Positions 1 through 41,226 of a DNA stretch of 41,226 nt are shown piece by piece. The stretch lies in contig JAMXLK010000026.1 in the NCBI GenBank assembly GCA_024281075.1, positions 1 to 41,226 of the forward strand, in the 5' to 3' direction. Each line of letters starts with the position of its first letter. The first letter of the stretch is position 1. The DNA is from Vulcanimicrobiia bacterium (GTDB taxonomy: Bacteria; Vulcanimicrobiota; Vulcanimicrobiia; Vulcanimicrobiales; Vulcanimicrobiaceae). Under the pieces are notes generated by a model. It ran no database searches and was not told the DNA's origin. It was given only the letters and a program-made list of their open reading frames with translations. The position numbers and the translations under genes are program-made.

Positions 1-247
1 CGGTGATGTAGAGCAGTTTCTCTTTCTTGTGATGCGGATTGCGCAGCTCATTGCGCCACTGCGTACTGATCCATGACCGCTTCAGGATGTGCTGCGGCGG
101 TACGAAACCTGCACGCGGCGCCGCTGCGCCTGTGAACCCTGCACCGCTCGGTGCCGGCATCTGTGAGCCGCCCGTGCTACAGCCGACAAGAATCGCCGCC
201 AGCGCTGCGAGCGTAAAAGTTTTGCGGATAGCCATCGACGATTGCAT
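1..247 (-). CDS. Putative lipoprotein, 3' end outside the window
   Basis: Only the first 82 codons are present; the gene runs off the left edge. The N-terminus is a lipoprotein signal: a short basic start with RK, a hydrophobic run (TLAALAAIL), then the lipobox LVGC with Cys23 as the lipidation site. A Ser/Gly/Pro/Ala-rich linker follows. I chose ATG at 247 because GGGAG sits 9 bases upstream; a second in-frame ATG at 235 is possible. The last visible residues (KEKLLYIT) could begin a beta-propeller or other beta-rich domain, but that is a guess. The protein should be anchored in the envelope; its function is unknown. It is followed on the same strand by nothing visible and preceded by a tRNA gene. 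Confidence 0.7.
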
Positions 248-249
248 AG

Positions 250-360
<111 letters not shown>

Positions 361-439
361 TGACTGCGATTCGCGCCGCTTCGAGCGTCGCCCCTCCCCG
401 AAACCTCGCGCGCCGCCCGACGGTTGGGAGGAACCTATT

Positions 440-1387
440 ATGGTCCTTCCTCTGCTCCAAACCGAAGACGCCGCCGCCCTCGACCCCTATTCGCGCGCGG
501 TAACGGCCGCAGCCGAACGCGTCAGCCCGGCAGTCGTCAGCATCGAAGTGCGTAACGGCCGCCGCGGCGGCAACGGCAGCGGCTTCATCTTCACGCCCGA
601 CGGATTCGTCGTCACGAACAGCCATGTCGTGCACGACGCGACGCGGGTTGCCATCGCGCTGCTCGACGGACGGGAACTGCCCGCGGCGTTGGTCGGCGAC
701 GATCCCGACTCCGATTTGGCGGTGCTGCGCGTGAATGCGCCGGATCTCGCTTTTGCGACGCTGGGCGATTCGTCCGCGTTGCGCCCCGGCCAGCTGGTTG
801 TCGCGGTCGGCAATCCGTACGGCTTGGCCTACACCGTGACGGCCGGCGTCGTCAGCGCGCTCGGCCGCTCGCTGCGTTCGCAATCCGGCCGGCTGATGGA
901 GAACATCATTCAAACGGACGCGGCGCTCAACCCGGGAAACTCGGGCGGTCCGTTGGTCACTGCAAGCGGCGATGTCATCGGCGTGAACACCGCCGTCTTC
1001 CCAGGTCAAGGCATCTGTTTTGCCATTGCGATCGACACTGCCAAGCACATCGCGGGATTGCTGATGCGTGACGGGCGCGTGCGGCGCGGTTATCTCGGCA
1101 TTGCGGCGCAAGATATCGTGCTGCCGCCGAGCGCAGCACGGCGGCTGGGCTTGGCAGAGCGGCGAGCGGTCGTCATCGATTCGGTCGAGCCGGGAAGCCC
1201 GGCGGACACCGCACAGCTCAAAGCGGGCGACGTGCTCCTCGCATTCGAAGGGCGGAGCGTCAACAGTCTCGACGCCCTTTACAAGCTGCTCACGAGCATC
1301 GATCTCAGCAGGTCGTACAAGCTCGACCTGCTGCGGAAGAACGAGCGTTTCTCGCGTATCGTCCTGCCCGTAGAGTCCTCGCGCTAG
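440..1387 (+). CDS. htrA: HtrA/DegP-type trypsin-like serine protease with one PDZ domain
   Basis: A 315-residue S1C-family protease. The triad is visible as His62 (TNSHVV), Asp92 ([11 protein letters not shown]) and Ser168 (NPGNSGGPL); a PDZ domain occupies about residues 217-310. HtrA proteins degrade misfolded polypeptides, with PDZ domains binding exposed C-termini. I chose ATG 440 because GGGAGGAA (426-433) lies just upstream; an upstream reading frame continues through the tRNA gene and is not credible. The N-terminus ([20 protein letters not shown]) has no signal peptide or membrane anchor, unlike most family members, so the protein may be cytoplasmic or the exported form may use another start. 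It sits 23 bases ahead of the MFS gene and is probably co-transcribed with it. Confidence 0.92.
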
Positions 1388-1410
1388 GCTACCTCGAATA
1401 GCGGCTCGGC

Positions 1411-2685
1411 GTGATCCGTAAACTTCTGCCGATTCTCGGCATTACGTTCATCGACATCGTCGGTTTCAGCATGCTGATTCCGATGTTGCCGTATTTCGTT
1501 ACGCACTTCGGCCTATCGGCAGTCGTCGTCGGCATTCTGTTTGCGACGTTCTCGTTCTGCCAGCTCGTCTCGGCGCCGCTCTGGGGTTACGTGTCCGACC
1601 GGCTCGGACGTAAGATGGTGCTGATCATCAGCCAGATCGGTGCGACGATCGGATGGGCGATGCTGGGGCTTGCGCCCAATATCGCGGCAGCCTTGGCGCT
1701 CGCTCCCATCGGCGTCGTTTTTGCCGCACGCATCGTCGAAGGCGTTTCCGGTGGAAACATCAGCATAACGCAAGCGTATGTCGCCGACCTCGTCGAGCCG
1801 CGGCAACGCGCACGCGCGTTCGGATTCATCAGCGCGATGTTCGCCGCCGGTATGGTTTTCGGACCCTTCAGCGGCGGAATTCTTTACGAGCACTTCGGCT
1901 TCGCGACGCCGTTCTTGGTCGCAGCCGGATTGCAGTTCGTGACGCTCTTGCTGACGATCACCATGCTTCCGGAATCGCGCGCGCGAAGGGCGGATGAGGA
2001 GCGACTGGGGCTCGACGCGATCGTCGGCAGCTTCCTGAAGCCCCGGCTGGCACGACTGTTATGGCAGAAGCTCGCCATTGCGCTCGCGCTGTACGGCTGG
2101 TTCGCCGCGTTTGCGCTCTTCTTGCAGCGTCAGCTCAGTTTCAATTTGACCGAAACGGATTACCTCTTTTCGATCTTCGCGGTCGTCAACGTCGTGATGA
2201 ACGCGTTCATCGTCGGACGGGTCTCGGCGCGGCTGGGCGATCGCTCGATGTCGAACATCGGTCTTGCGTGTTTGGTCGCAGGGTTCGCGCTCGTTCCGTT
2301 CGTGGGCCACTCGCTTGCGCTCGTCGCGACGACGCTGCTGCTCTTCGGCTTCGGCATGGCGCTCGCCAACACGGGCATCACCGCCCTCATCAGCAATGCC
2401 GCTTCGGATCGCGAACAAGGAACCGTTCTTGGTACGAGCTCGTCGCTCGATTCCTTGTCCGGAATCTTGGCGCCGCCGGCTTCGACCGGCATGCTCGGTG
2501 CGTTCGGTCCGCGCTTTGCCGGCATCGAGTCGCTCACCTTTGCATCGATCGCGCTCGCGGTAGGCTTGCTGAACGCGCGCGGCGACGATGCATATGCCCA
2601 CGACGATCACGTGCAGGCACGCGCCGGCGACGGTGCCGCTACGCTCGCCACCGAAGTCGAAACCGTCGACGGCGGCTTACGCTGA
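1411..2685 (+). CDS. MFS drug-type efflux transporter (TetA-like, DHA1 group)
   Basis: A 424-residue integral membrane protein with about 12 hydrophobic segments. The loop between segments 2 and 3 carries motif A of the major facilitator superfamily (GYVSDRLGRKMVL). The first segment (DIVGFSMLIPMLPYF) resembles tetracycline/multidrug antiporters of the DHA1 group. Such proteins export small molecules in exchange for protons; the substrate cannot be read from sequence. The start is GTG 1411, because an in-frame TAG lies four codons upstream. The ribosome site is weak, which suggests coupling to htrA. The C-terminal tail (about residues 390-424) is hydrophilic. Its stop overlaps the end of the convergent GNAT gene by 9 bases. 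Confidence 0.88.
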   Translation: MIRKLLPILGITFIDIVGFSMLIPMLPYFVTHFGLSAVVVGILFATFSFCQLVSAPLWGYVSDRLGRKMVLIISQIGATIGWAMLGLAPNIAAALALAPIGVVFAARIVEGVSGGNISITQAYVADLVEPRQRARAFGFISAMFAAGMVFGPFSGGILYEHFGFATPFLVAAGLQFVTLLLTITMLPESRARRADEERLGLDAIVGSFLKPRLARLLWQKLAIALALYGWFAAFALFLQRQLSFNLTETDYLFSIFAVVNVVMNAFIVGRVSARLGDRSMSNIGLACLVAGFALVPFVGHSLALVATTLLLFGFGMALANTGITALISNAASDREQGTVLGTSSSLDSLSGILAPPASTGMLGAFGPRFAGIESLTFASIALAVGLLNARGDDAYAHDDHVQARAGDGAATLATEVETVDGGLR

Positions 2686-3192
2686 CGCTTTGATACGGTA
2701 GAGGAGATGCCGGCGCAGTGGATGACCCGCTTCGATCTTCGGATGATCGAAGTCATCGTTGGGGTCGTGCGTCATGCCGAGGCGTTCCATCACGCGCTGC
2801 GAACGCAGATTTGAAGCGGCGGTAAAGGCGACCACCTCGGGCCATTTGAGCTCGTTGAAGGCAAAGTCGAGCGCGGCGCGCGCACCTTCGGTCGCATAAC
2901 CGCGGCCCCAATGTTGAAATCCGAGACGCCACCCGATTTCGTTGGCCGGCGTAAACTCCGCCTGGAACGGTACGGCTTGCAACGCGATCGAGCCGATGAA
3001 CGACGGACCGCCGCGAACCTCGAGCGCCCACCAGCCGAAGCCGTCGCGCGTCAGCTGCGCGCGAATCGCTGCGGCACTCGCCTCCGAGAACTCGCGGGTG
3101 TAGGTTTTTGGGAAAAATTCCGTGACGCGAGGATCGGCATTGATCGCGACCCACGCCTCGACGTCCGCATCGCGCCAATCTCGCAGAATCAA
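2677..3192 (-). CDS. GNAT-family N-acetyltransferase (RimJ/RimL type)
   Basis: A GNAT-fold protein of about 171 residues. Recognisable parts are the first strand (LILRDWRDADVEAW), the acetyl-CoA-binding segment with Gly-rich GFQHWGRGYATEGARA, and the C-terminal SNLRSQRVMERLGM signature of RimJ/RimL-like enzymes. It should transfer acetyl from acetyl-CoA to an amine; the substrate is unknown. The start is uncertain: TTG 3192 is the only ordinary start codon after the in-frame TAG that ends Ku. However, the family-typical residues IETPR lie upstream of that TTG in the same frame, so initiation at an unusual codon (CTG, ATC or ACG around 3205-3222) is possible. It lies directly downstream of ku and is convergent with the MFS gene. 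Confidence 0.82.
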   Translation of the reverse strand: MILRDWRDADVEAWVAINADPRVTEFFPKTYTREFSEASAAAIRAQLTRDGFGWWALEVRGGPSFIGSIALQAVPFQAEFTPANEIGWRLGFQHWGRGYATEGARAALDFAFNELKWPEVVAFTAASNLRSQRVMERLGMTHDPNDDFDHPKIEAGHPLRRHLLYRIKASA

Positions 3193-3234
3193 GCGCGGCG
3201 TCTCGATCGTGGGAACGCGTGACAGGGCCGACCC

Positions 3235-4068
3235 CTAAGCCGCGGTCTTTTTGCGCCGCTTCGTCGTCGCTTTGCCGTTCTCGCCGGCGCGACGCTTCTT
3301 GCTTTCCTCCAAACTCTGCGCGAGAACGTCCATAAGGTTAACGACCTTCGCGCGCGCGGGCGCCTTCTTGGGTTTGGGCAGCTCCTTACCCGCGGCACGC
3401 GCTTCGATCATCGTCAGCAACTCGTCGTGATATTTGTTCGTGAATTTTTCCGGCTCGAACTCGTCGACGCTCATCGTATCGACGAGCATCTGCGCCATCT
3501 TGAGTTCTTTCTCCGGAAGCTTCGTTCGCTCCGGAACGTCGATCGTATCGGCGGCGACGATTTCGCTGGCCCAGTGCATGAGCTCCAGAACGAGCGCGTC
3601 GTCGAGCGGCTTGACCGCCGCGATGTATTCTTTGGTTCGAATAACAACGCGCGCAATCGCGACACGATTGGTGTGCGCGAGCGTTTCGCGCAGGAGCGCG
3701 TACGCGTGGCGCCCCTGTTTGGTCGGTTCGAGATAGTAGGGCTTGTCGAAGTACATCGGGTTGATCTTGTCGAGTTCGATGAACTCCAAAATATCCACCG
3801 ACTGCGTCGCTTCAGGATTGACCTTTTTGAAATCTTCGTCGGTGAGGAGCACGTACTGGCCCTTTTCGTACTCGTATCCTTTGACAATCTCGTCCCAGGG
3901 CACCGGTCGGTCTTCGATCGAGCAGATGCGCTCGTATTTGATGCGGCCCTCGTCCTTGACGTGGAGCAGATTGAAGGAGAGCTCGTCGGTTCTGACCGCC
4001 GTAAAAAGCTTAACGGGGATCGTTACGAGACCGAAATTAATGGATCCGGACCAGATTGCATGCGCCAT
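3235..4068 (-). CDS. ku: Ku protein, DNA end-binding component of bacterial NHEJ
   Basis: A 277-residue bacterial Ku. It opens with the family hallmark IWSGSINFGLVTIPVKLF, then ICSIEDRPVPWDEIVKGYEYEKGQ (split here: ICSIEDRPV and VKGYEYEKGQ), and has the core beta-barrel and ring-forming region to about residue 215. The C-terminal tail from about 228 is rich in Lys/Arg (KPKKAPARAK, TTKRRKKTAA), as in Ku proteins that contact DNA or recruit LigD. Ku forms a homodimeric ring on broken ends. It is the last gene of a LigD-ligase, LigD-polymerase, Ku set, but has a likely promoter of its own inside the 3' end of the polymerase gene. ATG 4068 is the only sensible start. Confidence 0.96.
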   Translation of the reverse strand: MAHAIWSGSINFGLVTIPVKLFTAVRTDELSFNLLHVKDEGRIKYERICSIEDRPVPWDEIVKGYEYEKGQYVLLTDEDFKKVNPEATQSVDILEFIELDKINPMYFDKPYYLEPTKQGRHAYALLRETLAHTNRVAIARVVIRTKEYIAAVKPLDDALVLELMHWASEIVAADTIDVPERTKLPEKELKMAQMLVDTMSVDEFEPEKFTNKYHDELLTMIEARAAGKELPKPKKAPARAKVVNLMDVLAQSLEESKKRRAGENGKATTKRRKKTAA

Positions 4069-4077
4069 AGCCCGCTT

Positions 4078-4106
4078 ATTCTACCCAAGCCGCACGCCTA
4101 CCACAA
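4078..4106 (-). promoter_or_regulatory. Probable promoter for ku inside the ligD-polymerase 3' end
   Basis: On the minus strand TTGTGG (4101-4106) and TAGAAT (4078-4083) are separated by exactly 17 bases, matching a housekeeping -35/-10 layout. The -10 box is only 9 bases from the ATG of ku, so the transcript would have a leader of a few bases or none. No Shine-Dalgarno sequence lies between them, which fits that idea. Identified by inspection only. Confidence 0.5.
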
Positions 4107-5054
4107 GCGTTTCGCCTTGTTCAGCGCCGGCTCCAACCGTTGTTTTTTCCAGTATTTCGGGCCCCAGAGGTCGCCCTCGCGCGCAAGCCGCTTCGGTGTG
4201 GTGGTCATGTTGAACTTTGCGAACTCGTCGGCCGGCGCGCCGGCGCCCCGGCGGCGGGCGAAGGCTTCGACTTCCTCCCAATGCAGGGGCGTCGAGACCG
4301 GCGCACGCTCCCGCGCGCGCAGCGTGTAGGGCGAGACGATCGTCTTGCCCTGCCCGACTTGAACCCAGTCGAGGTAGACGGCATCCTGTGGACGCTTCGC
4401 GATGGTTCGTTCCAGGGTCGCAAGCTTGCCGAGCTGCGCCGCCGCCTGGCGGGCGACGATCTCGGCAAAAACTTTCGCCGTATCGTACGAGTAGCCGGAT
4501 GCGAGCGGTACGATCGCGTGTAAGCCGAAACCGCCCGTCGTCTTCACGAGCGGATTCAGGTTAATCGAACGGAGCAATTCCCGAAAGCGCAGCGCCACCG
4601 TCGCGAGCGTTTTAAGCGTGCATCGCTCACCCGGATCGAGATCGAAGATGACGAAATCGGGCTCGTCGAGCTCCGGCATCCGCGAAGTCCAAATGTGTAA
4701 CACGATGGTTGCCATGTTGGCAAGCCAGACCAGCGTCGGCGCATCATTGCAGACGATGAACGTCGTCTCAGTGCGGCGCCCGCCCGGCGTCGGCAACGTG
4801 ACGCGATCGATCCAGTCGGGCGTACCGCGCGGCAGCTGTTTCTCGAAGAACGTTTGCTTGTCGATTCCGTCCGGATAGCGTTGCAGCGTGAGCGGACGCC
4901 GTGCCAGATACGGGACCGCATATTCGGCAACGCGCTCGTAGTAATCGATCAAGTCGCCCTTGGTATAACCGTCATCCGGCCAAAGAACTTTATCCAAATT
5001 CGAGAGCGCGAGCGTACGCGATCCGACGCTGCGCTCGACGCGCGATTGCGCCAT
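4098..5054 (-). CDS. ligD: LigD polymerase domain protein (stand-alone NHEJ primase-polymerase)
   Basis: A 318-residue archaeo-eukaryotic primase-type polymerase corresponding to the Pol module of LigD. The metal-binding pair is Asp138 and Asp140 in FDLDPGE. The TTGGFGLHAIVPL segment is the GG-x-GLH nucleotide-binding motif, and a third acidic site lies in DAVYLDWVQ. The end (GPKYWKKQRLEPALNKAKRLW) is typical of these proteins. It fills gaps and adds ribonucleotides or nucleotides at broken ends during NHEJ. In many bacteria this module is fused to the ligase; here it is a separate polypeptide. Its ATG overlaps the TAA of the ligase gene by one base (TAATG), so translation is probably coupled. 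Confidence 0.95.
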   Translation of the reverse strand: MAQSRVERSVGSRTLALSNLDKVLWPDDGYTKGDLIDYYERVAEYAVPYLARRPLTLQRYPDGIDKQTFFEKQLPRGTPDWIDRVTLPTPGGRRTETTFIVCNDAPTLVWLANMATIVLHIWTSRMPELDEPDFVIFDLDPGERCTLKTLATVALRFRELLRSINLNPLVKTTGGFGLHAIVPLASGYSYDTAKVFAEIVARQAAAQLGKLATLERTIAKRPQDAVYLDWVQVGQGKTIVSPYTLRARERAPVSTPLHWEEVEAFARRRGAGAPADEFAKFNMTTTPKRLAREGDLWGPKYWKKQRLEPALNKAKRLW

Positions 5055-6664
5055 TATCCGGTAGCTGGAAGTTCTGCGACGACGTCGGCAGCGGACTTAT
5101 CCGGACGCAGCCCAAGGTACGCGGGCTGCCGCAGATAGAGGTCGCGCGTCCACTCCGAAAAGCGTACTTGGACGACCAGCTCGGGCGACGTCCAATGCGC
5201 CGGCGAGTTTGCGTCGACTTTATTGACGAACGGCGACGTCGTGCGTTCCATTGCGCGCAGGCGCGCGTAGAGCTCGCGCAGCACTTTGGCGCTAAATCCG
5301 GTGCCCACGGAGCCGACGTAGCGCAGATTCTTTCCTTGATGGACGCCCAAAAGCAGCGCGCCGAAGCCTTTGCGGCTGCCCTTGGGTTCCGTCCAGCCGC
5401 CGACGACGAACTCTTGCTCGTAGCCCGTCTTGATCTTCACCCAATCGCGGCTGCGTCGTTCTTGATACGTGGAGTCGCGCCGTTTGCCGATGATCCCCTC
5501 GAGATGCTGCTTGCGCGCGCTTTCAAACAGCGCGTTTCCCTTGCCGACTACGTGCTTGGAATACAGGACGATGGAATCGGCGGCAATTAACCGTTCCAGC
5601 AGTGCCTTGCGCTCCTCGAGCGGCGTCGAGCGGAGATCCTTACCGTCGGCGTACAGGAGGTCGAACGCAGCGTACGTGAGGCCGGCCGGTTTTTTTTGCG
5701 ACTCTTGCAGACGCTGGAACTCCGAGCGTCCTTTCGAATCGAGGCTTACGATCTCGCCGTCCACGACGACGGGAACGCTTGCGAACGCACCGGCGAGCTG
5801 CTGTAAGTCCGGGAAACGCCGAAGCATGTCGAGACCGTTGCGCGATACGACCGTCAGCTTGTCTTCCTCGATGGTGCAGAGCGCGCGATAGCCGTCCCAC
5901 TTTATCTCGAAGAGCCAATCCGGATCGTCGAAAGGCCCCGCGACGAGCGTGGCAAGCATCAGCGACTTCGGATGCGGCAGAGGCTCGCGCTTGACGCGCG
6001 GACGGCGCGGCGCCGCCGTATGGCGGGCACTCGGTTTCGATTGCCACGTCCGCGCGCGTGGATCGCGCGCGACGTCTTGCAGCGTTTTACCGCTCTTCAC
6101 CGACTTGGGGTGATCGACGGGATCGTAACTTGCATCCGCGTATTCGTCGCGATCCTTGATGAGCAGCCAGGGCTCCCCGTGCTCGCCCTCGCGCGCTTTG
6201 ATCTTGACCAGCGTGAACTCACCGTTGAGCTTCTTGCCGTGCAGGACGAATTTGATCTTTCCATTGGCGATTTCGTCGGCGGGATCGTCGCCTTCGGCAA
6301 GGCCGTACGTTCCACGGTCCCAGACGATGACGTTTCCCGCACCATATTGCCCTTCGGGAATGTTGCCCTCGAAGTCGCGGTAGTCGAGTGGATGGTCTTC
6401 CACGTGCATCGCGAGGCGCCGGTCGCCCGGCACGAGCGTCGGTCCTTTCGGAACCGCCCAGGACGCCAGCACGCCGTCGGCTTCCAAACGGAAGTCGTAA
6501 TGCAGGCGGGTCGCGCGATGCATCTGCACGACGAATCGCATCCGGCTCTTGGTCGACGGCTTCTTGCCTTTGCGGCCGCTTGGCTCCGGCGTCTGCTTGA
6601 AGTCGCGCTTCTTGCGATACGTGGCGAGCGAGCCGGGCCGCGTAGAAACTGCGCGTGATGCCAT
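5054..6664 (-). CDS. ligD: LigD phosphoesterase-ligase: 3'-end processing and ATP-dependent DNA ligase
   Basis: A 536-residue protein with two LigD modules. The N-terminal phosphoesterase domain (about 45-190) shows HRATRLHYDFRLE (His49, His55, Asp57) and the HVEDHP segment (His87-His91), the residues expected for 3'-phosphate/ribonucleotide removal. The ligase domain begins near 225, with the adenylated lysine Lys255 in FEIKWDGYR, then DGEIV and the OB fold (WVKIKTGYEQEFVVGGWT). ATG 6664 is preferred over upstream in-frame codons because AAGGA lies just before it. It heads the split NHEJ operon with the polymerase and Ku. The basic tail-like N-terminus (residues 15-45) is common in this family. 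Confidence 0.95.
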   Translation of the reverse strand: MASRAVSTRPGSLATYRKKRDFKQTPEPSGRKGKKPSTKSRMRFVVQMHRATRLHYDFRLEADGVLASWAVPKGPTLVPGDRRLAMHVEDHPLDYRDFEGNIPEGQYGAGNVIVWDRGTYGLAEGDDPADEIANGKIKFVLHGKKLNGEFTLVKIKAREGEHGEPWLLIKDRDEYADASYDPVDHPKSVKSGKTLQDVARDPRARTWQSKPSARHTAAPRRPRVKREPLPHPKSLMLATLVAGPFDDPDWLFEIKWDGYRALCTIEEDKLTVVSRNGLDMLRRFPDLQQLAGAFASVPVVVDGEIVSLDSKGRSEFQRLQESQKKPAGLTYAAFDLLYADGKDLRSTPLEERKALLERLIAADSIVLYSKHVVGKGNALFESARKQHLEGIIGKRRDSTYQERRSRDWVKIKTGYEQEFVVGGWTEPKGSRKGFGALLLGVHQGKNLRYVGSVGTGFSAKVLRELYARLRAMERTTSPFVNKVDANSPAHWTSPELVVQVRFSEWTRDLYLRQPAYLGLRPDKSAADVVAELPATG

Positions 6665-6708
6665 CGTCCTTGCCGTTCGACGCTGCGACACCGTACTCTT
6701 AGACGCGC

Positions 6709-6987
6709 ATGATCTACAGTGCAGCCGGCATCGTGCTCGCCTCCATCGTCGCAATCGCGGCCTGGCGATGCAGCCGCTCCCCAGGCGGCTTCTACGATCG
6801 CGAAATCTACGGCATGAGCGAAGTTTCGCACCGCCGATATGCGTTCGTCAGCATTGCATTTGCGGTATATTTCACCATCGCATTTGCGCTGCGACTCGAC
6901 GTGGCAGGCATCGCCGGTCTTGCGCTGTATGCGTTGGTCGCCATTTTCTACGCAACGTCGTTTTTGCGGGGAGCTTCCGATGAATGA
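6709..6987 (+). CDS. Small membrane protein, function unknown
   Basis: A 92-residue protein with three likely membrane segments: about residues 3-19 (YSAAGIVLASIVAIAAW), 43-60 (RYAFVSIAFAVYFTIAFA) and 66-86. The first loop holds a conserved-looking polar stretch (GGFYDREIYGMSEVSHRRY). I do not recognise a family. Its stop codon lies 8 bases inside the start of the following DUF255 gene, which supports it being a real, co-translated gene. It is transcribed divergently from ligD, with 44 bases between the two start codons. There is no obvious ribosome site; the box TACTCT lies 9 bases upstream of the ATG, so a very short leader is possible. Confidence 0.65.
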   Translation: MIYSAAGIVLASIVAIAAWRCSRSPGGFYDREIYGMSEVSHRRYAFVSIAFAVYFTIAFALRLDVAGIAGLALYALVAIFYATSFLRGASDE

Positions 6988-8725
6988 TTTTCGCTTCTCG
7001 CCGCGCCCGAACCGGGCCGCCGAGATCGGCTGGATGCCGTGGGGCGAGCGCGCCTTCGAACGCGCGCGGTCCGAGGACAAGCCGATTCTCCTCTCGATAT
7101 CGGCGGTCTGGTGCCATTGGTGTCACGTGATGGATGAAACGTCGTACTCCGACGCCGACGTTATCGAGGCTATCAATCGCCAGTTCGTGCCGATTCGCGT
7201 CGACAACGACCGTCGGCCCGACGTCAACGCGCGCTACAACATGGGCGGTTGGCCGACGACCGCATTTTTGGCGCCCGACGGTACGACGCTGACCGGAGCC
7301 ACGTATCTTCCGCCGCAACAAATGCGTCGAGCGCTCGACGAAATTGCGCGATTTTACGCCGAGCGGAAAGCTGAAATCGCCGAGCGTTCGGCCGAACTGA
7401 AGATACGCGCGCTCGAGGAGTCTCCGGTTGCCGGCAGCGAGCTCAACGACGCGCCGATCGCAGAGATCATCACTCAGCTGGAGCGCGCGTACGACGAGGA
7501 ATACGGGGGATTCGGCGACGCCCCGAAGTTTCCGCAACCGGACGTCCACGAATTCTTGCTCGCGGAATGGCGGCACACCGGCAACGCGCGGCTGCACGAG
7601 ATGGCCGCGAAGACCATGTTATCGATGGCGCGCGGCGGCACCTACGATCACGTGGAGGGTGGCTTCTTTCGTTACTCGACGACGCGCGACTGGAGCGTTC
7701 CGCACTTTGAAAAGATGGCCGAGGATCATGCCGGATTGTTACGCGTTCTGGCGGCGCTGGTAACCTTCGCCCCAAACCAGGATTTTCGCGAGACGCTGAT
7801 TTCGGCGATGACGTACGTACGCCGCGTGTTGCGCGATCCCAAGACCGGATTCTTTGCGGGCAGTCAGGACGCCGACGAAGCCTACTACGAGCTTTCGCTG
7901 GAGGAGCGGAGTCAACGAGAGGCTCCCTACGTCGACCGCACCTCCTACACGAACTGGACGTGCGCGCTCGCGGGTGCGCAGTGCGTTGTCGCTCGTGCGC
8001 TCGACGACGACGCACTGCTTTCGGAAGCGCTGCAAACGCTCGATAACGTCGCGGCGCGTCTGACCGGACCCGACGGATTGCTCTATCACGTTCTCGCGCC
8101 GGACGCGACGCCGCAAGTTCGCGGGCTGTTGACGGATCACGTCGCATACGTCCGGGCGTTGCTCGATGCGCATGAGGTCTCGGGCGAATCGCGGTTTCTG
8201 CAGCGCGCATGCGCGGTTGCCGCGACAACGACTGAAAACTTCCAGGCGGGCGACGGCGGATTCTACGACCGTCTCTCCGGCGACGACGCGTTTGGACGGC
8301 TGGCCTTGCCCGACCGGCCGTTGACCGAAAACGGCCCGTTCGCCGACGCGCTCCTGCGCCTTGCGGCGCTGACCGGCGAAGCGCGCTACCACCAGACTGC
8401 GAAATCCATCTTGCAGCTGTACGCTGCGGGCGTGCGCGGCGCCGGACCATTCGGCGCAACGTACGTGCGAGCGCTGCGGCGTTATCTCGTGCCGGAGCTC
8501 ACCGTACGCATCGTGGGCGCTCCGGAAGAGACCGACGAGTTTCGCGAGGCGGCGCGGCGGTTGCCTTCGCCGTTCGTGTCAATTCGCACGTTGACGCCCG
8601 ACGATGCGCGAGCCTTCGATATGCCGGGCGACCGCGCGGCGTACGTGTGCGTTACCGGGACGTGCGGTGCACCGGTCCGCGAGGCCGCGCACCTGCGCGC
8701 CGCCTACGACGCGCTGGTCGCGTAG
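6980..8725 (+). CDS. DUF255/YyaL-type protein: thioredoxin-fold domain plus (alpha/alpha) barrel
   Basis: A 581-residue member of the family that includes bacterial YyaL and human SPATA20. The N-terminal domain is thioredoxin-like, with a CHWC redox motif at residues 45-48 inside VWCHWCHVMDETSY. The remainder (about 150-560) is helical with the repeated motifs of an (alpha/alpha)6 barrel, as in AGE/glycosidase-like folds (KFPQPDVHEFLL, GGTYDHVEGGFFRYS, HFEKMAEDHAGL). The biochemical role of the family is not settled. ATG 6980 is chosen because GGGGAG lies 6 bases upstream and the next residues match the family start. At 581 residues it is shorter than the usual 650-700. It overlaps the small membrane protein gene and ends 9 bases from a convergent gene. 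Confidence 0.88.
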   Translation: MNDFRFSPRPNRAAEIGWMPWGERAFERARSEDKPILLSISAVWCHWCHVMDETSYSDADVIEAINRQFVPIRVDNDRRPDVNARYNMGGWPTTAFLAPDGTTLTGATYLPPQQMRRALDEIARFYAERKAEIAERSAELKIRALEESPVAGSELNDAPIAEIITQLERAYDEEYGGFGDAPKFPQPDVHEFLLAEWRHTGNARLHEMAAKTMLSMARGGTYDHVEGGFFRYSTTRDWSVPHFEKMAEDHAGLLRVLAALVTFAPNQDFRETLISAMTYVRRVLRDPKTGFFAGSQDADEAYYELSLEERSQREAPYVDRTSYTNWTCALAGAQCVVARALDDDALLSEALQTLDNVAARLTGPDGLLYHVLAPDATPQVRGLLTDHVAYVRALLDAHEVSGESRFLQRACAVAATTTENFQAGDGGFYDRLSGDDAFGRLALPDRPLTENGPFADALLRLAALTGEARYHQTAKSILQLYAAGVRGAGPFGATYVRALRRYLVPELTVRIVGAPEETDEFREAARRLPSPFVSIRTLTPDDARAFDMPGDRAAYVCVTGTCGAPVREAAHLRAAYDALVA

Positions 8726-8734
8726 CGCTGAACC

Positions 8735-9880
8735 CTACGTTCGTACCAGCGTCAACCAGTACCAGCAGCCCCAGAGTCCGACGACCACGGAGTAGGCGAT
8801 CAGCGCCTCGGCCCACCACGCCAATCGCCGGCGAACCGCGAGCATCATGAGAGCGACTAGGAATGGCTCGAAATCGAGCGCGTGACGCATACCGAATTGC
8901 GCGAACCCATTAACGTAGTAGAGAAAGTTCGGTACCGCCGTCAGAATCGCCGCAATCCATAGCGCGACGACCCATGCAGCCGGTTTGCGTGCGAAGAATG
9001 CAAGCACGAGAGCAGGTGACGTCCACGTCAACGCAACCCCCGAGAACTCGGGTCGCAGCCACGGAAATGCCGGCAGCGCAGTCGGCATCTGTACGAAGAA
9101 CGACCACAGCTGGTACGGCAGATACGTGAAGCGAAACGGCGAGCCGGTGGGCATCCCCACCTGGTCTTGATGATACCACGTCGTGTAGCCGATGTCGTTC
9201 CAGGTTCCCCAGCGTGCGCGATTGTACAGCAGCCACAGCGCAGCGACGACGACGAGCACGCTGCCGAATGACTCAATAGCCTTGCGGCCTCCAGGCTGGC
9301 GCAAGACCAAATACGCATAGACCGGGATCGCGGCAATCATCGAAAATCGCGACTCGAACGCGCAGGCCGCGAAGAGCGCGACCAGCCAGCCGCGGCGTTT
9401 GCCGGCGAGCTCGACCAACGCGAGCATCGTGAAGCACACGGCGGAGACGTGCGCGATGAACCACACGTCGCCGAACGTCGCGCACCATAGCAAATCCGTT
9501 CCCGCCAACAGAAAAGCGCAGACCCAGGCATTGGTATGCGCCGGCAGTCCGAAGCGTTCGCCGAGCTCCCATGCCGCGCCGACGGCGACGGCGCAGAGCA
9601 CGATCGCCAAGAGCGTCTGGTTCGTCTGTCCTCCAAAAACCGCGACGAACGGAAGCAGCAGAATCGCGGGCAATGGCGCTTCGATCACGTAGTACCGCCC
9701 ATGATATTGCAGGGCGTCGATGTACGCGCCGGGCCAGTCTATCCACGTGCGCCCGTGCAAGAGCGCCTGCGCGAGCAGTACGAAATTGTTATATGGCGTC
9801 GCGCGGAGGTGCGAGAGCAGCGCCGTAACCGCGAACGCGACGATTGCGGCGGCGTAAGCCGGCTTGACGCGCCGGGTCAC
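8735..9880 (-). CDS. Multispanning membrane protein, possible GT-C-type glycosyltransferase
   Basis: A 381-residue protein with about 9-10 hydrophobic helices. The large first extracytoplasmic loop (HGRTWIDWPGAYIDALQYHG, continuing to about residue 66) followed by APLPAILLLPFVAVFG resembles the N-terminal part of GT-C glycosyltransferases (ArnT/PMT/GT39-like), which transfer sugars from lipid carriers outside the membrane. I cannot point to a firm catalytic DxE motif, so the enzyme assignment is tentative. It starts with GTG 9880, which overlaps the stop of the preceding secreted-protein gene as GTGA. It is thus the last gene of an alaS - secreted protein - membrane protein operon. Confidence 0.6.
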   Translation of the reverse strand: MTRRVKPAYAAAIVAFAVTALLSHLRATPYNNFVLLAQALLHGRTWIDWPGAYIDALQYHGRYYVIEAPLPAILLLPFVAVFGGQTNQTLLAIVLCAVAVGAAWELGERFGLPAHTNAWVCAFLLAGTDLLWCATFGDVWFIAHVSAVCFTMLALVELAGKRRGWLVALFAACAFESRFSMIAAIPVYAYLVLRQPGGRKAIESFGSVLVVVAALWLLYNRARWGTWNDIGYTTWYHQDQVGMPTGSPFRFTYLPYQLWSFFVQMPTALPAFPWLRPEFSGVALTWTSPALVLAFFARKPAAWVVALWIAAILTAVPNFLYYVNGFAQFGMRHALDFEPFLVALMMLAVRRRLAWWAEALIAYSVVVGLWGCWYWLTLVRT

Positions 9881-10569
9881 TCGGGGGAGGGTTTGGCGAG
9901 CGGAAGCGGCTCGGGTTGCTCAAACGTCGAGGGCGGCAGGCTACCGGGAAAGCGATAATCGCTCCAGACGATGTGCTCGCGCGCGGGCTTGCCGTTGACG
10001 CGCGCTTGCGCGTCGGCGATCACGGGCATCCAATACTTTCCAAACGGCGCGAAAACAATTTCGCCGCTTCCCGCGGCGCTCGTACCGGTGCTATGGAAGC
10101 GCACGGTGCGCGGCAGAAACTTTACGCCGTCGATCGTCACGCGATCGATCCAGGCGCCGGCGGGCCGGCTCAGCGGCGTCGCTTCGTACTGGTAATCGAG
10201 ATGCCGCCCGTCGCGAACCGTTCCGAGAAAGAGCAGCTCGTAGGCACTGGAGTGCGGAGCGAATCGTGCGACCGTATAACGTTCTGGGTGGCGCAAAAAC
10301 CGCACGATCTTTCGGCCGAGCGGGATACCGTCGACCGAGAGCGTTTCGTCGCGGACCGCGACACCGCTGCGATAGATGCGATGATGCTGCTCGATGTTGT
10401 TGGGCCCGACCTGCGAGACGGTATACGAGTAAATGACGGCATTGGGCGCGGTCAACGCCGTGACGGCACGAGTGTACTGCTGCAGAACGTATTGCGAGTC
10501 GAATGCAGGCGGCGTTACACCGAGCAAGGCGCAGAGAGCGAGCGCGCAGCCCGCGGCACGCGCCTTCAC
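9877..10569 (-). CDS. Secreted protein of unknown function, possibly LolA-like beta fold
   Basis: A 230-residue protein with a signal peptide at the N-terminus (MKARAAGCALALCALLGVTPPAF; cleavage likely after about residue 21). The mature part looks all-beta: repeated short strands (IYSYTVSQVG, AVRDETLSVDG, RTVRFHSTG, GEIVFAPFGKYWMPV) interrupted by polar turns. This pattern recalls outer-membrane lipoprotein carrier-like (LolA/LppX) folds, but I see no diagnostic motif. The start is GTG 10569, overlapping the alaS stop as GTGA; the stop overlaps the next gene the same way. Tight coupling to alaS is probably an expression arrangement rather than a functional link. A periplasmic role alongside the downstream membrane protein is plausible. 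Confidence 0.6.
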   Translation of the reverse strand: MKARAAGCALALCALLGVTPPAFDSQYVLQQYTRAVTALTAPNAVIYSYTVSQVGPNNIEQHHRIYRSGVAVRDETLSVDGIPLGRKIVRFLRHPERYTVARFAPHSSAYELLFLGTVRDGRHLDYQYEATPLSRPAGAWIDRVTIDGVKFLPRTVRFHSTGTSAAGSGEIVFAPFGKYWMPVIADAQARVNGKPAREHIVWSDYRFPGSLPPSTFEQPEPLPLAKPSPE

Positions 10570-13187
10570 GTTAAGACGGCGTCGCGAACGGCGCGAACTG
10601 CCGCTTCCGCGCCGGAGGCATTCGTGCCGCCCCCTTGTGCTTGAGCCGGCTGACCGCCTCCTTTACCATCGACGTGCGGAGCCGCGACTTTGATGAGTTT
10701 TCCGGCGTGCACGCCCGCCTTGACGAGGTCGTCACTCGCCGTCACCAAGAGGCTCACCGTTCCATTGTCCACGCCGGCAAGCGCGACGACACCGCTCTGC
10801 AAGCGATTGCGTATTGCGTTGCTCAGATGACGCAGCGCTTCGGCGTTTGCCTCGTGTACGACCGCACCGACGAACGTGCGGTCGCCGCGACGCTCCGCCT
10901 TGTCGACGTACGATGCAGCTTCGCCCGCCGCAAGCCGCGCGCGCAGCTGTCCCATCGCGGTTTGCAGATCCTTAACGTCACGCTGCATACGCTCCACCCG
11001 CTCGCGCAGCTCGTCCGGCGACGTCGCCAGCGTCGACGCCAGCGAGCCGATCAAGTCACTCTGCTTGCCCACGTACTCCTCCGCCGCTTCGGAGACGCAC
11101 GATTCGATACGGCGAATGCCGCTGCCGATCGAAAATTCCGATAGAATGACGAACAAGCCCAGTTCGCCGGTGGTATGTGAGTGCGTGCCGCCGCAAAACT
11201 CCAGCGACGGGCCGGCCTGAACGACGCGAATCATATCGCCGTAATTTTCGCCGGCCATCCAAATCGCGCCGCTCTTTTTGGCTTCTTCGAGCGGCAGCAC
11301 GCGCGTCACGAGGTGTGAGTCGTCGCGAATCATCTCGTTGACGCGATGCGCGACCGCGCGTCGCTGCTCCGGCGTGAGCGCTCCTCCGGGCCATCGAAAA
11401 TCGAATCGCATCCGGTCGATCCCGACCCACGAGCCCGCTTGATTGACTTCTTCACCGAGCACGTCTTTGAGCGCGCGCTGCAGCAAATGCGCCGACGTAT
11501 GATGGCGCCGAATCTCACGTCGCCAGGATTCCAACACGCTCGTACGGACCTCGTCGCCTGCGGCGAACTCGCCGCCGAGCACGACGCCGTGATGCGCGAT
11601 CGCATCGCCCATATATTGCGCGTCGCGAACCTCGAAGCGCGTATCGCCGGCAAGCAACGACGCAATCGTTCCGCGGTCGCCGATCTGTCCGCCGCGCTCG
11701 GCATAGAACGACGTCCGGTCCAGCACGAGCGTTCCTTCTTCACCGGCACGCAGCGCCGGCACCGCGACGCCATCCTTGAGAATCGCGACGACCCGCCCGT
11801 CGCTCTCGAGCCCTTCGTCGTAACCCGTGAACTCGGAGCGAATCGCCGGGAGATCGGCAAGTTCTACGACGTCGCGCTTTGCCGCCGCATCGCGGCGTGC
11901 ACGTTCGCGTTGCTCGCCCATGAGGCGATCGAACGCAATCGTATCGACGACGGCGCCGTGCTCGGCAGCGATCTCACGGGTGAGCTCCACCGGAAACCCG
12001 TAGGTATCGTGGAGTGTGAACGCTTCGTCGCCGCTAATTACGTGCTCGTGCCGCTTCAGGGCATCGTCGATCAGGCGATCGAGCATCGCCATTCCGCGCT
12101 CGAGCGTTCGATCGAAGGTCTGCTCTTCGCGGCGTATGGCTGACGCGATGCGTTCGGCGCTTTCGCGAAGCTCGGGATACCCCGGCTCGAGCGATCGAAT
12201 GACCGCCGGCACCAACCCGGCGAGAAATCCGTCGGGATAACCCAGCAGCTTGCCATTTCGGATTGCGCGACGAATCAAAAAGCGCAGGACAAAGCCGCGA
12301 TCGGTATTCGACGGATAGATGCCGTCGTTAATGAGAAACGTCGCCGAACGCATATGATCGGCAACGATGTTGCGGCGCGCGTCCTGCTCGCGGAGCGAAA
12401 GGCTCGTGCGGCCGATCGGAGGCTGCGCCGCAACGAGATCGGTAAACAGGTCCGTCTGATACATCGATGCGACGCCGTTGCAGACGGCGAGCATGCGCTC
12501 GAGCCCGGCGCCCGTGTCGATCGCCTTGCGGGGCAGTTCCTCGAGCGTACCGTCGGCGGCACGATTGTATTGCTGGAAGACGATATTCCAAATTTCGACG
12601 TAACGGTTGCCGAGATTGGGACCGGTGTCGTCCGCGCCACTGGCATGCTCGGGCCCGGTATCGTAAAAAATCTCCGTGCAAGGGCCGCACGGACCGGTCG
12701 GTCCCATCGTCCAAAAATTCTCTTCGTCAAAACGGCTGACGCGGCGCGGCTCGATTCCGATTTCGCCGGTCCAAAGACGTTCGGCCTCATCATCGCCGGT
12801 GTGCACCGTTACGTAAAGCCGTTTGGGATCCAACCGCAGCACTTGCGTGACGAACTCCCAGGCCCACGCGATCGCCTCGCGTTTGTAGTAGTCGCCGAAG
12901 CTAAAGTTGCCAAGCATCTCGAGGAACGTGCCGTGGCGCCCCGTACGCCCGACGCTTTCGATATCGCTCTTTGCTCCCGCAACCCGCAAACAGCGCTGGA
13001 CCGTGACGACGCGCGGCGCGGGCGCCGGCTGCTCGCCCAGGAAGACCGGCACGAACTGCTCCATCCCCGCGATCGTGAAGAGCGTTGTCGACATCTCGTG
13101 CGGAACCAATGTCGCCGGCGGAAGCAGCTTGTGCTGCTTCGCCTCGAAAAACTCAATCCACGCACGTCTTAGTTCCTGGCTCTTCAC
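10566..13187 (-). CDS. alaS: Alanyl-tRNA synthetase
   Basis: An 873-residue class II synthetase of normal length. It has the catalytic domain with the family start (LRRAWIEFFEAKQH), the editing domain with the zinc/active-site motifs HHTSAHLL (around residue 560) and CGGTHSH (around 665), and the C-Ala domain ending in the Gly-rich GKGGGQPAQAQGGG. It charges tRNA-Ala and clears mischarged Ser/Gly. The only good start is GTG 13187. No Shine-Dalgarno sequence precedes it; instead a TAGAAT box lies 6 bases away, suggesting leaderless translation. Two unrelated envelope genes follow it with GTGA overlaps. Repeat copy A lies upstream. Confidence 0.98.
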   Translation of the reverse strand: MKSQELRRAWIEFFEAKQHKLLPPATLVPHEMSTTLFTIAGMEQFVPVFLGEQPAPAPRVVTVQRCLRVAGAKSDIESVGRTGRHGTFLEMLGNFSFGDYYKREAIAWAWEFVTQVLRLDPKRLYVTVHTGDDEAERLWTGEIGIEPRRVSRFDEENFWTMGPTGPCGPCTEIFYDTGPEHASGADDTGPNLGNRYVEIWNIVFQQYNRAADGTLEELPRKAIDTGAGLERMLAVCNGVASMYQTDLFTDLVAAQPPIGRTSLSLREQDARRNIVADHMRSATFLINDGIYPSNTDRGFVLRFLIRRAIRNGKLLGYPDGFLAGLVPAVIRSLEPGYPELRESAERIASAIRREEQTFDRTLERGMAMLDRLIDDALKRHEHVISGDEAFTLHDTYGFPVELTREIAAEHGAVVDTIAFDRLMGEQRERARRDAAAKRDVVELADLPAIRSEFTGYDEGLESDGRVVAILKDGVAVPALRAGEEGTLVLDRTSFYAERGGQIGDRGTIASLLAGDTRFEVRDAQYMGDAIAHHGVVLGGEFAAGDEVRTSVLESWRREIRRHHTSAHLLQRALKDVLGEEVNQAGSWVGIDRMRFDFRWPGGALTPEQRRAVAHRVNEMIRDDSHLVTRVLPLEEAKKSGAIWMAGENYGDMIRVVQAGPSLEFCGGTHSHTTGELGLFVILSEFSIGSGIRRIESCVSEAAEEYVGKQSDLIGSLASTLATSPDELRERVERMQRDVKDLQTAMGQLRARLAAGEAASYVDKAERRGDRTFVGAVVHEANAEALRHLSNAIRNRLQSGVVALAGVDNGTVSLLVTASDDLVKAGVHAGKLIKVAAPHVDGKGGGQPAQAQGGGTNASGAEAAVRAVRDAVLT

Positions 13188-13193
13188 ATCGCT

Positions 13194-13199
13194 ATTCTA
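13194..13199 (-). promoter_or_regulatory. -10 box placing transcription start at the alaS start codon
   Basis: TAGAAT on the minus strand is separated by six bases (AGCGAT) from the GTG of alaS, so a transcript would begin at or next to the start codon. A good -35 hexamer is not visible at 16-18 bases upstream. The same hexamer is found before ku. Confidence 0.4.
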
Positions 13200-13224
13200 C
13201 GCCACGTGCAACCGTGTAGCCCTT

Positions 13225-13374
13225 GGCGCCTCGCCACCACAACATAGTGGTTCGGGGACGCTCGCTTTTTCGCATCACGCAAAAAGCTGCTCGCCTCGTC
13301 GTCGCTCTCGCCATCCATGGCTCCGCTCCTCCCTTCACACGCCCCTTACCACTACGTTGTAGCGGCGGGGCGCC
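13225..13374. repeat. Dispersed palindromic element, copy A
   Basis: A 150-bp intergenic element between sigB/F and alaS. Its outer 28 bp are inverted repeats: 13225-13252 and the complement of 13347-13374 agree at 23 of 28 positions (GGCGCC..CGCC.C.ACAAC with TAGTGGT). Between them lies a core (13249-13352) that matches copy B in the ATP synthase operon, on the opposite strand, at about 101 of 105 aligned positions. The core contains a hairpin, GCTTTTTCGC-ATCAC-GC(-)AAAAAGC (13264-13287), with one base missing compared with copy B. No transposase is encoded. It resembles a MITE or a REP/BIME-type element. A short reading frame across the core is not convincing as a gene. Confidence 0.8.
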
Positions 13375-13416
13375 GAGCGGCCCCGACGCGATATGTCGCG
13401 GCTCTCGGGCGGGGCA

Positions 13417-13444
13417 AACCACCATGTTGTAGCGGCGAAGCGCG
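13417..13444. repeat. Extra solo copy of the element-A terminal repeat
   Basis: This 28-bp segment repeats the right-hand end of copy A (13347-13374) in the same orientation: AACCACCATGTTGTAGCGGC against TACCACTACGTTGTAGCGGC over the first 20 bases. It ends 5 bases before the sigB/F stop codon. It suggests that the terminal unit can exist without the core, as single REP units do. Confidence 0.65.
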
Positions 13445-13449
13445 GGAAG

Positions 13450-14253
13450 CTATTCTGCCAGGACGGCGCGGAGTTTCTCGAGGGCCTTCGCTTGGAGGCG
13501 AGAGACGTGCATTTGCGAGACGTTGAGACGTTTGGCGATTTCCGTTTGGGAGACGGACTCGTAGAAGCGCAGATAAATGATGACGCGCTCGCGACCGCTG
13601 AGGGCACGAAACGCGCGCTCCAAGTTCGCGCGGTCTTCGAGCAGCTCCAAGCCGGCGTCCGAAACGCCGACCGTATCGGCAAGCGTCTGCGATTTCTTGT
13701 CCGTTTCGCCGGAGACTTCACTGTCGAGCGAAAGTAAGTTGTAGGCCTGCCCGAGTTCCTGCGCTTCAAGAATCTCGTCCTCGCCGGCTTTGAGATGTTC
13801 GGCCAGCTCCGCAACGGTCGGACTGCGGCCCAGCTCGATGGCAAGCTTGTCGCTCGCGCGGTTGACGGCGAGATTGAGCTCCTGCAAACGGCGTGGAACT
13901 TTGACCGCCCAGCCTTTGTCGCGGAAGTAACGCTTGATCTCGCCGACGATCGTCGGCGTTGCGTACGTCGTGAACTCGACGCCGCGCTCCAAATCAAAGC
14001 GGTCGATCGCTTTGAGCAAGCCGACGGTTCCGACCTGAACTAAATCGTCGAGCGGCTCGCCGCGATTCGCAAATCGTACGGCGAGAAACCGAACCAGGTT
14101 GAGATGAACGACGACGAGTTCGTCACGTAAGCTTTCGTATTCGGCATCGCGGCGCTCCGGGCACTCGTCGTGGCGCTTTCGCGCACCGATGAAACGCGCG
14201 AATAGCGCCCGCGTCCGCTCGCGGTCCGGCCGAGAATCTTCCCGTTCTTGCAC
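13450..14253 (-). CDS. sigF: Sigma factor of the SigB/SigF/SigG group
   Basis: A 267-residue sigma-70-family factor of the stress/sporulation group. Region 2 is clear (LVRFLAVRFANRGEPLDDLVQVG and LKAIDRFDLERGVEFTTYAT in successive blocks, then GEIKRYFRDKGW). Region 3 spans about 120-180, and region 4.2 is a helix-turn-helix (SQTEIAKRLNVSQMHVSRLQ). It directs RNA polymerase to stress promoters and should be held inactive by the anti-sigma factor encoded just upstream. The start is GTG 14253; the first ~30 residues are charged and probably flexible. It closes a six-gene operon. I use sigF loosely; sigB is equally fitting. Confidence 0.93.
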   Translation of the reverse strand: MQEREDSRPDRERTRALFARFIGARKRHDECPERRDAEYESLRDELVVVHLNLVRFLAVRFANRGEPLDDLVQVGTVGLLKAIDRFDLERGVEFTTYATPTIVGEIKRYFRDKGWAVKVPRRLQELNLAVNRASDKLAIELGRSPTVAELAEHLKAGEDEILEAQELGQAYNLLSLDSEVSGETDKKSQTLADTVGVSDAGLELLEDRANLERAFRALSGRERVIIYLRFYESVSQTEIAKRLNVSQMHVSRLQAKALEKLRAVLAE

Positions 14254-14273
14254 TACGTTACGCCGGCGAGCGA

Positions 14274-14705
14274 CTACGAGCCGCTCAGCCTTTTCACCAT
14301 CAGCAGATCGGTGCCGTGCTGCGGATGAACGTCGTAGCTCACTTCATCCATCAGCGTTCTGATCAGAAAAATTCCCAGGCCCGCGATGCGAGCCTCTTCG
14401 AAGTTCATGCGGGGCTGCTCCGCCGCATGCACGCCGTGACGGCCGCTGTCGCGAACGCGGACACGCAATGCATCCTCCAGCGCCTCGCAGGTAAGTACGA
14501 TGAACTCTCCGTGGCCCTCGTGCTGAATTACTGCGGTGCAGGCCTCCGCGACCGCGAGTTTGACATCCTCGATCTCTTCGATGGAGAAACGCAACCGGTT
14601 GGCGACCGTCGCGGCGGCCAGACGCGCCAGTGCAACCCATTCCGCGCGAGACGGAATCCGCAGCTCGACGAGCTCCGGAAGCGCGTTCTCCACCGCTTGA
14701 TTCAT
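14274..14705 (-). CDS. rsbW: RsbW/SpoIIAB-like anti-sigma factor with altered ATP-binding motifs
   Basis: A 143-residue GHKL-fold protein in the position of the serine kinase/anti-sigma factor that sequesters SigB/SigF and phosphorylates its antagonist. The N-box has Glu54, but the Mg-ATP-coordinating Asn expected at 58 is Ala (AEACTAVIQH against the family's EAxTNAxxH). The G1 box reads DSGRHG instead of DxGxG, while the G2 box GLGIFLIRTLMDEV (109 on) is normal. Sigma binding may be retained while kinase activity is weak or lost. The ATG overlaps the stop of the antagonist gene as ATGA, and the sigma gene follows after 20 bases, the classic partner-switch order. Confidence 0.88.
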   Translation of the reverse strand: MNQAVENALPELVELRIPSRAEWVALARLAAATVANRLRFSIEEIEDVKLAVAEACTAVIQHEGHGEFIVLTCEALEDALRVRVRDSGRHGVHAAEQPRMNFEEARIAGLGIFLIRTLMDEVSYDVHPQHGTDLLMVKRLSGS

Positions 14706-15046
14706 ACCAGGGCCTTCATAGCGGAGTCTTCGCTATCGAAGATTCCGAAAATCTTGACCAAACCGGTGATATCGAAGATTTTTTTGATTTGCGGGTTCGT
14801 GCACACCAAATTGACGGAGCCTCCGTGCTCGCGAACGCGCTTGAGACCTCCGATGAGCACCCCTAAGCCGGTGGAATCGATGTAGCGCACTTTCTCGAGA
14901 TTGATAACTAAGTGGTAGACGCCGCGATCGATGAGGTTACCGATCGCATCTTTGACCTTCGGCGACGTATAGACGTCGATCTCGCCGCTCAAATCTACGA
15001 CATAACAATCGCCGGGCGCCTCGCGCACATTGACTTTGATATCCAA
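14702..15046 (-). CDS. rsbV: Anti-sigma factor antagonist, STAS domain (RsbV/SpoIIAA-like)
   Basis: A 114-residue single STAS domain. The phosphorylatable serine is Ser58 in YIDSTGLGVLIGGLKR, the family signature. Unphosphorylated, it binds the RsbW-like protein and releases the sigma factor; phosphorylation switches it off. It precedes rsbW with a 4-base overlap. No PP2C phosphatase or sensor gene lies within the window, so the input signal is encoded elsewhere. ATG 15046 is 3 bases after the ytxH stop codon, so it is likely translated by re-initiation. Confidence 0.93.
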   Translation of the reverse strand: MDIKVNVREAPGDCYVVDLSGEIDVYTSPKVKDAIGNLIDRGVYHLVINLEKVRYIDSTGLGVLIGGLKRVREHGGSVNLVCTNPQIKKIFDITGLVKIFGIFDSEDSAMKALV

Positions 15047-15049
15047 CGG

Positions 15050-15391
15050 TTAACCTTCGGCTTTCTGCTGCAGCTCTTGTGCAGTCTCGTCGGCCGCCGC
15101 TCTGCCTTCGGCGACGGCGGCGTCGATATTTGCACGGGCGCTTTCCACGACTTGCCGGCCCCGTTCGTAGAGCTCGGAGACGCTCGACTGCCATTGGGAC
15201 GTGACATCGTTCACTTTGCCGCGAAGGTCGCCCGTTGCGCCCATCGCAAAGTTGCCGGCATCGCGTGCCGTGCCGGCGATTCGATCTCGCGTCTCCTCCT
15301 GCGTCAGCAGCACGGCGGCAACGCCGCCGATGACTGCGCCGATAAGAAATCCGGCGAAGAATCCACCGCCTCCGCCATTGCCCTTGCCCAT
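15050..15391 (-). CDS. ytxH: YtxH-like general stress protein
   Basis: A 113-residue protein with the YtxH layout: a Gly-rich start (GKGNGGGGG), one hydrophobic segment (FFAGFLIGAVIGGVAAVLL, about 11-29), then an amphipathic helical region of about 80 residues rich in Ala, Glu, Gln and Arg that probably forms a coiled coil. In Bacillus, ytxH is part of the sigma-B-controlled ytxGHJ operon. The molecular function is unknown. It lies 7 bases after the DUF948 gene and 3 bases before rsbV. Confidence 0.85.
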   Translation of the reverse strand: MGKGNGGGGGFFAGFLIGAVIGGVAAVLLTQEETRDRIAGTARDAGNFAMGATGDLRGKVNDVTSQWQSSVSELYERGRQVVESARANIDAAVAEGRAAADETAQELQQKAEG

Positions 15392-15398
15392 TGTTTAA

Positions 15399-15764
15399 TT
15401 ACTCCCCCGCTCTTCGCTCTTTTCCAGTAACCAAGCGCCGTAAACCCGCAGTTACGCCGCCCAACATCGCGCCGATATTGATGATCGTCGGGACGACGGC
15501 GCTTTTCGCCAGGTCGGCAGTCCGCGACAGGGTGCCAGCCGTCTCTTCGAGCGACTTGGTAACCTCATCGACGTGGGTTAGCGTGTTCGTCACCGGGGTC
15601 CCGATATTTTCCAATTGACGGTCGACGCCGTCGAGTGTGACCCGAAGACGCGCGAGCGTCTTCGCCAGCGCCAGCGCCGCGACGACGACACCGATGCCGA
15701 TCAGAAGCGCACCAACGCCCGCGAGCACATCGAGAACCAACGGGCCCCACTCACTACCGCTCAA
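15399..15764 (-). CDS. DUF948 (YtxG-like) membrane-anchored protein
   Basis: A 121-residue protein with one membrane segment near the N-terminus (VLDVLAGVGALLIGIGVVVA) followed by a long helical, coiled-coil-like domain with the DUF948 pattern (LARLRVTLDGVDRQLENIG, then THVDEVTKSLEETAGTLSR). YtxG of Bacillus belongs to this family and is a general stress protein. The start is TTG 15764: GGAGG lies 7 bases upstream, inside the nifS 3' end, and the nifS stop ends 1 base before it. This makes it shorter than the long frame that runs on into nifS. It pairs with ytxH immediately downstream. Confidence 0.82.
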   Translation of the reverse strand: MSGSEWGPLVLDVLAGVGALLIGIGVVVAALALAKTLARLRVTLDGVDRQLENIGTPVTNTLTHVDEVTKSLEETAGTLSRTADLAKSAVVPTIINIGAMLGGVTAGLRRLVTGKERRAGE

Positions 15765-15765
15765 G

Positions 15766-16989
15766 CTACTGCCTCCAGCCGCGCGCCGTTCGTTCCTTGA
15801 GTCTACCCATCCCCCCGTCGTTTCCGGCGGCCGCTCTCGCCGTTGACGGATGCCGCAGTCCGTCCACGAGCGGCGGTAGGATTGTGAGAACCCGATCGAC
15901 TTGCGCCGCAGTCGTACCAGGCCCGAATGAGAAGCGAATTGCGCCGCGGCGCCAGCCCGGCTCCAGACCCATTGCGGCGAGGACGTGGCTCGGCTCGAGG
16001 CTGCCCGACGTGCAGGCGCTGCCGGCCGAGACCGCGATGCCGGCCAGGTCGAGCGCCACGAGCAGCGCCGCGGACTCGAGGCCGTTGAAGCTGACGTTGC
16101 AGATGTTCGGCAGCCGATCCGCGCCGGCGCCATTGATGCGGACATCCGGCACCGACGACGCGATGCCGCTCTCCAGCGAATCACGCAAGCCCCGAATCCG
16201 GTCGCTTGCGGCAGCCCGCTCGGCGGCCGCCAGCTCGAGGGCTCTTGCCATGCCGGTAATCCCAAGGAGGTTTTCGGTGCCGGGCCGCCGCCCGAACTCT
16301 TGGCCCCCACCGGCAATCAACGGATGCATCGCGGTACCGCGGCGGGCGTAGAGCAGCCCGACGCCCTTCGGACCGCCGAACTTATGCGCCGAGAGAGACA
16401 ATAGATCGACGCCCAGGGATGGAACCTGAATCGGCAGCCAATCGGGCGCTTGGACGGCGTCAGTGTGAAATACTGCCCCACGCGCGCGGGCTGTCGCAGC
16501 GAGCTCGGTGATGGGCTGGATCACGCCGGTCTCGTTATTGGCATACATGACCGATGCTAATGCGGTGCTCGATCCGAGTGCCGCCGAGAACGTCTCCAAC
16601 TCAACGCGCCCGTCTGACCCGACCGAGAGCACCGTCGGACGGTAGCCGTCGTCAGCGAGCGCCCGTACTGCCGCCAGCACGGCGTGATGCTCGACGGCGC
16701 TGCATACCATTTGTGAGCCGCGGGCGGCGGCCCGCATCGTCCCGGCGACCGCTAGGTTGTCCGATTCCGTACCGCCCGAAGTGAACGTTATCTCGTTGCG
16801 ATGCACGCCCAAAACCGCGGCGACACGATCGCGCGAGGAATCCAGCAGCCGGGCGGCTTTGCGTCCCTCGGCATGCAGTGAACTTGGGTTGTAGTCGGCG
16901 TCGACCGCTGCTCCGCGCATCGCTTCGACGACTTCCGCGCGTAACGGAGTGGTCGCCGCATTGTCGAGATAAATTCGCTCGGAATTCAC
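15766..16989 (-). CDS. iscS: Cysteine desulfurase (NifS/IscS class)
   Basis: A 407-residue PLP enzyme that takes sulfur from cysteine for Fe-S clusters and tRNA thiolation. It begins with IYLDNAATTPLR. The PLP lysine is Lys203 in SAHKFGGPKG, and the catalytic cysteine is Cys326 in SAGSACTSG with the short flexible loop of group I enzymes. His101 (EHHAVL) stacks on the cofactor. GTG 16989 is chosen because GGGAG lies 7 bases upstream and the family starts there. No iscU or mnmA is adjacent; instead it leads the stress operon, with the DUF948 start one base after its stop. It could serve general Fe-S or thio-tRNA synthesis. Confidence 0.94.
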   Translation of the reverse strand: MNSERIYLDNAATTPLRAEVVEAMRGAAVDADYNPSSLHAEGRKAARLLDSSRDRVAAVLGVHRNEITFTSGGTESDNLAVAGTMRAAARGSQMVCSAVEHHAVLAAVRALADDGYRPTVLSVGSDGRVELETFSAALGSSTALASVMYANNETGVIQPITELAATARARGAVFHTDAVQAPDWLPIQVPSLGVDLLSLSAHKFGGPKGVGLLYARRGTAMHPLIAGGGQEFGRRPGTENLLGITGMARALELAAAERAAASDRIRGLRDSLESGIASSVPDVRINGAGADRLPNICNVSFNGLESAALLVALDLAGIAVSAGSACTSGSLEPSHVLAAMGLEPGWRRGAIRFSFGPGTTAAQVDRVLTILPPLVDGLRHPSTARAAAGNDGGMGRLKERTARGWRQ

Positions 16990-17003
16990 AGGTCGCTCCC
17001 AGT

Positions 17004-17057
17004 ATGCAGTTCTACTATGTGCTTGTGCGAAGCTCCAACGCACACTCCGAGAAGTAG
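17004..17057 (+). pseudogene. Possible remnant of a GIY-YIG endonuclease gene
   Basis: A 17-codon plus-strand frame (MQFYYVLVRSSNAHSEK then stop) resembles the first beta-strand of small GIY-YIG proteins (FYYVYVLRS). A plus-strand intrinsic terminator follows 13 bases later, although all genes around it are on the minus strand. The frame lies in the upstream region of the cysteine desulfurase gene. The match is very short and could be chance. Confidence 0.25.
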
Positions 17058-17069
17058 CAACGGGAAACT

Positions 17070-17103
17070 GGCGGTCCGAGAATCACTCGGACCGCCTCTT
17101 TTT
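17070..17103 (+). terminator. Intrinsic terminator, plus-strand orientation
   Basis: A perfect 11-bp stem (GGCGGTCCGAG, 17070-17080; loop AATCA; CTCGGACCGCC, 17086-17096) is followed by TCTTTTT and a second T-run (17112-17118). The T-tract is on the plus strand and overlaps the 3' end of rarA. On the minus strand the hairpin comes 8 bases after the rarA stop but is followed by AGTTTCCC, a poorer tail. It separates rarA from the iscS operon. Confidence 0.7.
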
Positions 17104-17104
17104 G

Positions 17105-18343
17105 TCATAGTCTTTTTTTGTCATAGTAACGGCGTCCGCTCAAGCCGGGCGGCAGATTGACCTGCGTCACACTGTAATCATCATGGGCGTAGTGATAACC
17201 CTTGCCGTACCCGAGTTGGCGCATCAGTCCGGTCGGCGCGTTGCGCAGATGTAACGGCACCGGCTCGTTACGCGTGTTTTGAACGTCGTCGAGTGCAGCG
17301 GCATAGGCGCGTCCGACTTCGTTACTCTTCGGCGCCGTCGCGAGATAGAGCGTCGCGTGCGCGAGCGCGTAGAAACCTTCGGGCATGCCGACGAAATGAA
17401 CGGCTTGCTGCGCCGCGACGGCGACTTGCAGCCCTTTGGAATCGGCGAGTCCGACGTCTTCAGAGGCGAGAACCACCAGACGACGGACGATGAAGAGCGG
17501 GTCTTCTCCGCCGTCGATCATGCGCGCGAGCCAGTAGAGCGCCGCATCGGGATCGCTCGCCCGAATCGACTTGATGAACGCGCTGATGACGTCGTAGTGC
17601 ATGTCGCCGGCTTTATCGTATTGCGATCCACGCCGCTGCATCGCTTCACGAATCAGGGCGGAGTCGATCGCGGGTGCGCCTTCGCGCGCTGCCGCGCTCG
17701 CGGCCGCAAACTCCAGCGCATTGAGTGCCGCCCGCGCGTCGCCATTGGCGAGTGAAATCAGCAAACGGCGTGCATCCGGATCCATTTCGGGCTTCGCAGC
17801 GCCGAGGCCGCGCTCGGTATCGGTCAGCGCACGGTCCACGATCGTTCCGATGTCGTCATCCGCAAGCGGCTGCAACACGAAAACGCGCGCGCGAGAGAGC
17901 AAGGCGGAGTTCACTTCGAACGACGGGTTTTCGGTCGTAGCGCCGATGAACGTCACCGTTCCATCCTCGACGTAGGGCAGCACCGCATCCTGCTGCGCCT
18001 TGTTGAAACGATGGATCTCGTCGATGAAGAGCACGGTTCGCTTGCCCACGCGGCGCCGGGCGCCGGCATCACGCACGACGCGTCGGAGGTCCGCGACGCC
18101 TGCGCTTACCGCCGACATCCCTTCGAAGTACGCACCCGTCGACTGCGCGATGATCTGCGCCAGCGTCGTTTTGCCGCTGCCCGGCGGACCCCAGAGAACC
18201 ATCGACGGCACCGCGTCGCGCTCGATTGCCGCGCGTAACGCGCGGCCCGCGCCGAGCAGCTCGTTTTGGCCGACGAACTCGTCGAGCGTCCGCGGGCGCA
18301 TGCGCGCCGCTAACGGCATCTCGAGTCGAGCAAACTCAAGCAT
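17105..18343 (-). CDS. rarA: RarA/MgsA-type AAA+ ATPase (replication recombination protein A)
   Basis: A 412-residue clamp-loader-like ATPase. Walker A is GPPGSGKTT (52-60) and Walker B is LFIDEIHRFN (105-114). The sensor region ATTENPSFEVNSALLSRARV is the RarA/WRNIP1 signature. The C-terminal tetramerisation domain includes YWLARMIDGGEDPLFI and VVLASEDVGLAD. RarA acts at stalled replication forks. ATG 18343 lies 12 bases after the OstA-like gene's stop. The gene ends with a duplicated 13-base segment (ACTATGACAAAAA) spanning the stop codon. It is the last gene of the long block that begins with the dCMP deaminase. Confidence 0.95.
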   Translation of the reverse strand: MLEFARLEMPLAARMRPRTLDEFVGQNELLGAGRALRAAIERDAVPSMVLWGPPGSGKTTLAQIIAQSTGAYFEGMSAVSAGVADLRRVVRDAGARRRVGKRTVLFIDEIHRFNKAQQDAVLPYVEDGTVTFIGATTENPSFEVNSALLSRARVFVLQPLADDDIGTIVDRALTDTERGLGAAKPEMDPDARRLLISLANGDARAALNALEFAAASAAAREGAPAIDSALIREAMQRRGSQYDKAGDMHYDVISAFIKSIRASDPDAALYWLARMIDGGEDPLFIVRRLVVLASEDVGLADSKGLQVAVAAQQAVHFVGMPEGFYALAHATLYLATAPKSNEVGRAYAAALDDVQNTRNEPVPLHLRNAPTGLMRQLGYGKGYHYAHDDYSVTQVNLPPGLSGRRYYDKKRL

Positions 18344-18355
18344 CTTCGGATGCCG

Positions 18356-19093
18356 CTACGGCGGCGGGCTCGAGACCGGCTGCGTAATCGCGTTCTTGGG
18401 AACGTGGATCGGCTTGGGCGTCGCGAGCGTGCGGTGCACGGGGCTGGGGAACTGCATCGTGACGTTTCCCTGCGCATGCGCGCTGCCGCTGTCGGTGTTG
18501 TACACTACGCGCTGCGCGTTCATGCTGCGCGATCCTTGCGTGATGTGAACCGCCCCTTCGAGCAGCAGCGTGTGGTCGCTGTCGTTGAGCGTTCCGGTGT
18601 TTGCGTCCACGACGGTATCGGCTTGCACGTAGTGGACGTTTCCAATCGCTTTATAAACTTTCGCGGCGCCGTCGATCTGTGCTTGATCGGCGGTCAACGT
18701 CGAGGGGCTGGGCGCGCTTGGGGCGCCGCCGCCCGCGAGGCTCTCGGCGCTGCCTTGCGTATCGTGCATCACGACGTGACCATTCAGGAAGAGCACCTGC
18801 TTCTTGTAGTTGCCGTTGGCGCGATCCGCCGACACGTCGCCTCCGGCGCGGGTCATAACGACCTTATTCGGCGTGCTGAAATCGCCGTTCTTGAAGTTTG
18901 CATCCAGCGAGCTTGCGTGGACGGTCCAGACTCCGAGGTCGAACGATGCTTGGCCGGGGTTCGCCGCGCCCGGCGGCGGGGTCGGATGCGCGGCTGCTTT
19001 GGGCCGCGGTGAATGGGCCGGAGGCGGAGCGGCACCGGCCAGCGGCGTCGCGAGGGCGACGATACCGGCAAGCGCGAGAATGCTGCGAATCAT
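18356..19093 (-). CDS. OstA/LptA-like periplasmic protein
   Basis: A 245-residue exported protein. The signal peptide is MIRSILALAGIVALATPLAGA, followed by a Pro/Ala/His-rich linker to about residue 48. The rest has the repeating beta-strand pattern of the OstA (LptA/LptC) fold: LTADQAQIDGAAKVYKAIGN, then DANTGTLNDSDHTLLLEGAVH and AQRVVYNTDSGSAHAQGNVTM in short blocks. OstA proteins carry lipopolysaccharide across the periplasm, so this gene supports an outer membrane with LPS. It is not certain whether it does the LptA or the LptC job. The ATG overlaps the Sua5-like stop as ATGA. The C-terminus is Pro-rich. Confidence 0.75.
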   Translation of the reverse strand: MIRSILALAGIVALATPLAGAAPPPAHSPRPKAAAHPTPPPGAANPGQASFDLGVWTVHASSLDANFKNGDFSTPNKVVMTRAGGDVSADRANGNYKKQVLFLNGHVVMHDTQGSAESLAGGGAPSAPSPSTLTADQAQIDGAAKVYKAIGNVHYVQADTVVDANTGTLNDSDHTLLLEGAVHITQGSRSMNAQRVVYNTDSGSAHAQGNVTMQFPSPVHRTLATPKPIHVPKNAITQPVSSPPP

Positions 19094-19764
19094 GGTCGTT
19101 GTATGCGTACTTTCACCGTTGGGCGCTCGATCGGACCCAGCAACTCGCAGAGGCGCTGCTCTGAGACAGCTCCTTCGCGAAGCAGACGCGGATGGTTGCC
19201 GGTGAGATCGATGATTGAAGATTCGATATTATAGCGCGTCGGCCCATGCTCTACCATCAGATCCGCCTGAGGAAGCATCGAGCGGTCTTCTTCTCCGGCA
19301 TAACGAGCGCCGCCGCGGGGGTTTGCCGTCGTGCCAGCAATCGGCCCGCAACGCTCCAGCACTGCGCGCGCGAACGGATCGTCCGGCACGCGAAACGCAA
19401 GCGTGTGCAAGCCTGCCGCCAACTCGTCGCTCACGAAGCGCGGCTTTCTGATGAGAAGAATGACCGGACCGGGTAAGAGCCGCTTCGCCGCGTGCACCGC
19501 GAGCGGATTGTCCACGGCATACTCCAAAAATTCTTGCGCGGTCGCGACGTGCATCGTCAGCGGGCGATTGTCCGGTCGGCCCATCGCCGCGTAGACCCGG
19601 TCGATCGCTTCGGAATCGTATGGATCGCACCCGATGAGATAACTCGTGTCGTTGGGCAGAATGACGGTTCCACCGGAAAAGACGACGCGCGCAACCTCTT
19701 CGGCGATCTCGTCGACTTTTGCAGCGCGGGCATCGACGATCTGCCTGAAACGCTGCTCACCCAA
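19090..19764 (-). CDS. Sua5/YrdC/YciO-family protein with unusual motifs
   Basis: A 224-residue YrdC-fold protein. The standard enzyme makes threonylcarbamoyl-AMP for t6A37 in tRNA. The fold is clear: strand-motif ILPNDTSYLIGCD, GRPDNRPLTMHV, LLPGPVILLI, FRVPDDPFARAVLERCGPIAGTTAN, and SSIIDLTGNHPRLLREGAV. However, the usual P-T-(D/E)-T reads PNDT (37-40), and the KxR motif reads MGR (61-63), losing the conserved lysine. These changes recall YciO-like paralogues, so t6A synthesis is not assured. The start is TTG 19764; an in-frame TAA lies just upstream. It follows mreB by 13 bases and overlaps the OstA-like gene. Confidence 0.8.
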   Translation of the reverse strand: MGEQRFRQIVDARAAKVDEIAEEVARVVFSGGTVILPNDTSYLIGCDPYDSEAIDRVYAAMGRPDNRPLTMHVATAQEFLEYAVDNPLAVHAAKRLLPGPVILLIRKPRFVSDELAAGLHTLAFRVPDDPFARAVLERCGPIAGTTANPRGGARYAGEEDRSMLPQADLMVEHGPTRYNIESSIIDLTGNHPRLLREGAVSEQRLCELLGPIERPTVKVRIQRP

Positions 19765-19777
19765 TCGTTAACAGTTC

Positions 19778-20767
<990 letters not shown>

Positions 20768-20785
20768 CTAATCGAAAACGTGCGA

Positions 20786-22138
20786 TTATCCGGTTGCCGA
20801 AACGCGCGGATATTCGCTCGTTTCGAAAAGTCCCGCCGGCTCGACGAGCGGCGTTACGCCGCTGCTGCGCTGAACTTGGCCGCCCAGCTCCGAAAGCAGC
20901 TCTTCCAAACGTTCGTAACCGCGGTCGATATACTCCAGCCCAATTATTTCGGTCTCGCCGACCGCCGCGAGTCCCGCGACGACGAGTCCCGCGCCGGCAC
21001 GGATATCCGGCGCCTCGACCGGGGCGCCGGAGAGCTGCTTGGGCCCTTTGACCACTGCGGCGTTGCTCTCCATCGTCACCTTCACGTCGGCCCCCATGCG
21101 CGCGAGTTCGTTGACGTACGAGAAGCGCGCGTTGAAGATCGATTCCTCGACCACGCTGGTGCCGGGACAGGTGCAAAGAAATCCAACCATCTGCGGCTGC
21201 ATATCCGTTGCAAAGCCGGGATAGGGCGCGGTCAGGATATCCGTTCCGCCGGTGATGCCGTCGGCTTTCACGCGAATCCAATCGTCGCCGTTCATCACGG
21301 TGACGCCGCATTCGACGAGTTTATAGGTCAGCGCACTGAGGTGCTCCGGGCGGCAGTTCGTGACGGTGACGTCTCCGCGCGTCACGGCACCGGCAAGCAG
21401 CAGAGTGCCCGTAACGATTCGATCAGCGATGATCTCGTACTCGACGCCGTGCAGCTCGGGGACACCCTCGATCACGATCGTATCGGTACCGTGTCCGGCG
21501 ATCTTCGCGCCCATTGCGTTGAGAAAATTCGCGAGGTCCACGACCTCCGGCTCCATCGCGACGTTATTGAGCAGCGTCGTGCCTTCGGCAAGAACGGCGG
21601 CGAGCATCGCATTCTTCGTAGCGCCGACGCTCGACATTCGAAACTCGACCTCGCCGCCGCGCAGCCGCGGGCCCTTCGATTGCGCGATGAGATAGCCGTG
21701 CGCGTTGTGAACGTCGCATCCAAGCGCCACGAAGGCCTGTTCGTGCATGTCGGTCGCGCGCGTGCCGAGCACGCAGCCGCCCGGCAACGGAACTTCGGCA
21801 CGCCCAAAACGTCCCAACAGCGCTCCCACCACGTCGAACGATGCGGCCAGCTTGCGAACCAGCGCGTACGGAGCCCGATACGAGGCGGCGTTACTCGCGT
21901 CGATCGTAACGGTGTTGTCGCCTTCGTACCGGATGCGCGCGCCGAGTGCTTCCAGCAACGAAGACATGACCGAGACGTCGGTGATGCGGGGGACACGATG
22001 AAGCGTCACCGTCCCCTTCGCAAGCAGTGCAGCCGCCATAATCGGCAAAGCGGCATTTTTTGCCCCGTGCGTCGCGACGGAGCCTTCTAGGCGGGCGCCA
22101 CCCCGAATCCGCAGCGTCGTCTCAAGCCGATCGAGCAT
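20786..22138 (-). CDS. murA: UDP-N-acetylglucosamine 1-carboxyvinyltransferase
   Basis: A 450-residue enolpyruvyl transferase catalysing the first committed step of peptidoglycan synthesis (PEP plus UDP-GlcNAc). The substrate-binding Lys27-Asn28 lies in THGAKNAALPIMAA, and the catalytic Cys122 in LPGGCVLGTRATDMH is retained, so the enzyme should be sensitive to fosfomycin. The two-domain inside-out barrel is complete, and the ~30 extra residues relative to the usual ~420 lie mainly at the ends. ATG 22138 follows atpC by 36 bases. The atp-murA-mreB order matches that of Firmicutes. Confidence 0.97.
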   Translation of the reverse strand: MLDRLETTLRIRGGARLEGSVATHGAKNAALPIMAAALLAKGTVTLHRVPRITDVSVMSSLLEALGARIRYEGDNTVTIDASNAASYRAPYALVRKLAASFDVVGALLGRFGRAEVPLPGGCVLGTRATDMHEQAFVALGCDVHNAHGYLIAQSKGPRLRGGEVEFRMSSVGATKNAMLAAVLAEGTTLLNNVAMEPEVVDLANFLNAMGAKIAGHGTDTIVIEGVPELHGVEYEIIADRIVTGTLLLAGAVTRGDVTVTNCRPEHLSALTYKLVECGVTVMNGDDWIRVKADGITGGTDILTAPYPGFATDMQPQMVGFLCTCPGTSVVEESIFNARFSYVNELARMGADVKVTMESNAAVVKGPKQLSGAPVEAPDIRAGAGLVVAGLAAVGETEIIGLEYIDRGYERLEELLSELGGQVQRSSGVTPLVEPAGLFETSEYPRVSATG

Positions 22139-22174
22139 ACTATGGCAGTCTTACCGCGCGGGCTGCCCGCTCGC

Positions 22175-24092
<1,918 letters not shown>

Positions 24093-24140
24093 CTAGCGAT
24101 TAGAGTCTGCAGTTTTCCATAGCGAGGAGTTGATTGATGA

Positions 24141-24275
24141 GCGTGCCACGTGGGTGGTGAGGGGCGTGTGAAGGGAGGAGCGGAGCCACGGATGGCGAGA
24201 GCGACGACGAGACGAGCAGCTTTTTCGCGTGATGCGAAAAAGCGAGCGTCCCCGAACCCACCCATGTGGCGCGCG
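24141..24275. repeat. Dispersed palindromic element, copy B, inside the atp operon
   Basis: A 135-bp element that fills most of the atpG-atpD gap, inverted relative to copy A at 13225-13374. The core (24154-24258) matches copy A at about 101 of 105 positions. Its ends form an inverted repeat, GCG.GCCAC.TGGGTGG on each side (24141-24157 and complement of 24259-24275), whose inner sequence differs from the ends of copy A. A perfect 10-bp hairpin GCTTTTTCGC/GCGAAAAAGC (24219-24228, 24234-24243) lies in the core. It has no U-tail, so it does not look like a terminator. The remaining gap to atpD (24084-24140) shows only the atpD ribosome site. Confidence 0.8.
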
Positions 24276-24278
24276 AAA

Positions 24279-25157
24279 TCATTCGACTCCGAGCGCCTCG
24301 GCACCGGCAACAATTTCCAGCAACTCCTTGGTGATGGCGGCTTGGCGGGCGTTGTTCATCTGGATCGTCAATTCGTCGATGAGCTTGGAGGCGTTGTCGG
24401 TAGCGTTCGTCATTGCAACGAGCTGCGCGGCGAAGAACGCTGCGTCGGTTTCGAGCATGGCTGAGTAGATCGTGAATTCGAGATACTTTGGCAGTAGCTT
24501 GGAGAGCACAAACTCAGGCGATGGCGCGAACTCAATGGCACCGCGATTCCTGGCGTCATCCCGAGCAGAGTCGAGCGACGCGAGATCTTCTTTGAGGATC
24601 GGCACGAGTTTGCGAGTTCGCGGACGCTGCGACATCATCGTAATCAGCTGCTGGGAAACGAGCACGATTTCGGAGATCGAGCCGCGATTGAAGTCGTCGG
24701 TTACGGCGCGCGCCGCTTCGCGGGCGGTGTCGATCTTCGAAGGCGCGCCGAGGAGCCACGAGGGACGATCGGCCATCCCCCAGCGGCGCACGGCGTTGCG
24801 CGCCTTGGTGCCGATCGTATAGTACTGGATCGCGCTCTGCGTGCGCGCGAATGCTTCCGCGGCGCCGATGACGTTCGAATTGAAAGCGCCGGCCAAGCCT
24901 TTGTCGGATGTGATGAGAATGATGCCCGCCGGCGCGCCGGCGCGTCCCGCGCGCATGAATGGATGGTCGACCGACGTTACCGCTCCGATCAAATCGCGCA
25001 GCATCTCGGCGATGGCGTCGGCGTACGGACGCGCCTTCTTTTGCGCGGCCTCCGCACGGCGAATTTTCGCCGCGGCGACCTGCTTCATCGCCTTGGTGAT
25101 CTGCTGCGTGTTCTTGAGCGACCGAATCCGGTCGCGCAAGTCTCTGACGGTCGCCAT
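24279..25157 (-). CDS. atpG: F1Fo ATP synthase gamma subunit
   Basis: A 292-residue rotor shaft subunit. The start RDLRDRIRSLKNTQQITKAM and the end EIVAGAEALGVE fit the two long coiled-coil helices; the centre has ITSDKGLAGAFNSNV. ATG 25157 is used because the family begins there; it follows the atpA stop after one base. Its stop lies 4 bases from repeat copy B. Confidence 0.95.
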   Translation of the reverse strand: MATVRDLRDRIRSLKNTQQITKAMKQVAAAKIRRAEAAQKKARPYADAIAEMLRDLIGAVTSVDHPFMRAGRAGAPAGIILITSDKGLAGAFNSNVIGAAEAFARTQSAIQYYTIGTKARNAVRRWGMADRPSWLLGAPSKIDTAREAARAVTDDFNRGSISEIVLVSQQLITMMSQRPRTRKLVPILKEDLASLDSARDDARNRGAIEFAPSPEFVLSKLLPKYLEFTIYSAMLETDAAFFAAQLVAMTNATDNASKLIDELTIQMNNARQAAITKELLEIVAGAEALGVE

Positions 25158-25158
25158 G

Positions 25159-26658
25159 CTAGAAGCTCTTGTTGAACTCCGCGAGGGCGGCGTCGAGCTT
25201 CTTCGCAGTCTCATCGGAGAGTTGGCCGCTTTGCGCAATTGCGTCAAGTATGTCCGAATGCTTATCGCGCAGAAAATCGATGAGCGCACCGGCCCAGTTC
25301 TGGAGCCGCGCCGTCGGGATGTCGTTCACGAAACCGTGGGTTGCGCCGTAGATGATGGCGACTTGGTCTTCCATCGGCTGCGGCTGATATTGCGGCTGCT
25401 TGAGAAGCTCGGTGAGCTTCTCCCCGCGCATCAACTGATTCTGCGTCGCTTTATCCAAGTCGCTCGAAAGTTTGGCAAAGGCGGCCAAGTCGCGATATTG
25501 CGCGAGCTCCAGCTTGAGCTGACCGGCGACCGACTTCATCGCCTTGGTTTGCGCGGCACCGCCGACACGCGACACGGAGAGTCCGACGTCGACCGCCGGC
25601 CGAATGCCCTGAAAGAAGAGTTGCGGCGTCAGATAAATCTGCCCGTCGGTGATCGAGATCACGTTGGTCGGAATGTATGCCGAGAAGTCTCCGGCTTGCG
25701 TCTCGATCACGGGAAGCGCCGTCAGCGAGCCGCCGCCCATTTCGTCGGAGAGCTTCGCGGCGCGCTCCAGCAACCGTGAATGAAGATAGAACACGTCGCC
25801 GGGATACGCCTCACGGCCCGGCGGACGGCGAAGCAACAGCGACATCTCGCGATAGGACTGTGCGTGCTTGGTTAAATCGTCATAAACAATCAGCACGTCC
25901 TTGCCCGAGTACATCAGCTCCTCGGCCATCGCGCAGCCCGCGAATGGTGCGAGCCAACGAAGGGCGGCCGCTTCCGATGGACTGACCGCGACGATCGTTG
26001 TGTACTCCATCGCGCCCTTTTGCTCGAGCACTTGTGCGAGCGCCGCCACCGTCGAGTTCTTCTGACCGATCGCGACGTAAACGCAGAAAACGCCGCGGCC
26101 GCGCTGATTGATGATCGTGTCGACCGCCATCGCGGTCTTGCCGGTAGACCGGTCGCCGATAATGAGCTCGCGCTGGCCGCGGCCGATCGGAATCAACGCG
26201 TCGATCGCGCGAATGCCCGTTTGCAGGGGCTGTTTGACCGGCTGACGCTGGACCACCGTCGGCGCGATATTCTCGATCGTACGAAACCGCGTCGTCTGAA
26301 TATCGCCTTTTCCGTCAACCGGCTGGCCGAGCGGATTGACGACGCGGCCCAACATTGCGTCGCCGACCGGAACCGAAGCGATCCGGCCGGTGCGGCGGAC
26401 CGTGTCGCCCTCCTTGATCTCGACGTCCGGGCCCATGATAACGACGCCGACGTTATCCTCTTCGAGGTTGAGCGCCACGCCCTGCAGACCGTTGGCGAAC
26501 TCCACGAGCTCCGACGCGCGAACGCCGCGCAGCCCGTAGATGCGCGCGAGATTCGCACCGACCTCGATGACCGTCCCAACTTCGTCTTGTTGTATTCCGG
26601 TCTTGAATTGCTCGATCTGTTGTTTGAGAATACCGGCTATTTCGTCAGCGTTTATCAT
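25159..26658 (-). CDS. atpA: F1Fo ATP synthase alpha subunit
   Basis: A 499-residue non-catalytic nucleotide-binding subunit, full length. The P-loop reads GDRSTGKTA (168-176); nearly all alpha subunits have GDRQTGKT, so Gln is replaced by Ser171. The arginine-finger region is intact ([10 protein letters not shown], then [18 protein letters not shown]). It forms the alpha3beta3 hexamer with AtpD. ATG 26658 lies 19 bases after atpH. Confidence 0.97.
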
Positions 26659-26677
26659 CCGTCAACTTTCCGTGGTG

Positions 26678-27220
26678 CTATGTGGTTTGCAAAAGTTCGC
26701 GGGCGAGCGTGTCGAGCCGGCCCGAGATGCTGTCGTCGATGCGGCGATCGCCCATCATGATGCGCAGGCCGCCGATTAACGAAGGATCGACCACCTCCGT
26801 AACCTCGAATTTCTTTCCGTAGACCTTTTCGAGCCGCGCGACCAAACGCGCGTATTCGGTGCGATCGATCGGCCGCGCCGACTCGAGCGTGAGCGGCTCG
26901 ACGCCGCGAGCCGCCCGCTCCAACGCGAGATACTCGGTAACAATCGCCGCCAGCAACGATTCGCGTCGCTTGCGAACGAGCAGCAATACGCTATGCAGCG
27001 CGACCGGATGCAGCTTTCCGTCGAGGATCTCAAGAAGGGCGCGCTCCTTCGCAGGGCGATCGATCACCGGCGAAACGAAGAACTCGTGCGCGAGTCCGGG
27101 CGCCGAAAGGACTTCGCTGACGGTCCGCAGATCGGCCGAGACGCGCTCGACGGCGTTCTGCTCGCGAGCGAGTGCCGAGATTGCCAGCGCGTACCGTCGC
27201 GCGAGCGTCTGATTAACCAT
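26678..27220 (-). CDS. atpH: F1Fo ATP synthase delta subunit
   Basis: A 180-residue peripheral-stalk connector. The six-helix N-terminal domain begins NQTLARRYALAISALA, and the C-terminal domain contains VVDPSLIGGLRIMMGDRRID, the delta/OSCP signature. ATG 27220 overlaps the atpF stop by 8 bases, a typical coupling in this operon. Confidence 0.93.
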   Translation of the reverse strand: MVNQTLARRYALAISALAREQNAVERVSADLRTVSEVLSAPGLAHEFFVSPVIDRPAKERALLEILDGKLHPVALHSVLLLVRKRRESLLAAIVTEYLALERAARGVEPLTLESARPIDRTEYARLVARLEKVYGKKFEVTEVVDPSLIGGLRIMMGDRRIDDSISGRLDTLARELLQTT

Positions 27221-27716
27221 GCGCCGCATGCTCCAGCGAACCGGTAAAGCGTTCGACGAAACGGGCGTCGAGTTCGGGACCGACGCGTTGCTCGGCCTCG
27301 CTGCGCGCCAGTGCGAGCGCGCGGCCCAGCATTTCGTCGCGCAGACGGTGGCGCGCCGCCGCGAGCGCGCGGTCCAACTCGCGCTCCGCATCGGCCAACG
27401 CGCGTTTGCCGGCATCCTCGGCTTCATTGAGCAGCAGCTCGCGCTCGTGTTCGGCGCGTCCGCTCGCGCGCTGCACGATCAGCTGCGCGTCGTGCCGGGC
27501 GGTCTCGATCTCGGCATGCAATGCCTCCAGCGCGCCCTTGACCTCGTCGCGATGGCGCTCGGCGTCGGCGATTTGGCGGTTGCTGCGCTCTTGCGCGGCC
27601 ATGACGACCGGCATGATCCAACGGAACCACATGAAGATCAGCACCGCTATGAAGACGATCGACGAAATGATCTGGCTCCAGAGAGCGATCTCCAGATACT
27701 TATGTGCCTCGCTCAT
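27213..27716 (-). CDS. atpF: F1Fo ATP synthase b subunit
   Basis: A 167-residue peripheral-stalk protein: one N-terminal membrane helix (about 14-34, IISSIVFIAVLIFMWF) followed by a long charged coiled coil rich in Ala, Glu and Arg. It is the second of two tandem b-type genes, so the stalk is probably a b/b' heterodimer as in cyanobacteria and alphaproteobacteria. The ATG overlaps the preceding gene's stop as ATGA. Confidence 0.92.
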   Translation of the reverse strand: MSEAHKYLEIALWSQIISSIVFIAVLIFMWFRWIMPVVMAAQERSNRQIADAERHRDEVKGALEALHAEIETARHDAQLIVQRASGRAEHERELLLNEAEDAGKRALADAERELDRALAAARHRLRDEMLGRALALARSEAEQRVGPELDARFVERFTGSLEHAAHG

Positions 27717-28144
27717 GGCGCAGCCTCCGGAATGACGCGCTCGAGCATCAGATCGGCCAGCTTGCGCACCGCCTCGCTTTCGCCGGCGCGCGCCGCACCG
27801 AGTTGCGCCGCGGCGGTTCGCTGCGCTTCCTCGATGATGCCCTGCGCCTGCAGCGCGTAGCGGCTCGACGCCTCCGCAGCTTCGTTGGATGCAGCGGCCC
27901 GCGCCGCGGCAACGTTGTGTTCGGCCTTGCGCCGAGCGTCGGCGCGGATCGCCGCCGCCTCCTCGCGCAGATCGCGCGCTTGCTCTTGGTACCGATCGTA
28001 GTCCGAGACTAAGTCGTCGATGTACGCGCGCCGTTTTGCGATTGCGCGCCCGACGGGCCGCAGAAAGACGACGTTCAGCAACGCGAAGAAGATCGCGAAG
28101 TTGATCAGCTGAACGAAGAGCGTACCGTCGAGCGAGAGAAACAT
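27713..28144 (-). CDS. atpF': F1Fo ATP synthase b' subunit
   Basis: A 143-residue b-type subunit with the membrane helix at the very N-terminus (TLFVQLINFAIFFALLNVVF) followed by LRPVGRAIAKRRAYIDDLVS and a coiled coil. The Pro-Val/Ile-Gly turn after the helix is typical of b/b' proteins. It is shorter than the second copy and is taken as b'. It begins 7 bases after atpE. Confidence 0.9.
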   Translation of the reverse strand: MFLSLDGTLFVQLINFAIFFALLNVVFLRPVGRAIAKRRAYIDDLVSDYDRYQEQARDLREEAAAIRADARRKAEHNVAAARAAASNEAAEASSRYALQAQGIIEEAQRTAAAQLGAARAGESEAVRKLADLMLERVIPEAAP

Positions 28145-28151
28145 CGCGCTT

Positions 28152-28433
28152 TTAGTGGCCCGTCACCTTCGCCATGAGCGCGGCCAACGGCGCCAATCCA
28201 AAGATCATGTAAAACGCCAGACCGAGGCCGATGATGGGGAACGCTTCCAGCACGCCGACGCCCAGAAACATAAACGTCATGATATTCGGGCGCGCTTCGG
28301 GTTGACGGGCAATCGCCTCGACCGCTTTGCTCGCGACGATACCGTCGCCGATGGCCGAACCGAACGCTACGCCGGCGACGATGATGCCGAACGCCAGCAG
28401 GGTAAAAGCAGCTACTAACGCTTCAGGACTCAA
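28152..28433 (-). CDS. atpE: F1Fo ATP synthase c subunit (proteolipid)
   Basis: A 93-residue hairpin of two membrane helices joined by the polar loop ARQPEARPN. The ion-binding carboxylate is Glu63 in GVLEAFPIIG. The helix-1 position that is Gln in sodium-binding rings is Asp30 (GDG), and the residue after Glu63 is Ala rather than Ser/Thr, so the ring is more likely proton-coupled. The start is TTG 28433 with AGGAAAGG 8 bases upstream; the long frame upstream overlaps atpB and is not used. It lies 14 bases after atpB. Confidence 0.92.
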   Translation of the reverse strand: MSPEALVAAFTLLAFGIIVAGVAFGSAIGDGIVASKAVEAIARQPEARPNIMTFMFLGVGVLEAFPIIGLGLAFYMIFGLAPLAALMAKVTGH

Positions 28434-28447
28434 AGACGTAACCTTTC

Positions 28448-29167
28448 CTAATGACTTTCGCCGATCGCCAGCGAGAAGTAGACGATCGCCAGAAGGGTAA
28501 AAACGAATGCTTGGACGGTGCCGACAAAGAAGTTGAAAAACTGAATGAAGAACGGAACGACCGTCACTGCGAGCGACAGATCGAGTATGCCGATCCTTAT
28601 GTGCTCTTGGATGATCGATGCGACGATCAAGAAAAGCAACTCGCCGACGAAGATATTGAAGAACAAACGGGCCGCGAGGGTCAGCGGTCGTGAAACCTCT
28701 TCGATGATGTTGATCGGAAGCAGCCACGCAAAGGGCTGAACCAAATGCGCCGCGTGCGTCCTGGGGAACAAGAACCACGTCATCAGCCAGACGAGCAAAG
28801 CCAGTGGAACCGTAGTATTGAGATCCGCCGTCGGAGAGCCGCCGATTGGAAAGCCCAACGCCTTGAAGGGCAGCATTCCGAACTGGTTGAGCAAGAAAAT
28901 GAAGACGAACAGCGCGATGAAGAATGGCACGAACGGCTCGCCGCGCTTGCCGAGGGTGCTGCTCGCGAGATCGGCGACATAGTTGACGACGCCCTCGACC
29001 ACGACCTGGCGCTTCGATTGCATCGGCCGTCGATAGCTCGCACCGACCCACGCGAAAAATGCCAGCGAAAGCGCCATAACCAACCACGTCGTTACGATCG
29101 TGTCGGCATGCACGGAGCCCAGCACCGGCACGTGCCACAGAATGTGCTCGCCCAAGTTTTCTTGCAC
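28448..29167 (-). CDS. atpB: F1Fo ATP synthase a subunit
   Basis: A 239-residue membrane stator with about six helices. The essential arginine is Arg167 in SRPLTLAARLFFNIFVGELL. The usual GN after RLF is FN here. The last helices (FFIQFFNFFVGTVQAFVFTL) carry the Gln of the proton half-channel. The start is GTG 29167, with no strong ribosome site; it lies 15 bases after the atpI-like gene. Confidence 0.95.
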   Translation of the reverse strand: MQENLGEHILWHVPVLGSVHADTIVTTWLVMALSLAFFAWVGASYRRPMQSKRQVVVEGVVNYVADLASSTLGKRGEPFVPFFIALFVFIFLLNQFGMLPFKALGFPIGGSPTADLNTTVPLALLVWLMTWFLFPRTHAAHLVQPFAWLLPINIIEEVSRPLTLAARLFFNIFVGELLFLIVASIIQEHIRIGILDLSLAVTVVPFFIQFFNFFVGTVQAFVFTLLAIVYFSLAIGESH

Positions 29168-29182
29168 GAAGGTGTTCTCGTT

Positions 29183-29599
29183 CTACTTTCGCTCGAATGC
29201 GCGTACCGCGCCAACCGCAAACAACGCTAACGGGAGGAAAAAACCGGCGAAGTACCACGCCATTGACCACCAGGGCCCGTGCACGGCGAACGCCACCGGG
29301 ACTATACCGAAGACGCCGATTCGCAGGAAACTACTTAAGACGAAGAGCCCTACGCTCCGGTTCTTCAAGAGCCGCTCGCCGCTGCCGCCGGTTAACTGGG
29401 CATTGAGCACCCCGCACAGCCCGCCGGTTGCTAGTGCCAATGCCGGGAAAGGAAGCCAGCGGACCACCAACAGCGCCACAACGGCGATGCTGACCAGCGA
29501 CCGGATCGAGACTACCCGTTTGAGTGCAAAGTAAGCAGCGAGATCGGCCGCCGCGTCGGCGTCGCTGTAGCTACGCCCGCTGCGCTGTTCCTCCTGCAT
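29183..29599 (-). CDS. atpI: AtpI-like membrane protein
   Basis: A 138-residue protein with about four membrane segments (from residue 33 on) after a hydrophilic N-terminus. Sequence similarity to a particular family is not obvious; the assignment rests on size, topology and position directly before atpB, where ATP synthase subunit I genes assist c-ring assembly. ATG 29599 lies 4 bases after atpZ. Confidence 0.7.
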   Translation of the reverse strand: MQEEQRSGRSYSDADAAADLAAYFALKRVVSIRSLVSIAVVALLVVRWLPFPALALATGGLCGVLNAQLTGGSGERLLKNRSVGLFVLSSFLRIGVFGIVPVAFAVHGPWWSMAWYFAGFFLPLALFAVGAVRAFERK

Positions 29600-29603
29600 A
29601 AGA

Positions 29604-29789
29604 CTACATCGATCGCAGCATCAGCCGGTAGGCCGAGTAGCCGCCAAGCGCGAGGCCCAGAAAGAGGCCGGCGGCCACGAAGACCGGCGCCCGGAACCGC
29701 TCCCCGAGCCATACTCCCGCGAAGAGTCCCGCGAGCGCCGTCACCGCGAACGTACCGCCGGCGGCCAAGACGGGCGTGACCGCTTTCAC
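29604..29789 (-). CDS. atpZ: AtpZ-like two-helix protein at the head of the atp genes
   Basis: A 61-residue protein with two membrane helices. The second contains FVAAGLFLGLALGGYSAYRL, the Gly-rich pattern of AtpZ/'ATPase gene 1' proteins that precede atpI and are proposed to aid ATP synthase assembly or magnesium uptake. The start is GTG 29789, overlapping the wecB stop as GTGA. Confidence 0.72.
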   Translation of the reverse strand: MKAVTPVLAAGGTFAVTALAGLFAGVWLGERFRAPVFVAAGLFLGLALGGYSAYRLMLRSM

Positions 29790-30931
29790 GCCGCGAAGGG
29801 CTCAGGGTAGGCGGCGCCGCGGAGCCGTGCCAGCAGCCACTCCGCGATGCGCGCGCCGGCGTGGCCGTCGCCGTACGGATTGACTGCTTGCGCCATCGCG
29901 GCGTAGGCGGCCGGGTCGGTTAGCAATCGTTGCGCGGCCGTAACGATACGCTCGCGGCGATGTCCGACCAACTCCAGGGTCCCGGCGGCGAGGCCCTCCG
30001 GACGCTCGGTCTCGTCGCGCATCACGAGGACCGGCTTACCGAGGCACGGCGCTTCTTCTTGAAGTCCGCCCGAGTCGGTCAAAACGAACGTGCAGGCTTT
30101 GACCGCGGCGACCATTTCGGCGTAGTCGATCGGATCGACGAGGATCACGCCGGGAACGCCGTCGAGGACGTCGTGGGCAACCGGTGCGACGCGCGGTGAA
30201 GGATGGACCGGCCAGTAGAGCTGCGCCCCGCCGCCGAGTTGAGCGATGTCGCGGAGTGCCGCAGCGATTTCGCCCATGTACGGATGATTTTCGCGCCGGT
30301 GTGCCGTGATGACGACGACCGGCCGGCTCGGATCGATCTCGTTCCAGCGCGGCGGCGCCGCCAGATCCTTGCGCGCCGCGGTCTCCAAAAAGGCATCGAT
30401 CACCGTGTTGCCGGTCACGACGATGTCGGCGTCAGCGGTGCTCTCCTGCAGCAAATGTTCGCGAGCGAGCGGCGTCGGGGCGAAGTGATACGATGCGATG
30501 GCGCCGGTGATACGCCGGTTCATCTCTTCCGGATAGGGCAGCCAGCGGTTTCGGGTTCGCAATCCCGCTTCGACGTGCCCCACCGGAACGCGCTGATAAA
30601 ACGCCGCCAGCGCGGCGGCACTGCTCGTGGTCGTGTCGCCATGAACCAACACGACGTCGGGCCGCGCTTCGCCCAACACCGGCTCCATGCCGGCGAGCAC
30701 GCGCGTCGTCACCTCCGTAAGCGTCTGATCTTCGGTCATGACGTTGAGATCGTAATCCGGCGTGATGCCGAAGAGTGCGAGCAGATCGTCGAGCATCTTG
30801 CGGTGCTGCGCGGTGACGCAGACGAGATCGTCGATTTCCGGGTGTTGGCGCAACGAGTGGACGACGGGCGCCATCTTAATCGTGTCCGGTCGCGTCCCGA
30901 AGACACTCAGGACGCGCAAACGCTGGTTCAT
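29786..30931 (-). CDS. wecB: UDP-N-acetylglucosamine 2-epimerase (non-hydrolysing)
   Basis: A 381-residue GT-B-fold enzyme that interconverts UDP-GlcNAc and UDP-ManNAc for surface polymers. Diagnostic segments are GTRPDTIKMAPV, HGDTTTSSAAALAAFY, GHVEAGLRT, PEEMNRR, TAHRREN and DSGGLQEEAP. It follows the WecA-like gene by 9 bases; together they supply the first steps of a lipid-linked glycan. In Firmicutes the same gene (mnaA) also stands before the atp operon. ATG 30931. Confidence 0.96.
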   Translation of the reverse strand: MNQRLRVLSVFGTRPDTIKMAPVVHSLRQHPEIDDLVCVTAQHRKMLDDLLALFGITPDYDLNVMTEDQTLTEVTTRVLAGMEPVLGEARPDVVLVHGDTTTSSAAALAAFYQRVPVGHVEAGLRTRNRWLPYPEEMNRRITGAIASYHFAPTPLAREHLLQESTADADIVVTGNTVIDAFLETAARKDLAAPPRWNEIDPSRPVVVITAHRRENHPYMGEIAAALRDIAQLGGGAQLYWPVHPSPRVAPVAHDVLDGVPGVILVDPIDYAEMVAAVKACTFVLTDSGGLQEEAPCLGKPVLVMRDETERPEGLAAGTLELVGHRRERIVTAAQRLLTDPAAYAAMAQAVNPYGDGHAGARIAEWLLARLRGAAYPEPFAA

Positions 30932-30940
30932 CGGGTCGCG

Positions 30941-31987
30941 TTACGTAACGTGACGGAAGACGTGCGTGAACTCCCCTGAGAAGGCGAGGGCGACCGCGCC
31001 GAGCACGAAGCAGACCGCATACAGCAGTAGAACGGCTTGCCGGACGTTGAGACCGAAGCGAAAGATCAGCTGATGGTGGAAGTGTCCTCGGTCTGCTTCG
31101 GTGATGCGCTTGCCGCTGCGGGCGCGTCGAACGATCGCGACGGCGGTGTCGAGCACCGGCAGCGCCAGTACCAGCAGCGGCACCACGATGCTGATAGCAA
31201 TCGCCGTTTTACTCGCACCGATAATCGACACCGTCGCGAAGACGTAGCCGATGAAGAGCGATCCGGCATCGCCGAGAATGATTCGGGCCGGGTTGAAGTT
31301 ATACGGTAGGAAACCGAGCGCCGAGCCGGCGAGCGCGACGACGACCAACGCCACGACGGGATTGGCGTGCAAGACGGAAATGACGAACAAGAAGAGGCTC
31401 GATATCGCCGCGACGCCGGTGAGCAGGCCGTCGAGGCCGTCGAGAAAGTTGATCGCGTTCATCATTCCGACGTACCAAAGCAGCGTGAGCGGCACGCCCA
31501 GCCAGAGCGGAAAGTCAATCCAGTTCGTTCCCGGATTGCGATCGAACGGATTATTCATGCCGGGAATGACGAATCCGTACAGCATCGAGATCGACGCGAC
31601 GACGATCTGCGCGAGCAGCTTGTTGCGGGGACGCATCTGCATGACGTCGTCCCAAATGCCGACGCCGAGGATGAGCAAGCTGCCGAACAGCAGTCCCACG
31701 AGGCGGTGAATCGCGTCGAACTGTTCCGCCGGAAGCAGGCCGAAGGGCGAGCCGAGCGCGACGCCGAGCATCGCGAAGAGCGCAAACGCAAAGCCGAAGA
31801 ATACGGCGATGCCGCCGACGCGCGGCTTGGGAAGGTCGTGCATGCGGCGGTCGTGCCCGTCGTTGTCGACGATCCGCAAGCGCAGCGCCAGCTGAACGAT
31901 CAGCGGCGTGCCCAAGGCGCTTACGATGCCGGCAAGTACGAACGCCGCTGCGTAGATCACGCCGGGGCTTACGTGATACGCGCTCAT
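30941..31987 (-). CDS. wecA: Undecaprenyl-phosphate GlcNAc-1-phosphate transferase (WecA/TagO group)
   Basis: A 348-residue integral membrane enzyme with about 10-11 helices. It joins a sugar-1-phosphate to undecaprenyl phosphate, starting O-antigen or teichoic-type polymers. Motifs visible are HDLPKPRVGGIAVF, WDDVMQMRPRNKLLAQ (catalytic DD), NFLDGLDGL, FNPARIILGDAGSLFIGY and the His-rich DRGHFHHQL that separates WecA/TagO from MraY. The ATG overlaps the deaminase stop as ATGA. Confidence 0.93.
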   Translation of the reverse strand: MSAYHVSPGVIYAAAFVLAGIVSALGTPLIVQLALRLRIVDNDGHDRRMHDLPKPRVGGIAVFFGFAFALFAMLGVALGSPFGLLPAEQFDAIHRLVGLLFGSLLILGVGIWDDVMQMRPRNKLLAQIVVASISMLYGFVIPGMNNPFDRNPGTNWIDFPLWLGVPLTLLWYVGMMNAINFLDGLDGLLTGVAAISSLFLFVISVLHANPVVALVVVALAGSALGFLPYNFNPARIILGDAGSLFIGYVFATVSIIGASKTAIAISIVVPLLVLALPVLDTAVAIVRRARSGKRITEADRGHFHHQLIFRFGLNVRQAVLLLYAVCFVLGAVALAFSGEFTHVFRHVT

Positions 31988-32421
31988 CCGCGAGCGCCTT
32001 CCAAGGTGGCGTACTGAACGAGCGCAACGCCGGCTTCCGCGAGCAGTTGGCTCGCGACCGGATCCGGATACGCTTCGTCGTAGACGATCTTGATCACGCC
32101 GGCGCTAATGAGCAGCTTCGAGCAGTTCACGCAGGGCTGGTGCGTGCAGTACGCGGTCGCGTGCTGCAGGCTGACGCCGTGGAGCGCGCCTTGAACCACC
32201 GCGTTGGCCTCGGCATGGGTCGCACGCAAGCAATGTTCGTTGACGAGCGTGCAGCCTACCTCGGTGCAATGCGCGACGCCCCGCGGCGCGCCGTTGTAGC
32301 CCGTCGTTAGGATACGATGCTCGCGGGCGAGCACGCATCCGACCGAAGCACGCGGGCACGTCGCCCGAGTCCCGACGGTGTGCGCAATCTGCATGAAATA
32401 TTCGTCCCACCCGGGGCGCAT
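31984..32421 (-). CDS. comEB: dCMP deaminase / ComEB-type zinc cytidine deaminase
   Basis: A 145-residue zinc enzyme converting dCMP to dUMP for thymidylate synthesis. Zinc and catalytic residues are His69-Ala-Glu71 (THAEAN) and Cys97/Cys100 (PCVNC). A second Cys/His cluster (HCTEVGCTLVNEHC) matches the extra structural zinc site of dCMP deaminases. I prefer ATG 32421, where the family start (WDEYFMQIA) begins three residues later. TTG 32430 in the same frame is possible: CATACT five bases before it could give a leaderless message. It heads the long minus-strand block. Confidence 0.93.
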   Translation of the reverse strand: MRPGWDEYFMQIAHTVGTRATCPRASVGCVLAREHRILTTGYNGAPRGVAHCTEVGCTLVNEHCLRATHAEANAVVQGALHGVSLQHATAYCTHQPCVNCSKLLISAGVIKIVYDEAYPDPVASQLLAEAGVALVQYATLEGARG

Positions 32422-32514
32422 GGCGTTCAAGCTTTAGTATGCATGGGCCGTTGCCCTCTGCGACGCCGCGATTGAAAGCAAGGTGGAAGTCGCATCATCC
32501 CGAACCGCCGCGCC

Positions 32515-33612
32515 GTGACCGAGGCGCGCTCAACGTTCCGCTTGCTAATTCTCTCGCTTCTCGGCGTTGGGACGTTCGCCGGCTGTTCGGCGCAAAGCGA
32601 ACGACTCAACGACGCACAGACCGCGCGAATACGTTCCGTCGTTCGCCACGAGATGATTCGCCAGCAAATTCCCGGAATTGCCTTCGCGGTCGCTCGCCAC
32701 GGTGTGGTAATTTACGCAGCGGCGTTCGGCCGGCGCGGCGACCACCTGCCGGTCAATCCGGAGACTGTCTTTCCTATCGGATCGATCACGAAGCAATTTA
32801 CGGCAGCGTGCGTGATGTTGTTGGTCGAGGCCGGACGCATACGACTGGACTCTCGAATCGGACGCTATCTGGCAAACGTACCGCACGGCGACAAAATCAG
32901 CGTCAGGGAATTATTGGATCAGACCAGCGGTCTGCCCGACTACAGCGCGCAAGCGGCCATGCAGCACGAAATCGGCCCGGACAAACTCGGCACGGTGTCG
33001 CCGCAAGCGCTTCTCAAACTAATCGAGGGAAAGCCGCTACAGTTTGAGCCGGGGAGCCGATTTGCGTACAGCAACACGAACTATCTCCTGGCGGGAATGA
33101 TCGTGGGAGCCGTAAGCGGCGAATCGTATCCGGCATTTATAGCGCAACGCATATTTCGTCCGCTAGGGCTGATTCACACTCAGTACCTTTTAACGTCCGT
33201 TCCAGTCGGTTCAGACGTCGCCAACGGATACAAGCTCAAGAACGGGCGCCTCGTGCAACTGCCGCGTTTCACCATGTCCTGGGCGCGCGGAGCCGGAGCG
33301 CTTGCGAGCACGGTCGGCGACCTTGCCGCATGGGATGCGGCGTTTTTTAGCGGCAAGATCGTTCGGTCGGATCTGGTGCATACGGCGGTCACCCCGCCGC
33401 ACGTGCGTGGCGAGGCCGACTATGCCTTCGGATGGGTCGTGGAGCGCATTTCCGGCCACCGCATGATTTGGCACAATGGCGGCATTCCCGGAGCTCACGC
33501 GATGAATGCGGTCTTCCCCGACGACGATCTGGAAATCGTCGTGCTCGATAACCGCTTGGAGACCGACCCGGAAGACATCGCTCGACAAATCTTCAAGGCA
33601 CTGCCGGAATAG
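32515..33612 (+). CDS. Serine beta-lactamase-like lipoprotein (class C / DD-peptidase fold)
   Basis: A 365-residue penicillin-recognising-type serine hydrolase. The N-terminus is a lipoprotein signal with lipobox FAGC (Cys24). The catalytic motifs are Ser90-x-x-Lys93 (GSITKQFT), Tyr185-Ser-Asn187 (YSNTNY) and HNGG in place of KTG. The HxG variant is more common in esterases and DD-peptidase-like members than in true cephalosporinases, so antibiotic hydrolysis is not assured. The start is GTG 32515; a TTGAAA box at 32472 may be part of its promoter. It is the only plus-strand gene between rpiB/glyA and the wec-atp block, and its base use looks a little less GC-rich. It is convergent with glyA. 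Confidence 0.88.
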   Translation: MTEARSTFRLLILSLLGVGTFAGCSAQSERLNDAQTARIRSVVRHEMIRQQIPGIAFAVARHGVVIYAAAFGRRGDHLPVNPETVFPIGSITKQFTAACVMLLVEAGRIRLDSRIGRYLANVPHGDKISVRELLDQTSGLPDYSAQAAMQHEIGPDKLGTVSPQALLKLIEGKPLQFEPGSRFAYSNTNYLLAGMIVGAVSGESYPAFIAQRIFRPLGLIHTQYLLTSVPVGSDVANGYKLKNGRLVQLPRFTMSWARGAGALASTVGDLAAWDAAFFSGKIVRSDLVHTAVTPPHVRGEADYAFGWVVERISGHRMIWHNGGIPGAHAMNAVFPDDDLEIVVLDNRLETDPEDIARQIFKALPE

Positions 33613-33631
33613 CGGCCGTTTTCGATCTCGG

Positions 33632-34879
33632 CTACGGCACGTCGAAGCGCGACGTCAGCTCGTGCACGCGGCCGCGAAGGCTTTCGATTTGCGCGCGGCT
33701 TTCGATATCGGAAAGGCCGTCGACCATGATGCGAGCGACTTCGGCGCACTCCGCGGCACCGAATCCGCGCGTCGTAATCGCGGGCGTGCCGATGCGAATG
33801 CCGCTTGCCACGAACGGCTTTTGCGTGTCGAATGGAATCGCATTCTTGTTGACGGTGATCCCGATCTCGTCGAGATAGGCCTCCACGGCTTTGCCGGTGA
33901 GCCCCTTCACCGACACGTCGACGAGCATCAGGTGCGTGTCCGTGCCGCCTGCAACCAGCCGCAGACCGGCACGCGTAAACTCGTCGGCCATCACTCGCGC
34001 GTTCTCAATCACCCGCCGCTGATATGATTCGAACTCCGGCTGGAGCGCCTCCTGAAACGCGACCGCCTTCGCAGCAATGGTGTGCATGAGCGGGCCGCCT
34101 TGGATGCCGGGAAAGACGCTCTTGTCGAGGGCTTGCGCCCAGCGCTGCGTGCAGAGGACGAAGCCGCCTCGCGGGCCGCGCAGCGTTTTGTGCGTCGTCG
34201 ACGATACGAAATCCGAGATCGGCACGGGCGACGGATGAAGTTTGGCCGCGACGAGCCCGGCTATGTGCGCGAAGTCAACGAGAAGCGCCGCGCCGATCTC
34301 GTCGGCGATTTCGCGGAACGGCGCATACTCCATGACGCGGGGATAGGCGCTCGCGCCGGCGACGATCAGCTTGGGCTTGTGCTCGCGCGCGAGCGCGCGG
34401 ACTTCATCGAAGTCGATCAGCTCCGTATCGCGCTTCACGCCGTATGCGAGTGCGTTGTACAGTTTGCCCGAAAAACTGACTTTCGTGCCGTGCGTCAGAT
34501 GACCGCCGTGCGCCAGCGACATGCCGAGCACGGTATCGCCGGGCTGCAGCAGCGCCATGAAGACGGCCATGTTGGCCTGCGCACCGGAGTGCGGCTGGAC
34601 GTTGGCGTGCTCGGCGCCGAAGAGCTCTTTGAGCCGGTCGAGCGCGAGATTTTCGGCGACGTCGACCCACTCGCATCCGCCGTAATACCGTTTTCCGGGA
34701 TATCCTTCGGCGTACTTGTTGGTCATGACGCACGCCATCGCTTCGCGGACCGCGCGGCTCGCGTAGTTTTCGGAGGCAATCAGCTCGAGGTTATCGCGTT
34801 GCCGGCGCTCTTCACCGGCGATCGCGGCAAAAATTTGCGGATCCTGAGCTTCGACCGAGCTGGGAGTAAGAATGTCCAC
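33632..34879 (-). CDS. glyA: Serine hydroxymethyltransferase
   Basis: A 415-residue PLP enzyme making glycine and methylene-tetrahydrofolate from serine. Family segments are [50 protein letters not shown], and the PLP lysine (around residue 230) in [14 protein letters not shown]. The start is GTG 34879; the long frame upstream overlaps rpiB and is Ser/Arg-rich. It follows rpiB by 13 bases, as in many Firmicutes, and its methylene-THF could feed the dTMP route served by the deaminase. Confidence 0.96.
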
Positions 34880-34892
34880 GGCGCTCTCTTTT

Positions 34893-35414
34893 CTACGAGG
34901 CGGAGAATAGCTCTTTGGGAGTCTGCGCGCCGGTGACTTCACCGCGCTCGAGATCCTTGATGGTGCGCGCGCGCTGCGCGTCGCCGAACTCGAAGAGCTG
35001 CTCGACCCGATACGCGTGACGCCCCCCGTCAAAGGGCGTCGTCAGATACACCTCGAGCATGCGCTCGATCATCTCCCAGCCCGTGAGGCGCTCGGAAAAC
35101 GCTATGACGTTGGCGTCGTTGTGACGCCGCGCGAGCTCGACGGAGTACGGTTCGGCCACCGGTGCGCATCGCACGCCGGGCACTTTGTTAGCGGCGATCG
35201 CAATGCCCAAGCTCGAGCCGCAGACGACGATACCGCGGTCGGCTTGCCCCGTCGCAACCGCTTCGCCGACCGCGAAACCGTACTGCGGGTAATCGACCGG
35301 CGTCGCGTCATGCGTGCCGAAGTCGAGGACGTCGTGTCCGCGGTCGCGCAACGATTGCGCGATCCGATCTTTGTACTCGAAACCGGCATGATCTGCACCC
35401 AGGGCTATTCTCAT
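34893..35414 (-). CDS. rpiB: Ribose 5-phosphate isomerase B
   Basis: A 173-residue RpiB/LacAB-type isomerase linking ribose 5-phosphate and ribulose 5-phosphate. It starts with the canonical [14 protein letters not shown]. The catalytic Cys65 lies in [22 protein letters not shown]; the usual CG(T/S)GxG loop has Ser68 instead of the second Gly. The protein has a C-terminal extension of about 25 residues beyond the usual ~148. GGAGG lies 12 bases before ATG 35414, rather far. It is divergent from the TIM-barrel-like gene, with only 24 bases between the starts. Confidence 0.92.
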
Positions 35415-35438
35415 CGTTTCATCGAACCTCCGACGCCG

Positions 35439-36152
35439 ATGAAGCTTGCTTGCAGCAGCGGTTCGCTTCACCGCGACATCGAGCGCGGCGAATTGACACA
35501 GCTCGAGTTTCTAGACCTTTGCGCGCACGAGCTCGCTTGCGACGGCGTCGTTTTGGACGTGCGCCACTTTCCGCGGACCGACGACGACTACCTCGCCCAG
35601 GTGAAGAAGATGGCGACCGACCGGGGGCTTACGATTGCCGCGCTTTCCGACGCATCGTTCTTTTCCGCCGGATCGGACGCGATGGAGCGGGTGCTGGCGC
35701 AAGCCATAGCGTTGGGTACGCCGCTCGTCGCGGCACCATTGGCGCGTGAAGTCGAGTGCTCGTGGAGCGACCAGCTCGAGCGGCTCGGTATTGCCACGTC
35801 GCGCGCGAAAACGTGCAACGTAACGCTCGCGCTGCGGAACGCCGCGCAAACGTTTGCAGCGACGACGCACGACTGCAAGCGCGTCGCCAAAGAGACCGAT
35901 TCGGCGTGGCTGCGTTTCGGGCCGGAGCCGGCGCGCTTCGATGCCGCGAGCGATCCCCGCGCGTTGGCGGGCAGCACCGTTTTGCTGTGGAGCGATGCGG
36001 CCGCTCCGCAGCGCGACATCGCCGCGACGATCGACGCGTTCGCGGAGTTCCGAGGGCATCTGGCACTCGACGCGACGGACGGCACCGTTACGGTGCCAGA
36101 GCTTGCCGCCGCGATTGCAGCGTGGCGAACGGCGATGCTCGACCACAGATAG
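35439..36152 (+). CDS. Sugar-phosphate isomerase/AP endonuclease 2-like TIM-barrel protein
   Basis: A 237-residue protein with the strand-helix rhythm of the xylose-isomerase-like TIM-barrel superfamily: KLACSSGSLHRDIERGELTQ, CDGVVLDVRHFP, LTIAALSDASFF, ALGTPLVAAPL and GHLALDATDGTV. It is shorter than the usual 260-290 residues, and the Glu/His/Asp metal ligands of the family are not evident, so it may be an inactive or divergent member. ATG 35439 is the likely start; an in-frame ATG at 35388 would overlap rpiB. I do not know its substrate. Confidence 0.6.
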   Translation: MKLACSSGSLHRDIERGELTQLEFLDLCAHELACDGVVLDVRHFPRTDDDYLAQVKKMATDRGLTIAALSDASFFSAGSDAMERVLAQAIALGTPLVAAPLAREVECSWSDQLERLGIATSRAKTCNVTLALRNAAQTFAATTHDCKRVAKETDSAWLRFGPEPARFDAASDPRALAGSTVLLWSDAAAPQRDIAATIDAFAEFRGHLALDATDGTVTVPELAAAIAAWRTAMLDHR

Positions 36153-36398
36153 CGTCTTGCGAGCGTGGATCGAACCTGCGTTCTCGCAGGTGGGTGCGGC
36201 CCGGGCGCCGGGCCGGCAGGCTTGCTGCCCAAGCCGGTCCGTCGTTTCCGGAGCTGATGCTCCCGAGGTCAAATAAGTCGGTTCGGTACCAGCGCAAGCT
36301 GCGCGCTAAACGCAGTCGAGCCTCTCTACCGTACCACTGCGCGTCAAGCCGTAAACCCGTTGCGAGGAAGCCTTCATGTCCGGTTGAATGCGACGACG
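36153..36398. other. Intergenic region rich in stem-loops, possible leader or small RNA
   Basis: A 246-base gap, the largest structured one in the window. On the plus strand it contains ACCTGCG-TTCT-CGCAGGT (36173-36190), GGCCCGG-GCG-CCGGGCC (36198-36214), GGCTT-GCTGCCC-AAGCC (about 36219-36235) and GCGC-AAGCT-GCGC (about 36291-36303), plus a possible long-range GGTAC/GTACC pair. No U-tract follows the strong hairpins, so they are not simple terminators. A consensus riboswitch, SRP, 6S or RNase P core was not found. A tiny frame ATG-TCC-GGT-TGA at 36376 has its own GAGGAAG and precedes the epimerase start. Confidence 0.4.
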
Positions 36399-37412
36399 AT
36401 GCTTTCCGTCGCGGTGTCGCAGCTCGAGCTGCCGCTCGTTCATCCGTTTAAAATTGCGCGCGGCGAAGAAACCATCGCACGTAGCGCCATCGTGCGCGTC
36501 GACGCTGATGGACGCGATGGAGTCGGCGAAGCGACGCCGATCGAGCGTTACGGCGAATCGGTCGCGAGCGTCTTTGAATACTTCGCGTCGCATCGTCTCG
36601 CAGCAGACGATCCATTTCAGCTTGAGGCGCTGCTTCACTCCGGCATTCCGGCGGCCGCACGCGCCGGACTCGATATTGCGCTCCACGATCTGATCGGCAA
36701 GGAGCTCGGCAAGCCGGTCTACGCGCTGCTCGGCCTCGATCCCGCAGAGACTCCGGTCACGTCATTCACGATCGGCATCGCCGACCCGGCCACGACCCTT
36801 CGCAAGCTCGCGGAGGTTACCGGCCATCCGATTCTCAAGATCAAACTCGGCGCGGGCACGCCCTCCGACCAAGTCGAAACGATTTCTTCAATCCGCGCGC
36901 GTTACAACGGAACGTTACGCATCGACGCCAACGAAGCATGGGACGTCGAGACGGCCGTTACGATTCTGCGCGAGCTCGAGCGCTACGAGATCGAGTTCTG
37001 CGAACAGCCGGTTCCGGCCGGACATCCCGAACAGCTTCGCGCGATTCGCCAGCGCGTCCGCATTCCAATCGTCGTTGACGAAGACGCTCTCGTTGCCGGC
37101 GACCTTCCGCCATTGTACGGCTGCGTCGACGGAATCAACGTAAAGCTCGCCAAGACCGGAGGCATTCGCGGCGCGCTGGCAATGATTCACACGGCGCGTG
37201 CGATGGGATTGAAAATCATGCTCGGCTGCATGGTCGAAAGCGCGATCGCCGCGACGGCGGCGGCGCATCTCTCCCCGCTCGTCGATTGGGCGGATATCGA
37301 CGGGCCGTTCCTAACGGCAGCCGATCCGTTCGAAGGCGTCGCCTACGATCGCGGCAAGTTGGTGCTGCCGGATGCTCCGGGCTTGGGCGTCCGGATGAAG
37401 GCGCTTGCGTGA
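36399..37412 (+). CDS. dgcA: Dipeptide epimerase / N-acyl amino acid racemase (enolase superfamily, DgcA-like)
   Basis: A 337-residue muconate-lactonising-type enolase-superfamily enzyme. Catalytic and metal residues are in place: Lys147/Lys149 (LKIKLGAG), Asp176 (RIDANEAWD), Glu202 (FCEQPVPAG), Asp227 (VVDED) and Lys249/Lys252 (NVKLAKTGG). The late motif DID (299-301, ADIDGPFL) is the feature of L-Ala-D/L-Glu epimerases that binds the dipeptide's ammonium group. Members epimerise Ala-Glu from murein or racemise N-acetyl-glutamate. ATG 36399 is preferred over TTG 36384. Its TGA overlaps the DUF1611 GTG as GTGA. Confidence 0.9.
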   Translation: MLSVAVSQLELPLVHPFKIARGEETIARSAIVRVDADGRDGVGEATPIERYGESVASVFEYFASHRLAADDPFQLEALLHSGIPAAARAGLDIALHDLIGKELGKPVYALLGLDPAETPVTSFTIGIADPATTLRKLAEVTGHPILKIKLGAGTPSDQVETISSIRARYNGTLRIDANEAWDVETAVTILRELERYEIEFCEQPVPAGHPEQLRAIRQRVRIPIVVDEDALVAGDLPPLYGCVDGINVKLAKTGGIRGALAMIHTARAMGLKIMLGCMVESAIAATAAAHLSPLVDWADIDGPFLTAADPFEGVAYDRGKLVLPDAPGLGVRMKALA

Positions 37413-38476
37413 ACCGGCGTTACGCAATTCTGGCACTCGAGCGTTTTCAAGATGATGCCAAGACCGCGCACGGCGTCATCGGGTATGGGAGCGACGAAGT
37501 CGTCGCCGTCATCGACCCGTCGTGCGCCGGACGGCGCGTGCGCGACGTGCTGCCGTATCTCCAGAGCGATGCGCCGATCGTGGAGAATCTTGCGCAAGCG
37601 CTGGAGTATTCGCCGACGGCGCTGCTGATCGGAACGGCGCCCAAAGGCGGCGGCCTTCCGTCGCAATGGCGCGGCGTGATTTTAGAAGCGATTGCGGCGC
37701 AGTTGGAAATCGTGAGCGGTCTGCACGAGATGCTCGATCAGGATCGCGAGTTTCGCGTCGCGGCGCGCGCGGCTGGGACGCGAATCTGGGACGTGCGGGA
37801 GCCTCCCGACGTGCCGCTCTTCTCCGGCGACGCGTACAACGTGGAAGCACCGATACTGCTGACCGTCGGTAACGACTGTGCGGTCGGGAAAATGACGGTT
37901 TCACTCGAGCTCGTGCGCGCGGCCAACAAAGCGGGGTCGCGCGCGCGCTTCGTCCCGACCGGCCAAACGGGCGTGCTCATTGCCGGCTGGGGCATCTGCA
38001 TCGACCGCGTGATCGCCGATTTTGCGGCCGGCGCAGCCGAGCAGCTCGTACTCTACGCGGCCCACGAAGGTGCCGATTTTATCGTCGTCGAGGGCCAAGG
38101 CGCAATCAATCATCCGGCGTACGCCGCCGTGACGCTCGCATTGATGACCGGCTGCGCGCCGGACGCGCTCGTCCTCGTCGCCGATCCGCGCCGTCGGCGG
38201 ATCGAGCAGTATCCGACGCCGACGCTGAGCTACGCTGAGTCGATCGCGATTCACGAGGGCCTCATCGCTACGGTGAAACCGGCACCCGTCGTCGGAATTA
38301 CACTCAACACGCATGGGTTGAGTGAGGACGATGCGCGTGCGGAGATCGAGCATGCGCGCGCGGAGACCGGGCTGCCCTGCGACGATCTCGTACGCTTCGG
38401 CGCCGAGCCGTTCTATACGGCAATTCAGGATCGCCTCGTCAAAACCGCACCGCGCAACGCGGTCACTCGCGCGTGA
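37409..38476 (+). CDS. dgcN: DUF1611 family protein (DgcN-like)
   Basis: A 355-residue P-loop protein of the DUF1611 family. The N-terminal part (1-140) has GTAPKGGGLPSQWR and SGLHEMLDQD. The C-terminal ATPase-like domain has GNDCAVGKMT (154-163), then VPTGQTGVLIAGWG, DFIVVEGQGAINHPAY and VVGITLNTHGLS. In the DgcN/DgcA pathway described for D-glutamate use, this family acetylates D-Glu and DgcA racemises the product; coupling here to the epimerase supports that type of role. An archaeal/other role as an uncharacterised NAD-EH-like ATPase is possible. GTG 37409. Confidence 0.87.
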   Translation: MNRRYAILALERFQDDAKTAHGVIGYGSDEVVAVIDPSCAGRRVRDVLPYLQSDAPIVENLAQALEYSPTALLIGTAPKGGGLPSQWRGVILEAIAAQLEIVSGLHEMLDQDREFRVAARAAGTRIWDVREPPDVPLFSGDAYNVEAPILLTVGNDCAVGKMTVSLELVRAANKAGSRARFVPTGQTGVLIAGWGICIDRVIADFAAGAAEQLVLYAAHEGADFIVVEGQGAINHPAYAAVTLALMTGCAPDALVLVADPRRRRIEQYPTPTLSYAESIAIHEGLIATVKPAPVVGITLNTHGLSEDDARAEIEHARAETGLPCDDLVRFGAEPFYTAIQDRLVKTAPRNAVTRA

Positions 38477-40095
38477 TCGGCGGCCGCCGTGCCGTCGCTG
38501 CGATGGCGGCACTAGCGCTCGCGTGTTGTTCGGGTCCACAAGCACAGCGCGCACACGGCGAACGCAATTCGTGGACCGTTCCCGGCGTCGTTAGGCTTGG
38601 CGAACCCGAGGAACCCGACAACCTCAATCTCATGTACGCGCACACTGAGGCGACCGACGTGATATCGGGGCTGCTCTTCTCGTTTATCCTGCGTTACGAC
38701 GAGCGCGGGAATTACGTGCCCGATCTCGCGACGCAAGTTCCGACGACGCGCAACGGCGGCATCAGCCCCGACGGAAAGCGCATCGTCGTGCACCTGCGCC
38801 GCGACGTCGTGTGGGCCGACGGCGCGCCGCTGACCGCGAACGATTGGCTCTTCACGTATCGTGCGGTAAACAATCCGAATAATAACGTCAAGACGCGCTA
38901 CGGTTGGGACACGATCGCATCCGCAAGCGCACAAGATCCGTACACGCTGGTCCTCACCCTCAAACGCCCGAACGTCGCCGCGCTCGGCATCCTCGCTATG
39001 GGAGGCGCGGGCTATCCCCCGATGCCGGCCCACTTGCTGGCGAAGCTGCCGAATCTCAACTCGGCGGCCTTCAACGAGCACCCGGTCTCGAGCGGGCCGT
39101 ATCTTCTATCGGCGTGGAATCACGGCTCGTCGCTCGTTTTCGTGCCAAACCCGCGCTACTTTCGCGGAGCGCCGCACATCAAACAAGTGATCTGGAAGAT
39201 CATTCCCGACGTCAACACGCTCTTCAACGAGCTTGCCACCCACCAGATCGACGTTTATCGTAACGTCAGTCCCAATGGCATTTCGCGCCTGAGCGGCATC
39301 TCCGGAATACGCGTCGACCGGCGCTTGATCGCGTCGTGGCGCCATCTCGGCATCAACTGCAGCCGTCCGCAGCTCACCGACGTCCGCGTTCGCCGCGCAA
39401 TCGCCGAGGCAGTCGATTGGAAACGGATCGAGGATACCGTCTTTCACGGCATCGACACGCTCGCCGTCTCCGACGTTTTTCCCGAATCGTGGGCCGCGCC
39501 GGCGCTGCCGCCCTACCGTTACGATCCAGTCGATGCGAAGCGGCTGCTCGCGCACGCCGGTTGGACGCCGGGTTCAGACGGCGTGCTGCACAAAGGCCCG
39601 CAGGCGCTGCGCCTTACGATCTACGCGACGACCGGCCATCAGGAGAACACCGAATCGCAGCTCTTGATTCAATCGATGCTGCGCGCAGTGGGCATCGACG
39701 TCGTAATCCGAAACTATCCCGGCAGCTATTTGTTCGCAATGAATGGTCCGCTGTACACGGGCAAATACGACTTGGAATGGTCGATCGAGACGAACGGTCC
39801 CGATCCCGATAACTCCGGCAGTTGGAACGCGGCATTCATTCCGCCGCGGGGCGCGAATACGTCGTGGCTCGACGACCCAATCGTCAACGCGACGAGTGCG
39901 GCCGCGGCCGGTACGTTTGACCTCGCAAAGCGCAAGCGGCTCTATCAGCAGGAAGAGGAACGCATTCGCGCCGTCGTTCCGGCCGTTTTCTTTAGCTGGC
40001 GCATGAACTACACCGCGATGAATTCCGATCTCAAGAACTACGTTCCGGCGGCGTTCATCGGCGATACGTGGAACGCGTGGGCGTGGCGCATTTGA
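38473..40095 (+). CDS. ABC transporter substrate-binding lipoprotein, peptide type (SBP family 5)
   Basis: A 540-residue DppA/OppA/MppA-type binding protein. The N-terminus (RRAVAAMAALALACCSG) is a lipoprotein signal with Cys18 or Cys19 as the anchor. Family segments: RLGEPEEPDNLNLMYA, GGISPDGKRIVVHLRRDVVW, NEHPVSSGPYLLSAW, NPRYFRGAPHIKQVIW, DVRVRRAIAEAVDWKRI. It should bind peptides in the periplasm and pass them to a permease, which is not encoded in the window. The GTG overlaps the DUF1611 stop as GTGA, tying it to the epimerase pathway. Confidence 0.92.
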   Translation: MIGGRRAVAAMAALALACCSGPQAQRAHGERNSWTVPGVVRLGEPEEPDNLNLMYAHTEATDVISGLLFSFILRYDERGNYVPDLATQVPTTRNGGISPDGKRIVVHLRRDVVWADGAPLTANDWLFTYRAVNNPNNNVKTRYGWDTIASASAQDPYTLVLTLKRPNVAALGILAMGGAGYPPMPAHLLAKLPNLNSAAFNEHPVSSGPYLLSAWNHGSSLVFVPNPRYFRGAPHIKQVIWKIIPDVNTLFNELATHQIDVYRNVSPNGISRLSGISGIRVDRRLIASWRHLGINCSRPQLTDVRVRRAIAEAVDWKRIEDTVFHGIDTLAVSDVFPESWAAPALPPYRYDPVDAKRLLAHAGWTPGSDGVLHKGPQALRLTIYATTGHQENTESQLLIQSMLRAVGIDVVIRNYPGSYLFAMNGPLYTGKYDLEWSIETNGPDPDNSGSWNAAFIPPRGANTSWLDDPIVNATSAAAAGTFDLAKRKRLYQQEEERIRAVVPAVFFSWRMNYTAMNSDLKNYVPAAFIGDTWNAWAWRI

Positions 40096-40105
40096 GCTGG
40101 CTCGC

Positions 40106-40987
40106 TTGAGCGACGCGGCATTCGCGCAACGACTACGAACCGGCGAGTCGGCCCAGCTTTACTTCGAGCCGGCACGCAGCGGCGTGCTGAGCTGGAATAC
40201 GCATGCCCTGAGCGGCCGGCTGTCATTCCGGTTGCTGCGTGCACGCCAACCCGCAAGCGACTGGCTCGATCATGCCGAGTGGCGCCCGGCGGGAGCCAAA
40301 TCGTTCAGCCCGGAGCATGAAGGAACGCGCGTCGACGTTGACGTGATCGGTGCGGCGCAACCGTTTGACGGCATTGAGGTTCGAGCGCGCGGCGTGGAGT
40401 TCGAGCTCGTTGCATTCTCTTCGCCGGTGCGCGCGCGGCCTTCGCTTCCCTATGCGCGCGAAGCGCTGATTCTCGACGTTCCCGCCCGCTCCCAATATGT
40501 GGTGGAGGACGAGCGCGGCTGGTGCAGCCCCGCTAGCCTAACCATGATCCACGCCTTTCACGGCATCGATCGCCCCGTCGACGAAACGGCGCGAGCGGTG
40601 TTCGACCGCGCGTACAACGGCACCGGAAACTGGTCGTTCAACATGGCCTACAGCGGCCGGCTCGGCTTTCGGGCGGTCGTGGCGCACCTTGCCAATCTCG
40701 ATCACGCTCAGCGCTTGATCGAACGCAATCTGCCGCTGGCGATCTCGTACTCGTGGCGGGAAGGCGAGCTTCCCGGCGCGCCGCTGCCGCACTCCGACGG
40801 CCACCTCGCGGTGCTGTGCGGCTTCACCCGCGACGGCGATTGCGCGATGAACGATCCGGCGGCGCCAAACGTGCGGGTCGTTTATCCGCGCTTCGCGGTC
40901 GAGCAAATCTGGCAGCGCAACGAAGGCATCGCCTACGTCGTCGCGCCGATCGGCATCGAGTATGCCGACGTTTTGCAATGCGTCTAG
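40106..40987 (+). CDS. C39-like papain-fold cysteine peptidase
   Basis: A 293-residue protein with an N-terminal beta-rich domain (about 1-120) and a C-terminal peptidase C39-like domain. The likely triad is Cys140 (RGWCSPASLTMI), His233 (HSDGHLAVLCGF) and Asp250 (MNDPAAP). No signal peptide is seen, so unlike many C39_2 proteins it may act in the cytoplasm on imported peptides. The start is TTG 40106, 10 bases after the binding-protein stop; a better start is not available nearby without losing the domain. Its 3' end overlaps the next gene by 10 bases. Confidence 0.8.
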   Translation: MSDAAFAQRLRTGESAQLYFEPARSGVLSWNTHALSGRLSFRLLRARQPASDWLDHAEWRPAGAKSFSPEHEGTRVDVDVIGAAQPFDGIEVRARGVEFELVAFSSPVRARPSLPYAREALILDVPARSQYVVEDERGWCSPASLTMIHAFHGIDRPVDETARAVFDRAYNGTGNWSFNMAYSGRLGFRAVVAHLANLDHAQRLIERNLPLAISYSWREGELPGAPLPHSDGHLAVLCGFTRDGDCAMNDPAAPNVRVVYPRFAVEQIWQRNEGIAYVVAPIGIEYADVLQCV

Positions 40988-41226
40988 AGCAAATTGCCGC
41001 AGAGGTCGTTCGCTGTCACCGTTGCCCGGAGCTGCGCGCCTATATCGCGCAAGTGGCTCGCGAGAAAAAACGGGCACACATGGCCTGCAATTATTGGGCC
41101 AAGCCCGTCCCTGGATTCGGCGATCCGCGCGCAACGGTGATGCTCGTCGGTCTGGCACCCGGCGCGCACGGCAGCAATCGAACGGGGAGGCCGTTCACCG
41201 GCGACGCGTCCGGCGATTTTCTCTAT
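40978..41226 (+). CDS. udgB: Uracil-DNA glycosylase, UdgB (family 5) type, 3' end outside the window
   Basis: The first 83 codons of a uracil-DNA glycosylase. Cys13 and Cys16 (RCHRCPEL) are the first two iron-sulfur ligands. The catalytic motif GLAPGAHGSNRTGRPFTGD is the family 5 version, lacking the polar residue used by families 1 and 4. It removes uracil or other deaminated bases from DNA. The ATG overlaps the peptidase gene by 10 bases. The rest of the gene lies beyond the right edge. Confidence 0.92.
   Translation, partial: MRLEQIAAEVVRCHRCPELRAYIAQVAREKKRAHMACNYWAKPVPGFGDPRATVMLVGLAPGAHGSNRTGRPFTGDASGDFLY

Follow-up and report, generated by a model that had tools for sequence, protein, structure and literature searches.

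Two copies of a branched palindrome in the window

The window (the whole 41,226-nucleotide stretch of DNA analyzed here) contains two intergenic sequences, which we call copies A and B, that lie far apart and in opposite orientation. We asked what kind of element they represent and how it comes to occupy its sites. A sequence-only reading had proposed that A and B share a core and belong to an unrecognized, dispersed, non-autonomous element whose core is kept while its ends vary. A within-genome search bore out the shared core: about 105 bp align between 13249-13352 (+) and 24154-24258 (-) at 96% identity (E 9.9e-43), and the arms on either side diverge outside their innermost 6-12 bases. With its arms, copy A occupies 13225-13374 (+; covariance model E 2.5e-27), and copy B occupies about 24142-24275 (-; left end approximate; E 2.8e-29). 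Pfam searches identified the neighbors of copy A as a sigma-factor gene and alaS, and those of copy B as atpG and atpD; no transposase family was found among the searched genes adjoining the two copies. The element sequence is GC-rich, and we found neither a T-run terminator at A or B nor a promoter-like site near them.

The same reading described the ends as terminal inverted repeats. Complementary arms do exist, but they are better regarded as the outer stem of a branched fold, and may in part be sequence of the insertion site. In copy A this outer stem (P0) is formed by a left arm at 13225-13257 (+), with GGGG at its end, and a right arm at 13342-13374 (+), with CCCC at its start; 22 of 26 positions are complementary between 13225-13250 and 13349-13374. 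Enclosed by P0 are hairpin P1 (13265-13286, +; CTTTTTCGC-ATCAC-GCAAAAAG), hairpin P2 (13297-13333, +) with the conserved tip GCTCTCGCCATCCATGGCTCCGC, and a conserved 3' junction, CTTCACACGCCCC (TTCACACGCCCC), at 13334-13345 (+). The corresponding parts of copy B are the left arm GCGCCACATGGGTGG (24258-24272, -), P1 (24220-24242, -), whose 3' arm is one base longer than in A, the P2 tip GCCATCCGTGGC (24185-24196, -), and the right arm CCACCCACGTGGC (24145-24157, -), with 12 of 13 positions complementary between GCCACATGGGTGG and CCACCCACGTGGC. Folded as single strands, A and B both scored better than 200 of 200 shuffles on either strand (z -5.4 to -8.2).

Between copy A and the sigma-factor stop codon (13375-13450) lies another imperfect palindrome, and beside the stop codon is an additional direct copy of A's right arm (13418-13443, +; 85%). 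A palindrome related to the one at 13375-13450 is found in genome G013, inverted and on the other side of the element.

The element is distributed across the class and lies between genes

When we searched the window's own genome (G000; a 2.47 Mb draft, 86.5% complete) by BLAST with the core, A and B were the only good copies, whereas a covariance model recovered seven at E <= 1e-4. The same held for the order as a whole: plain core similarity gave matches in 57 of 103 genomes, and the covariance model gave matches in 79, as well as in four genomes of another family in the class. The rest of the phylum yielded one weak match (E 9.5e-5), and this near-absence allows genomes beyond the class to serve as a negative control for the model. 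An exact core 20-mer, searched in one genome per species across 84,980 species, was found only in Candidatus Eremiobacterota records. Matching genomes carry 1 to 22 copies, counts that are lower bounds because 23-33 candidates were scored per genome, and 24 of the 103 order genomes, including every listed g11 member, are without the element. Plasmids and phages gave no element match; a single 20-mer match among viral contigs proved on reading to have no element around it, and we took it as chance. Three copies in the window's genome (L089, L090, and L091) represent a divergent subfamily (GACACATTCGTCGCGC...) that BLAST does not align to A and that the structural model detects.

We also determined the genomic contexts of 95 copies, using a purpose-written codon-usage gene finder whose gene calls are approximate. 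All but one lie outside genes, in 30 cases between convergent, in 56 between tandem, and in two between divergent genes, with six undecided at contig edges. Most are therefore at the 3' ends of genes, and the core often starts 40-60 bases past the end of the upstream gene, which is about the length of one arm. This bears out the intergenic location claimed for A and B. The sequence-only reading had also left room for there being only these two copies, or for the core being a known RNA family. Copies are in fact numerous across relatives, no Rfam family scored above its gathering score, and a literature search on the element found nothing. Altogether, this is a class-wide palindrome family that is undescribed in Rfam and in the literature searched, and it adds a repeat family recognizable by its structure to a phylum known mainly from metagenomes.

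The stems covary, and the fold favors one strand

All copies have a common fold, in which a long outer stem encloses two hairpins with fixed loop motifs. Read in A's orientation, the outer arm is followed by GGGGACGC[T/C]CG, a P1 arm, a loop of the ATCCT or ATCGT type, and the second P1 arm; then by CT[G/A]CTC, a P2 arm, GCTC[T/C]CGCCATCCTGGCTCCGC, and the second P2 arm; and finally by CTCA.A.GCCCC and the other outer arm. The family unit is about 130-160 bp long, consisting of a core of ~85 bases flanked on each side by inner-arm sequence of up to about 30 bases. The lower stem of P2 pairs well in other subfamilies but weakly in that of copy A, for which automatic scoring of this stem across copies was too loose and was set aside.

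The stems differ in sequence among aligned copies yet remain complementary. Among 19 diverse copies, both sides had changed in 30 of 40 pairs, and the covariation score was 0.495 as against 0.126 for shuffled alignments, none of 500 of which scored as high; shifting the partner columns by one reduced the score to about 0.1. In P1, 92 copies together contain 814 Watson-Crick pairs (98%), three G.T, and four A.C, so that covariation in this hairpin is nearly free of wobble pairs. The outer stems behave differently. In 95 copies, whose outer stems span 15-61 alignment columns (median 39), A.C mismatches outnumber G.T by 167 to 77, and this excess is located in the inner 20 arm bases (99 versus 20, p 9e-14). 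Because an A.C mismatch is a G.T or G.U on the complementary strand, the single-stranded fold of that strand appears to be tolerated or selected; for copy A, too, the strand favored by the fold appears to be the complement of the orientation used here. The excess has the same sign whether the neighboring genes are tandem along the element, tandem against it, or convergent, and the preference is thus independent of read-through transcription.

Strong covariation, conserved loops, and a location at gene 3' ends are what one would expect of a structured RNA, either a 3'-UTR element or a small RNA, that is under functional constraint, drifts compensatorily in its stems, and is occasionally duplicated. 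The strand bias of the inner-arm wobble pairs also fits, as does the core, which a comparison of orthologues found to be more conserved than the flanks and arms; this greater conservation could reflect a function in the host. We nevertheless consider an RNA rather unlikely. P1 has almost no G.U pairs on either strand, the polarity does not follow gene direction, and presence is patchy, with the element missing from nearly a quarter of the order's genomes. Single-stranded DNA and RNA would not be separable from the sequence alone, but the former is favored because the complementary strand is antisense to its tandem neighbors in 38 of 56 cases, and because A and B are without a promoter-like site nearby.

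Gain of a copy at a new site

Copies at unrelated sites, together with presence and absence at orthologous sites, are the general mark of a non-autonomous mobile element, and both are found here. One copy in G009 (L095) lies at a site whose orthologues in G010, G025, and G024 are empty. With several relatives empty, one species has acquired the element at a new site, and this is the single case in which the direction of change is settled. The inner ~30 arm bases of L095 match those of the copy at atpG in the same genome (L096). More generally, copies in one genome that have similar cores have about 6-30 arm bases in common and are unrelated beyond them. The sequence-only reading of a dispersed element with a kept core and variable ends is therefore borne out by this gain and by the copies in relatives.

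In other pairs, the core lies within a hairpin that a relative has without a core. The clearest case is L144 in G068, compared with L268 in G069: the latter is an empty hairpin, GCACGAAGAGCCTCG, an 8-base loop, and CGAGGCTCTTCGTGC; in G068, identical outer arms enclose the element. Shorter examples are L131 (G028) compared with L239 (G027), and L146 and L152 (G068 and G070) compared with L272 (G069). These pairs may represent either insertions or deletions. Two further pairs, L100/L252 and L140/L262, have empty sites without a hairpin. By eye, no target duplication was recognized in the occupied and empty pairs, in which the arms obscure the ends of the element.

Two side observations concern palindromes without an intact core. 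L264 (G068:C33:258600-260300) is a long palindrome in which only GGGGACGCCCG remains of the core, and it looks like an element with an internal deletion. G069 contains long, near-perfect, core-less hairpins 3' of genes (L261, L268, and L259), some with a CCCTA-containing loop, which may form a separate class of hairpin.

Arms and core orientation differ at fixed sites

The atpG-atpD site, where copy B lies, is occupied in some members of the genus and empty in others (G014, G018, G019, G020, G021, and G023). At occupied sites the arms reach into the stop codon of atpG, and synonymous differences between genomes are mirrored in the opposite arm, the arm pairs being GTAGAGTGA/TCACTCTAC in G010, GTCGAGTGA/TCACTCGAC in G024, and GTTGAGTGA/TCACTCAAC in G022. 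The orientation of the core is opposite between G012 and G022, and that in G000 is opposite to that in G009, G010, and G024. At another orthologous site (L094 in G009 and L101 in G010), the cores differ at one position and are inverted relative to each other, and the arms are unrelated; G013 has a different subfamily there. Across the arm columns of six orthologous pairs, 27 had two-sided changes that preserve pairing and 40 had one-sided changes, which indicates that compensation in the arms is common and that homogenization is incomplete. The left flank of L123 (G027) is as in L129 and its right flank as in L128 (both G028), which may mean that two copies recombined or that the assembly is chimeric here.

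The atpG sites suggested the idea that arms always arise as an inverted duplication of the target flank at insertion. We demoted this to one possibility, because L095, L144, and L131 indicate arms that are element-borne or pre-existing. Nor is it enough to suppose the converse, that the arms are pre-existing hairpins in every case, given L100 and L140.

Such changes of the arms and of core orientation at fixed sites raise the question of whether there is any transposition at all. Similar arms could instead let gene-end palindromes trade cores as cassettes, by template switching or recombination, so that cores would spread with no need for an enzyme of their own. Quasipalindromes are known to gain more perfect arms through template switching (PMC7202029), and the flank mosaic of L123 is what such exchange would leave, if that copy is not chimeric. 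Such exchange requires matching arms in donor and target, however, and L095 carried ~30 arm bases into a site where its relatives do not have them. We regard exchange without transposition as improbable.

On balance we favor the explanation that the family is a non-autonomous mobile palindrome of the class Eremiobacteria, which travels between gene-end hairpins, probably as a folded single strand, and in which template switching rewrites the arms. The element would move as one strand, the complement of A's orientation, folded into a branched hairpin. During replication this strand would enter the loop of a gene-end hairpin or land beside one, loop entry being the preferred route. Thereafter the inverted arms would recombine or undergo template switching with each other, which would rewrite them, fuse them with the host hairpin, and flip the core. 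A mobilizing enzyme would act in trans, and any role in the host, such as 3'-end protection or termination, would be incidental. We put forward more tentatively a stronger version, in which the element would be defined by its folded shape and not by its end sequence: a branched, single-stranded hairpin entering the loops of other hairpins, with arms copied from arm to arm in DNA, and with much of the covariation stemming from the mutation mechanism rather than from selection. The family offers a natural test of how short palindromes become mobile in the absence of a RAYT, and of how much compensatory covariation, usually taken as proof of RNA function, comes from template switching in DNA hairpins. 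If template switching does produce such covariation, an additional control is needed when RNA families are sought in palindrome-rich genomes.

Relationship to known repeats

The element is similar in lifestyle to REPs and MITEs yet fails defining tests of each. Like the GTAG-tagged, RAYT-associated REPs, BIMEs, and REPINs, it is a short intergenic palindrome found genome-wide, mainly 3' of genes and often in opposite-facing pairs. It differs in its length of ~150 bp, its several helices and branched fold, and its long, copy-specific outer stem; REPs are 20-40 bp long with stems of 5-13 bp (PMC3733652). Pairs facing in opposite directions a few hundred bases apart are frequent (L135, L143, L157, L147, and L114).

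The sequence-only reading had suggested mobility of the REP/BIME type through a RAYT (Y1) transposase. In addition to palindromic form and location, a tag beside P1 on the complementary strand is suggestive of this, being GTAG in 48 and GCAG in 30 of 95 copies, but it is neither in 17, and is thus not invariant. Y1_Tnp (PF01797) occurs in 4 of the 103 order genomes and in none of the window's genus (g1), and G056, which has the most matches to it (three), gave none to the element. This distribution led us to reject RAYT mobilization for nearly all carriers, and as a general explanation we consider it very improbable. No mobilizing enzyme was found, PF01797 being the one enzyme family searched across genomes. 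The near-absence of Y1_Tnp is the reason that we describe the element as non-autonomous, moved by a putative helper.

CGTC-tagged REPs are palindromic repeats without a dedicated transposase, with a stem of 8-9 bp, a loop of 4-5 bases, and a CCA tail (PMC3733652). In our family, 85 of 95 copies carry CGTC at one core end. Those REPs have A-T at the first two stem positions, however, whereas our P1 has ten pairs, the first of them G-C; the element is also several times longer and has three stems, and a CCA tail was not seen in the element alignments. Bacterial MITEs such as ERIC, Correia, and QMITE are non-autonomous, intergenic, and stably folded, with inverted repeats (PMC10969869), as is our element. 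The terminal inverted repeats of MITEs are conserved, and young MITEs show target duplications; our element differs in being GC-rich and in its arms, whose identity is lost after about 6-30 bases even among copies with cores that are 85-99% identical. IS elements such as IS1397 and ISPpu9 target REP palindromes (PMC1525189, PMC8450116), and insertion tied to palindromes is a likeness to our element; these elements encode a transposase, whereas ours is geneless and is found within hairpins of diverse sequence. Mitochondrial double-hairpin elements, which we mention as a lead only, resemble our element in being mobile hairpins whose loops are conserved and whose stems are compensated; they differ in being organellar and shorter.

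A sponge RNA whose GGAT loops would titrate CsrA is barely credible: 81 of 95 copies do have GGAT toward the 5' end of the complementary strand, the region of the P2 tip, and CsrA is encoded in 85 of 103 genomes, but about a third of P1 loops have no GGA, and CsrA is equally present in element-free genomes (G014, G026, and the g11 members), so its co-occurrence does not discriminate.

A second palindromic repeat (CCTGAGC...GTCGAAGG / CCTTCGAC...GCTCAGG) is frequent beside or around elements (L147, L151, L164-L171, L089, L090, and L102), and in L102 a piece of it breaks up the tip of the P2 hairpin. In G079, an exact 9-base motif of another palindromic repeat lies within 70 bases of six of nine copies, compared with 1.9% of random windows even if one mismatch is tolerated there.
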